Source: an uncultured Granulosicoccaceae bacterium (lineage in GTDB: Bacteria > Pseudomonadota > Gammaproteobacteria > Granulosicoccales > Granulosicoccaceae). Taken from it: 48,652 bases of DNA. The notes beneath the pieces are model-generated. The model was not told the DNA's origin. It was given only the letters and a program-made list of their open reading frames with translations, and made no database searches. Of this stretch, positions 1-48,652 are shown one piece after another. Position numbers and translations under genes: made by a program. Position 1 is the stretch's first letter. Each line of letters opens with the position of its first letter. The DNA is taken from the NCBI GenBank assembly GCA_938003855.1, contig CALKXD010000139.1:1-48652 (forward strand), read 5' to 3'.

Positions 1-93
1 AGTGGTTTTTCGTGTCTGCATAACTGAACAACAGGTTTACCAGCGGAAAACCCCATCAATACACCTATAGCGGGAAATCGATCATTTATAGTA

Positions 94-1263
94 TTGCTCT
101 TGATTGGTGCTTTGCAAAGTGCTGCGCGCTGGCTTGAGCTATTAGCGTTTGGTGTCTACGTCTATGATCTTACCGGGTCACCACTGCTGGTTACCCTGGT
201 TACGCTGGTAAAAATTGCACCACTGGCGATATTCGGCCCGGTGGCAGGTGCACTGCCATCGCGGTACACACCCCGTGGACTGTATCTGGCCGGTATGATC
301 CTGATGTTGCTGACAACATTGGCGGGGCTCGTAGCTGCGTGGTTTTTCAGCCTGTCGGTGTGGCAGGTGCTGCTGATCTCCTTCATTGGTGGATTATTCT
401 GGGTGCTTGATTTTCCAGTTCGGCGTGCCTTGATCGGAGATGCTGTTCCGGTTAGCGTGCTTGGAAAAGCCATGGGAATGGACACCATTGCCAACAATGG
501 GACGCGTATGCTTGGTCCGCTGCTTGGCGGGGCGCTGTTGCAATATGCCGGATTGATCGGCGTGTTGTTCACAGCATTGGTTTTCTACGCCATGTGCTTT
601 GTATTGACACTGAAACTTCAGTTAGGCCGGGTGATTACCGGCAGTGCTGACACCCACGGCTTACTGGCGACGGTGCGACAGGGGATGCTTGTGGTGAGAC
701 GCGACCCGGTATTGCTGGGTACGCTGATGGTCACTGTTATTTATAACCTGTTTGGCTTTCCGATGTTGTCCCTGGTGCCGGTGTTAGGTCGTGATGAGTT
801 GCAATTGTCGGCGTCGGTAATTGGTTTGTTGGCGTCCATGGAAGGGGCCGGTGCATTAATCGGCGGCGTATTGTTTCTAGCTCTGGGGCGTGTGAGCCAG
901 TTTCGCAGAATCTATGTGCTTGGCGTTGCCGGTGGTCTGGTGTCTGGTTTGGTGTATGCCGTGAGTACCGGTGCACTGCTGATGGGAATGGCGTTGTTGC
1001 TGGTCGGGGTCGGCTCGGCGTGTTTTGCAGCGATGCAGTCAACATTGTTGATCCTGAATTCTCAGTTGCAGCATCGCAGTCAGGTTTTCGGCATGCTGTC
1101 TCTGAGTATTGGCACCGGGCTGATTGGATTTACTCAGATCGGATTGATAGCAAGTTGGCTCGGACCTCGACCGGCGTTGCTTATATCGTCGACGTTGGGA
1201 TTGATAGCGCTGGTGGCTGTGTGCCTGCGGTGGTCACAACTAACGGCTGTACAGCCAGAGTAG
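94..1263 (+). CDS. MFS transporter
   Basis: This is a polytopic inner-membrane protein of about 389 residues with some 11-12 hydrophobic segments, typical of major facilitator superfamily exporters of the enterobactin-exporter or drug-efflux kind. The N-terminal motif YVYDLTGSPLLVTLV and the conserved VLDFPVRRALIGD loop after the fourth helix fit that family. The substrate cannot be told. The start is a problem. The only canonical start in frame is TTG at 94, but the frame stays open back to the stop at 25-27. The upstream codons read ...AGNRSF before the first helix, which looks like a normal MFS N-terminus. The true start could be a rare codon (ATC at 52) or be altered. The gene converges on the NIPSNAP gene. 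Family certain, substrate unknown. Confidence 0.85.
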   Translation: MLLIGALQSAARWLELLAFGVYVYDLTGSPLLVTLVTLVKIAPLAIFGPVAGALPSRYTPRGLYLAGMILMLLTTLAGLVAAWFFSLSVWQVLLISFIGGLFWVLDFPVRRALIGDAVPVSVLGKAMGMDTIANNGTRMLGPLLGGALLQYAGLIGVLFTALVFYAMCFVLTLKLQLGRVITGSADTHGLLATVRQGMLVVRRDPVLLGTLMVTVIYNLFGFPMLSLVPVLGRDELQLSASVIGLLASMEGAGALIGGVLFLALGRVSQFRRIYVLGVAGGLVSGLVYAVSTGALLMGMALLLVGVGSACFAAMQSTLLILNSQLQHRSQVFGMLSLSIGTGLIGFTQIGLIASWLGPRPALLISSTLGLIALVAVCLRWSQLTAVQPE

Positions 1264-1341
1264 TTGATCAAAAATACTGATCGTCGGGTAAGCGTCCGGG
1301 CAACAAGTGATTCGCATCGCCCGGGCGTAAGCCGGTTGCTT

Positions 1342-1665
1342 CTATTGCATGGGCGATAAACTGGTTGCAGTGACCCGGCTGACTACGATAGCGTCACGGT
1401 CGATCAATTCGCCAACACGATCCGCCATAGTGTTTAGCCAGGTATCTGATTTATAGACGGCCGCGTACAACCGCTCGCGATCCGCTTCGCTCTCGAATCG
1501 CCTAATCCAGAAATACACCGAGTCATCATCTTCGCCCCGGTAGCTGCCGCAGATAACCATACCCTGCGAAACTTGAAACGGAATGATTTTACTTTGCATG
1601 AAGTCGATCCATTCCTCCATCTTGCCTGGGCGGATGTGGTACTGCCTGATTTCAAAAAATGCCAT
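1342..1665 (-). CDS. NIPSNAP family protein
   Basis: A 107-residue cytoplasmic protein with the dimeric alpha/beta-barrel (ferredoxin-like) signature of the NIPSNAP family. It begins with the strand FFEIRQYHIRPGKMEEW, has IIPFQ in the first helix, and continues with a FWIRRFES strand followed by the helix ADRERLYAAVY. Bacterial members are small, usually uncharacterised proteins, sometimes next to catabolic enzymes. Nothing here fixes a substrate. A purine-rich stretch precedes the ATG. The gene stands alone between a convergent MFS gene and a divergent rhlE, so no operon context helps. Confidence 0.8.
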   Translation of the reverse strand: MAFFEIRQYHIRPGKMEEWIDFMQSKIIPFQVSQGMVICGSYRGEDDDSVYFWIRRFESEADRERLYAAVYKSDTWLNTMADRVGELIDRDAIVVSRVTATSLSPMQ

Positions 1666-1786
1666 AAGCTGCTTTCCCGTGAGAGATGAAATGTGGTGAA
1701 GTCACTGCCTACGTCGATTAGTAATCGAATCTAACCTTCGGGTCAAGGTTTACGCTGGCGGGAGTCTGCGCGGGATTAATGAGAAT

Positions 1787-1832
1787 ACAGTGTGATCTGC
1801 TAAACTGGTACTTTTTTGGAACACAGTGTGAT
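1787..1832 (+). promoter_or_regulatory. Direct repeats ACAGTGTGAT upstream of rhlE
   Basis: The ten-base word ACAGTGTGAT occurs twice on the plus strand, at 1787-1796 and 1823-1832, 36 bp apart, ending about 30 bp before the helicase ATG. The second copy sits in a near-dyad (CACA-G-TGTG). A related word on the other strand occurs at about 26462-26471. These may be sites for a repressor or activator of rhlE; no regulator is identified. Confidence 0.35.
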
Positions 1833-1862
1833 TCTTGAGACTGAGCGCGTGGTTAGCCGTCG

Positions 1863-3140
1863 ATGACTTTTGCGCAACTAAACTTATCCAGCCCGATATT
1901 GCAGGCGCTGACCGATCTTGACTACAAGACTCCAACGGCGATACAAAAAAAGGCCATCCCTGCGGTGTTGAATGGTCGTGACCTGCTGGGTGCTGCGCAG
2001 ACCGGCTCGGGTAAGACGGCGGGCTACACGCTACCACTGCTGCAACGGCTAAGTGGTGGTCGGCTGGTGGCGGCCAACCAGGCGCGATCCCTGATTATTG
2101 TGCCAACCCGTGAGCTGGCTTGTCAGGTCGGTGACAGTGTGCAGGACTACAGTGCACATTTACCGCTGCGATCACTGGTGGTTTATGGCGGGGTAAAGAT
2201 CAATCCGCAAATGCAAAAGCTGCGGCGCGGAGTTGATGTGTTGATCGCCACACCGGGGCGCTTGCTGGATTTGCATAGCAAAAATGCTGTTGCGTTCGGG
2301 CAGTTGGAAATTCTGGTCCTCGACGAAGCGGATCGTATGCTTGATCTCGGTTTCAGTGATGAGCTGCAAGAGATCATGCACAAGCTGCCGGTTAAGCGTC
2401 AGACGCTTTTGTTTTCGGCGACGTTTTCGCCCGACATAAGAAAGCTGGCTAAGTTAGTCGTGCATAAGCCGGTGGAAATTCAGATTGATGTTGCCAACAG
2501 TACTGTCGCTACTGTAAAGCAGTGGCTGGTGCCGGTTGATAAAAAGCGAAAATCGGATTTGCTGTTGCATCTGATCAGCCAGCATCAATGGCCAAGGTTG
2601 CTGGTGTTTGTGCGTGCCAGGAAAGACGCGGACAGGCTGGTTACGTTTTTATCGAAAGGCGGAATCCGCAGTGCTGCAATCCATGGAGACAAAAGTCAAA
2701 GTGTGCGAACCCGCGCGTTGGATGATTTTAAAAACAGCCGCATTACCGCGCTGATTGCAACTGATGTGGCCTCCAGAGGTATTGATATAGACCAGCTGAA
2801 ACTAGTGGTGAACTTTGATCTGCCGAACGTAGCGACAGACTATGTGCACAGGGTGGGCCGTACGGCCAGAGCCGGCGCCGACGGCGAGGCCATATCACTG
2901 GTCTGTGCGGATGAACACAAGCAGCTGATCACCATTGAGCGGCTGATACAAAAGCTCATCGTACGTGAGTATGAGCCGGGATTTGAACCAGGCCATGAGG
3001 TGCCGGCGTCCAGGCTGGATACCCGACCTTTCAAGCCCCGTAAGCCGAAAAAGAACAAACAGGGTAAGGTCAGGGGGAACCTGTCAGTTGAGTCTGCGGC
3101 TGCGGGCAGAGGTAAGAAAAAACGGCGCAGTCGGCGTTGA
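1863..3140 (+). CDS. rhlE: DEAD-box ATP-dependent RNA helicase RhlE
   Basis: A 425-residue DEAD-box helicase that unwinds RNA using ATP, in a family linked to ribosome assembly and mRNA turnover. All core motifs are visible: a Q-motif region (TPTAIQ, residues 23-28), Walker A AQTGSGKT (45-52), PTREL (81-85), DEAD (154-157), SAT (185-187), ARGIDI, and HRVGRTARAG in the second RecA domain. The C-terminal tail of about 50 residues is rich in Lys and Arg (RPFKPRKPKKNK, GRGKKKRRSRR), the basic RNA-binding extension usual in RhlE. The ATG at 1863 gives the standard N-terminus (MTFAQLNLS). The gene appears monocistronic. RhlE is preferred over SrmB, DbpA or DeaD because the protein is short and lacks a DbpA or CsdA RNA-binding domain. 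Confidence 0.93.
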   Translation: MTFAQLNLSSPILQALTDLDYKTPTAIQKKAIPAVLNGRDLLGAAQTGSGKTAGYTLPLLQRLSGGRLVAANQARSLIIVPTRELACQVGDSVQDYSAHLPLRSLVVYGGVKINPQMQKLRRGVDVLIATPGRLLDLHSKNAVAFGQLEILVLDEADRMLDLGFSDELQEIMHKLPVKRQTLLFSATFSPDIRKLAKLVVHKPVEIQIDVANSTVATVKQWLVPVDKKRKSDLLLHLISQHQWPRLLVFVRARKDADRLVTFLSKGGIRSAAIHGDKSQSVRTRALDDFKNSRITALIATDVASRGIDIDQLKLVVNFDLPNVATDYVHRVGRTARAGADGEAISLVCADEHKQLITIERLIQKLIVREYEPGFEPGHEVPASRLDTRPFKPRKPKKNKQGKVRGNLSVESAAAGRGKKKRRSRR

Positions 3141-3404
3141 CTGATACTTCAGTGGCTGACTTTCGGGCTGACTAACCGGCCGTGATCTGAAGTGTGTCGG
3201 GGCAGGCAGGATTACACGACGATCGGCTGTTGTGAGTCTGTGATGGTGCGCAATACACTGATGGTGGTGGATTTTGACCGCCAGTCCGGTACTTGAGTGT
3301 TGCAAGCAGCGGCAGGAGTGCTGCGGCAATGAAATCCCGGGTTGCCTTTTGGCTTTGGTGTCTCACTGTGCCGGGTTGTGTTTTGCGGCCGAGCCCACCG
3401 GGCG

Positions 3405-4337
3405 TTACCAGTCTTCAGTCGGTATGATAGCGCCACTGTGTGCGATCACTCTCAGGGCGCAGCCATGGCCTGCAGACAAGGCTTCATCGTCTGATTGCCC
3501 GTTCATGGTCGCGTTTAGATATCCGGCATTGAAACTGTCGCCGGCTGCCGTGGTGTCGACAACATTAGCTGTGCCCGTGAGCGGAATGACGGTTTGTTCT
3601 GCGCCTGGCGCCAGGGATAACGGGCCTTTGCTGCCGCGTTTGAGAGCGCCACGGGTGATACCGTAGCTTTTAAGGCGTTGTAGTACCGCTGTTTCGTCGA
3701 CATCGCCAAACAGATCCATTTCGTCGTCGATCGATGGCAGCGCTATATCTGCGATACGCCAGCCCGCCGCAACAGCCTGCTGAGCGGTTTGTCTGGACTC
3801 CCAGAGCGTCGGGCGGTAGTTGGAGTCAAAGGCAATTAGACACCCCTGTTGTTGAAAGCTGGATAATGCATCGAGTAACGCGATGCGTACCGCCGGTGGC
3901 AGTATTGCCAGGGTGATTGCTGACAGGTAGAGGAGGTCGAAGCCGTCCAGGGCGGTAAAGTCATGTGTGCCGTTACGTTGAAACAAGGTGCGAGCTGCTG
4001 AATCGTTACGCCAATAGCTGAAGGTGCGTTCGCCACTTGAGTCAGTGGTAATCGCATAGAGACCTACCAGTTTGTCAGCTGACCGGCTGATTGTTGCGGT
4101 GTTGATTGATTCCAGCTCGAGGAAATCAATCAGGCGAGCGGAGAGCGGATCGTTACCCAAAACGGTAGTGAAAGCGACGTCACTCGATTCACCTTGCAAG
4201 CGCTTTAGATAGATTGCGGTATTGAGTGAATCGCCGGCAAAACCGAGATCAACAGCCGAGCGTGAGTCGTTTCCCAGTGTCAGTTCGACCATTGCCTCGC
4301 CGATGCAGGCGATTCGATGCGTAGGGGTTGTGTTCAA
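3405..4337 (-). CDS. kdgK: PfkB-family sugar kinase, probable 2-keto-3-deoxygluconate kinase
   Basis: A 310-residue ribokinase/PfkB-fold kinase. The N-terminal IACIGEAMVEL and the GFAGDSLNTAIYLKRL stretch, where PfkB kinases have the substrate-binding GGDxxN region, match the KDG kinase subgroup. The second PfkB signature is DTTAAGDSFNAG starting at residue 261, with Asp267 as the expected catalytic base and the preceding small residues forming the anion hole. The likely reaction is phosphorylation of 2-dehydro-3-deoxygluconate to KDPG, feeding the lower Entner-Doudoroff pathway from uronate or pectin/alginate breakdown. No aldolase or uronate gene lies next to it, so the substrate rests on sequence similarity alone. 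Fructokinase is the main alternative. Confidence 0.8.
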   Translation of the reverse strand: MNTTPTHRIACIGEAMVELTLGNDSRSAVDLGFAGDSLNTAIYLKRLQGESSDVAFTTVLGNDPLSARLIDFLELESINTATISRSADKLVGLYAITTDSSGERTFSYWRNDSAARTLFQRNGTHDFTALDGFDLLYLSAITLAILPPAVRIALLDALSSFQQQGCLIAFDSNYRPTLWESRQTAQQAVAAGWRIADIALPSIDDEMDLFGDVDETAVLQRLKSYGITRGALKRGSKGPLSLAPGAEQTVIPLTGTANVVDTTAAGDSFNAGYLNATMNGQSDDEALSAGHGCALRVIAHSGAIIPTEDW

Positions 4338-4584
4338 TGTGGTTCCTGGTGGGCCGGATTACCAGCCTTTATGGTAGCTAGAATAGTGCAGGTTTCGGGC
4401 AGGTGGTGCTGCTATTGCGCGGTTACTGTAACACTTCGGGTGCTAAAAAGAGGCAGAGCATACTTCAGGGTGACGTTAGCGGGCACTTCGGTCCTGGATG
4501 TTCGCTGAAGACTCTGTGCGGCAATACAAAACGCTTGTTTTTTGAGCAGCCACCATAACAAAATGCGTGTGGCTAAGTGGTCAG

Positions 4585-5013
4585 CTATTTATCCCAGGTT
4601 TTGTAATGCTGTTTCATATAGTCACAACCGCTGTTGACTATCTCGGCCAGCACGTGCAGGTCGATATCTGCCAGTTTGTTAATGTACAGACAGGATTTGC
4701 CGATTTTGTGTTTGCCTAGTCTGGAGAGAGGCTCTGAGTAATCCTGGTACCCGGGCATAATGTAAATGACCAGACTAGCCTTGCGTGCGGCAAAGCCAGT
4801 GATCATGGACTCGCCTTCGCGACCGCTCTCGTAGCGATAGTGATATCGCCCGTAGCCTATGATTGAAGGGCCCCACATAGCGGCTTTATAGCCCGTTTGC
4901 GTTGTAAACCATTTGAGTAATACTTCGGCATCCTCGCGTCGGGTGGGGTTTTCCAGAGTTTTAATGAAGTCAGCAGGTGATGTAAGTGTTTTGTGTGTTT
5001 TCAGCTTGCTCAT
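4585..5013 (-). CDS. DUF1801 domain protein
   Basis: A 142-residue soluble protein matching the DUF1801 (YdhG-like) fold. It opens with a helix carrying REDAEVLLKWF, followed by the hallmark AAMWGPSIIGYGRYHYRYESG, then GFAARKASLVIYIMPGY and LGKHKIGKSCLYINKLADID. The family is small and widespread, of unknown function, with a fold related to frataxin/YdhG. No neighbouring gene suggests a role. The family call is strong from the WGPSIIGYG segment; function unknown. Confidence 0.85.
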   Translation of the reverse strand: MSKLKTHKTLTSPADFIKTLENPTRREDAEVLLKWFTTQTGYKAAMWGPSIIGYGRYHYRYESGREGESMITGFAARKASLVIYIMPGYQDYSEPLSRLGKHKIGKSCLYINKLADIDLHVLAEIVNSGCDYMKQHYKTWDK

Positions 5014-5046
5014 TGCTAATGAACTGGTGTGTGGGTGTGCATCAGT

Positions 5047-5256
5047 TTAACAATATTCGGTAGTGGTCTCCAGCAGATTCACTAATCGACGGGTTTCAGT
5101 GGCACACGCCGGTTCATTGATTAGTGCTTGCACAGGGTTGACGATGCCTGTTGTATAGAGGATTGATGATAAAAAACGGCCCGGTATGCTGCTGCATCGG
5201 TTGATACTGCGAGTGACTCCAACAGATACTGCTGCGGTTAAAATAATGTGATGCAC
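5047..5256 (-). CDS. Doubtful small reading frame
   Basis: A 69-codon frame between the cupin and DUF1801 genes on the same strand. The translation resembles no family I know; the end (ETRRLVNLLETTTEYC) reads like a helix, the front does not look organised. It could be a remnant of a longer gene or chance. It is listed only because it would otherwise leave a 270-bp gap within a same-strand run. Confidence 0.15.
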   Translation of the reverse strand: MHHIILTAAVSVGVTRSINRCSSIPGRFLSSILYTTGIVNPVQALINEPACATETRRLVNLLETTTEYC

Positions 5257-5283
5257 TGTTGCAGCGAACTTTGTTGGTGTCAG

Positions 5284-5658
5284 TCAGGTTGATGTGGAAG
5301 CGTGTTGTGTTCCCCGGTCAAGAAAGTCCCCGTCAATGATCATCAGCGTCGCACCCTGGTCTGTAACAGATCTATGAGAGTTCATTTGGTCGGACACGAC
5401 ATAGGACATTCCTGCTTTGAGCGTAATGTTGTCACCGTCAATTTGCTCGGTGACAAATTCACCGCTCAGGCAGTGGACTATATGGCCGATTTCACACCAG
5501 TGATCAGCCACGTAGCCTGCTGAGTACTCGACGATGCGAATCCGCAAGCCGGGAAGTAGCCGTGTTTGCCAGTAGGCTATGCCACTGTCACCTGCATGCT
5601 CTGTGCGAGCAACAGCAGTCCAGTCTATAGATTGGAATGCTATAGGGAATTTGGTCAT
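5284..5658 (-). CDS. Small cupin-fold protein (DHCW-type)
   Basis: A single-domain cupin of about 124 residues. The core segment ADHWCEIGHIVHCLSGEF followed by LKAGMSYVVSDQMNSHRS matches the small cupins annotated as DHCW-motif cupin proteins. The His/Cys/Glu/His positions could bind a metal ion. No enzyme activity is established for the family. I place the start at the ATG at 5658 (MTKFPIAFQSIDW) rather than the upstream start at 5706, because GGAAGAG lies about a dozen bases before it and the extra 16 residues do not look like part of a cupin. The 57-nt gap from the preceding exported-protein gene permits co-transcription. Confidence 0.7.
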   Translation of the reverse strand: MTKFPIAFQSIDWTAVARTEHAGDSGIAYWQTRLLPGLRIRIVEYSAGYVADHWCEIGHIVHCLSGEFVTEQIDGDNITLKAGMSYVVSDQMNSHRSVTDQGATLMIIDGDFLDRGTQHASTST

Positions 5659-5715
5659 TTTAGTTTGATCTCTTCCGGCAAGTAAAATGCGAAGGTGAAT
5701 TGGCACCGGAGACGG

Positions 5716-6537
5716 CTAGCGACCCAGTAACGATTGGATCCTTAAAAAGGCGGATTTCCCGTTTGTGGCGCCTAGCTTGAAACTGATGTTATTTTTGCCG
5801 ACCCGCCGTGTGAAAATTCCGGCTATAGAGGTACCTTCAGGACTGATGTCATCCCTTGCATTGTGTGTTAACGAAACAGACATACCCGGGACTATATTGT
5901 ACCGGATACCAACTGTACCGCCGATGTCGTCGGTGATGTCACGGGTTGCCGATTCGCGCTGCCGCCACTTCAGGTTGCCTGTGAATCGGACCGGTAGAGA
6001 CGGCAGATTCTTTGCGAAGGAGTACCTGGCTTCCAATTGCGTGTGAATGCTCTCTGCGTTTCTATAGCCTAAGTGAATTGAAGAAGCAAATGATGTTGTC
6101 GGAAGCCCGTATCGCAGACCCACGCCGATGTCATTTCTTGTGTGGCCATTGGGTTGTTCAATGTTGGTTGTTTTCAGCAGGAGTGTAGAGTGCTTTTTCA
6201 ATGGCATTCTGTAGGTCAGTCCGTACTTGTTAAAAGCAACACCGTTGTTATTCGATACCCGTTCACTGCGAATGTAGAGGTGGTGGCCGGAACTCATCTG
6301 CAGGCCGATATCAGCTGTCAGTGATTTTCTGTTTTTTGAGTCACGATACTCTGAAGCGCTATATAATTTGAGCGAATTCAGGCGGCCTTGCCGGGCCGGT
6401 GCGGGTAAGTCAGTTAAATACCTGTCAGTGGCGGCTACCCGGGGAGTGGCTGCAGGTGGCGTGTTAGCCAATACCGTAAAAGAGGTGAAGCAACTTGCTG
6501 CCAGCAACGCGAAGGTTCGTAGGAATATGAAAATCAT
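5716..6537 (-). CDS. Exported beta-strand-rich protein of unknown function
   Basis: I do not recognise a family. From the ATG at 6537 the protein has 273 residues. It opens with a clear Sec signal peptide (MIFIFLRTFALLAASCF..., cleavage probably after VLA or ANT), then a Pro/Ala-rich linker. The remainder alternates polar and hydrophobic residues in amphipathic strands (LTADIGLQM, HHLYIRSERV, STLLLKTTNI, IGVGLRYGL, GGTVGIRYNIVPGMSVSLTHNA, NNISFKLGATN). That pattern suggests a small outer-membrane beta barrel or a periplasmic beta protein. The last residues (SLLGR) lack the C-terminal Phe usual in porins. A start 13 codons upstream would place charged residues before the signal peptide and is less likely. 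Confidence 0.5.
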   Translation of the reverse strand: MIFIFLRTFALLAASCFTSFTVLANTPPAATPRVAATDRYLTDLPAPARQGRLNSLKLYSASEYRDSKNRKSLTADIGLQMSSGHHLYIRSERVSNNNGVAFNKYGLTYRMPLKKHSTLLLKTTNIEQPNGHTRNDIGVGLRYGLPTTSFASSIHLGYRNAESIHTQLEARYSFAKNLPSLPVRFTGNLKWRQRESATRDITDDIGGTVGIRYNIVPGMSVSLTHNARDDISPEGTSIAGIFTRRVGKNNISFKLGATNGKSAFLRIQSLLGR

Positions 6538-6944
6538 CAATTCGTGACTCCAGTCCATGGGAACTAGGAAACTCAAAGATTCCAGCGGATAAACTAAAGC
6601 CTACAGATTCTTATAATTCTGGGGGGAAAGTTGTCTCCTTTGTCACTTATTGCCTGCCGTGGTTAAGGGGAATCAGGATCGGGCGTGATTTGGAGTATCC
6701 CGTAACGGTATACCGTATAAGTCATGGGAAGCTTGTCTCGTGCTTGGGAGTATCAGAGCCCGTTCGGATGCGTCGGCATTTACCGTGGGGCTTATCTGGT
6801 ACACAGACATTTCCCTGCCAGCCACCGTTGCGGTTCGCAATGATCGGTTTATCTGGTTGTTTCACTATGCAATTATGCGCGAAAACGCACGGTTTGCCGA
6901 TGAGCAGTAAATGCCGGCAGGGAATGGGCGAGACTGAGGTAGAT
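6538..6944. other. Gene-free stretch, 407 bp
   Basis: Lies between the stop of the GGDEF/EAL gene and the start of the exported-protein gene, both on the minus strand, so it should hold the promoter of the latter. A 12-bp palindrome ACGGTATACCGT is at 6705-6716. No convincing coding sequence or terminator is seen. Confidence 0.5.
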
Positions 6945-9020
6945 TCAGGCGTCGACGAGATCGATGGTTCTGGTCGGTTTAGAGGCCTTTGTGTTGGCTG
7001 CGAGTCGCTTTTCCAGCCTGGCCGCACTCATGGGCTTGGCCAGGTAAAATCCCTGTAGTTCATTACAACCGTTTTTTTGAAGCCAGTCTAGTTGATCGTG
7101 GGTTTCGATGCCCTCTGCGACTACCGTCATGTTGAGCATTTTTCCCAGCGACAGGATCATATTGAGTATTGCCGGTTTATCAATGCTCTGCACAAATGCC
7201 TTATCGATCTTCAGGCAGTCGATCTCAAATGACTGCAGATAAAAGAGATTGGAGTAGCCAGTCCCGAAGTCATCGATTGCGGTTCGCACGCCGATTTTGT
7301 GTAATCGCTCGAGAACTGCTGCAACATGGGGAATATCATCGATCAACATCGATTCTGTAAGTTCGACTTCAAGTAGTCTGGCGGGACAGCCGGTGTCATG
7401 CAGTACCCGCTTAACATCGTCGACAAAACTTCGGGCGCTGAACTGTCTGGCGGATATATTCACCGACACACGTATACCCAGACCGATCCGGTTCCAGTAA
7501 GCGGCTTGTCTTGCCCCTTCACGAAGTACCCAGTCGCCCAGTTCATTGATTAATCCGGTTTCCTCTGCCACCTCTATAAATGAGCCCGGGTACAACAGGC
7601 CTCTTACCGGGTGTTTCCAGCGTATCAGTGCTTCTGCACCGGCGATGGTGTTGCCGTCGATGTTGAAGCGTGGCTGGTATTCGAGTATGAATTGCTCGTG
7701 CTTTATCGCTAGCGCCAGTTCCTGCTCCAGTTGTGTGCGATGCTTGACATCGACCAACATTTGATCGTTGAATATGCGGTATTGATTACCACCATTCCCT
7801 TTTGATTGATACATGGCAATATCGGCGTGTTGTAACAGGGTTTCGGCATCGCCTGCATCCTGTGGGTAGATGCATATTCCGATGCTGGGGGTAACCCTTA
7901 GCATTGAGCCATCGATAGCGATCGGTGAATTGAGTTTATCAATGATGCATTCGGATAGTGCTGTCAAATAGCTGTAGTCTTCAACGGATTCGAGTAACAA
8001 TAGAAATTCGTCGCCGCCAAGTCTGACCAGCGTCAATTGCTTGTCCGCACACTGGCTTATGGTTTCGGCCACCCGGACCAGAAGTTTGTCGCCGACAGAA
8101 TGACCGAGAGAGTCGTTAATGTTTTTAAAACGATCGAGATCAATATAAATGACTCCGACAGAAACCCCGGGTCTGGTTGAGATCTCTGCCAGTTGTTCGT
8201 GAAGATAAAGACGATTGGCAAAACCGGTAAGAGAATCTGTACGGGCCTGCATGTGGGAATCACGTGCGCCGTTGTGAAGCCGGGTAATATCGGTTTCGGA
8301 CACGAGTAGAGAGTTCTGACCCGTAAGGGCATCGCGACTCTGCCGGAAGTGTAGCTTGTGGCGTTTCGGTCCGGTGGCGGTATTGACCAGGGCTTCAATC
8401 TGGAATTGATCAGTGCCGGTGACGTTGTCTTGTACAGATTTCCAGTCCAGTGGCTCGATGAAGTGGTCGGCCAGGTTGGACAATTGTACTGGCAGCATGG
8501 TGCGTGCTGCCGGATTGCAGTAGAGCAAATCCATATCTGCGCTGTACATTGATATCATCAACGAGGTGTGTCGTAGTGCCTCGGTACTGCGTAGTGTCTC
8601 TGAATTACTGTGTAAATCCTGTCCAAGGCACTCCACCAGCATGGCGTCACGGCCGTCATCGAGCTGGATTCCGCGATACTCCAGAAAGCAGTGGCGTGGA
8701 ACGCCGCGCGGGTAGATAGTCCAGCGGTCAAAGTAACTGGTATTTCTATGCAGTTGAGCGCGGATGTTGGTTAGGTGATCGGTCACAGTAGCGGTTGTGT
8801 CCCGGCCCATCTTGCGAGAAGCCAGTTCGGTGCAGGAGGCTGCATCCCACAGTTCCAGAGCTCCGCTGTTTGCCCAAATGACCGACATCGCCTCGAAGTC
8901 GAACACCCAGATTGGTGTTGAGAGGGTTTGATAAATTAACAGTGTCGGTTTGAGGCTCCCCAGTGCTTCTGGTAAATCCATTGACGAAGGTCTCGGTGGC
9001 TTTAGATGAATAGACATCAA
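6945..9020 (-). CDS. PAS-GGDEF-EAL cyclic-di-GMP signalling protein
   Basis: A 691-residue cytoplasmic protein combining diguanylate cyclase and c-di-GMP phosphodiesterase domains. Two PAS-like regions (about 25-130 and 150-245) precede a GGDEF domain (about 260-420) with intact GGDEF at 335-339 and DLDRFKNINDSLGH. The EAL domain (about 435-675) has EAL at 463-465, the metal-binding DDFGTGYS at 583-590, AEGIET at 635-640 and LQGFYLAKPM. Both active sites therefore look complete. The RxxD inhibitory site expected just before GGDEF is absent (residues 326-329 read DKQL). There is no transmembrane segment. c-di-GMP commonly controls exopolysaccharide and motility, which fits the polysaccharide locus in this window, but no physical link is shown. 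Confidence 0.93.
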   Translation of the reverse strand: MMSIHLKPPRPSSMDLPEALGSLKPTLLIYQTLSTPIWVFDFEAMSVIWANSGALELWDAASCTELASRKMGRDTTATVTDHLTNIRAQLHRNTSYFDRWTIYPRGVPRHCFLEYRGIQLDDGRDAMLVECLGQDLHSNSETLRSTEALRHTSLMISMYSADMDLLYCNPAARTMLPVQLSNLADHFIEPLDWKSVQDNVTGTDQFQIEALVNTATGPKRHKLHFRQSRDALTGQNSLLVSETDITRLHNGARDSHMQARTDSLTGFANRLYLHEQLAEISTRPGVSVGVIYIDLDRFKNINDSLGHSVGDKLLVRVAETISQCADKQLTLVRLGGDEFLLLLESVEDYSYLTALSECIIDKLNSPIAIDGSMLRVTPSIGICIYPQDAGDAETLLQHADIAMYQSKGNGGNQYRIFNDQMLVDVKHRTQLEQELALAIKHEQFILEYQPRFNIDGNTIAGAEALIRWKHPVRGLLYPGSFIEVAEETGLINELGDWVLREGARQAAYWNRIGLGIRVSVNISARQFSARSFVDDVKRVLHDTGCPARLLEVELTESMLIDDIPHVAAVLERLHKIGVRTAIDDFGTGYSNLFYLQSFEIDCLKIDKAFVQSIDKPAILNMILSLGKMLNMTVVAEGIETHDQLDWLQKNGCNELQGFYLAKPMSAARLEKRLAANTKASKPTRTIDLVDA

Positions 9021-9339
9021 CTGTGACGGGCACGGGGCATTGCATTTATCGGGCCATTAGAGCGCAGTTCTTGTAATACATTGCCTGGAAATTCCGCTGT
9101 TTTATCGCGGGGCTGCGGTGTATTCAGGGCGCACTGGTACCTGATTTATGACACGGGAAAGGGGCATCTCTGTACTGTAGCTGACAAGCGGAAGGTGACA
9201 ACTTTATTGTGGGATCAGTCCGTTGCCTGACCGGTTTTCAGAGGCGGGGTTGTGGTCGGGCACGGCGTTGCGGTAACCGCCGGACACGGCGCTGGAGTGT
9301 CCAGCGCGAGAGTGTCGATTGCAGCTTTCGACAGCGTTA
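9021..9339. other. Gene-free stretch, 319 bp
   Basis: Between the TRAP permease stop and the start of the GGDEF/EAL gene, both minus strand. It presumably carries the promoter of the latter. I see no convincing reading frame, hairpin with T-run or repeat. Confidence 0.4.
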
Positions 9340-11559
9340 TCAGGCGTTAACCGGGAGCTGTTTCCTCTGCCAGATTTGCGCGAGTAGCACGGGGGCGGAG
9401 ATAAAGATCGCTGCGATGTCACTGTGCCACCCGGGCGCCACAAGCATTAAGCCGGCGATTGCCATGAGTATCCGCCACAGCGGATTGAGCGCCGTCATGA
9501 AGTAGCCTGCGACGGCTGTGGCTATGGCAAACACACCAATGGCGCAGGTGATGGACACTTGCAGGAAAGATGTGATCGTAAAGTACTCTGGCAGAACAAT
9601 CAGTATGGTCGGTGCGTAGACGAATACCATGGGTACCATCAGCTTGCCTATGCCCAGCGTGAATGCACTTAAGCCGGTGCGAAATGGGTTGGCCCCGGCG
9701 ATGCCTGCCGCGGCGTAGGCCGAGGCGCATACCGGCGGTGTGATTTCCGAGATGACTCCGTAATACAACACAAACATATGTGTGGCCAGGGGCGGTACAC
9801 CGAGTTGCGCCAGAGCCGGTTGTGCTACGGCGACCAACATAATGTAGAGTGCAGTGGTTGGCAGGCCTGCGCCCATCAGAATACAGGCAATGGCTATCAT
9901 GACCAGCGATAAAAACTGCTGTATGTTTGCCTGCTCGATAGCCAGCAGACTCCAGTCAAACAGGGTGTAGAGGTTCTCCGCCATATCGGCGGCCCCGGAT
10001 GTCACCATAAACCCCAACCGGAAGCCAACGCCGGTGGTATTGATAACACCGACGACTATGCCGACAGCCGCCGATGCAGCCCCCACGGCCAAGGCGTATT
10101 GAACACCGACGTTTAAGCTGTCGAACAATTCGGTGAAGGTTTGCCTTTCGCGTTTATGCATCAGGCCGATAATTACGCAAGCGGATAATACGCCACCCAT
10201 TGTGGGGGAAAAACCACCACCGCTCATGGGCGATACCTTCCAGAATATAAAGGCCAGCAGTGCCAGTGGTACGATCAGCGTCAACGGCTTACTGAAACTG
10301 CTGAAGCCGACCACGATGCATAGCATCAGGCCTATAAAGGCAGCCATATTAGGGGTATAACCAGAGAATAACACCACCAGTAGAGCGACCAGTGGGATGA
10401 TGGTTGCCCAGCCGTTACGCCATACTTGCAGCAGGTGTGGGAGTTCTTGTTTGGTGTAGGTGCGCAGACCAAGCCGTTTGGCGGTGAAATGTACAATGGA
10501 AAGTACACCGATATAATGCATCGAGGCCGGAACTATTGCGGCGATAACAATGGTGGTATAGGGAACTTCCAGATACTCGGCCATCAGGAAGGATGCCGCC
10601 CCCATAATAGGCGGGGTTATCTGACCACCGGCGCTGGAGGCCGCTTCTACACCACCGGCAAAGTGGCCCGGGTAGCCCATGCGTTTCATGTTCGGGATGG
10701 TCAGTGAGCCAGTCGATACGGTATTGGCTATGGATGACCCGGATATGGTGCCGAAGAAGGCTGAGGACACAACACTGACTTTGGCCGGTCCACCGGTGTA
10801 GCGACCGGCGGCGATCATGGCATTGTCGACAAAAAATTGCCCCAGCCCCATTCTCTGTGCAACCACGCCAAACAGCACAAAGTGGAATACCACAGTAGAT
10901 ACTACCCACAGCGTAACACCGAAAATGCCTTCGGACGGGAAGTACATATTGTTGACGAACTGGCGCCAGTCGACTCCGGGGTGCTGTAGAATCTGAACAG
11001 GGATGTGTGGGCCAAGTAGTGCGTAGGCGACAAAAACCAGAATAATAAGTGGCAGGATGATGCCAATTGTGCGACGTGCGATTTCCAGCACAGCCAGCAC
11101 CAGAAAACTTCCTAGAACCACGTCAGGGGTGGTGGGGTTACCTTGTCGAAGCGTTTGTTCCGGGATATCGAACATGACAAGACCCCGCCACGATAACCAT
11201 AGGAACAAGGCTGCAATAATGCCGAGTACCATGAGAACCCAGTCGTAGAGCGGGACATTGCCGTAGCGCAAAAGTGTGTTTGGTTTCCAGTTGAGTGCTT
11301 CGGTTTTTTTAAATAAAGGAAAGCCGGCAAATATAAATACAAACAGTCCGGTTAAATGAATGCCCATGTGAACATGATCAACCGGGGTGCCAAAACCCGC
11401 GGTCCAGATATGGTATGCGGCAAATACAATGGTGCCCCAGTACAACAGTGTTGCGAGGCGTGGGCCATTGTCCCGGGTCAGCAATGCGCTGTCGTATTTT
11501 TTCTCCAGCGCTTCTACGGATTCAAGATCCAGTGTTGCTGTGGTGTGTCGATCTGTCAT
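9340..11559 (-). CDS. TRAP transporter fused permease (TAXI-associated)
   Basis: A very hydrophobic protein of about 739 residues, the fused small (4 TM) plus large (12 TM) permease found with TAXI-type binding proteins. It couples solute uptake to an ion gradient across the inner membrane. Visible signatures are SAFFGTISGSSIANTVSTGSLTIP, the following GGVEAASSAGGQITPPIMGAASFLMAEY, and MGAGLPTTALYIMLVAVAQPAL with EITPPVCASAYAAAGIAG in the second half; these Gly/Ser/Thr-rich loops form the substrate and sodium region of the large subunit. I choose ATG 11559 (MTDRHTTATL) over an ATG 24 bases upstream. It follows the binding-protein gene by about 115 nt with a strong hairpin between. Substrate unknown; TAXI systems transport acids such as glutamate or alpha-ketoglutarate in the few tested cases. 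Confidence 0.92.
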   Translation of the reverse strand: MTDRHTTATLDLESVEALEKKYDSALLTRDNGPRLATLLYWGTIVFAAYHIWTAGFGTPVDHVHMGIHLTGLFVFIFAGFPLFKKTEALNWKPNTLLRYGNVPLYDWVLMVLGIIAALFLWLSWRGLVMFDIPEQTLRQGNPTTPDVVLGSFLVLAVLEIARRTIGIILPLIILVFVAYALLGPHIPVQILQHPGVDWRQFVNNMYFPSEGIFGVTLWVVSTVVFHFVLFGVVAQRMGLGQFFVDNAMIAAGRYTGGPAKVSVVSSAFFGTISGSSIANTVSTGSLTIPNMKRMGYPGHFAGGVEAASSAGGQITPPIMGAASFLMAEYLEVPYTTIVIAAIVPASMHYIGVLSIVHFTAKRLGLRTYTKQELPHLLQVWRNGWATIIPLVALLVVLFSGYTPNMAAFIGLMLCIVVGFSSFSKPLTLIVPLALLAFIFWKVSPMSGGGFSPTMGGVLSACVIIGLMHKRERQTFTELFDSLNVGVQYALAVGAASAAVGIVVGVINTTGVGFRLGFMVTSGAADMAENLYTLFDWSLLAIEQANIQQFLSLVMIAIACILMGAGLPTTALYIMLVAVAQPALAQLGVPPLATHMFVLYYGVISEITPPVCASAYAAAGIAGANPFRTGLSAFTLGIGKLMVPMVFVYAPTILIVLPEYFTITSFLQVSITCAIGVFAIATAVAGYFMTALNPLWRILMAIAGLMLVAPGWHSDIAAIFISAPVLLAQIWQRKQLPVNA

Positions 11560-11595
11560 TGTTGTCCCGTTCGCGTGGCACAAGGTTCCGGTAGA

Positions 11596-11655
11596 ACAAA
11601 AAAACCGGTGACCGGTTCAGTACTGGCTGAACCGGATCACCGGTCGTTTTTTTTT
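11596..11655. terminator. Intercistronic hairpin between TAXI binding protein and permease
   Basis: An inverted repeat pairs 11604-11620 (ACCGGTGACCGGTTCAG) with 11627-11644, one bulged base and a six-base loop. It is flanked by an A-run on the left and a T-run on the right, so on the transcribed minus strand it ends in a U-tract. It has the form of a rho-independent terminator inside the operon, expected to let only part of transcription reach the permease. Confidence 0.8.
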
Positions 11656-11674
11656 CTGCTTGATGCAGCGATTT

Positions 11675-12685
11675 CTACATCAGGCCTTTTTCCTTGTAGA
11701 ATTTTTCAGCGCCCGGATGCAATGGAACACCAATGCCGGCAACCCCGTCGAGCGCCGTTTCCAGAGTGATAACCTTGCCTTTCGCATGGCCGTTGTCGAG
11801 CAGTTTACGCGCAGTGTCAGACCACATGGCTTTGGTGATCTGGTAGATGAGTTCTTCGTCCTGGTTTGCATTTGTGACCAGGATGCCGCTGACAGCAACG
11901 GTATTGACGTCGTAGGTAACACCCGGGTAGGTGCCCGCTGGAATCGTCGAGGGGATGTAGTACGGGACAGTTGTGTTGGCTTTTTGAACTTCTTCATCGC
12001 TGAAGTTGTACAGTTCCATACCCTTTGTGTTGTCGAGTTGAATCATCGCTGCGACCGGTGTACCGGCGGCATAGAAATAGGCGTCGAGCTGGCCATCCGC
12101 CAGTCGCTCAGCACTCTGTGAATTATTGAGTTCTGCCTCGTCGATGTTGTCTCTGTTGACACCGTGATCACCGATGATCAGCTCAACTGCAATCTGGGTG
12201 CCGGAACCGGCCTGGGCGATCCCGACCCGCTTACCTTTGAGATCGGCAAGGTTACTAAGCGATGCACCTTTGGGCATCACCAGGTGCAGATCCTCAGGGT
12301 AGAGGTTGGCGATGATGCGCAGGTCCGGCTTGGCGTTACCTTCGAACTTCCCGATGCCGTTGTAAGCGAAATGCAAGGTGGCTGCGCCGGAAAGGCCGGC
12401 TTCCATTTGTCCGGCCTGAATGGCGTTAACGTTGTGCGCGGACGCATTGGTCGACTGTGCCATGGCCACCAGTCCGGGCACGCCGCAGTTGCCTCCCTGG
12501 TCGCAGGCCCGTGAGCCGGGGGGGTTGGAGATTGCATTGGCGATGATACCTCCGATCGGGAAGTAGGTGCCGCCGGCACCACCGGTACCTATGCGAAAGA
12601 ACTTCATGTCTTGCGCTTGAGCAAGCGGACTTGCCACAGCGGCGCTGAGTAGCGCGGTGGCAAGAATATTTCTGAATTTCAACAT
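11675..12685 (-). CDS. TAXI family TRAP transporter solute-binding protein
   Basis: A periplasmic binding protein of 336 residues and first gene of the TRAP operon. The Sec signal peptide is MLKFRNILATALLSAAVASPLAQAQ with cleavage near residue 24-25. The mature start FFRIGTGGAGGTYFPIGGIIANAIS is the defining TAXI motif. Further landmarks are NVNAIQAGQMEAGLSGAATLHFAY, LKGKRVGIAQAGSGTQIAVELII and DGQLDAYFYAAGTPVAAM. It would capture a small organic acid or related solute and hand it to the fused permease. A Cys-containing loop near residues 59-67 (ACDQGGNC) might form a disulfide. The next gene upstream on this strand is over 300 bp away, so the promoter should lie in 12686-12995. Confidence 0.93.
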   Translation of the reverse strand: MLKFRNILATALLSAAVASPLAQAQDMKFFRIGTGGAGGTYFPIGGIIANAISNPPGSRACDQGGNCGVPGLVAMAQSTNASAHNVNAIQAGQMEAGLSGAATLHFAYNGIGKFEGNAKPDLRIIANLYPEDLHLVMPKGASLSNLADLKGKRVGIAQAGSGTQIAVELIIGDHGVNRDNIDEAELNNSQSAERLADGQLDAYFYAAGTPVAAMIQLDNTKGMELYNFSDEEVQKANTTVPYYIPSTIPAGTYPGVTYDVNTVAVSGILVTNANQDEELIYQITKAMWSDTARKLLDNGHAKGKVITLETALDGVAGIGVPLHPGAEKFYKEKGLM

Positions 12686-12995
12686 GTGTTATTTCCTCTG
12701 GGTTGAATGCGTGATGGCAACCTGCCTAACAAAATAGTCTGTGTGCCGACTGTTCAGTTGCTTGCAGGGTAAACTAACAATCGAAGGTTGTAAATCGGCG
12801 CGGCGGGCAACAACGACGGTGGTATCGAGTACTGCAGGGTATGCACTGAAACCGGAAACGGGGGGGGGTTACAGCCGGTTGGGCCGCATGCAACTGTGGC
12901 ACTTTGCGATAGGTATTATTGGCGGTTGAGCCGCGTGATAGTTACTCAGGCGCAGAGTGTAAACCGTCTGCAGTTGTCTCACATGATGTGCTGAG
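12686..12995. other. Gene-free stretch, 310 bp
   Basis: Upstream of the TAXI gene and downstream of an EamA transporter, both minus strand. It should contain the TRAP operon promoter. It contains a run of nine to ten G residues at about 12860. No coding sequence or clear operator recognised. Confidence 0.4.
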
Positions 12996-13886
12996 CTATG
13001 TGTTTTGATTGGCGATTCTCTCGCGCCAGCTGACAAATAAACCAGCGCCACTGATCATAAGCATGCCGGCTATTTCGGTGGGTTGTGGTATGTCCCGCCA
13101 AAAAATATAGCCCCAGATTGTTGCGAAGATCAGGTAGCTGTAGTCAAACGGCGCAAGCATAGATGACTCGGCGCTCTGGTAGGCTTTTCCAAGCCCCAGG
13201 TTTGCCAGTGAGTTTAATACTCCGCAAAGTGCAATGACGCCTGCCACCCACCACAGAAGTGGCTGCCACGAACGATACAGATACGGATTCATCGCGGTGA
13301 TTGCATCCGGCAGGGGAAACAACCACAGCAGGACGAGTCCGCTGGTACTGGTGATAATTAAAACAACGTTGGTTGCCATAACCATGGCCATGGGAGACTC
13401 TTCCCGACACAGGCGGCGAGTACATAAGACAAACAGGGCATAAAAAAATCCGGCGCTCACCGGCATCAGGGATGCCAGGCGGAAACTATCTGCACCGGGA
13501 CGCAGTATTAGCAACGTACCTATGAAGCCGGCAATGATAGCTATCCATCTGCGGGGGCCGACATGCTCTCCGGGGAGCAGCGACGTTAGTACGGCGACAA
13601 ACAGCGGAAACGTATATAGCCCACCGGCCATCTCGGTGAGCGTCAGTAGTGGAGCGCTGCCGATAAACAGCAACGTCGCGGTCACTTGCAACAGGCTGCG
13701 CAGTGCCACGCGGCTGAGCCTTTTCGGACGAAGTAAGCCGGGTTCGGCCATCCATAAAATGATGCAGATGACGACGCCAAGGTTGACGAAGGAACGGAGC
13801 AACTGGAATTGCCAGATGGTGACGTGCACTGACAGGTACTTTGACAGGGCGTCCTGAAGCCCGAGCATGAGCAGGGAGCCGAGCAT
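12996..13886 (-). CDS. EamA/DMT family transporter
   Basis: A ten-helix inner-membrane protein (296 residues from the ATG) made of two EamA repeats, of the drug/metabolite transporter superfamily. Typical features are DALSKYLSVHVTIWQFQLLRS in the first helices, a LLPGEHVGPRRWIAIIAGFIGTLLILRPG loop-helix at the end of the first repeat, and the matching IFWRDIPQPTEIAGMLMISGAGLFV at the C-terminus. Such proteins usually export metabolites or amino acids; substrate unknown. The frame is open upstream of the ATG for another 25 codons or so, and an ATT preceded by GGGAG lies there, so the N-terminus may be longer than shown. It is divergent from the M20 gene. Confidence 0.85.
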   Translation of the reverse strand: MLGSLLMLGLQDALSKYLSVHVTIWQFQLLRSFVNLGVVICIILWMAEPGLLRPKRLSRVALRSLLQVTATLLFIGSAPLLTLTEMAGGLYTFPLFVAVLTSLLPGEHVGPRRWIAIIAGFIGTLLILRPGADSFRLASLMPVSAGFFYALFVLCTRRLCREESPMAMVMATNVVLIITSTSGLVLLWLFPLPDAITAMNPYLYRSWQPLLWWVAGVIALCGVLNSLANLGLGKAYQSAESSMLAPFDYSYLIFATIWGYIFWRDIPQPTEIAGMLMISGAGLFVSWRERIANQNT

Positions 13887-14088
13887 TAGGGAAATGGCAA
13901 GCGCTGGCTGATCCGTACCGCTGTGTTTGAAAAAGTGAATGACGAGCTCCCGACCACAGTCAGGTCAACAGTTTGCTGGCATGCCAGTTGGCTGACGATC
14001 AGGCCGTAAAAGTGGAAAATCGTGCAGGCTGGGAGTGTATCTGTTGAGGTAGTATGATGCTATTTTTTCTACACAGGCGCCCGTCAAT

Positions 14089-15255
14089 ATGCCCATCACT
14101 AACCGCTATGCGGACTTACACCAAGAGATAACCGGTTGGCGGCATGATTTTCATGCTCACCCGGAACTACTTTTCGACGTACACCGTACGGCGGCGAGGG
14201 TAGCTGAACTTCTGCGAGAGTTTGGCTGTGACGATGTGGTTGAGGGCATCGGACGCACCGGAGTGGTGGGGGTGATCAAAGGAGCTTCGACTAGCAGTGG
14301 TCGTGTTACAGGTCTGCGCGCCGATATGGACGCTCTGCCGATCGATGAAATAACCGGGGTTGATTATGCTTCCGGGACACCTGGAAAGATGCACGCCTGC
14401 GGCCATGACGGGCACACTTCTATGTTGCTTGGGGCTGCGAAATATCTGACTGAGACGCGGAATTTTAATGGTACGGCAATTATGGTGTTTCAGCCGGCTG
14501 AAGAAGGCGGGGCAGGTGGTCTTGAAATGTGCCGTGATGGCATGATGGATCGATTTGGAATTCAAGAGATCTACGGTATGCACAATATGCCGGGTCTTGC
14601 TGTCGGGCATTTTGCGATACGACCGGGTCCATTGCTGGCGTCGTCGGACGAGTTCGAGATTATTGTCACCGGCAAAGGCGGGCACGCCGCCGAGCCGCAT
14701 GCGGCAATTGATACGACGCTGGTGGCGGCGCAAATTCTGGTGTCTTTGCAGTCGGTCGTGTCGCGCAATGTAGACCCTATAAAGAGAGTCGTGCTGACGG
14801 TAGGTACTTTTAATACCGATAGTGCTGCCAGTAATGTCATTGCGCACGAGGCTCGCATGCAAGGCACAGTCCGCACCCTGGACGCAGAGTACCGCAAGTT
14901 TGCGGAAACACGTATTCGAGAGATAGCACAGGGAACCGCGATGGCCTATGGCGCTAAGGCCGAGGTTATCTGGCAGCCGGGCTATCCTGTGACGTTTAAC
15001 AGCGTTGAGAATACGGCTTATGCGGTAGCGGCGGCGAGGGCAATCACACCCCATGTGGAAGACAACGTTGATCCCATTCTCCCTGCAGAGGATTTTAGTT
15101 ATATGCTGGAAGAACGGCCCGGTGCCTACATTTTTCTAGGTAATGGTGATACTGCAAAGTGTCATCACCCTGCCTATGATTTTGATGATAATGCGATTCC
15201 TTTTGGCGCGAGTTGGTATTCAGGAATGATTGAAAGCAGAATGCCCAATGAGTGA
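14089..15255 (+). CDS. M20 family amidohydrolase (hippurate/N-acyl amino acid hydrolase-like)
   Basis: A 388-residue cytoplasmic metallohydrolase of peptidase family M20D, which removes acyl or amide groups from amino acid conjugates. Characteristic motifs appear in order: WRHDFHAHPEL, GLRADMDALPI, MHACGHDGHTSMLLGAA (Cys and His metal ligands), FQPAEEGGAGG (catalytic Glu and metal Glu), YGMHN, then the dimerisation domain GKGGHAAEPHAAIDTTLVAAQILVSLQ, and the C-terminal DFSYMLEERPGAYIFLGNG. These are the usual HipO/amidohydrolase residues. The ATG follows a short leader after TATGAT at about 14051. It lies opposite an EamA exporter with 200 bp between them, which suggests but does not prove joint control. 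The exact substrate cannot be read from sequence. Confidence 0.92.
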   Translation: MPITNRYADLHQEITGWRHDFHAHPELLFDVHRTAARVAELLREFGCDDVVEGIGRTGVVGVIKGASTSSGRVTGLRADMDALPIDEITGVDYASGTPGKMHACGHDGHTSMLLGAAKYLTETRNFNGTAIMVFQPAEEGGAGGLEMCRDGMMDRFGIQEIYGMHNMPGLAVGHFAIRPGPLLASSDEFEIIVTGKGGHAAEPHAAIDTTLVAAQILVSLQSVVSRNVDPIKRVVLTVGTFNTDSAASNVIAHEARMQGTVRTLDAEYRKFAETRIREIAQGTAMAYGAKAEVIWQPGYPVTFNSVENTAYAVAAARAITPHVEDNVDPILPAEDFSYMLEERPGAYIFLGNGDTAKCHHPAYDFDDNAIPFGASWYSGMIESRMPNE

Positions 15256-15573
15256 CAGGGACGTCCACGTCCTGCATTTGTATCCGTTTTAACTGAATTC
15301 ACTGATAGTAGAGTGGCCTGGCCGCTACTCAAGGTAGGCGCGCGCGGGCCGATACCCTTGGTGTTGTAACACTCGGAGAAAAGGGTTGGCGTCTAAGGCA
15401 GGCAAGTGTCTTTACCCGCCACGGCAGGTTTGCAGTCTTAACCTACAAGCGGCCATTTTTCGGGGGGTTGGAATAATTTGCAGTGGTTGAGTAGACATCT
15501 TTCATTGGTGCGTATCGGGATGCGATGTACTTAACTTAATGTTTGTTGTTTAAAATCAGTGACAGGAATACGT
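15256..15573. other. Gene-free stretch, 318 bp
   Basis: Between the M20 gene and the sugar transferase, both plus strand. A small imperfect hairpin (AGGGACGT with ACGTCCT) directly follows the M20 stop, without a T-run. The rest should contain the transferase promoter. A sigma-54-like pair near 15470-15483 has the wrong spacing. No gene seen. Confidence 0.4.
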
Positions 15574-16461
15574 GTGCCTAGCCAGTCGAACCTAAAATTA
15601 GTGGAAGCGTCAGAATTTGCAGAGGAGCCAGTAGAGGCGCTGTCTTTTTCTGAAATGACAAGTCAGTACACGAAAGAGTGTGTTATCCCGGATACGCCCT
15701 GGGTGTCAAAGCTGAATCTGGAAACCCCGCGCCGAAACGTTAACAGCTTGCCAAGGTACTATCGACTGTCTAAACGGTGTGTGGATATAGGTGGTTCGAT
15801 ATTTCTTGCTGTGATGCTGGCGCCGGTCTGGTTGGTGGTGCCGCTGCTGATCAAGCTTACCTCCGGACCCGGCCCCATCATATATCGTCAAACACGAGTC
15901 GGGCTCAATAACAGAACTGAGTCCAGAAGTCGCCGTGATCGCAGCCGCAGCACAGCGGGCAATGTTGCCCCTATCGACGGTCAGCGACGGAGTAGCAGTC
16001 AGGATCGGCGACAGACAGCGGGTTACGGTAAGCCGTTCACGCTGTATAAGTTCCGGACCATGCGCAATGATGCAGAGAAGGATGGCGCTCGCTTCGCACA
16101 GTCGAATGACAGTCGGGTGACGAAACTCGGCAAGTTTATGCGCAAGACCCGGATAGACGAAATACCTCAGTTGGTCAATGTGCTGCGCGGCGAGATGAGT
16201 CTGGTTGGCCCGCGTCCTGAGCGACCGGTATTTGTTGAGAAATTGTCCAGGGAAATACCTGATTACTTAAACCGGTTGGGTTTACGACCGGGTCTGACTG
16301 GTATCGCGCAAATTGAAAACGGCTACGATAACGACACTGAGAGCTTTCGTCGTAAGGTAGCCTATGACCTGCAATACCTGCAGAACTGCAATAATAGAAA
16401 TGATCTGAAAATACTTCTGCGTACCATCCACGTTGTCGTTACAGGTAAAGGCGCTATGTAG
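15574..16461 (+). CDS. Short polyprenyl-phosphate sugar-1-phosphate transferase with Arg/Ser-rich insertion
   Basis: A membrane-anchored phosphoglycosyl transferase (bacterial sugar transferase domain) that loads the first sugar phosphate onto undecaprenyl phosphate. After a variable N-terminus of about 60 residues comes YYRLSKRCVDIGGSIFLAV and the re-entrant helix, then GPIIYRQTRVG, FTLYKFRTM, the catalytic Asp-Glu pair in TRIDEIPQLVNVL, and SLVGPRPERP. It lacks the N-terminal four-helix region of WcaJ-type enzymes. About 38 residues, rich in Arg, Ser, Gln and Asp (RTESRSRRDRSRSTAGN...), are inserted between RQTRVGLNN and GKPFTLYKFRTM, where relatives have a few residues. I prefer GTG 15574, six bases after CAGGA, over the in-frame GTG at 15559, which lacks a ribosome binding site. 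It stands apart from the main polysaccharide locus. Confidence 0.88.
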   Translation: MPSQSNLKLVEASEFAEEPVEALSFSEMTSQYTKECVIPDTPWVSKLNLETPRRNVNSLPRYYRLSKRCVDIGGSIFLAVMLAPVWLVVPLLIKLTSGPGPIIYRQTRVGLNNRTESRSRRDRSRSTAGNVAPIDGQRRSSSQDRRQTAGYGKPFTLYKFRTMRNDAEKDGARFAQSNDSRVTKLGKFMRKTRIDEIPQLVNVLRGEMSLVGPRPERPVFVEKLSREIPDYLNRLGLRPGLTGIAQIENGYDNDTESFRRKVAYDLQYLQNCNNRNDLKILLRTIHVVVTGKGAM

Positions 16462-16521
16462 CGTTTGACAACTTTAGGTGTGTCCGGCGTTTCCTGGTCC
16501 GGCGGTATCTTCTGCAGGTGG

Positions 16522-17379
16522 TCAAGTTGAAGATTTCGTGCGTTCTGCGTTAAGGCTGATGATATTGCCCGTCACCATTAGTGCTGCCCCGCCAATCAGC
16601 CAGACATCTATAGATTCGTCGTAAAGTATTGCCGCTGCCATGGCGATCACAGGCAGGCGCAGGAAGTCGATTGGCAGGACAATTGAGGCGTCCCCTTGTG
16701 ATAGCGCCTTAGCCAGGCAGTAGTGCGCGCTCAGCGCCGTCAGGCCGACAACCACTACCCACGGCCACAGTGACAATGGCGGTATAGTCAATGTTGGCCA
16801 GGCGGCGACCGCGCCAATCGGTAGTTGAATCAGTGTCATATAGAACAGAATTGTCAGTGGTGTGTCGGTGGCAATCAGGCTTTTGGTACTGATGTGTGCG
16901 ATTGCATAGCAGACGGCGCTGGCCAATACAGCGAGCATTGCTGCCGTGATCGGGATCACACCCGGTCGGAGAATAACGATAACCCCTAAAATACCCATGG
17001 CGAGCGCTAGGCATCGGGTGATTGTCAGTTGTTCCTTTAGAAATACCACCGCCAGTAACAGACCCCAAAGTGGCACGGTAAACTCCAGAGCGAACACCTG
17101 GGCCAGAGGCAGAAAGGCGATTCCGTAGAACCATCCAAACTGTCCACCGTAGTGAATCAGGTTGCGCATAAGGTGAGCGGGAAGTCGGTTGCTCCGTACC
17201 TGCTGCCAACCGTTGTGCTGCAGTAGTAGACCCACCACCACGATACCGACAAGACTTCTAAGAAACAGGATGCCATAGGTATCGACTTCGGCGGACAGCT
17301 CGCGCCCGGAGATCCCCATCAGTGTGAATGAGGCAATTGCACCGGCCATCCATGCGGCAACTGCGATAATAGTGGTCAT
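16522..17379 (-). CDS. EamA/DMT family transporter
   Basis: A 285-residue, ten-helix protein with two EamA repeats. Landmarks are GISGRELSAEVDTYGILFLRSLVG, RNLIHYGGQFGWFYGIAFLPLAQVFALEFTVPLWG, the loop FLKEQLTITRCLALAMGILGVIVILRPG, and DFLRLPVIAMAAAILYDESIDVWLIGGAALMVTGN at the end. These are close to exporters of the RhaT/EamA group that sit in catabolic or biosynthetic clusters. It converges on the sugar transferase gene and is followed on the same strand by an exported protein gene 61 bp away. Substrate unknown. Confidence 0.88.
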   Translation of the reverse strand: MTTIIAVAAWMAGAIASFTLMGISGRELSAEVDTYGILFLRSLVGIVVVGLLLQHNGWQQVRSNRLPAHLMRNLIHYGGQFGWFYGIAFLPLAQVFALEFTVPLWGLLLAVVFLKEQLTITRCLALAMGILGVIVILRPGVIPITAAMLAVLASAVCYAIAHISTKSLIATDTPLTILFYMTLIQLPIGAVAAWPTLTIPPLSLWPWVVVVGLTALSAHYCLAKALSQGDASIVLPIDFLRLPVIAMAAAILYDESIDVWLIGGAALMVTGNIISLNAERTKSST

Positions 17380-17439
17380 GGATTGATGCTGTTACCAGGT
17401 AGAGGTGTCGAAGTTGCCGGTTGTGGCGATTAATGATTA

Positions 17440-17910
17440 TTAGTCGCGCGATAGACCGAATTTATCCAGCAAGGCAGAGAGGCGTGTGCGTGCGCTTTCC
17501 TTGCGTTGGATGTTTTTATCAATCATCTGCTGATTGAAGGCACGGCAGGATAAACCGTGGTCGGGCATTGAGGCCTGGTGATGATCAATGATGATAACAT
17601 CGCGGTTGTCGAGTAGCGGGTCTATTGCTGAGATTGGCAGCGGGCAGTGCACGGCAAACCAGTTATCCCGTACTGTCGGGTCGAGATTCACCATTGCTTG
17701 TTGCCAGCGCGTGTCGATATCGAGTTGCACCAGTACATGCCCGGGTTCGATGGTCGCTGTGTGGATCGTTGCCGTACCACAAAACTGTCGATCCTTGTAA
17801 AAGCTGTCTACCCAGTTTTGCAACGGCACAGTGGCGGGTGGCTGACTGTGTGCGCTGCCTGAAGCCACCGCTGCAGCGGTGAAAAACAAATAGAGAATAA
17901 ACAAGGGCAT
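17440..17910 (-). CDS. Small exported protein of unknown function
   Basis: I do not recognise the family. From the ATG at 17910 the protein has 156 residues with a signal peptide (MPLFILYLFFTAAAVASGSAHS). The mature part contains FCGTATIHTATIEPGHVLVQLDID, HCPLPISAIDPLLDNRDVIIIDHH and a charged C-terminal helix (QRKESARTRLSALLDKFG). Two or three Cys could form disulfides in the periplasm. A TTG 12 codons upstream is also in frame, but the ATG gives a cleaner signal peptide. It precedes an EamA transporter on the same strand, so the two may be co-transcribed, yet no function follows from this. Confidence 0.55.
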   Translation of the reverse strand: MPLFILYLFFTAAAVASGSAHSQPPATVPLQNWVDSFYKDRQFCGTATIHTATIEPGHVLVQLDIDTRWQQAMVNLDPTVRDNWFAVHCPLPISAIDPLLDNRDVIIIDHHQASMPDHGLSCRAFNQQMIDKNIQRKESARTRLSALLDKFGLSRD

Positions 17911-18271
17911 GACAGCGAGTGTTGTCGGTTTCGGTGTGGCTGTCAAGCCGCAGGTACTGTCCTGTGACTGTGTCGCAATCAGGCCGCGCAGTGCCGTGCA
18001 ACAACACTGTCTGGAGCCGTTCTGTCCAGCGTATCAACCGTGTTTAGTCCCGCTGCTAAAAGGCGAGCCTGTATGTCGTGAGTTAGCAGGTGGTGTTATC
18101 GACTCAGCCGATGATGTTGGCAGGCCTTGCGTCGAGGTGCCCGGATGGACGCCATCTTAGACAGGTTGTTGTCAATGCGAGTACTATAGAAGACGCTGCC
18201 GTCATACGCCAGTGGCGACCGACGCTACCTGTCAGTGGACCTGCAAAATCGGGCTTTACGAAGAAAATACT

Positions 18272-19168
18272 ATGAATGCAGACAATCCACGTTTATTGCT
18301 GCTCGCGCCATTGGTTTTTTTATGTCTGTGGTCTGGTGGCTATGTTGTAGCAAAGGTTGGCTTGGCCTATGTAGAACCGATGACATTTCTGGTTATTCGC
18401 TACGCCACGGTAGTTGTAATCATGTTGGTGATGTTTCTTTTGATCAAGCCGCCGTTGCCGGAGAGACCGATTGACTGGGTGCATCTGGCTGTGGTCGGGT
18501 TTCTTATCCAGGCGGTCTATTTCGGTATGTGCTACCTCGGTTTCACGGCGGGGATAGCCGCTGGCACAATGGCGCTGCTTATGTCACTGCAGCCGATACT
18601 GGTTGGGATGGTGGCACCGCGCTGGACCGGCGAGATCATTGGCTGGCGGCGGTGGAGTGGTTTGGCGCTCGGGTTGTCCGGTACGGTAGTGGTGATAGCC
18701 GCCCGATCAGAGATAGAGCCGCCGACCGTCTTTGGATTAACCTGCGCAATGCTGGCGTTGGCCGGCATTACCGGCGGCACGTTGTGGGAGAAGCGCTTCG
18801 GAGTATCCCACCATCCGGTCACTGCTAACCTGATCGGCTATGCCGCCGGGTTGGCCGGGGTGGTGCCTGTGATGCTGATGCAGGAGACCATGCAGGTAAA
18901 CTGGACCTGGTCGTTTGCGGCCGCGTTAGCCTATCTGGTGATTGGTAATTCCGTTATTGCAGTAGGACTCCTGTTGGCAATGATCAGAGCCGGAGACGTG
19001 AGCCGTGTGTCTGCGTTGTTTTTTCTGATACCTCCGTTGGCGGCTGTTTTTGCCTGGGGAGTGCTTGGCGAGGTTATGCCGCCAATTGCCTGGGGTGGAA
19101 TGATTATCGCGGCGGCGGGTGTTTATCTTGCCACCCGGCGGCACCCCGACAATGCCGGGCCCGCCTGA
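18272..19168 (+). CDS. EamA/DMT family transporter
   Basis: A 298-residue, ten-helix drug/metabolite transporter. It has FLCLWSGGYVVAKVGLAYVEPMTFLVIRY in the first two helices (the WSG/N motif of YdcZ/RhtA-like exporters), YFGMCYLGFTAGIAAGTMALLMSLQPILVG, GEIIGWRRWSGLALGLSGTVVVIAARSE closing the first repeat, and SALFFLIPPLAAVFAWGVLGEVMPPIAWGGMIIAAAGVYLATR closing the second. The ATG at 18272 follows GAAGAAAATACT; an upstream in-frame GTG would add 20 residues that do not look like part of the protein. Third EamA gene in about 6 kb. Substrate unknown. Confidence 0.88.
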   Translation: MNADNPRLLLLAPLVFLCLWSGGYVVAKVGLAYVEPMTFLVIRYATVVVIMLVMFLLIKPPLPERPIDWVHLAVVGFLIQAVYFGMCYLGFTAGIAAGTMALLMSLQPILVGMVAPRWTGEIIGWRRWSGLALGLSGTVVVIAARSEIEPPTVFGLTCAMLALAGITGGTLWEKRFGVSHHPVTANLIGYAAGLAGVVPVMLMQETMQVNWTWSFAAALAYLVIGNSVIAVGLLLAMIRAGDVSRVSALFFLIPPLAAVFAWGVLGEVMPPIAWGGMIIAAAGVYLATRRHPDNAGPA

Positions 19169-19363
19169 CTATTTGGTTCGGGCCTGTTGTGGTTGAATAG
19201 GCAATTTCACAGCGGCAGCGGGTTTAATACCTGCTTTCAGCGATGCGCCGCCAGTGCTCTCTAAAGTTGACTTGAACGGCACAATAATTTTCTGTTGACG
19301 GGCTTTGGACGGCCGATAAGTTGGTAACATGCTGAGCATTATTGGCGTACTGATTAGAGTTAC

Positions 19364-21460
19364 ATGATTTTAAAAGACACTCCACTACACTTGGCCGGGA
19401 CGCTGTGCGCAACTCTGCTACTTACAACATCTCCTTTGTTTGGTGACGGCGTTGGTCATCATCATGATGATGTCGGAGTGGCGACGCAATCCAGTGCCAG
19501 TTGGCCTGTAAAACGCGAGACCGCCTCGTGGCCATATCAGTCACGGGTTATTAAAGCTGGCGAAAATACCCTGGGACAACCTGCGGTGTTCGGGCAGTGG
19601 TCGGATGTCATGTCGTGGCCGGTGATCGCGGTTCACGCTAACTTGCTGCCTAACGGCAAGGTGCTGGCGTGGGATGCGACTCCCGATGATTTTGACGACG
19701 ATCCACACACGGCCGAAACCTTTACCACACGTGTGACGCTTTGGGATCCACAGGACAATTCCCATGTGTCGACCAACAACGATACCAACTCAGACCTGTT
19801 CTGCGCCGGGTCCGCGCACATGTGGGATGGTCGGATTCTGTTTGCCGGTGGTGACACCGGCCGGGCGGGTTTAAATGGCCCGTTGTCGAATACCAGCATC
19901 TATGATCACGTCACCAACACCTGGCGTCAGGTCGCGAACATGGCAGCGCCTCGCTGGTACTCTTCGCTGGCTGCACTACCCAATGGGGAACTGCTAACCT
20001 ACGGGGGCACCTACACGCCGGTCCCGGTGGCCGAGGTTTTCACTTTCGAGGAGACATGGCGGTCATTGATATTTGACCCACCGGAATGGGCATCGATTGA
20101 TTACCAGTGGCTGCAGGCAACCCCGGAAGGGAAAGTGATGTCGTTCGGGCCACAGCGGTCCCTTGCCACCATCGATACAGAGGCTAACGGGTCGGTGACG
20201 CTGGGGGCTTACCGCGATGAATTCTCAGAGCGTCGCTACGGCAGTTATGCAATGTACGATATTGGCAAGGTGCTGGTTGCCGGTGGTGCCAACAGCAATG
20301 GCCTGGAGCCTTCCTATAAATCATCGGTTGTTATCGATACCGCCACTGGTCAGTCTACCGATACCGGTTCTCTGGGTATTGGCCGGACGCAACATAACCT
20401 GACTATTCTGGCCGACGGGTCGGTACTCGCCACTGGCGGTGCGGATGATGGCCCGGTGCTGGTGAGTATGGATGGCGCCGTTTTTCGCCCGGAGATCTGG
20501 TCACCTGAAACCGGTCAGTGGCGATACATGAACGACATGCAGATCAACCGCCAGTATCACTCTATAGCCTTGTTGTTAGCTGATGGACGAGTCCTGTCCG
20601 CGGGTGGCGGGTATTGTGGCACTTGTGCAGAAGTGGGCTACGAAGAAAAAAACGCAGAGATTTTTTCACCGCCGTATTTGTTTTCTGATGGTGACACGCT
20701 GGCTGTAAGGCCGCAGATTACCAGTGGGCCGTCTGTCCTGGACTACGATCGTGCGTATTCCTTTACTACTGACCAGGCCCCCGGAATTTCGAAAGTGCAT
20801 CTGATCAAACCCGGTGCGGTGACGCATTCGCAGAACCAGGATCAGCGACTCATTCCGTTGCAATACACCAGTAACGCGGGGTCGGTGACTGTAGCATCAC
20901 CTGAAAACAGAAACATCGCCCCTCCGGGGCACTACCTGTTGTTTCTAGTGAACGATGAAGGTGTGCCATCAGTTGGCAAAATGATAAAAGTTGGTCAGCC
21001 GCTTGTTGCCTCCGGTGATATTGTTTCCAACGCGGTGCGGGCCGGAGAGACAGACAGTTACGCGATTGAGTCGTCGGATCAAGATGCCGCCTTGCTGGTC
21101 TCTATGACCAATGTTGCACCCGGCACCAGACTGTCCGTGGTAGGCGATGCGAGCACCGGTCAGGTAACCGCTGAATGTAATGCCGCTGCAGTTGCACAGA
21201 CCGTGGAATGCCGGCTATCGAACCAGGTGGCTACTCGTTGGCTGCTGAATGTCAGTACAGACACCACCACTGACTATGTTCTGGTGCCACAACTCAGCAC
21301 GGTGGACGACCCCGCTGCAGAGCAACCGAACAACAACCCGGAGCCACCCGTTAATCCTTTACCGGTTGTGACTGGTGGCGGGGCATGGGGTTTGGGTCTG
21401 CCTGGATTGTTTGCGGCGTTGCTTATCGCTAGCCGTCGGCGTTTCTGCTCAGTCGCCTGA
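19364..21460 (+). CDS. Secreted copper radical oxidase (galactose/glyoxal oxidase-like) with GlyGly-CTERM-like tail
   Basis: A 698-residue exported enzyme expected to oxidise primary alcohols or aldehydes with O2, releasing H2O2. A signal peptide (about 1-28) is followed by a His/Asp-rich patch. Kelch-type beta-propeller repeats span about 85-435, and a DUF1929-type Ig-like domain about 445-545. By comparison with Fusarium galactose oxidase every active-site residue is present: Cys147 (DLFCAGS) and Tyr199 (PRWYSSL) for the thioether-linked Tyr-Cys cofactor, Tyr398-His399 (NRQYHSIALLLADGRVLSAGG) and His488 (THSQNQDQRLIPLQY) as copper ligands. A bacterial pre-peptidase-like domain (about 550-645) and a Pro/Asn linker lead to TGGGAWGLG, a hydrophobic stretch and RRR, resembling a GlyGly-CTERM signal for rhombosortase. 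Substrate not predictable. Confidence 0.9.
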   Translation: MILKDTPLHLAGTLCATLLLTTSPLFGDGVGHHHDDVGVATQSSASWPVKRETASWPYQSRVIKAGENTLGQPAVFGQWSDVMSWPVIAVHANLLPNGKVLAWDATPDDFDDDPHTAETFTTRVTLWDPQDNSHVSTNNDTNSDLFCAGSAHMWDGRILFAGGDTGRAGLNGPLSNTSIYDHVTNTWRQVANMAAPRWYSSLAALPNGELLTYGGTYTPVPVAEVFTFEETWRSLIFDPPEWASIDYQWLQATPEGKVMSFGPQRSLATIDTEANGSVTLGAYRDEFSERRYGSYAMYDIGKVLVAGGANSNGLEPSYKSSVVIDTATGQSTDTGSLGIGRTQHNLTILADGSVLATGGADDGPVLVSMDGAVFRPEIWSPETGQWRYMNDMQINRQYHSIALLLADGRVLSAGGGYCGTCAEVGYEEKNAEIFSPPYLFSDGDTLAVRPQITSGPSVLDYDRAYSFTTDQAPGISKVHLIKPGAVTHSQNQDQRLIPLQYTSNAGSVTVASPENRNIAPPGHYLLFLVNDEGVPSVGKMIKVGQPLVASGDIVSNAVRAGETDSYAIESSDQDAALLVSMTNVAPGTRLSVVGDASTGQVTAECNAAAVAQTVECRLSNQVATRWLLNVSTDTTTDYVLVPQLSTVDDPAAEQPNNNPEPPVNPLPVVTGGGAWGLGLPGLFAALLIASRRRFCSVA

Positions 21461-21947
21461 GTATGTGTCCGGTGTACCCGTCCGGATCGAGTTTTTGTCT
21501 TTCATTGGCGTGGTGCTGATCGCTGACCAAAGCACAGGATAGAAACCGCAGTGACTCAATGTGGTCGAAGTATCGATCGGTGACCATGTATCGCGACAAG
21601 GCGAAAGAGAACTTTGATGCACGGCGGCGTGTATTCACATCAATCCATTTTAACCACTGGAGCCAGTTTCTGAGCGATGTGCAGAACTGGCTATGGATGG
21701 TTTACAGGTAGCCGCTGTAACGCGAGCAGGAAGGCCGGGGCAGCCACGTCGCGGAGTTCGCATTTTTGTAACCCGATGGTGATGACGCTGCGGTATTGAT
21801 GTGTTGTTAAGTTGTACAGGCATCAATTTTGCGCTGTGCAGTGATCTTAGCGGACACATTCAGCAGGCGCTTTACATCAATGTACCCATGATTGCCGGTA
21901 GCAGACAATGCGGCGGCTCTGATCAAACTGCATGTCGCGCTGACGGT
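21461..21947. other. Stretch without a firm gene, 487 bp
   Basis: Separates the copper oxidase from the DUF2341 gene. On the minus strand a 69-codon frame (21429-21638) overlaps the oxidase 3' end by 32 bp. Its product is charged and natural-looking (RYMVTDRYFDHIESLRFLS) but resembles nothing I know. No T-tailed hairpin is seen after the oxidase. The rest should carry the DUF2341 promoter. Confidence 0.35.
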
Positions 21948-24017
21948 ATGTCGCGATTGTTGTCGTCCGCGTTGCTTTGGTTATCTCTTCTAACTATGGG
22001 CAATGGCGCCCTTGCCGCGTCCTGGTGGAATTGCGACTGGTACTATCGGTCGCAAATAAGTGTTTCGGCATCTGGCGCCGCGACCGACTACGCCGTTCAC
22101 CTCGATCTATCCTCCACTGATTTTGACGATAGTTATTCGTTTACCGCGGACGGCAGTGATCTGCGTGTGCTTGGTCCGGATGGTGTGACCGAGTTGAGTT
22201 TTTTCCTGGAGCACTGGGATGCGATTACGCGACGTGCGGTCGTGAATGTAAGCATGGCAGAATTATCAACCACGGCTAGTAGTATCTATCTGTATTACGG
22301 TAACTCGGCAGGGGCCGCAGTCAGTGCAGTGACGCCAGCGAGCAGCGCTGTCGCCACCTTTGTGGAGGCGGGTTGGCGAATTCACACTAGAGTGACTTCT
22401 GTCGACCCGGCAAATGAGGCGCAGGCACGTGCCGTGTTTGACTCTGTCGACGATAGCACGGGGGGCTACGGATGTGCGGTGTACTCTGATATAACCGGCC
22501 GCAACAACCGCAATACGTTTAACGGGCCTAATGGAAATTACGGCTTATTAAATGAAGTCTATTTCGAAGTCGATGTGCCTGGCATCTGGTCGTTTCGTTA
22601 TGGTGGCGACTATGGTCTGGGAGGCGGGTTGTATGTAAACAGCCTGGCGCTGGACGAACGATGGAATGATGATCTGTGGTGGGCGATGAACTTTAATAAT
22701 CCTGATGTTCTCAGTGGCTCGATACTGCTCGATAATGGATACCATCACATAGAGACCATTGGGTTCGAGGGCTGTTGTGACGGTCCTATTCATGTGCAGT
22801 TCAAGCGACCGGGGTCGGCGCAATGGCTCGATATGTCTTCAGCCAATCTGCCGTTATATGGCCGCAGTTGTCCCCCGGGAAGTATCACGGACTCGTTGAT
22901 CGACCGTCAGTCGCCGACCTTTTTCAGCGGCAGTCTGTATCTTGATAACGGTGTTGGTGGTAGCGCCCATGATGGCATCCGTAGCAGTGGTGAATCGGGG
23001 GTTGAAGGTATTGCTGTGACCGCTACCGTACTGTCCACCGGTAGCGCAGTGACCGATCATACTGAAGCGGATGGAAGTTGGAAGGCATGCTTTCTGGATG
23101 AGGCTGACGGCCGGGATATCGTTATTGATTCTCAGCTTCCGGCTGACTATCTGGCTGTCTCCGAGAACTTGGCAGCAGCGAATGACAGCCCCGATATCGA
23201 TAGCGTTATAGCGTTCAATGCTGCGCCGGACACGCACTACGCTGATATAAATTTTGGTGTTGTTGAGCGACCCCGGCTGTCCGCAGATAGAAACGTCACA
23301 ATAGCGGCGGGTGCCCGCGAGCTGTTGGCGCACCGATATACTGCGACGACAACTGCACAGGTGTCTCTGCAGGTGTCACAGCGGGTAGATGGCTCGCAAT
23401 CGGGGTTTACCTATCTGGCCTACAGAGACGTCAATTGCGACGGTCTTGTGGAGCAGCCCGCCGTGTGGCTCAGCAATCCGATCAGTGTGGTTGCTGGCGA
23501 AAATATATGTCTGGTAGTGCAGGTCACGGCAGATCAAGACGCAGATCAATCTACAACTTTGAGCCTTAAGATCGATGCGACCAGTGCCTTGAGCGGGATT
23601 GGCATTGTGGATACCGTTACAAACATCGATGAAGTGTCGGGAGACGAGCGCAGTGAGTTGCTATTACGAAAGCAAGTGTGCAATGACTCACGCACAACCT
23701 GCGAGATTATCAGTGGCAGCGGGTTCGGGCTGTATAATTCGGGCTCGCCTGGTGAGATACTTCAGTACCGGATTGTGTTTTCATCGCTAAATAGCGCGGT
23801 GTCTGATATCAACCTTTATGACTCGGTTCCCGCCTACACCACGCTTGCGCCAATGAGTGTCACACTTGCAGAGCAACCGCCGGGGGTGAGCTGTACTGTG
23901 GTGCAGCCAGGTAGCCAGAATGTTAGTGGCTACAAGGGAGACATTGAGTTTCAATGCTCCGGAAGTTTAGCGCCGACAGAAGCGGGTGTTGTTGGTTTTA
24001 GTGTAATTATTGATTAG
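21948..24017 (+). CDS. Large secreted DUF2341 protein with SdrD-like and DUF11-like repeats
   Basis: A secreted protein of about 689 residues. I place the start at ATG 21948 because it begins a good signal peptide (MSRLLSSALLWLSLLTMGNGALAAS); the frame runs 49 codons further upstream without sense. The mature start WWNCDWYYRSQISVS and LSFFLEHWD, VVNVSMAELSTTASSIYLYYGNSAG are diagnostic of DUF2341, a beta-sandwich of surface and secreted proteins. The middle (about 160-310) is an unrecognised, Gly/Asn/Trp-rich domain with two neighbouring Cys (GCCDGPIH). Then comes an SdrD-B-like section (GVEGIAVTATV, ADINFGV) and a C-terminal DUF11-type repeat ending FSVIID. There is no sorting tail or transmembrane anchor, so it is probably released. 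Function unknown; same strand as the copper oxidase. Confidence 0.72.
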   Translation: MSRLLSSALLWLSLLTMGNGALAASWWNCDWYYRSQISVSASGAATDYAVHLDLSSTDFDDSYSFTADGSDLRVLGPDGVTELSFFLEHWDAITRRAVVNVSMAELSTTASSIYLYYGNSAGAAVSAVTPASSAVATFVEAGWRIHTRVTSVDPANEAQARAVFDSVDDSTGGYGCAVYSDITGRNNRNTFNGPNGNYGLLNEVYFEVDVPGIWSFRYGGDYGLGGGLYVNSLALDERWNDDLWWAMNFNNPDVLSGSILLDNGYHHIETIGFEGCCDGPIHVQFKRPGSAQWLDMSSANLPLYGRSCPPGSITDSLIDRQSPTFFSGSLYLDNGVGGSAHDGIRSSGESGVEGIAVTATVLSTGSAVTDHTEADGSWKACFLDEADGRDIVIDSQLPADYLAVSENLAAANDSPDIDSVIAFNAAPDTHYADINFGVVERPRLSADRNVTIAAGARELLAHRYTATTTAQVSLQVSQRVDGSQSGFTYLAYRDVNCDGLVEQPAVWLSNPISVVAGENICLVVQVTADQDADQSTTLSLKIDATSALSGIGIVDTVTNIDEVSGDERSELLLRKQVCNDSRTTCEIISGSGFGLYNSGSPGEILQYRIVFSSLNSAVSDINLYDSVPAYTTLAPMSVTLAEQPPGVSCTVVQPGSQNVSGYKGDIEFQCSGSLAPTEAGVVGFSVIID

Positions 24018-24110
24018 CGTCGCGCGCCTTGATCTGCGATCTGCAGATGCAGCGGGGTGGTGCATCGAACCGATGTGGCGGTTGCTCTTTTGGGAGTTCT
24101 GCCAGAGCGC

Positions 24111-24572
24111 TCAGGAGTGTGGCAGGTAGCGGTTTACTGCTGACGTAATTTGCGCTTTGGTTTGCATGCCGGTTGTGGTGTGAACGTGTTTTCCGGCCGA
24201 ATCGAAATACAGCAATGTCACATGCGGTACAGCGTATTTGGTTTGGAGTGCTTTGCCTTCAGCCGTCGCTATACTGGCCAGACGGAACAAAACCGGACTG
24301 GCAGACCCCAGAGTGTTTGTGACAACATTTTTCAAGCGTCTGCAAGTCGGGCAGTTGGGGTCATGAATCTGCACAATGACCGGCTCACCCTGGCCGATGA
24401 CCGCGAGATCATGCATCTCTTTTTTGTTGGTTTCATAGGCGCTGAGGCCAGCCGCCCCCATTACAAGTACCAGCGCAGCAATGAAAATACTGGCGAACTT
24501 ACGCATTGATTTGCTTGAGGTTAATTTTTCGGGTTGTCTGGCCGCCATCTGGCGCTTGGATTTTTTGCCCAT
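24111..24572 (-). CDS. Membrane-anchored thioredoxin-like protein
   Basis: A 153-residue protein with a basic N-terminus, one transmembrane helix (about 25-45) and a thioredoxin-fold domain outside the membrane. The active-site motif CPTC is at residues 74-77 (DPNCPTCRRLKNV), and the cis-proline loop is VPHVTLLYFDSAG. It could reduce or oxidise periplasmic disulfides, or act as a sensor; the CPTC motif does not decide between them. There is no DsbD-like or cytochrome c partner beside it. It might use a later start near residue 23 (MRKFASIF), which would still leave the helix as an anchor. Confidence 0.78.
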   Translation of the reverse strand: MGKKSKRQMAARQPEKLTSSKSMRKFASIFIAALVLVMGAAGLSAYETNKKEMHDLAVIGQGEPVIVQIHDPNCPTCRRLKNVVTNTLGSASPVLFRLASIATAEGKALQTKYAVPHVTLLYFDSAGKHVHTTTGMQTKAQITSAVNRYLPHS

Positions 24573-24951
24573 GGTTTTTTCCGTTGGAATTTTACCTCAA
24601 ACGAATGGCAGCGCGATTTGATTGCAAACACGGCAGCCAGGATCATTACCTGTGTTAAAAACTCAGAGGTTCGGGGGTAATGAGCACCGCCCAACGGGGT
24701 CAGTGGTCGATTTTTGCACTGAGTCGCGGAGGCCGGGTATATTGCGTTCGGCCGGGTAACCCGTCGTCGCGGCAAGTTGTTGTTAGTGCCCCGGGGTTTT
24801 CCCGGCGGAATAACCATCGCACTTGCACGATTGTGGTTCGGCCGTCGGCCCTGGCTTTTAACCGGTGCGCGCGGCGCAGAGTCACTAAGAGAGGTCGCAG
24901 CGGTGTGTGTATGGAATCATGCCTGGTGGTGGCGTGTCAGTTGCGCAGCGG
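24573..24951. other. Gene-free stretch, 379 bp
   Basis: Between two minus-strand genes (thioredoxin-like and GNAT protein). A plus-strand frame crosses it into the GNAT gene, but its product is Arg/Ser-rich in the manner of a chance frame. No operator or terminator recognised. Confidence 0.4.
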
Positions 24952-25890
24952 TCAACCTGACTGGCGCAAGAATGTTTTTATGCGGTCTTTGAGGCCAAAT
25001 CTATCGAGCAAACCTGCCAGTGTGTCTGATGTCTTGTCACAGATATAGTGTGCCAGTACCAGGCTCCAGTAGCTGGTTTTTTTCGGGAAGATATAAGAGT
25101 TGCAGCAGGTAATGTGATCGGTCGAAAACTGGTCTTTGTGGCGCCCCTCGCCCTCACAGAGGTCGTAGATTTTAACGGCCGCATCATTGAATGCCAGTTC
25201 GATGATGCTCGCCTGCAGAACCGTTCCCGGTGAATACTTGCTTGACTCCGGAACATAGCCGGACAGATCGTAAAGCATGATTCCATCGCCATAGATCGGG
25301 CAATAGTTGTAGGCGACAGCTTTGTCTTCGGCGTAGAGTATATAACCACGGAAACGGTCTTGTGAGGCGAGCTTTTCGAGTTCTTCAATCCATTCCCGGT
25401 CCTCTCTAAATACGGTGCCGAGTTGTTTTTCCTGATAGCTGGTCGCCGAAATCGGTTTCGCTTTCTCGATGAAGGTTCGAACATCGGACACGGAGCTGAA
25501 GGTTTGTACAGTGTTCTGAATATTGTTTGACTTAGCTACCTTTTTTTGTTTCCGTTTTAACGACTGCAGCGAACGTTTACGAAATGCTGCCAAATAAGCG
25601 TCATAGCTGCCTGATACATCGACATACATGCGTCGGAAGTTCTTGTAGGTGTAGACAATATGGTCTTCAGCTACGGTGATTGGTTTAATCGCGTCGCTGC
25701 TGACGGGCATTGACACTATATGTGCGCAATTGTCGGGGGCGAGTGTGAGCACCGAGTCAGGCCGGCTTGCCGGGAAAGAAAATATATTCGGTTTCAATTC
25801 CTGGCCGCTGATCGATGTTTGAAAAAGGGTAAGCTCTCCGAACTGAATGGAATACTTGAAATTCATGGGTTGGGCGCGTTCTGTTGTCAT
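24952..25890 (-). CDS. GNAT (FemAB/CelD-like) acyltransferase
   Basis: A 312-residue soluble protein with the late GNAT domain found in CelD/BcsL- and FemAB-like acyltransferases. The segment DVSGSYDAYLAAFRKRSLQSLKRKQKKVAK is the typical basic helix of that group. It is followed by a long helix (SVSDVRTFIEKAKPISATSYQEK) and the strands RGYILYAEDKAVAYNYCPIYGD and YDLCEGEGRHKDQFST. Relatives transfer acyl groups in cell-envelope or polysaccharide synthesis and in peptide resistance (Mig-14). XrtA-type polysaccharide loci normally have a FemAB-like member, but this gene is 12 kb away from that locus, so the link is only a possibility. An AGAAG sequence precedes the ATG. Confidence 0.7.
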   Translation of the reverse strand: MTTERAQPMNFKYSIQFGELTLFQTSISGQELKPNIFSFPASRPDSVLTLAPDNCAHIVSMPVSSDAIKPITVAEDHIVYTYKNFRRMYVDVSGSYDAYLAAFRKRSLQSLKRKQKKVAKSNNIQNTVQTFSSVSDVRTFIEKAKPISATSYQEKQLGTVFREDREWIEELEKLASQDRFRGYILYAEDKAVAYNYCPIYGDGIMLYDLSGYVPESSKYSPGTVLQASIIELAFNDAAVKIYDLCEGEGRHKDQFSTDHITCCNSYIFPKKTSYWSLVLAHYICDKTSDTLAGLLDRFGLKDRIKTFLRQSG

Positions 25891-26541
25891 AATGTTACTT
25901 CTGTAGACGCAAGGTCAGGTGGAGATCATCAACGACTATCGTTGAACCTGGTGAAAATTACCATTTAGCCGATCGCTAAACAATTTAACGCCTGGCTGTC
26001 AGGATAAAAAATCAGTCATTGGCAGCGATTTTTGCTGCGGGCTGTATGGCACAAGCGGTGGTAGTTCCTGATCAGTTTCGAAAGGCATCCGGAAGAAAGG
26101 TTATCGGTAGATAAGCTATATAAATTAAGTGTTTATGTTTGTAAGTAAGGGGCGTCAAATGTTTGATCGGGCGGTCATGAAGAAACTTGTCAGGAACACG
26201 CACGCAGTCCTTACATACATCTCTCGGGTGCAGTTGGTCGATTAAAAGCCGATTTTGCAGAGGTTGGGCATGGGTTTGTATTTGGAGGGGACTTGTGTGC
26301 GGTTTACGGAAACTGACGCATGCTGGATCATACGTACCAGTGCGTTGTCTGCAAATAGTTAGCCGATTCGGTCACAAAATGGCGATCCGTCCAACATAGC
26401 GGTCAGTTTCCTGACGCTGATGCCGCCATCTGTGGCAGTAAATTCCATTTTTGTAAAATTCACACTGTGTAATTTCTATTGTGAAATTAGTCATTTCATG
26501 GCTTAGAGTTAGCACAGTTAATCGCTCCGGACCGTGGAGGA
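25891..26541. other. Regulatory stretch between divergent genes, about 650 bp
   Basis: Lies between the GNAT gene (minus) and the dehydrogenase (plus). It contains a 28-codon frame at 26159-26245 (product starting MFDRAVMKKLVRNTH) with AAGGGG six bases before its ATG. It also holds an inverted repeat at 26470-26489 and a GGAGG at 26536-26540. It is A/T-richer than its surroundings near 26110-26150 (TATATAAATTAAG). No larger gene is seen. Confidence 0.45.
26470..26489. promoter_or_regulatory. Inverted repeat, candidate operator for the dehydrogenase gene
   Basis: TAATTTC-N6-GAAATTA, seven-base perfect arms with a six-base centre, about 100 bp before the dehydrogenase start. Just upstream, CACACTGTGT repeats the word found before rhlE. 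Length and position suit a dimeric repressor, but no regulator is named. Confidence 0.4.
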
Positions 26542-26550
26542 ATGTCTGAC

Positions 26551-26616
26551 ATGGTGCGGGTTTGGCGGAAAATTTTATGGGAAATTTTGCAATGGCTAAA
26601 AAATACAACACATTAA
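26551..26616 (+). CDS. Possible Trp-rich leader peptide overlapping the dehydrogenase start
   Basis: A 21-codon frame (MVRVWRKILWEILQWLKNTTH) begins ten bases after a strong GGAGG at 26536-26540. It ends out of frame inside the dehydrogenase, overlapping its first 25 bases. An earlier ATG at 26542 is in the same frame but too close to the GGAGG. The peptide is amphipathic with three Trp. It may couple translation to the next gene or be chance; the dehydrogenase itself has only a weak GGGAAA site. Confidence 0.25.
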   Translation: MVRVWRKILWEILQWLKNTTH

Positions 26617-27677
26617 TCATGGGCGCGTCTTACGGCTCGCTGTTGGCAACCAAGCTGGCGATGGCCGGGCACGATGTCGCACTAGTGTGTACCACTAACA
26701 CCGCCGGGTTGATTAACAGCGAGGGTACCATCGTTCGATTCCCGGTCCGTGGTCTCGACGAAGCCATTGTAATAACCTCGGGCGAGTTGCCCGGATCTAT
26801 CAAGGCGCTTGAGCCTGATCATGTTGACGTGGGTGAATACGATCTCGTTGTGCTGGCGATGCAGGAGCCTCAGTACAGTAGTTCGACAGATGTTCGTGAG
26901 TTGACAGCGAGAGTGGCCGCTGCAAAAGTGCCCTGCATGGCGATCATGAATATGCCGCCGCTGGCGTACATGAAAAGACTGCCTGGCGTGGATGCAGCGT
27001 CCGTGGAAAGTTGCTACAAAGAGGCGGGCATCTGGGCCGATTTCGAGCCGGGTCTGGTGACCCTTGCAAGCCCCGACCCACAGGCATTCAGACCGGTTGA
27101 TGCAGGGAAAAACACGTTGCAGGTTAGTTTGCCGACTAACTTCAAAGTGGCGCGCTTTGAGTCGGACGCACATACCGACATGCTACGTACTCTGGAAGCC
27201 GATATCATGGCGATACGGCATTCGCACGACGGCGGCGAAATTGAATTGCCGGTAAAATTAAAGGTTCACGACTCGCTCTACGTTCCGTTGGCCAAGTGGA
27301 GCATGCTGATGACCGGAAACTTTCGCTGCATACAGCGCAGTGGCATGGTTGCGATCTGTGACGCCGTTCATCAGGATCCGGCTCAGTCCCTGTCAATCTA
27401 TGAGTGGACCGCCTCCGTTTGCGTGGCGCTGGGGGCTGATCCGGCGGACCTGGTTCCTTTCGACAAATATGCCAAGGCAGCCAAGGGGTTGTCGCAGCCT
27501 TCGTCGGCTGCCAAGGCGTTGGCCAGAGGCGTCACTGCAATCGAGCGTGTCGATAAATTAATCCAGTTGATTGCCTCGCAGAAAGGCATGAGTTCTCCGG
27601 TGGTTGATGAAATCGTTAACGATGTGCAGTGGTATCTCGACAACAACAAGGCGGCGGCACTGTCAAAGGCGGGTTAA
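26592..27677 (+). CDS. NAD(P)-dependent dehydrogenase, ketopantoate-reductase-like
   Basis: A 361-residue soluble protein with an N-terminal Rossmann fold and a helical C-terminal half, as in the ApbA/PanE ketopantoate reductase superfamily and related 2-hydroxy acid or opine dehydrogenases. The nucleotide loop reads YNTLIMGASYGSLLATKLAMAGHDVALV, with GASYGS where the family has GxGxxG. YDLVVLAMQEPQY follows as the second strand pair, and the C-terminal half contains VKLKVHDSLYVPLAKWSMLMTGNFRCI and a short helical bundle. PanE proper is about 300 residues, so this is a divergent relative. Substrate not predictable. I take the ATG at 26592 (MAKKYNTLIMG); a TTG at 26562 would add ten residues. 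The gene appears monocistronic. Confidence 0.65.
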   Translation: MAKKYNTLIMGASYGSLLATKLAMAGHDVALVCTTNTAGLINSEGTIVRFPVRGLDEAIVITSGELPGSIKALEPDHVDVGEYDLVVLAMQEPQYSSSTDVRELTARVAAAKVPCMAIMNMPPLAYMKRLPGVDAASVESCYKEAGIWADFEPGLVTLASPDPQAFRPVDAGKNTLQVSLPTNFKVARFESDAHTDMLRTLEADIMAIRHSHDGGEIELPVKLKVHDSLYVPLAKWSMLMTGNFRCIQRSGMVAICDAVHQDPAQSLSIYEWTASVCVALGADPADLVPFDKYAKAAKGLSQPSSAAKALARGVTAIERVDKLIQLIASQKGMSSPVVDEIVNDVQWYLDNNKAAALSKAG

Positions 27678-27767
27678 GTTTACCCGTTGGATCGTTAGCG
27701 ATCAGTCGCGGCATCAGTCGCGACTGATTCTCTGTAGTCTGGTTTTGCGTAATTCGGGGGGCGGTGT

Positions 27768-28520
27768 TCAGCGCTTGATGTTGAGGCCGAATTTAATCGG
27801 TGCACGACGTTGCAAACCATATATCGCTGATGCATTGACGGATACTCGTCCGCATTGGTGGTCGTGCAAACCGTAGCCTTCGTGGATGTGCCCGAATAAA
27901 TGCAGTTTTACTGAAGGTAATCCATCCACCACCCGACGCAATACCGGACAGCCGGCATGTTCCAGTGTGCCATCGCGGCCTGGGCATTTATCAAAAATAC
28001 CGTGCGGTGGCCCGTGAGTAATCAATACCTCGGTATCACGTGGAATGTGCGACCAGATAGCTTCTGCATCTATCGGGTCATACATGAATGCCCAGTCGAA
28101 AAAACGCGGTGTATACGGTGACCCGTAGAATTTCACGCCCTTTATTGTGACGCTGCTGTTATACAGGTAGTGGAGGCGTGTGCCGTTAGCAAGCGTTGAC
28201 TGCGGTGTGTTGTGATATCCGAGGTCGTGGTTGCCGGCTATGTAGATTATGTCTTTAAACTGGTCGAGTGAGTTGAGCCACACCATGAAACTGTGGATTT
28301 CATCGGCCCGGCCGTAGTTGCTGAAATCGCCCGCGTGAATCAGTACATCGTAAGTACCCTGGATGTCCAGCGCGCTGTGTGTGCCGTGCGTATCACTGGT
28401 CAGTAGGCACTTTAGTGTAGACACGGATTGCTCCAGTTTAGGATGGTCGAATTCCACGCGTCCATCGGCTTGAGTGGATTGCGATGTGAAATGAATTGTC
28501 TGATAACCATCGGGACACAT
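27768..28520 (-). CDS. Metallophosphoesterase (MPPED/UPF0046-like)
   Basis: A calcineurin-like phosphoesterase of 250 residues with a two-metal active site. The motifs run in order: SDTHG (42-46), GDFSN (64-68), GNHD (96-99), THGPPHG (167-173) and FGHIHEGYG (208-216). All usual metal ligands are present. The insertion of aromatic residues around YGSPYTPRFFDWAFM is typical of the eukaryote-like MPPED subgroup, which hydrolyses phosphodiesters. The natural substrate is unknown. The start at 28520 lies 14 bases after tatD and suggests an operon; a GTG at 28424 preceded by CTGGAG is an alternative that would begin just ahead of the first motif. Confidence 0.87.
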   Translation of the reverse strand: MCPDGYQTIHFTSQSTQADGRVEFDHPKLEQSVSTLKCLLTSDTHGTHSALDIQGTYDVLIHAGDFSNYGRADEIHSFMVWLNSLDQFKDIIYIAGNHDLGYHNTPQSTLANGTRLHYLYNSSVTIKGVKFYGSPYTPRFFDWAFMYDPIDAEAIWSHIPRDTEVLITHGPPHGIFDKCPGRDGTLEHAGCPVLRRVVDGLPSVKLHLFGHIHEGYGLHDHQCGRVSVNASAIYGLQRRAPIKFGLNIKR

Positions 28521-28534
28521 CGCTCAACGTTACT

Positions 28535-29332
28535 TTAACCGCTCGTGGCCGTTGGGTCCTCGTGGTGCTGATACAGCGTCAGCGCGTTGTCAGTTGTGCG
28601 TTGTGCCAGTTCTTCCACGGGTAGTTGTATAATGTCAGCCACCCGGCGGGCAACTTCAACGAGGTAGGCGCTTTCGTTGCGCTTGCCGCGGTGTGGTGTG
28701 GGCGCTAAGTAGGGTGAGTCGGTTTCAAGCACAATGAGATCGACAGGGATATCGGGTAGTACCTCGATGTGTGTTGTTTTCTTGAAGGTGGCAACGCCTC
28801 CAATGCCAACGTAAAAGCCGCCGAGATCAGCAATCTTGTGAGCGTCAGCCACTGTGCCGCTGAAGCAATGAAAAACTCCGGTCAGGTCATCGTCGTTCTG
28901 CTCTTGTATTAGTGTGTAGGTATCGTCAAAGGAGTTTCGAGTGTGCAGCACTATCGGCAGCTGGTATTTTTTTGCCAGCCTGATCTGTTGTCGTAACGCC
29001 TCCTGTTGCTCGCTCTTGTAGGTGAGGTCCCAGTGATAGTCGAGGCCGGTTTCACCGACCGCCACGTAACGACCGCTTTGTAACTCACTTGACACGTGGT
29101 CTATCTCAGTGTGGAAATTCGCATCGACATGACACGGGTGCAGGCCCATCATCGGAAAGCAATGGTTCGGGAATTCAGCCGCCACGGAGTTCATAGGGGC
29201 AGTGCTGTCTTTATTGATATTTGGCAAGTACATACGCGTGACACCGGCATTGATTGCGCGGGTGATAGCAGCGTGTCTGTCTTCGTCAAAGCGGTCAGAA
29301 AAAAGGTGTGTGTGGGTATCGATTAGTAGCAT
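28535..29332 (-). CDS. tatD: TatD family metal-dependent hydrolase (DNase)
   Basis: A 265-residue TIM-barrel amidohydrolase of the TatD family. Metal-binding and catalytic positions are visible: IDTHTHL at the start, VGETGLDYHWD, LPIVLHTRNSFDD, GVFHCFSGTVADAHK, and ETDSPYLAPTPHRGKRNES. Characterised members act as 3'-5' DNases in DNA repair or RNA/DNA turnover. It is followed 14 bases later by the metallophosphoesterase on the same strand and preceded by a LysR gene with an 85-bp gap. YcfH and YjjV are the paralogues; the sequence does not separate them firmly, so the gene symbol is generic. Confidence 0.9.
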   Translation of the reverse strand: MLLIDTHTHLFSDRFDEDRHAAITRAINAGVTRMYLPNINKDSTAPMNSVAAEFPNHCFPMMGLHPCHVDANFHTEIDHVSSELQSGRYVAVGETGLDYHWDLTYKSEQQEALRQQIRLAKKYQLPIVLHTRNSFDDTYTLIQEQNDDDLTGVFHCFSGTVADAHKIADLGGFYVGIGGVATFKKTTHIEVLPDIPVDLIVLETDSPYLAPTPHRGKRNESAYLVEVARRVADIIQLPVEELAQRTTDNALTLYQHHEDPTATSG

Positions 29333-29417
29333 TTATTATTTAGTGAGGGTTGTGACTATAGTGCAGGCCCAGGCAGATAAAGCTGTTCGGCCCGGGTCAG
29401 GGGTTATCCGCTTGTGT

Positions 29418-30317
29418 TTATTTTTCAGCGATAATCCAGTCCCGGGTTTTTATCGCTTTGTCTGACAAGGTCGAGCGAGCCGACCAAACCAGATAAAAAC
29501 CGGCATCGGTTTTCCATTGGAGGTCTGTAACTCTGACTAGCAATCCGTTAGCTACCAGGTCAGAGGTAACATGATCCCAGCCGAAGATTACCCCGTCTCC
29601 TGCAAGGCCGGCCTGTAGTACCAGCGCATAGTCATTAAAGCGCAGTCCGGCGCCACAATCTATAAATGGTATGCCGTGCTGCAGATAGAAGTCTGGCCAG
29701 CCCGGTCGGTAACGGTACGGTTCTTCGAGCGTGATCAAATCATGTTGGCTGAGATCTTCCAGTGTTTTTATTGAGGCATTTTCCGCTACCCAGCCAGGGC
29801 TTGCCAGCGGATAGAGAATCTCTTCTGCCAGCAGCGTGGATTCATAGCCGGGCCAGTGCCCATGACCACGCCATACCGAGAGCGAAATTCCTTCGCTGGC
29901 AAGATCGAGCTCACGATCAGTCTGCTGGATACGCAGATCGACATTGCAGTGATCAGTGCGGAAATCATGCAGGCGTGGCACCAGCCAGTAGTGTGCAAAT
30001 GCCGACGATACATTCAGCGTTACATGCTCACCGTGACCGTGCTGCTGAATGCCTGTTATGCAATCGGCCACCCGAGAGAAGCCGTGATCAATCTCGGTAG
30101 CCAGCAGGGATCCTGCATCCGTTAGCTGCAGTTTTTTGTGCTTGCGGACGAATAACGCAATGCCGATGGCTTGCTCTAATCGTCGCACCGACTGACTGAC
30201 TGCAGGCTGGCTGATGCCCAGTTCCGTCGCGGCGCGAGAAAAAGACTCATGTCGGGCAGCGGTTTCGAAGACCACTAAATGGTTCGTCGAACCTGCCAGC
30301 TGCTGGAGATTTTGCAT
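29418..30317 (-). CDS. LysR family transcriptional regulator (GcvA-like)
   Basis: A 299-residue LysR regulator. The N-terminal winged helix-turn-helix spans about residues 15-60 (FETAARHESFSRAATELGISQPAVSQSVRRLEQAIGIALFVR), followed by the linker helix and a periplasmic-binding-like effector domain. The Ser-Arg-Ala-Ala and QPAVSQSVRRLE sequences are standard. The effector domain resembles the GcvA group (SVWRGHGHWPGYESTLLAEEILYPLASPGW). It is divergent from mttB with 97 bp between, and a LysR-style palindrome lies in that gap, so it probably controls the methyltransferase and FAD/GcvT genes in response to a methylated amine or related ligand; the ligand is inferred, not shown. Confidence 0.92.
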   Translation of the reverse strand: MQNLQQLAGSTNHLVVFETAARHESFSRAATELGISQPAVSQSVRRLEQAIGIALFVRKHKKLQLTDAGSLLATEIDHGFSRVADCITGIQQHGHGEHVTLNVSSAFAHYWLVPRLHDFRTDHCNVDLRIQQTDRELDLASEGISLSVWRGHGHWPGYESTLLAEEILYPLASPGWVAENASIKTLEDLSQHDLITLEEPYRYRPGWPDFYLQHGIPFIDCGAGLRFNDYALVLQAGLAGDGVIFGWDHVTSDLVANGLLVRVTDLQWKTDAGFYLVWSARSTLSDKAIKTRDWIIAEK

Positions 30318-30366
30318 AATCTGATGTTATTAAATGCACAAGGGAATTCGGAGGATACACGGACAT

Positions 30367-30381
30367 TTGTATAACATACAA
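30367..30381. promoter_or_regulatory. LysR-type operator candidate between lysR and mttB
   Basis: TTGTAT-AAC-ATACAA, six-base perfect arms, containing T-N11-A as in LysR-family sites. It sits in the 97-bp divergent gap, about 34 bp before the methyltransferase ATG, overlapping a possible -10 (TATAAC). It is the best candidate for autoregulation and activation of the divergent pair. Confidence 0.6.
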
Positions 30382-30414
30382 TGGTGGCAACTTGTCCTTT
30401 GCTGAGTCGCTTCA

Positions 30415-31950
30415 ATGTCTGAAAAGCCACGACCAAAAAGACGCAGGCGCACACGTGGTGCAACCTCCGGTATTGAGACAGTTCCTGCGTCTCCTTTTGT
30501 AAAGCGTAAGCTGGCGTTTTACGACCTGCTCGATGAAGAATCGGTTGTTGCGCTGGAGGCTCAGGTCGACTGGATACTCGAGGATGTCGGTGTTGCGTTT
30601 CGCGATGACCCCGAGGCGCTGGCGTTGTGGAAGTCGGCCGGTGCAAGAGTCGACGGTGATAACGTTCGAGCGCCGTCGGACTTGATTCGCGAATTGTGTC
30701 GCAAAGCGCCGTCCGAGTTCACCCAGTTAGCACGCAATCCTGAACGCTCGGTAGTGATCGGTGGGCACAGTCAGGTGTTTGCACCAATCTATGGTGCGCC
30801 TTTTGTGCGTGATCTAGATAACGGACGCCGCTACGGTGACCTGGATTGTTTCGAAAAACTGGTGAAACTGACTTATCTGCATCCGAATCTGCATCACGGT
30901 GGTTTTGTTACCTGTGAACCCTGTGATATACCGGTCAGTCATCGCCATCTGGATATGCTTTATGCGCACATGACGCTCAGCGATAAGCCGCACCTTGGTG
31001 CGATTACTGAGGCGTCGCGCGCGCAGGACAGTGTCGATATGGCCGAGATTGTCTTTGGTAAGGACGTCATGGAAGATCATTGTGTGATCATGGGTAATGT
31101 CAATACGAACTCCCCGTTGCTGGTAGATAAAGTGGTGACAGGTGCAGTGCGAGCCTACTGCGGACGCGGCCAGGGTATTGTCGTTGTGCCATTTATACTC
31201 TCCGGTGCGATGGGTCCGGTCAGCACTACCGCGTCTGTTACGCAAGCCATTGCCGAGGCCATGATGGTGTGCGCGTATTCGCAGTTGGTACGACCCGGCG
31301 CGCCGTTTGTGCTTGGTAACTTCCTGTCGTCAATGTCATTGAAGTCGGGTGCGCCTACCTTTGGTATGCCGGAGCCGGTACTGTCTAACTATGTGGTCGG
31401 GCAGCTTGCTCGCAGGGCAGGCTTGCCACTACGTTGCGGTGGTTCATTGACTGCCTCAAAAATAGAAGATGCGCAGGCGGCTTACGAGAGTGCGGATAGC
31501 ATGCACTCGACAATGCTTTCCGGAGCCAATTATGTACTGCACGCTGCGGGCTGGCTTGAGGGCGGTTTGTGTGTCGGATTTGAAAAGTTGGTTATGGATG
31601 CAGATCGGCTTGGCAGCTATCAGAAACTGCTGGGGCAGGGGCTCGATCTTGACGAAAACGCGTTTGCCCGTGATGCCTATCTCGAGGTGGCGCCCGGCGG
31701 GCATTTTCTGGGGTCTTCACACACCATGGCCAACTATAAGACCGCATTTTACGAACCTGCGCTGTCAGACAGCGAGAACGTAGAAAGTTGGGAGGATGGC
31801 GGTTCACGGGATATGCGGGCTCGCGCCAACAGTCGTTGGAAATCGATGCTCGATGCTTACCAGCTACCGCCTATCGACGAGGCGACTCGCGAGGCATTGC
31901 AAAGTTATGTTGCCAGGCGTAAAGAGCAAATACCGATTGCCTGGTATTAG
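30415..31950 (+). CDS. Non-pyrrolysine MttB-family (trimethylamine/betaine-type) methyltransferase
   Basis: A 511-residue TIM-barrel methyltransferase of the MttB superfamily. Typical stretches are ILEDVGVAFRDDPEAL near the start, FTQLARNPERSVVIGG, PHLGAITEASRAQDSVDMAEIVFG, GAMGPVSTTASVTQAIAEAMMVCAYSQLVRPGAPF, and NYVVGQLARRAGLPLRCGGSLTASKIEDAQAAYES. The frame is read through without an internal amber codon, so it is a member lacking pyrrolysine. Such members demethylate quaternary amines like glycine betaine or carnitine to a corrinoid or folate acceptor. The first 20 residues are strongly basic (KPRPKRRRRTRG). The following gene is a DMGDH-like flavoprotein, supporting demethylation of an N-methyl compound. 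No corrinoid protein is next to it. Confidence 0.87.
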   Translation: MSEKPRPKRRRRTRGATSGIETVPASPFVKRKLAFYDLLDEESVVALEAQVDWILEDVGVAFRDDPEALALWKSAGARVDGDNVRAPSDLIRELCRKAPSEFTQLARNPERSVVIGGHSQVFAPIYGAPFVRDLDNGRRYGDLDCFEKLVKLTYLHPNLHHGGFVTCEPCDIPVSHRHLDMLYAHMTLSDKPHLGAITEASRAQDSVDMAEIVFGKDVMEDHCVIMGNVNTNSPLLVDKVVTGAVRAYCGRGQGIVVVPFILSGAMGPVSTTASVTQAIAEAMMVCAYSQLVRPGAPFVLGNFLSSMSLKSGAPTFGMPEPVLSNYVVGQLARRAGLPLRCGGSLTASKIEDAQAAYESADSMHSTMLSGANYVLHAAGWLEGGLCVGFEKLVMDADRLGSYQKLLGQGLDLDENAFARDAYLEVAPGGHFLGSSHTMANYKTAFYEPALSDSENVESWEDGGSRDMRARANSRWKSMLDAYQLPPIDEATREALQSYVARRKEQIPIAWY

Positions 31951-31982
31951 GACGTTGCCTGGCGGCTGAGCGCAGCGTCTTT

Positions 31983-32018
31983 CCTGAACCCGAACCCGAA
32001 CCCGAACCTGAACCCGAA
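31983..32018 (+). repeat. Hexanucleotide tandem repeat in mttB-GcvT/FAD gap
   Basis: Six head-to-tail copies of CCYGAA (CCTGAA, three CCCGAA, CCTGAA, CCCGAA), ending 20 bases before the next ATG. Variation in copy number would change the distance between the two genes but not a reading frame. Confidence 0.9.
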
Positions 32019-32038
32019 CTACCGCTGAGCTTACTCTG

Positions 32039-34492
32039 ATGCCCGAAATCCAACTGAATAGTGATACACCTGACCGGAACCTGCCATCCCACGCAAAGGT
32101 CGTTGTTATTGGTGGGGGTGTGGTGGGTTGCTCTATCTTGTTTCATCTGGCTAAGTTTGGCTGGAAAGATGTGGTGTTGCTGGAAAGGCGCGAGCTGACG
32201 TCGGGTTCGTCGTGGCATGCTGCAGGGCAGATTCACACGATAAGCTCTGACCCTAATATCTCCCGTCTGCAGAGTTACACAATTGATCTGTACCGGGAAA
32301 TTGAAGAACTTTCCGGTCACTCGGTTGGCTTGAATATTACTGGTGGCTTCTATCTGGCGTCCAATAAAACCTGGTATGACTACCTCAAGCGTGAACGATC
32401 AAAGGCGCGTTACATGGGGCTGAATCAGGAGTTCATAAGTCCAGGGGAAATTGCTGAACGCCATCCCCTGATTGATCCAAAGCACTATCATGCGGCGCTT
32501 TGGGATGATCAGGATGGCGATCTCGATCCTTCCGGTGCAACCTATGCGTTTGCAAAGGCGGCAAAGGTGCATGGTGCGAATTACTTTACCCATACACCAG
32601 TCACCGCTACTACCCAAAGAGCTGATGGCAGCTGGGATGTGGCGACGCCGAACGGTTCGATCAATGCGGAGCACATTGTGAATTGTGGTGGTTTGTGGGC
32701 GCGTGAAGTCGGGCAGATGCAGGGGGTGCAATTGCCAGTGCAACCGATGGAGCATCACTATCTGATCACGGAGGATATAGACACCATCATTGCGCATCCC
32801 ACACGCCTGCCTTCGGGTATCGACTATGAGGCCAACATCTATTTCCGACAGGAGCGCCAGGGGATGCTGCTGGGCACCTATGAACCCGTATCTACGCCAT
32901 GGAAAGTCGATGGTACTCCGGCAGATTTTGGTCATGAGTTACTGCCCTCGGATGTAGACCGAATTGCCGAGCGGCTGGAGCTGAGCTTCGAGCGGATACC
33001 GGCGTTAGGCGACGCTGGAATAAAAAACATAATTAATGGCCCGTTCACGTTCGGTCCTGACGGCAATCCATTGATTGGGCCGGTACCCGGTATGCGTAAC
33101 TACTGGGTGGCAGTTGGTGTGATGGCAGGGTTTTGCCAGGGGGGAGGCGTTGGGCTCACGATGGCTGAGTGGATGATTGACGGTGAACCCTCCATTGATG
33201 TGTGGGCGATGGATGTTGCGCGTTTCGGTGAGTACGCCACGCCATCGTGGGGCACGATTAAATCCTCAGAAAACTATGAGCGCCGCTTTGTCATGACATT
33301 TCCCAACGAAACTTTGCCGGTGGGACGTATGCAGAAGACTACGGCGCTTTATGATCGATTGCTTGCGAGAGGGGCGGTGATGGATGCGAGCTTTGGACTG
33401 GAGCACGCACTTTGGTTCGCCAATGGCCCGGACGACGCGCACGAAGATGCCACCTTCCTGCGTAACAAATCGTTTGACTATGTTGCGGCAGAGGTAGCTG
33501 CTGTACGGACTGCAGTAGGCGTCATGGAGATTGCCAATTTTGCCAAACACGAGTTTTCCGGGGCAGGTGCAAGAGCCCACCTTGATACCGTACTGGCAGG
33601 TCGCCTGCCCGGGCCCGGTCGATTAGCGCTGACCCCGATGCTGACGGACCAGGGTAAGCTATACGGAGACCTGACGGTGGCTTGCCTGGCCGACGATCAC
33701 TTTGTCCTTTTTGGCTCTGGCGCGATGCAGGAAGCGCATCGGCGATGGTTCGAAGGCCGTTTGCCGGAGAGTGATGTGTCCTACAGGAATGTGTCTGACG
33801 ACTGGCACGGTCTGGCGTTGTCCGGCCCTAAGTCGCGAGAATTGCTGCAGTGTGTCACAAGGCATGATGTGTCGGCCGATGCGATGCCGTTTCGTGATTT
33901 TTGCCGAACGACGGTCGCAGACATACCGGTGATGCTGGCGCGTATCAGCTTTTCCGGTGAGCTTGGGTATGAGCTCTATTGTCGGCCGCAGTACCTATTG
34001 CGTTTATCTGCTGCTCTGGAGGCCGCAGGGGAGCCACTTGGCTTGAAATGGTATGGGGCTCGTGCGCTGATGGCTCTTCGGCTTGAAAAGAGCTGGGGTG
34101 TGTGGACGCTCGACTATAGACCGGACTTTACTCCGGCTCAGGCTAACCTTGACAGCTTTATTGATTGGGGGAAGGACTTCACGGGTAAGAGTGCGGCGTT
34201 GGCGGAGCGTGACAACGGTACAGTGAAAAAGCTGGTAACACTGGTGATTGACGTTGATGGTGTTGACGTGGTCAATGATGAAGCGATTCTGCATAACGGT
34301 GGTGCAGTGGGTTATGTTTCATCGGGCGGTTTTGCGCACCATGTCGGGCAGTCTGTAGCCATGGGATATGTATTAACCGAGTATGCGGCTGGTGGTACTA
34401 TGCTTGAGGTGGAAATTCTTGGTGAGACCTATCCGGCCGTCGTTCAATCAGCGCCGCTTTATGATGCCGGTGGCTCGCGTATGCGTGGCTAG
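32039..34492 (+). CDS. FAD-dependent dehydrogenase/GcvT fusion, dimethylglycine dehydrogenase-like
   Basis: An 817-residue two-part enzyme. The N-terminal FAD-binding DAO domain has GGGVVG (25-30) in VVVIGGGVVGCSILFHLAKFG. It also has SSWHAAGQ, whose His60 corresponds to the covalent flavin His of dimethylglycine and sarcosine dehydrogenases. A FAO_M-type linker (about 390-445) leads into a C-terminal aminomethyltransferase (GcvT) domain with FSGELGYELYCRPQYL and GARALMALRLEKSWGVW, which binds tetrahydrofolate. The likely reaction is oxidative N-demethylation of dimethylglycine, sarcosine or a similar amine, passing formaldehyde to folate. It follows mttB by 88 bp, so the two probably act in sequence. 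No clear ribosome binding site precedes the ATG; translation may be coupled or driven by the repeat-containing leader. Confidence 0.9.
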   Translation: MPEIQLNSDTPDRNLPSHAKVVVIGGGVVGCSILFHLAKFGWKDVVLLERRELTSGSSWHAAGQIHTISSDPNISRLQSYTIDLYREIEELSGHSVGLNITGGFYLASNKTWYDYLKRERSKARYMGLNQEFISPGEIAERHPLIDPKHYHAALWDDQDGDLDPSGATYAFAKAAKVHGANYFTHTPVTATTQRADGSWDVATPNGSINAEHIVNCGGLWAREVGQMQGVQLPVQPMEHHYLITEDIDTIIAHPTRLPSGIDYEANIYFRQERQGMLLGTYEPVSTPWKVDGTPADFGHELLPSDVDRIAERLELSFERIPALGDAGIKNIINGPFTFGPDGNPLIGPVPGMRNYWVAVGVMAGFCQGGGVGLTMAEWMIDGEPSIDVWAMDVARFGEYATPSWGTIKSSENYERRFVMTFPNETLPVGRMQKTTALYDRLLARGAVMDASFGLEHALWFANGPDDAHEDATFLRNKSFDYVAAEVAAVRTAVGVMEIANFAKHEFSGAGARAHLDTVLAGRLPGPGRLALTPMLTDQGKLYGDLTVACLADDHFVLFGSGAMQEAHRRWFEGRLPESDVSYRNVSDDWHGLALSGPKSRELLQCVTRHDVSADAMPFRDFCRTTVADIPVMLARISFSGELGYELYCRPQYLLRLSAALEAAGEPLGLKWYGARALMALRLEKSWGVWTLDYRPDFTPAQANLDSFIDWGKDFTGKSAALAERDNGTVKKLVTLVIDVDGVDVVNDEAILHNGGAVGYVSSGGFAHHVGQSVAMGYVLTEYAAGGTMLEVEILGETYPAVVQSAPLYDAGGSRMRG

Positions 34493-34610
34493 CGGGGTGG
34501 AGCGCTATCGTGGTTGAAGCAACTGGTTTGCCTTTAACTTCCCGGCTAAATTGGCCGTCGGTAGAACCTGTCGCGCTCGCATAGCATGCGGGCTGTCGAC
34601 AAAGCCTGTG

Positions 34611-35930
34611 TCAATCTACTTTGCGCGTTAGTGGCTGACCGACAACGCGGGTTGTAGATATTTTGTCCTGATTCAGCTGAGCGATCAGTTCGCCACGGTG
34701 CTGGTGTAGTACACCCGGGTCTGGCTGTGCTGTTGAGATATTTTCTCTGCCTCGAGGTACGGCCGCATACTTTAAGCTGAATAGATGAGTCGCTGTGCAC
34801 AGCATAGCAAGAACCATCAGGAGGCAAGAGCCAATGAAAAAGCGCATGAAAATCGCAGGAAACAGTAGATAGTGTAGTACAACGTAAGCCACGCAGGTCG
34901 CGCTGACAATATTCATGCGCCACGCCATCAGGCTGTCTTTGTCCCGCGGTGAGTGGTTAGCGGGTGGGCGCAGGTAGCGAAAGTAGACGAAAAGAGATGC
35001 CAGCGCACAGCCTATGGACAGCCACAGCCATTTGCTGATCCAGTCGTACCGGTTAAAAATGAATCCCAGGTACTCGCTGACGGAAAAGTTCACGTGTGCG
35101 GAGTAAATGGCCGGATGGGTTGCTGACATTTCAGTGACAAACACAAAATAGATAAGTGCTTTCCAGCCATAGTTGCCTGCCCAAGTGTTTACCGTGAAGT
35201 AAATCACCAGTGTGGCCAGGCCCCATAGAACTACCTGTGTGCGTATGGTTTTATCGGTGAGCAGCAAAACAGTGAACATCAATGCGGCGTGTATGATCAA
35301 GTCAGTTCTTACCAGTACGCACAGGGCCAGCGCAGGCAGCATGAATTTGCTGCCCCGCAGGTAGCAAACCACGGTTAGCGACATCCAGAAAAATGCGAAG
35401 GTGTCTACCCCGCCTTGTTGGATAAGCAGTTGATTGGTTGTGATACCGTAAAAAAAGACTGGCACAACAATCCACAATACTGAATGTACGTAGTTGCGCA
35501 GGCCGAGAAACAACACAAGAATACCTGCGTTGGCAAACGCAGCTGATAAAATATGCGTGGCTTCATACATGCCGATACCGCACTTCGTCAGTGCGAGCAG
35601 TAAAAACACATAGAGCAATCTGATTTTGTAAAACGGAATCTGTTGACTGAAGGCCTCGGGGTCAGTGCTCATTGTTATCCGGTAGGGAGTACTGGACGTC
35701 AATTCCTGATATTCGGCTGGCGTGGCGTATGCTTTCAGGTCTGAGAATACGGTTGCATGTATTTCGGCGCTGCTGGCTCCGGTGAGAGAATGGACAGATG
35801 CTGCGTATCCGAGCATGTCCCAGACTTCAGACGGGTTGAGAAGTGTGTGTGCAAATTGTGCTATGCAATAGGTTGCTATAAAAAGCAGTGCAAGGACCCG
35901 ATTGCGATCAGTGTCAATAATTGAAGTCAT
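34611..35930 (-). CDS. Polytopic membrane protein, GT-C glycosyltransferase-like
   Basis: A 439-residue inner-membrane protein with roughly ten hydrophobic helices. The large loop after the first helix (NPSEVWDMLGYAASVHSLTG) carries an Asp in the place where GT-C glycosyltransferases keep a catalytic Asp or Glu, and the length and architecture suit that fold. The family is not firm. I use the ATG at 35930 because it overlaps the stop of the acyltransferase gene by four bases (ATGA); an upstream frame start at 35972 would run inside that gene. The overlap means the two are translated as a pair. The likely role is adding a sugar from a lipid donor to, or otherwise working on, the surface polysaccharide, by inference from neighbours. 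Hydrophilic C-terminus of about 50 residues. Confidence 0.5.
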   Translation of the reverse strand: MTSIIDTDRNRVLALLFIATYCIAQFAHTLLNPSEVWDMLGYAASVHSLTGASSAEIHATVFSDLKAYATPAEYQELTSSTPYRITMSTDPEAFSQQIPFYKIRLLYVFLLLALTKCGIGMYEATHILSAAFANAGILVLFLGLRNYVHSVLWIVVPVFFYGITTNQLLIQQGGVDTFAFFWMSLTVVCYLRGSKFMLPALALCVLVRTDLIIHAALMFTVLLLTDKTIRTQVVLWGLATLVIYFTVNTWAGNYGWKALIYFVFVTEMSATHPAIYSAHVNFSVSEYLGFIFNRYDWISKWLWLSIGCALASLFVYFRYLRPPANHSPRDKDSLMAWRMNIVSATCVAYVVLHYLLFPAIFMRFFIGSCLLMVLAMLCTATHLFSLKYAAVPRGRENISTAQPDPGVLHQHRGELIAQLNQDKISTTRVVGQPLTRKVD

Positions 35931-36991
35931 TGCGCAGCACCACCGGCTCGGTACGTTGGATTTTTTGACCATCGCGTGTTAATGAATTTACGGACCGGAT
36001 TTTCCAATGCATGGTATGACAGCACACCGACGGCAATGGTCAACAGTGAGACTAGTGGTTTTGGCATTGGATATACCCAGGCGTACTCGTAGAAAAACTG
36101 CTGCCAGATATAGATCGAGTAACTGTAAATCCCCAGATAGCGCAGTGGTGCAACTGTTAGTATCCAGTTGAGCGGCTTGTGTAGATTGTCCAGATGGTTG
36201 ACAGCGATGGATAGCAGGACAGGGCTTACGGAAAAGATAAGCCACAGTGGCAGCGCCTCGGCGTAGCACAGCAATCCGCCGCACAGGCACAATGCAGGCA
36301 GAACAGGGTGGCCTTTCCACTCGCCTCTGCGCTTCAGCAAGCCGTAACCTGCCGAAAAAAAGATGAAAACAATCGCGCTTTCCGTTCGAATCAGAAAGAG
36401 TCTGAAATCCTCGATGGAAAGTGTGCTGTAGTAGTAAAATCCGAGTCCCACGGAGCCGCAGCCAAGGGCCAGTAAGAGGATGCCGATATATTTACGGTTG
36501 ATAAGAGCCAGCGTCAGGATGCTGAGAATCAGGTAGGCGTGTTCTTCGACGTTCAGCGACCACAGATGTCCGATGGCCACCTCACTCGACCAAATGCCCG
36601 GCTCGCTCGGGTAATAAGTGCGAAGGAAGAGCAGGCTGCCTGTTATCTCGGAGTGACTGAAATTTAAGTCCTGAAGCCAGGAGAAACCAAATATTGCTGT
36701 CACGTAAACAAGCAGGACGGGATAGACCCTGCTTAGTCTTCTTATGTAAAAGTCTTTCAGGGATAGTCGCTTCTCGAACAAAATAGTGCTCATCAGCATG
36801 CCGGACAGCACAAAAAAGATATCTACGCCCATGCGGTCCTCCCATACCCATTCGAGGTCGTAGAAGTGCCCGCATAAAACCAGAAGAATTGCAGTGCCAC
36901 GCCACCCGTCCCAGGTGCCTACGCGGATAGTTCCTGTTTTCGCCGAGGCGTTGTAATCGCTTGCGGAAGTTAGTTTCTGGGTGACCAACAT
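35927..36991 (-). CDS. Acyltransferase-3 family membrane protein
   Basis: A 354-residue, about ten-helix inner-membrane O-acyltransferase. Signatures are WDGWRGTAILLVLCGHFYD (conserved Arg and His), GVDIFFVLSGMLMS, FYIRRLSRVYPVLLVYV and HLWSLNVEEHAYLILS, which match the OatA/NodX-type Acyl_transf_3 family. Such enzymes put acetyl or succinyl groups on exopolysaccharide, O-antigen or peptidoglycan. It is first of a two-gene unit with the GT-C-like gene, sharing ATGA. It is divergent from the sugar transferase at 37586, across a 594-bp regulatory stretch, which suggests that the two sets act on one polysaccharide. Confidence 0.88.
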   Translation of the reverse strand: MLVTQKLTSASDYNASAKTGTIRVGTWDGWRGTAILLVLCGHFYDLEWVWEDRMGVDIFFVLSGMLMSTILFEKRLSLKDFYIRRLSRVYPVLLVYVTAIFGFSWLQDLNFSHSEITGSLLFLRTYYPSEPGIWSSEVAIGHLWSLNVEEHAYLILSILTLALINRKYIGILLLALGCGSVGLGFYYYSTLSIEDFRLFLIRTESAIVFIFFSAGYGLLKRRGEWKGHPVLPALCLCGGLLCYAEALPLWLIFSVSPVLLSIAVNHLDNLHKPLNWILTVAPLRYLGIYSYSIYIWQQFFYEYAWVYPMPKPLVSLLTIAVGVLSYHALENPVRKFINTRWSKNPTYRAGGAAQ

Positions 36992-37585
36992 CTATACCTG
37001 TTTGCGGACCTAAAACCGGGTGGCCCAACAATTATCAGCGGTCGTGCCAGTGTTTTCTTAATACCCCGTGCGATTGTGCTTAATAAAAATTAGAGATTCA
37101 GGGAAAAAGTGGCTGAAATCGATGGAATTAAGTAAAAGGACAGGGGGATCTGGATGCTGCGGGTCAAACAGGCAGGGTTGTATTAGCTGCTTCGTTTATA
37201 TAGTGCTATATCTTCTTACAATTGTTAAGCTCGGGGTGAGCAGAAGATAACCGCATGTCGGTGTTGGTCGTGCACTGTGATGTGATTTTGTGGGAGCATT
37301 CTTCGCTCAATTTAAAAAATTTGCCAGTGGCATTTGGGGCTGCAGGAAGTACCGGCTGCAAATCGTTCGGGAAGTGAGACAGTTGATGTTGTTAAATTAC
37401 AAATAGCCTCCCACTGTTCTACCTAAGAGCCCGAAACAACAAGTTATAATGTGACGGGGTTCACATTTGTGAAAACTGGCCCATTTGTCAATGGGGTAAA
37501 GTACATACAAATTCACCATTTGCTACTGGATTAAACCGTTTCGGTTGAGTAGTCTGCGCCATCGGATCAGAGGTGACGTAGACAC
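36992..37585. other. Divergent regulatory stretch, 594 bp
   Basis: Lies between the acyltransferase gene and the sugar transferase gene, with no reading frame I believe in. It holds a CRP-like site at 37448-37467 and a promoter-like pair (TTGTCA 37485-37490; ACAAAT 37507-37512, 16-bp spacer). The centre of the CRP site is about 61.5 bp before the start point these imply, a class I position. The AT-rich left half is available for the acyltransferase promoter. Confidence 0.6.
37448..37467. promoter_or_regulatory. CRP/Vfr-type binding site upstream of the sugar transferase
   Basis: AATGTGACGGGGTTCACATT: perfect seven-base arms around six bases, including the full TGTGA-N6-TCACA consensus. It ends about 118 bp before the ATG. 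A second half-site (TGTGAA, 37468-37473) directly follows. This implies cAMP-CRP or a relative acts on exopolysaccharide initiation. Confidence 0.75.
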
Positions 37586-38989
37586 ATGAGTAACGATACG
37601 GTTTCAGTACAACGCAGTGTGCCGGCAGACTGGACAGGTGCTAATACATCAACACGCAATATAACCCTCTCCAATATTGGACCCTGGGCGTGGTTCGTTT
37701 GTGATTATGCGATTGCATATGCATTCGCCGCATTTGCTTTTTCGCTGTCTCCCTATAGTGAAGATATTCAGCAGGTTCTGTTTGAAGACCACATAGATCG
37801 ACTGCCTTTTTGTTTCGGTGCCGGCTTATTGGTGGCGCTGGTGGCGCATATTGCTGGCCTGCATGAACCCAATCAGGGGCGTACCTCACTTAAATTGCTT
37901 GGTCGCTGCGCGATGGTTTCGGGGATTGCCGTATTGATTTTGAATATCGAGCTTTTGATGGTTCATTACCTGACCGTCGGGCGACTGATAACCTTTTACA
38001 CATTTATAGGCTGTACCGTGGGTCTGTTTGTGATCCGTGCGCTGGTGGTTGGACTGGTTGTGCGCAATCAGTATGTTGTCGGGTTCGTTGGATCGGAAAA
38101 GTTTGTGGCTAAAGCTGACGACCTTAGTGATTCGGGTTCCACACAGGGTTTGAAGACTGTTGCGCTGGTAATGAAAAAGGGTGAAGAGGTTGATCTGTTG
38201 AAATGGGCAGTGGATAACCGCGTGAACCAGATTGTCGTTGACCCCACTGACACCGTGAGTCCGTCACAGCCAAGTCTGCTTTCTCTGATGAACATCAGCC
38301 TGACTGTCTCCGATTACAGTAACTTTGTAGAGAAGCTGTATCAGCGAATTCCGAGCGACCACATCAATGCTCAGTGGGTAATTAAGTGCCAGGAAGAACA
38401 TGCTGTGCTTTATAAGACGGCGATCAAACGTGCGCTGGATATTGTCATCGCTTCAATCGCACTGGTGCTACTGCTGCCGTTTGGTATTATTGCGGCGATA
38501 TGCGTGAAGCTGGACAGTCCGGGACCGATTGTATTTCGCCAGACCCGCGTCGGGCAGTTTGGTCGGCCGTTTACCATGTTGAAACTGCGAACCATGGTCA
38601 AAGAGGCAGAGAAAGAGGGCGCTCAGTGGGCTGCAAAATCGGATTCCAGGGTGACGCCGGTTGGTCAGTTTCTGCGCAAGAGCCGTTTGGATGAGATTCC
38701 CCAGCTATTGAATGTACTTGCCGGTGAGATGTCTTTGGTAGGACCACGCCCTGAGCGTCCGGAGTTTACTCCCAAGCTTGAGTCACAGATTCCGTTTTTT
38801 GTTCACCGGGTATTGGTCAAGCCAGGTATCACTGGCTGGGCACAGGTAAATTCCGGGTATGCAGCAACCGAAGCTGAGTCAGCTACTAAGCTATCGTTTG
38901 ACCTGTATTACGTTAAAAATCTGTCGCTGGGTCTTGATTTACGAGTGCTGTTGAGAACGATCTCCAGCTTTGCCAGTGGGTCGCGCTAG
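37586..38989 (+). CDS. Exopolysaccharide polyprenyl-phosphate sugar transferase (WcaJ/EpsB type)
   Basis: A 467-residue initiating phosphoglycosyl transferase of the long kind, resembling those tied to XrtA/PEP-CTERM loci. The N-terminal part has four to five membrane helices, then a cytoplasmic CoA-binding-like domain (about 155-255). The catalytic domain begins YKTAIKRALDIVIASIALVLLLPFG and continues GPIVFRQTRVGQFGRPFTMLKLRTM, with the Asp-Glu catalytic pair in SRLDEIPQLLNVL and SLVGPRPERPEF. It transfers a sugar phosphate from a UDP-sugar onto undecaprenyl phosphate on the inner face of the membrane. AGAGGTG lies nine bases before the ATG, downstream of a CRP site. It is monocistronic, ended by a strong terminator and convergent with the outer-membrane gene. 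Confidence 0.92.
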   Translation: MSNDTVSVQRSVPADWTGANTSTRNITLSNIGPWAWFVCDYAIAYAFAAFAFSLSPYSEDIQQVLFEDHIDRLPFCFGAGLLVALVAHIAGLHEPNQGRTSLKLLGRCAMVSGIAVLILNIELLMVHYLTVGRLITFYTFIGCTVGLFVIRALVVGLVVRNQYVVGFVGSEKFVAKADDLSDSGSTQGLKTVALVMKKGEEVDLLKWAVDNRVNQIVVDPTDTVSPSQPSLLSLMNISLTVSDYSNFVEKLYQRIPSDHINAQWVIKCQEEHAVLYKTAIKRALDIVIASIALVLLLPFGIIAAICVKLDSPGPIVFRQTRVGQFGRPFTMLKLRTMVKEAEKEGAQWAAKSDSRVTPVGQFLRKSRLDEIPQLLNVLAGEMSLVGPRPERPEFTPKLESQIPFFVHRVLVKPGITGWAQVNSGYAATEAESATKLSFDLYYVKNLSLGLDLRVLLRTISSFASGSR

Positions 38990-39022
38990 CGGGTAGGTCG
39001 ACGCTTGCTGGTGGGATTAACG

Positions 39023-39052
39023 AAAAAAGCCGTGGAGATCACGGCTTTTTTT
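39023..39052. terminator. Bidirectional rho-independent terminator
   Basis: GCCGTG at 39029-39034 pairs with CACGGC at 39040-39045 over a five-base loop, flanked by six A and seven T. It sits between convergent genes (sugar transferase, plus; outer-membrane protein, minus) and can serve both. Confidence 0.93.
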
Positions 39053-39073
39053 GTTTGCAGGTAGCCACCTTGA

Positions 39074-40444
39074 TTACTCGATCTTGAATTGATCTTCTTT
39101 AAGTTGATCATTGCCGTCAAAGTTATAGATAATCTTGATCGCAAATCTATTTTCCGTGTAGGTAAGCGCAGGCCGATTGCTCGCTTTGCTCTTTTGATGG
39201 TCGTACTGGAGTCTCAGGGATAAAAACTGGCTAAGTCTTCTGTCGAACACCAGTCTGCTGAGCAGAGATCTTATCGTGTCGTCGCCTGTCAGGCGCTCCT
39301 GGTCCGAGTACACTGTATCAATGATGATGTCACTTCGTCGACCAGCGAGTTTATAGGCGAGTTGAAATCGATTATCGACATAGGGCTCATCGAGCGGTGT
39401 TACGTTATTGGCATTGTTTATATCGACAGTGTCGGTGTCGATGATAGTCGGGTCGATATTGTCACCCAGCGTTGCAATGCCATCCAGAGCAGCTGCTTGT
39501 CGTGTGATGTCCCGGGTATAGCTAGCCACAATACTTGAGTTTCTGACTCGATGTTTCAATTGCATATTGGGTCCTGACCCAAGAAACCGTTCACCGTAGC
39601 CTACGGTCAGTGTGGTTAATTCGTTAGGTGACCAATTAAGTTGTGCATTCCATAGGCTAGTGTTGTCGTATTCTGTGGCGATGGGGTTAACGGTGTTGAC
39701 TGAGTTGATAAGTTCTCTGTCCTCGACACCATAGGTGAATTCAGCTAACACGGTTTGCGTGAGTGAGCCGCCGATTTTTCCATAGAGATAGGCGTCTTCA
39801 AATTCATTGATGGGGGATTCGTCCCGGCTGTAGAATCCGCCAAATCCCCAGATGACTCCGCCGTACTTCGGATTTCGGCCGATACTGAAATCTACGGTGT
39901 GCTGGTTCGATTCAAATTCTTCGCCGGTTTTCGTTGCGAGTGTTTCAAACGTGTAGCCGGTGTATAGATCAGCAACCCGCCCGAAGCTGTGGTTGATGAA
40001 GGCCTTTGTGTTGACTGTGGCAGCGGTATCACCGTCGTCGGCAGGGCGTAGAAAAGAGGCATCCGGTGTCAGTTTAGATAGTACTAAAGAGGAGTCGAGG
40101 AACATCAGGCCGTCAATTAAAGTGCCGCGAGCACGCAGGAACAGGCGCGGATCTACTACGTCCTCTTTGGCTTCATTGAACCGGTAGTACTCCACCTGCC
40201 CGAGAGCTACCAATCCGAAACGGTTGCCGCTGAACTTGAGCTCTACAGAGGGCTTGATGTTGAATACCAGTTCGCTTTCTCTGTCGTTACTAAGCTCTTC
40301 CAGCGTCAGATTGTCGGTTGTGGTAGCGCCAACCTCAATGAACTTCGACACCTCAATGTTTGCAGCGTTGGCCACACTGGAGAGAGAGAGTGCTATCAGG
40401 CCACAACGAAACAAGTGATTGGCAGTGTTGTAGGGCAACATCAT
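39074..40444 (-). CDS. XrtA/PEP-CTERM-associated outer-membrane beta-barrel protein
   Basis: From the ATG at 40444 the protein has 456 residues with a signal peptide (MMLPYNTANHLFRCGLIALSL..., cleaved near NAA). The rest is a chain of amphipathic beta strands separated by acidic turns (VEYYRFNEAKED, LYTGYTFETLATKTGEEFES, LTVGYGERFLGSG, FLSLRLQYDHQKSKASNRPA), as in the TIGR03016-like outer-membrane proteins of exosortase loci. It probably forms the outer-membrane part of polysaccharide export. AAGGAG lies 11 bases before this start; 13 extra upstream codons give no signal peptide. It is the last gene of the minus-strand run; about 300 bp separate it from the kinase. It does not end in the classical C-terminal Phe. 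Confidence 0.82.
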   Translation of the reverse strand: MMLPYNTANHLFRCGLIALSLSSVANAANIEVSKFIEVGATTTDNLTLEELSNDRESELVFNIKPSVELKFSGNRFGLVALGQVEYYRFNEAKEDVVDPRLFLRARGTLIDGLMFLDSSLVLSKLTPDASFLRPADDGDTAATVNTKAFINHSFGRVADLYTGYTFETLATKTGEEFESNQHTVDFSIGRNPKYGGVIWGFGGFYSRDESPINEFEDAYLYGKIGGSLTQTVLAEFTYGVEDRELINSVNTVNPIATEYDNTSLWNAQLNWSPNELTTLTVGYGERFLGSGPNMQLKHRVRNSSIVASYTRDITRQAAALDGIATLGDNIDPTIIDTDTVDINNANNVTPLDEPYVDNRFQLAYKLAGRRSDIIIDTVYSDQERLTGDDTIRSLLSRLVFDRRLSQFLSLRLQYDHQKSKASNRPALTYTENRFAIKIIYNFDGNDQLKEDQFKIE

Positions 40445-40745
40445 CTTGCAGCTTTCTCCTTGGGAGGGTGTGCTGGTATTCAATGACTCAGGCGTTATTA
40501 AAGCACCTGGTGCAGGGTTCTTTTTATGCGGATTCAGTGCGCAGGAGGAATGCTATGCGAACTCCATGCCTTTGTGACGCGATCCGCCACAGGCGGTCTT
40601 CACAGTTTGCTTATGGCGTGCTGGCGGAAGGGTGCGCGGGGACATCGGGTACCGCAGGGGGTGCCACGGGAGTGAGTACAGATCACAGCCGCCGTACGTC
40701 AATGCGCAGGCGGCTCGGGGTCAAAGGCTAAGGTTTTATCCGTTG
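40445..40745. other. Gene-free stretch, 301 bp, inside the exopolysaccharide run
   Basis: Between the tyrosine kinase stop and the outer-membrane protein start. It probably holds a separate promoter or an attenuator for the latter. I see no convincing reading frame or T-tailed hairpin. Confidence 0.35.
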
Positions 40746-41648
40746 TCAGCCGTAGCCGTAGCCGTAGCCATATCCGTAGATATTGTTCTGCTTCTTGCGG
40801 GTCATGTTGAGCAGAAATCCGACGCGTCCGTGATCATTGATCATTTTCAGTGAATCGGAAACCATGCCGCGGGTAGTGGTTTCAGCGCCAACAACAAAGA
40901 CGATCTGGCCGGCCAGGTCGGCAACGACGCTGGCTTCGCTGGTCATCAGCATGGGGGCACTGTCGAAGACAATAACCTGATCCTTGTACTTTTCGGACAG
41001 ATTTTCGATCATAAATTGCATGTCGCGGCTGGACAGTAACTCTGTCACATGGTGTGCCGCACTGCCAGCTGGCAGGAAGCGCAGGTTGGGGATGTCAGAC
41101 TGGCAAATAACGTCATTGACGTTGAGTCCTGTGTCCAGAAGAACATCAGTCAGACCCGGTTGCGTGGGCCGGAAACCGAGTTTCTGGCCGGCGCTGGGGT
41201 TGGTGACATCGCCATCAACGAGCAATACCGTGCGATCTCTTTCCATGGCGATACTGATTGCCAGATTGATTGCAGAGAAGGTTTTGCCTTCGCCCGAAAC
41301 ACTGCTTGTGACCATGATAATGTTGCCGTGTTTCAGGCCGCTGTGATTGGCGTTATCGATGGCGGAAAGAATAGGGCGTTTGATAGCGCGGTATTCTTCT
41401 GACAGCTGATTGCGCTTTCCGGTCGGCTCTACCATACCCTCAGCTTCAAGCTCTTTGTATGGCAGCGTAAAGTAGCTTGCTCCCGGGGCGACAGGCGGGT
41501 TGTTGGCCGCTTTCCTGTTGCCGGCCTGTCCGGTGACTACCAGTCTCTCGTGTCGCGGAAACTGTCTTTGCGGCGACGCGCTGGCGTCGCCCGCAAAACC
41601 GGAATTCTGCTCATTGATTTGTGCTACGGCTTTTTCTATCGCACCCAT
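40746..41648 (-). CDS. XrtA-associated tyrosine autokinase (CpsD/Wzc-type)
   Basis: A 300-residue cytoplasmic BY-type kinase resembling the exosortase-associated subgroup. Walker A is SSVSGEGKT (115-123), Walker A' VLLVDGDVTNPS (141-152), Walker B VIVFDSAP (225-232). The C-terminus is a Tyr/Gly cluster, YGYGYGYGYG (Tyr 291, 293, 295, 297, 299), the autophosphorylation tail. It lacks membrane helices and would pair with the chain-length protein encoded just before it. Phosphorylation cycles set polymer length and export. The tail is coded by repeated GGCTAC units, a microsatellite that could change copy number. Sixty-eight bases separate it from the chain-length gene. Confidence 0.92.
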   Translation of the reverse strand: MGAIEKAVAQINEQNSGFAGDASASPQRQFPRHERLVVTGQAGNRKAANNPPVAPGASYFTLPYKELEAEGMVEPTGKRNQLSEEYRAIKRPILSAIDNANHSGLKHGNIIMVTSSVSGEGKTFSAINLAISIAMERDRTVLLVDGDVTNPSAGQKLGFRPTQPGLTDVLLDTGLNVNDVICQSDIPNLRFLPAGSAAHHVTELLSSRDMQFMIENLSEKYKDQVIVFDSAPMLMTSEASVVADLAGQIVFVVGAETTTRGMVSDSLKMINDHGRVGFLLNMTRKKQNNIYGYGYGYGYG

Positions 41649-41716
41649 TCTACCGACTCTTGTTCAATTTGATTGTTTGCTGATGCAATGATTCTGCGCA
41701 ATGTTTCTGGTTCAAA

Positions 41717-43306
41717 CTAGTTTACCTGACTGCTGGCAACGACATTAGCATTGCTTGAAGATGCAAACTTGAAGCTCTCGTAAAGATCGTCGTTTTTCAG
41801 TTGTACGTAAAGCACTACAGCACAAACGACAGGTAGCATCATAGCCAGTATCGAGAAGTTCAGGTGCTTCATCAGAGCCGAAAATCTCTCGGTCGGCTTT
41901 GTTGAAAGACTCACGGAGCCGAGCACAGGAATCTTCGTCAGGTGTTCCAGGGATCTCTGATTGTAAAACACCGGATGCAGAACCGACAGGAAGAATGCGA
42001 TCATAACGCCGACACCGATACTGCCGATCAAGGTCAGCGCATTCAGTAACAATCTGTCTGGATCTGTTGGCCGATTTGGAACAAATGGCGGGTCCAGCGG
42101 TCGTATGGTGACATCGTTGGAGTCCGTATCTATTCTGCCAGTCAGACGGGCTGCTTCCCGCTTGTTTAGCAATGTTTCATGTTGGCTACGAACTGTTTCA
42201 TAGTCACGATCCAGTTGGGTAAGCTGAGCTTCAACTTCAGGGATACTGTCAACTGTTCCGCGCAACTCCTGAAGACGGGTTTGATAGTTTTCATCCCGGA
42301 CTCTGAGTTTAGAGACTTCAGCTTCGGCTTCAGCCAGCAGTGTGCTGAGTTTCTGGTACACGACACTGGCCTGCAGCAGTGCACCTGAATTTGACGAGCT
42401 GGCGCCACCGCCGCTGAGCTTTTTCAAACGCAGGTCTTCAATCGACTGTTGAAGAATAGAGACTTGCGGGTGACGATCTGTAAACCGTACCAGCAGCTCA
42501 TCGAGCTGCGCCTGCAGTTCTGCTATACGCGCATCATAGGGCGTCTGGCTTTGTGCGCTGCTGATGATTTTTTGTTCTTCCTGAGCCAGATTTCTGCGCA
42601 GTGTCTCCCGCTGGTTGACGGCTTCCTGGAGTTCCAGTTGAGAAGTTCTCTGCAGCGCTGTGAGGTTTTCCATGCGCTTGTAGTAACCGCCCTGTTCGCC
42701 TGGAAGCGTGCCTGCATGCTGGCGTTTGAAGTCAGCCAGTCGCCTCTCTGATGCGGTCAGTCGCTCTTCGTAGGCGGCAATTTGCTTGTCAATGAACGTT
42801 TGAGCGCTTTTGTTATCATTGCGTTCTTCGTCGAAGGAGGTAGCAATGAAGATATCAATCAATGATTGCACGACCGACTTGGCAACGTTGGGATCCCGGT
42901 GGGAGTAATTAAGTGAATAGATCGATTTGCTGTTGTTGACGTCTGTAATTACGATCTGTTTTCCCAATTGATCGATGAGCTCGTTTCGATCCAGCGTGCC
43001 ATTTGGCGTGAGATCAAGACCATGCTTGTCGATCAGGGTATTGAGGTTTGGTCTGCTCAATACTGTTTTACTCATGATCGCGATACGTTGCTTAACATTA
43101 GGCTGTACCGCAATGTCCTTGAGTAACGGCTCAAGGATTCTGTTTGTATCAACAAACAGTCGGGCGGATGCCGGATAGCGTGCATCGATCTGGGCAATCA
43201 TGATCCAGCCTATCAGGGCCAGGACCCAGGCTGTGATCAGTGCAGTCCAGCGGTAGCGCCAGACTCCCCAAACGAACTCAGTTACTTTGTCGAATATTTC
43301 GTGCAT
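41717..43306 (-). CDS. XrtA-associated chain-length determinant protein (Wzz type)
   Basis: A 529-residue inner-membrane polysaccharide co-polymerase. It has an N-terminal helix (about 20-39), a large periplasmic domain with long coiled-coil helices (about 175-350: RLTASERRLADFKRQHAG, LQRTSQLELQEAVNQRETLRRNL, LLAEAEAEVSKLRVRDENYQ), and two C-terminal helices (about 420-444 and 483-501). A Pro-rich motif RPLDPPFVPNRPTDPDR lies just before the second helix, as in the Wzz family. There is no kinase domain fused; the separate kinase is the next gene. It controls how long the exopolysaccharide chain grows. Preceded by the export lipoprotein gene with a 61-bp gap. Confidence 0.92.
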   Translation of the reverse strand: MHEIFDKVTEFVWGVWRYRWTALITAWVLALIGWIMIAQIDARYPASARLFVDTNRILEPLLKDIAVQPNVKQRIAIMSKTVLSRPNLNTLIDKHGLDLTPNGTLDRNELIDQLGKQIVITDVNNSKSIYSLNYSHRDPNVAKSVVQSLIDIFIATSFDEERNDNKSAQTFIDKQIAAYEERLTASERRLADFKRQHAGTLPGEQGGYYKRMENLTALQRTSQLELQEAVNQRETLRRNLAQEEQKIISSAQSQTPYDARIAELQAQLDELLVRFTDRHPQVSILQQSIEDLRLKKLSGGGASSSNSGALLQASVVYQKLSTLLAEAEAEVSKLRVRDENYQTRLQELRGTVDSIPEVEAQLTQLDRDYETVRSQHETLLNKREAARLTGRIDTDSNDVTIRPLDPPFVPNRPTDPDRLLLNALTLIGSIGVGVMIAFFLSVLHPVFYNQRSLEHLTKIPVLGSVSLSTKPTERFSALMKHLNFSILAMMLPVVCAVVLYVQLKNDDLYESFKFASSSNANVVASSQVN

Positions 43307-43367
43307 ATCGTAGTCGTCGAGTACTTAATAGATGGAGCGGAATAGATCGAGCGTTAAGTTCGCAGCG

Positions 43368-44030
43368 CTAGAACCACGATTCCGGGATGATGATGATGTC
43401 ACCGGGGTTCACGTCGCGGTTAGCGCCAATGTCACCTTTTTTCAACAGGTCATGAAGGCGTATTCGGTAGGTTTTTCGAGTGCCGTTAGTGGTTCGCACC
43501 AATACCGATTTATTGCCGCTGGAGAATTTTTTCAACCCCCCGACTTCAATCATCACGTCAAGTACGGTCATACCGTTTACGTAGGGAACCGTTCTCGGGT
43601 TGGCGCCGCCACCGACGACTTTGATCTGCTGCGATGGTGCGCCAATGAACTTGTTGACGGTGACGGTGACGGTCGGATTTTTCACATAAACCTGGTACCT
43701 AAGTTCAAGTTCACGTGCAAGTTCTGTCGGGGTCTTTCCACTGGCAATCATGTCTTCGACCAGTCGAGTGGTGATTTTCCCATCAGGGCGAACTGGCACG
43801 GTAACAGAGAGATCTTTATATCCCCAAACGAATACGTCGAGCGTATCACCAGGCCCGATAACATATTTGTAGTCCGGGGTAACCGGTGCATTTTTAGCCG
43901 CTGGTGCAGTGACAGCAGTTTGCTCTTTGGCGTCAGTAATAAGACCTGCCCGTTTCCGCTCAGCTTGCGATGCGCAACCTGCCAGAAAAGCGGAAATGAG
44001 GAATGTAGTGAGTAGGTTTTTTAGGTTCAT
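43368..44030 (-). CDS. Polysaccharide export lipoprotein (Wza/XrtA-associated)
   Basis: From ATG 44030 the protein has 220 residues and a lipoprotein signal peptide MNLKNLLTTFLISAFLAGC, Cys19 being the lipidated residue. It continues with a short linker, the Poly_export domain YVIGPGDTLDVFVWGYKDLSVTVPVRPDGKI and a SLBB-type part (GGGANPRTVPYVNGMTVLDVMIEVGGLKKF, VNPGDIIIIPESWF). It is anchored in the outer membrane and forms the channel or its periplasmic cap. An in-frame ATG at 44051 overlaps the ATPase stop (ATGA), so coupling is likely; the shorter start gives the better signal peptide and follows GGGAG. XrtA-type loci usually carry this short form. Confidence 0.92.
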   Translation of the reverse strand: MNLKNLLTTFLISAFLAGCASQAERKRAGLITDAKEQTAVTAPAAKNAPVTPDYKYVIGPGDTLDVFVWGYKDLSVTVPVRPDGKITTRLVEDMIASGKTPTELARELELRYQVYVKNPTVTVTVNKFIGAPSQQIKVVGGGANPRTVPYVNGMTVLDVMIEVGGLKKFSSGNKSVLVRTTNGTRKTYRIRLHDLLKKGDIGANRDVNPGDIIIIPESWF

Positions 44031-44047
44031 CCTGCTTATTCTCCCGT

Positions 44048-44917
44048 TCATGCGGCTTTCAGTGAGCCATCTTTCTGGTTGGTGCTGCGAACCTTGGCCG
44101 GCAGTAAATCTTCGTTGATTAGCTCACGAAGTACTTCGCAGACGTCCGGAAGTTCAAGTTTCTGTTTTTCTTTTGTCATACCGTGTAGCATCAGTCTGCT
44201 ACATATGAGGTTTATCCATCGTGGAATACCCATGCTTGTCTTGTGGATCAACTTGTATACGTTGGGACAAATCTCGGGTGTATTGTTCCAACCGGCGGCG
44301 GACAGATTGTGGGTAATATATTCCGCCGTCTCGACTGGTGTCAGGGTGTCAATCTTACAGGTAGCCACCAGGCGCTGGTGCAATTGTTCGTGCTCCGGAC
44401 GTAAAATAGTGTCACGAAGCCGGGGGAGACCAACCAGGTGTATTTGCACCAGTTCTTCACCCTCGAATTTCAGATTGGCCAGGTGCAATAGTTTGTGCAG
44501 CGCATCGTCGGTAAGCTGGTGGGCTTCGTCTAGTACCAACAGCGCTTTTTTCCCCTCAGTCTTCACTTGAATCAACGAATGAGTGATTGCATTCAGCGCA
44601 TCGGGGATGCCTGGCGGGATGTCTGTGCCGGTAAGAATTCCCGCGTAGTGGCGCAGTAGTTCAGCGCCGTCGTAGCCGGTGCACGCTATGACAACCGGGT
44701 CGAGCGGAATACCGAGCTCGCCGGTCACAAGGCCGTGGACCAGTGTCGATTTACCGGTTCCGCTGACGCCAGTCACAAGCACAATACCTTCGCTCATTTG
44801 CAACCCGTACTGCAGGTAGGATCGAGCCTTCCTCAGACTTTTATGGGAATACAAATTGTGCTGATCCGCAGCTAGACGGAATGGGTCAGCAGCTAACCCG
44901 TAGTATTCCATGTACAT
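44048..44917 (-). CDS. XrtA-associated secretion-type ATPase (ExeA-like)
   Basis: A 289-residue AAA+ ATPase resembling the ExeA/GspA family and its exosortase-locus relatives. It begins MEYYGLAADPFRLAADQHNLYSHKSLRKARSYL, the usual FGLxxxPF start. Walker A is GVSGTGKST (50-58) and Walker B LVLDEAHQL (127-135), followed by the HLVGLPRLRD sensor region and a C-terminal helical lid with GIPRWINLICSRLML. It has no membrane helix and probably acts at the inner membrane to move or assemble export components. The stop overlaps an in-frame ATG of the export lipoprotein gene. Confidence 0.9.
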   Translation of the reverse strand: MYMEYYGLAADPFRLAADQHNLYSHKSLRKARSYLQYGLQMSEGIVLVTGVSGTGKSTLVHGLVTGELGIPLDPVVIACTGYDGAELLRHYAGILTGTDIPPGIPDALNAITHSLIQVKTEGKKALLVLDEAHQLTDDALHKLLHLANLKFEGEELVQIHLVGLPRLRDTILRPEHEQLHQRLVATCKIDTLTPVETAEYITHNLSAAGWNNTPEICPNVYKLIHKTSMGIPRWINLICSRLMLHGMTKEKQKLELPDVCEVLRELINEDLLPAKVRSTNQKDGSLKAA

Positions 44918-45116
44918 AGTGATTCGCGCTCAAGTTTTCTTAATGTAGTGAGGCTTTAGCCGGCATTCGTGCGAGCACGTCCGTTACGGCTTGTTGTTTT
45001 TTTACCGAGAAAATCGTATCCCAAGCTGGTAATTTTGACCGGTCACGGCCGAAGCTGCCAGAATCTTCAAGGTCTTAGTCTTTGGCGGCACTTCGCTGTA
45101 TATCTGATGTGCCGGT

Positions 45117-45133
45117 GTGGGGAGTTTCCCCAC
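45117..45133. other. Hairpin between ATPase and deacetylase genes
   Basis: GTGGGGA-GTT-TCCCCAC, a perfect seven-base stem with a three-base loop, in the 232-bp gap following the deacetylase stop on the minus strand. It has no T-run, so it is more likely an RNA-stabilising structure than a terminator. Position is accurate to about one base. Confidence 0.4.
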
Positions 45134-45149
45134 AGTGAGGTTTTGCACA

Positions 45150-46031
45150 CTACGCAGCCTGGTCGGCATGATTAATGCGGCCCAGAGCGTCCGCGTAGAC
45201 CTCGGGTATGGTACGCCATTGATAGTCTGCCAGCAGCTGCGTGATCTTGCGTTCCATCTGGGATAAATTCTGATAGTGGCGAAAACGCGTAGTCAGATTC
45301 AGTCCTTTGACGCGCGGCTGATCGGGGTCTATTTCCCACGGGTGGAAATAGAAAATAGCGGCTTCTCTGTCCTTGTTATTGACCCGGTTGATGGCCCACT
45401 TGCTGACGGCATAGGGGTAGAGTCTGAACCAGCCGCCGCCGCCGCAGGGGTAGTTTTTATTCATCAGGCGGGTGGTGGTGATTGGCAGTTCCAGAATCTT
45501 GTCATTTGCACAGGCATAAGAGAATCGCGGCGCTCCGGGTATGCCGTACAGATCATGTTTGATTGGTGCAATACTTGAACTATAGAGATACCCCTGCTCT
45601 AGCAGGACATCGTGTGCCCAGTCGTTTTTCAGGGTGAAAGAGTAACTCGGGGCTCGATAGCCGATGACTTCGGTTCCGGATACCTCTTCAAGTACGCTTT
45701 TGGATTTCGCAACATCAACTGAGAATTCTTCCCGGGTGAGTGTGGTAACACGGCGGTGGTCCCAGCCATGGCTGGCAAGATCATGCCCCTGAGCGACGAT
45801 TCGCCTGACCAGGTCCGGGTAGTGTTCAGCGACCCATCCCAGTGTGAAAAATGTGGCCTTTACATCGTGTTGATCAAACAGTTCCAGTATGCGGTCAGTA
45901 TTTGCTTCGACTCTGCCCGTGTAGTTTTTCCAGCTTTCCCTTGAGATATACGGGTCGAATGCCGAAACCTGAAAGTAGTCCTCCACATCGACTGTCATGG
46001 CGTTTGTTGTCTTTGCGATATTTTGATTCAT
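45150..46031 (-). CDS. XrtA-associated polysaccharide deacetylase (DUF3473)
   Basis: A 293-residue NodB-fold deacetylase with the C-terminal DUF3473 extension usual in exosortase loci. Motif 1 is TVDVEDYFQV (catalytic and metal Asp), motif 2 ASHGWDHRRV (metal His pair), motif 3 GYRAPSYSF. The extension contains YPCGGGGWFRLYPY and FYFHPWEIDPDQPRVKGL. It removes N-acetyl groups from an amino-sugar polymer. The start at 46031 gives MNQNIAKTTNAMTVDVEDY; a GTG at 46052 is an alternative; neither has a strong ribosome binding site. No signal peptide is present, so it should act on the cytoplasmic side or before export. It opens the minus-strand run. Confidence 0.92.
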   Translation of the reverse strand: MNQNIAKTTNAMTVDVEDYFQVSAFDPYISRESWKNYTGRVEANTDRILELFDQHDVKATFFTLGWVAEHYPDLVRRIVAQGHDLASHGWDHRRVTTLTREEFSVDVAKSKSVLEEVSGTEVIGYRAPSYSFTLKNDWAHDVLLEQGYLYSSSIAPIKHDLYGIPGAPRFSYACANDKILELPITTTRLMNKNYPCGGGGWFRLYPYAVSKWAINRVNNKDREAAIFYFHPWEIDPDQPRVKGLNLTTRFRHYQNLSQMERKITQLLADYQWRTIPEVYADALGRINHADQAA

Positions 46032-46297
46032 AACATGTTTCGTTGTTGACACCGACAGCGATGTCTGAAAAGTCTCAGGAGCAGCGCTCGACCAGGAAGT
46101 CCGGAAACCAGCCGCTTGCCCGCTTGTTAACGGAAGGGCGGGTATATTCTTAACCGTGCCGGATGCATACTTGCACGGTCCAGCCGGCTTATGGGAAACA
46201 GACCTGCCATGGTTATGGCGATTTTGCTGCGCAATGAAAGTTCCGTCGATTATAAAGAATTTGATGATGTTTAAAATAATAAGGTGTACCTGCTGAC

Positions 46298-48181
46298 ATG
46301 TGTGGCATAGCTGGTTTTACTCAGTACAAAAAAGATGTCTCCGATGTGTCCGGCTTGCTGGATCAAATGGGGACAGCTATTCAGCACCGCGGGCCTGATG
46401 CTGCCGGTGTTTTCATCGATGAGCGGGTGGCGATGGTACATCGGCGCTTGAGCATCATTGACCTCAGTGAATCAGGCGCACAGCCAATGTACTCGCCGTC
46501 CGGCCGGTACGTTACGGTATACAATGGCGAGATTTACAATTTCCAGTCGCTGCGAAAGCAATTGCAGGACGATGGACTGACTTTCCGGGGAACGTCCGAT
46601 ACCGAGGTCCTGATTGCACTGTACGAGAGACATGGTGCTGAGTGCCTCGATCTTCTTAATGGCATGTTTGCGCTGGCGATTTGGGACACACAGGATCAGG
46701 TGTTGTTCCTGGCTCGAGATCGCCTTGGCAAAAAACCGCTGTATTTTTATCAGAAAGATCAGCGATTTTTGTTTGCCTCTGAGATCAAATCGATACTGTG
46801 CGCAGAGGATATCGACCGTACCGTACGCAGTGACGCTGTTCAGGACTACTTCTTCTACCAATACGTTCCTGATCCGAAAACTATCTTTAAATACATACAC
46901 AAACTGCCTCCCGGTTACTGGATGCGCATTGACCGGGATGGCAGCGTGCAGCAGCAGTATTGGGACGTGTCTTTTGCTAAAACACATACCGGTTCGCGCG
47001 ATCAGATCGAGGAAGAACTGGTCGAGTTACTCGATGACAGTGTGAGTGCGAGGATGATCAGCGACGTACCTTTGGGGGCATTCTTAAGCGGGGGAGTCGA
47101 CTCGAGCGCAGTCGTCGGCCTGATGGCCCGCAACAGTGACACGCCGGTCACCACTTGTGCGATAGGGTTTAACAACGAAAAATTCGACGAGGTTACCTAC
47201 GCCGCCAATGTGGCACGGCAGTTTGAGACCCGGCATCACGAACTCACTGTGCAGGAGAACGTCGAGGCGAATCTGGTGTCGATAGCCACCTACTTCGATG
47301 AGCCATTTGCGGATCCTTCGTTTGTCCCCACTTTTTACGTATCAAAGTTAGCCCGGACTATGGTCACCGTGGCGTTGGCCGGTGATGGCGGCGACGAGAA
47401 TTTCGCTGGTTACAGCAAATACCTGGACGATCAACGTGAGAACCGTTTACGCAAGTGGGTTCCCGGTGCGATACCACAGGCTGTCGCTGGCGGTTTGTCG
47501 CGGATGCTCGCAGATAATCCGGTCAGTCAATTACGGCGAGGCAGTTCATTGCTGAACAGCTTGTCCGGTAGCCCGTCGCGGGGATTTTTTCTCTCAAACT
47601 CATTTTTCAGACGACATATCTGGGAGCGACTGATCACTGGTCAATTTGCCAGCGAGGTGTCCGGCTACGACTCCTCAGCGGTAACACAGGACTATTACGC
47701 GAAAGCCGACACTGACGATCATTTGTCGAAGCTTTTGTATACCGATATAAAAAGTTATCTGCCGGGGGACATACTGGTTAAAGTCGACCGCATGAGTATG
47801 GCGAACTCGCTGGAAACGCGGGCGCCTATTCTTGACTATCGGGTGGTTGAATTTGCCGCCACGTTACCGTCTGAAATGAAAATTCACAACGGTGAGGGCA
47901 AAAGTGTTCTGAAGACATCACTGGAAGGGTTTCTGACCAACGATACTCTCTATAGAAAAAAGATGGGGTTCTCTGTCCCTCTGGCGAGTTGGCTGCGCAA
48001 TGAAATAGCCTCTGTTGCAGAGCGTTATCTGTTGGCTGAAAATAATGGGCTATCGAATTTTTTCAGCGTGTCTGAAATCCGCGGCTTGTGGATGGAGCAC
48101 CAAAGCGGTAAACGGGACTACTCCCAGGAGCTCTGGAGTTTATTAGTCTTCGAAATATGGTGGCAGCAGTACATCGCCTGA
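46298..48181 (+). CDS. XrtA-associated asparagine-synthase-type amidotransferase
   Basis: A 627-residue glutamine amidotransferase. Residue 2 is the N-terminal nucleophile Cys (MCGIAGFTQ), followed by the class II glutaminase motifs QHRGPDAAGVF, VHRRLSIIDLS and YNGEIYNFQ. The synthetase half has the pyrophosphatase loop SGGVDSS (254-260), ALAGDGGDENFAGY, and DRMSMANSLETRAPILDYR. It transfers ammonia to an activated carboxyl group. In exosortase-linked loci this family is thought to modify uronic acids of the polysaccharide, rather than make asparagine; which one holds here is inferred from location. It is divergent from the deacetylase gene across 266 bp. A 21-codon frame at 46209 lies upstream. 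Confidence 0.9.
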   Translation: MCGIAGFTQYKKDVSDVSGLLDQMGTAIQHRGPDAAGVFIDERVAMVHRRLSIIDLSESGAQPMYSPSGRYVTVYNGEIYNFQSLRKQLQDDGLTFRGTSDTEVLIALYERHGAECLDLLNGMFALAIWDTQDQVLFLARDRLGKKPLYFYQKDQRFLFASEIKSILCAEDIDRTVRSDAVQDYFFYQYVPDPKTIFKYIHKLPPGYWMRIDRDGSVQQQYWDVSFAKTHTGSRDQIEEELVELLDDSVSARMISDVPLGAFLSGGVDSSAVVGLMARNSDTPVTTCAIGFNNEKFDEVTYAANVARQFETRHHELTVQENVEANLVSIATYFDEPFADPSFVPTFYVSKLARTMVTVALAGDGGDENFAGYSKYLDDQRENRLRKWVPGAIPQAVAGGLSRMLADNPVSQLRRGSSLLNSLSGSPSRGFFLSNSFFRRHIWERLITGQFASEVSGYDSSAVTQDYYAKADTDDHLSKLLYTDIKSYLPGDILVKVDRMSMANSLETRAPILDYRVVEFAATLPSEMKIHNGEGKSVLKTSLEGFLTNDTLYRKKMGFSVPLASWLRNEIASVAERYLLAENNGLSNFFSVSEIRGLWMEHQSGKRDYSQELWSLLVFEIWWQQYIA

Positions 48182-48255
48182 TGTCACCGCGGTGGTGTCC
48201 CGGGGCTGAGGCCCGGGGCGCAAGCGATAGCCGGTCGGTGGTGGCAGCCCGCTAC

Positions 48256-48652
48256 TTAGTGAAAAGCCGCACCGTTTTGCTTGTAGTTATCCACGAATGA
48301 ATCCATGTCGTATTCTGCATCGTGCAGTCTGGGTAGCAGATCGTTGAGCAATACCGGTGTATGCGGGTTGTTGTCGTGGAATAGAAAGATATCGCGGTCG
48401 TTCACTTCACCGGCTATTTCAGCCGCTCTGGCGCGAGCAGCTGTATCATCTCTCAAACGCCAGTCATTGCTGTCCAGGGACCACTTGCAGATGTCAAACT
48501 TGAGTTTGCGTGAAGCACGTATTGTTGCGGTAGTTACCGTGCCAAGTGGTGGCCGGAACAGTGTCGGGGTATACCCCGAAACCTCGAAAATCCGTTCCTG
48601 GCACCGGAGCAGGTCTGCCAGGTACTCCTGGTACCCGGGTGGTTGGCCAAGC
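48256..48652 (-). CDS. Polysaccharide deacetylase (NodB fold), 5' part beyond window
   Basis: The minus strand is open from the window edge to the TAA at 48256-48258, giving at least 131 residues of the C-terminal half of a NodB-family deacetylase. The motif LFRPPLG is the third NodB motif, followed by KWSLDSNDWR and the late motif IFLFHDNNPHTPVLLNDLLP, whose FHD contains the usual catalytic His. It seems to be a normal gene cut by the window end, not a pseudogene. It is different from the DUF3473 deacetylase at 45150. The start and signal peptide cannot be judged. It converges on the amidotransferase gene. Confidence 0.82.
   Translation of the reverse strand, partial: LGQPPGYQEYLADLLRCQERIFEVSGYTPTLFRPPLGTVTTATIRASRKLKFDICKWSLDSNDWRLRDDTAARARAAEIAGEVNDRDIFLFHDNNPHTPVLLNDLLPRLHDAEYDMDSFVDNYKQNGAAFH

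Follow-up and report, generated by a model that had tools for sequence, protein, structure and literature searches.

The window analysed here is the whole 48,652-nucleotide stretch of contig CALKXD010000139.1 (positions 1 to 48,652, forward strand; assembly GCA_938003855.1) from an uncultured Granulosicoccaceae bacterium. Positions 19364-21460 of this window encode a secreted bacterial copper radical oxidase (CRO), here designated P0001. It belongs to a CRO clade, referred to below as the clade, that is present in 20 of 36 genomes of the family when counted at 51% identity or above. A class-wide draw of 369 genomes gave six matches at E<=1e-60, the source genome included, and a single clade-level match outside the family, at 48% identity. 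The strand opposite the open reading frame is interrupted by stops, and a promoter scan of positions 19100-21900 returned 0 sites where 1.8 were expected. The gene and its product are laid out as follows:

19364..21460, + strand: CRO gene (P0001), a single open reading frame of 698 amino acids with an ATG start, stop included
19364..19444, + strand: predicted signal peptide, approximately residues 1-27; second most hydrophobic region, from residue 10, with a modelled helix at 10-20
19445..19480, + strand: His-rich mature N-terminus, DGVGHHHDDVGV, directly after the signal peptide
19589..20698, + strand: kelch propeller, approximately residues 76-445, from kelch matches and structural alignment to CROs over residues 66-545
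19802..19804, + strand: Cys147, thioether partner (galactose oxidase Cys228), by alignment
19955..19960, + strand: Trp198-Tyr199, by alignment; Tyr199 is the cofactor Tyr (galactose oxidase Tyr272)
20012..20014, + strand: Tyr217, at the galactose oxidase Trp290 position by alignment; Tyr in 22/22 clade members
20555..20560, + strand: Tyr398-His399, copper ligands (galactose oxidase Tyr495-His496), by alignment
20708..20992, + strand: galactose-oxidase-like E-set domain, residues 449-543 (PF09118, E 8.6e-26)
20825..20827, + strand: His488, copper ligand (galactose oxidase His581), by alignment
20993..21319, + strand: pre-peptidase C-terminal (PPC)-like beta sandwich, residues 544-652 (AlphaFold model of the segment alone, mean pLDDT 95.6)
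21320..21367, + strand: Pro/Asn-rich linker, approximately residues 653-668; pLDDT drops to low values from residue 659
21368..21457, + strand: GlyGly-CTERM-like tail, residues 669-698, with VTGGG, a hydrophobic helix and RRR; no TIGR03501 match

Pfam profiles recognized kelch repeats and the GO-like_E_set domain in P0001, giving it the kelch propeller and C-terminal E-set domain by which membership of the CROs is judged. When we searched the PDB with phmmer, the nearest solved structures were all CROs, led by the bacterial galactose oxidase of Pseudoarthrobacter siccitolerans (9g8h/9g43, E 3.7e-66) and followed by fungal alcohol and galactose oxidases (E 7e-57 to 1e-45), including Fusarium graminearum galactose oxidase of subfamily AA5_2 (1gof, E 8e-54), by GlxA of Streptomyces (E ~3e-39) and, far more weakly, by the Fusarium aldehyde/glyoxal oxidase FgrAldOx of subfamily AA5_1 (E 1.8e-18). 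An AlphaFold model of the whole protein, built from a 15-sequence alignment (mean pLDDT 77.2), superimposed on solved CROs with Z scores of 39.8-49.3, compared with 23.3 for the best non-CRO; individual values were 49.3 for the P. siccitolerans enzyme, 47.0 for 1gof, 43.4 for GlxA (4unm) and 39.8 for FgrAldOx (9n3u).

The first-pass annotation had placed five residues of P0001 in the register of the galactose oxidase active site, and had proposed a structure-guided alignment to the AA5 family as a check. We aligned P0001 with 27 homologues and three paralogues from its own genome (31 sequences) against residues 224-639 of 1gof, the catalytic part, checked against the PDB chain. Residues C147, Y199, Y398, H399 and H488 fell opposite C228, Y272, Y495, H496 and H581 of galactose oxidase, and all five were retained in 31/31 sequences. 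The catalytic residues are therefore all in register, and the assignment, like the fold, held up. Residues and fold together mark P0001 as a CRO (AA5 in the broad sense), for which copper-dependent release of H2O2 is predicted.

P0001 shares the five catalytic residues and the propeller and E-set layout with both the fungal and the bacterial galactose oxidase, but the surroundings of the active site differ. Position Trp290 is occupied by Tyr217, and in the multiple alignment the loop that holds Tyr329 and Arg330 in galactose oxidase is deleted; in the pairwise phmmer alignment to 9g8h, an Ala stands opposite the Arg at position 330. Both the Tyr substitution and the missing loop are found in 22/22 clade members. 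The W290/R330 pair has been described as a key indicator of galactose 6-oxidase activity (PMC11267884), and P0001 has neither residue. Galactose is thus disfavoured as its substrate, and P0001 is probably not a galactose 6-oxidase. The same source reports a Tyr at the W290 position of CgrAAO, an aryl alcohol oxidase (PMC11267884). In addition, P0001 has a Trp directly before its cofactor Tyr, as in FgrAldOx, whose second-shell Trp, W509, immediately precedes Y510 (PMC13094651); W198 thus gives P0001 the second-shell Trp of the aldehyde-oxidase type. This Trp is present in 22/22 clade members and in seven of the nine more distant aligned sequences, and is therefore common among these bacterial CROs rather than specific to the clade. 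In GlxA, loss of the second-shell Trp is reported to impair formation of the cofactor (PMC13094651). Judging from these residues, the predicted substrates are small alcohols, perhaps aromatic, or hydrated aldehydes, rather than galactose.

The source genome encodes further CROs. One (1002 amino acids; L058 368-4052, contig C114) is followed by a gene for a Sco1-like copper chaperone, with overlapping frames; no homologue of this Sco gene was found in the other loci compared. Another (L059, contig C44) keeps the equivalents of Trp290, Tyr329, Arg330 and Phe464 and ends in RTX-like Gly/Asp repeats, features suggestive of a galactose oxidase exported by type I secretion.

Outside the catalytic core, P0001 departs from the galactose oxidases at both ends. 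Only about 75 residues precede the propeller, signal peptide included, so there is no counterpart of the N-terminal carbohydrate-binding domain of 1gof. The signal peptide is predicted to be cleaved near residue 27, exposing the His-rich segment. At least two His residues lie just past the signal peptide in 15/22 clade members (counted by eye), for example in HHHDD and AHGNEH, and the segment at 19445-19480 is a putative copper-binding or copper-recruitment element. At the other end, P0001 carries additions that the galactose oxidases lack, namely the PPC-like domain and the sorting tail. The best Foldseek matches to residues 544-652 were PPC and collagen-binding domains, although weak (5sv5, E 9.4e-5, TM 0.71-0.74). 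The segment of P0001 itself gave no PPC profile match, PF04151 (PPC) was matched by 5/15 homologues (best E 2.9e-14), and in the alignment of the domain two Cys and one Trp do not vary. GlxA is, like P0001, a bacterial CRO, but it comes from a Gram-positive bacterium and is not known to have a rhombosortase tail; P0001 scored 194.9 bits against the GlxA equivalog model NF052501, far under the cut-off of 800.

The tail, VVTGGGAWGLGLPGLFAALLIASRRRFCSVA, forms the extreme C-terminus of P0001 and contains its most hydrophobic 17-residue stretch (mean Kyte-Doolittle 1.73); the model has a helix at residues 680-693, and confidence is low over residues 659-682 ahead of it. The Gly-Gly-Gly, hydrophobic segment and RRR reported in the first-pass annotation are all present, in the order of Gly/Ser-rich motif, hydrophobic segment and terminal basic residues, and are conserved in the clade. 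P0001 gave no match to the curated GlyGly-CTERM model TIGR03501 (cut-off 15.5 bits) at E<=10 in any test. Among 15 full-length homologues a single one matched, weakly (E 0.16), and 2/8 homologue tails exceeded the cut-off when short and isolated. We therefore use the wording 'GlyGly-CTERM-like': the tail is real but divergent from the curated model. MYXO-CTERM sorting by a myxosortase was also considered. The signature motif of that system contains an invariant Cys (PMC11980579), and P0001 has no Cys before or within the tail helix, its sole tail Cys lying after RRR; its tail scored 7.6 bits against TIGR03901 (cut-off 20), and this route was rejected. Two homologue tails came closer to such models, L035 exceeding the cut-off of MYXO-CTERM model TIGR03382 (18.7 against 15.85) and L032 falling just below that of TIGR03901 (18.8 against 20).

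We then counted tails with an author-set, uncalibrated hydropathy rule, consisting of Gly-Gly, 13-22 hydrophobic residues and at least two basic residues. By this rule the strict tail occurs in 15/22 clade members (15/23 if L148, a later addition in which the tail is absent, is included) as against 0/22 CRO paralogues. A relaxed Gly/Ser version was found in 17/22 and 1/22, respectively, and any such C-terminal helix in 19/22 and 2/22. Paralogues were counted on complete C-termini only, leaving out L082, which has no stop in its DNA stretch, and their sample includes 20 further regions drawn from a longer paralogue list. Among the homologues, L051 (internal stop), L053 and L054 (partial matches) were excluded, and L012-L024, which lie largely on the same contigs as other loci, were counted once. 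Three of the seven clade members that lack the strict tail have no C-terminal helix at all, and these helix-less members are long forms of 932-1118 amino acids.

The order of parts in P0001 is that of VesB, a Vibrio cholerae cargo of the GlyGly-CTERM, rhombosortase and type II secretion route: enzyme, beta sandwich, disordered linker, Gly-Gly, helix and basic end (precedent in PMC6219818 and PMC13393428). VesB is a serine protease, whereas P0001 would be an oxidase cargo. The source genome (6.8 Mb in 312 contigs, 98% complete) carries the corresponding machinery. The first-pass annotation had named absence of a rhombosortase gene as a finding that would count against sorting. The gene is present, and its product scores 152.8 bits (cut-off 84) and shows the GxSG and His motifs; as a control, the same model had matches in all 14 reference genomes, 0/14 of them above the cut-off. 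The type II secretin GspD is likewise encoded (593.5 bits, cut-off 351). A search for exosortase (TIGR02602) gave no match in the genome at E<=0.01, and PEP-CTERM/exosortase sorting was rejected on that ground. Downstream of the CRO gene, positions 21801-24017 encode a secreted protein that contains DUF2341 and matches the CCXG PEP-CTERM family (95.2 bits, cut-off 90); this protein is without a sorting tail, in a genome without a detected exosortase.

Other proteins of the genome bear similar tails. TIGR03501 gave seven matches across it, two of them above the cut-off, in an astacin-like protease (L005) and at an internal site (L006). The latter open frame (L006 1-2532, contig C64) has a GlyGly-like tail followed in frame by an apparent lipoprotein start and a CHRD domain, and represents either a fusion or two adjacent genes read as one. 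A custom model built from 16 tails picked out 13 places, the best four being members of the model. Eight of the nine further places were inspected (all except L107), and five of them end a protein with such a tail. These five, L101, L102, L103, L104 and L106, lie outside the model, combine a Gly-rich or similar motif with a hydrophobic stretch and a basic end, and include two alpha/beta hydrolases and one cadherin-type protein. With E-values no better than 0.5 to 1.4, each of these matches is weak by itself.

In addition, the rhombosortase gene adjoins gspG divergently, across a gap of about 150 bases (L001 722-2004, contig C16). In a survey of 41 genomes, all above the rhombosortase cut-off, this divergent pair was found in 35/35 genomes of the family and in 1/6 outside it, the two batches examined giving 22/22 and 14/19. 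The one remaining family genome, G032, has a clade CRO and no rhombosortase above the cut-off, and its CRO tail is without Gly-Gly; G024 has a rhombosortase, yet its CRO tail also lacks Gly-Gly. A 2011 paper reported that genomes with rhombosortase generally have a type II secretion system and found no link to a subclass of that system (PMC3237569); the word gspG is absent from its main text. The 35/35 linkage bears on the cooperation of rhombosortase with type II secretion.

In the neighbourhood of the CRO gene, no gene recurred in at least three of 15 loci (14 homologous loci and the window), except for an open reading frame antisense to the CRO gene itself, seen in 3/15; a conserved operon partner was thus rejected, and no pathway backs the role of the CRO. 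A DyP peroxidase partner was not found at E<=1e-5.

We conclude that rhombosortase and type II secretion probably place the enzymes of the clade on the surface of the cell. This surface-sorting interpretation, advanced in the first-pass annotation, gains support from the presence of rhombosortase, the contrast in tails between clade and paralogues, the other tail-bearing proteins and the gspG linkage. Three other readings were weighed against it. That P0001 is a catalytically dead kelch protein with a structural or binding role at the surface is highly improbable: many kelch propellers are non-enzymes, but here the five catalytic residues persist in every aligned sequence, including copies about 35% identical, where drift would be expected to break some of them. 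It is unlikely, although less so, that the CRO is a periplasmic enzyme held by an uncleaved C-terminal transmembrane helix, with the Gly run serving only as a flexible linker. Such an anchor would agree with the failure of the P0001 tail against TIGR03501 and with the tails of L027, L043 and L044, which keep the helix and lack Gly-Gly. Against it, Gly-Gly stands directly before the helix in 15/22 clade members whereas the linker diverges, Gly673 is almost invariant in a 15-member alignment, and the genome holds both a rhombosortase and other proteins with such tails.

We also regard as distinctly unlikely that rhombosortase frees the enzyme rather than anchoring it, giving a diffusible secreted oxidase. 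V. cholerae VesC, which bears a GlyGly-CTERM, is freed by autoproteolysis in its linker (PMC13393428), and the linker of P0001, roughly 16-20 residues long, is likewise modelled with low confidence; VesC, however, needs its own protease activity for release, which an oxidase does not have, and VesB is reported to be mainly surface-bound (PMC6219818).

From the gene, its domain order, active-site residues, predicted fold, conserved tail and the rhombosortase and type II secretion genes of the genome, a course of surface display can be set out in which cleavage, lipid linkage, location, activity, substrate and biological role of P0001 are predictions. P0001 would be exported by Sec, fold in the periplasm, bind copper and make its own Tyr199-Cys147 cofactor, while its C-terminal helix would retain it in the inner membrane pending rhombosortase. 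The protease would cut at Gly-Gly and attach the C-terminus so formed to an ethanolamine phospholipid, the course indicated for VesB, and the type II secretion system would carry the protein to the outer surface, delivery possibly being aided by the PPC-like beta sandwich, which occupies the place of the VesB Ig fold. A tail alone is reported to lead to membrane association, whereas export across the outer membrane requires a second signal; for beta-lactamase, the combination of an Ig fold and a tail is enough (PMC13393428). By analogy, we conjecture that the PPC-like domain supplies this second signal, and surface display, if it occurs, should need type II secretion besides the tail. At the surface, small (perhaps aromatic) alcohols or hydrated aldehydes would be oxidized with O2, releasing H2O2 beside the cell.

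In the literature searched, which covered few subscription papers and is weak evidence of absence, we found no description of a CRO with such a sorting tail, and nothing on Granulosicoccus with galactose oxidase or on a CRO with type II secretion; no CRO terms occurred beside rhombosortase terms among the matches listed. To our knowledge, bacterial CROs outside Streptomyces have been little studied. P0001 pairs an enzyme type and a sorting route that are each known, and it is the combination, together with the surround of the active site, that we did not find described. Known rhombosortase cargo consists mostly of predicted hydrolases (PMC13393428).

Taken together, these results may be read as a single account, whose chances as a whole we consider evenly balanced. 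Granulosicoccaceae and a related family would have evolved a distinct CRO clade whose active-site surround is a hybrid, the cofactor Tyr being preceded by Trp, Trp290 replaced by Tyr and the galactose-binding loop missing. Through rhombosortase and type II secretion the enzyme would be displayed, lipid-linked, on the outer surface as an oxidative rather than hydrolytic cargo, and in Granulosicoccaceae the gene for the sorting protease would be in genetic linkage with those for the type II pseudopilins. P0001 offers a testable model of whether this sorting route can handle metalloenzymes that need copper in the periplasm first. Granulosicoccus is a genus of kelp surfaces (PMC9238374), and if the account is true, a surface-fixed source of H2O2 in its relatives would be a candidate for action on host polymers, neighbouring cells or redox signals.
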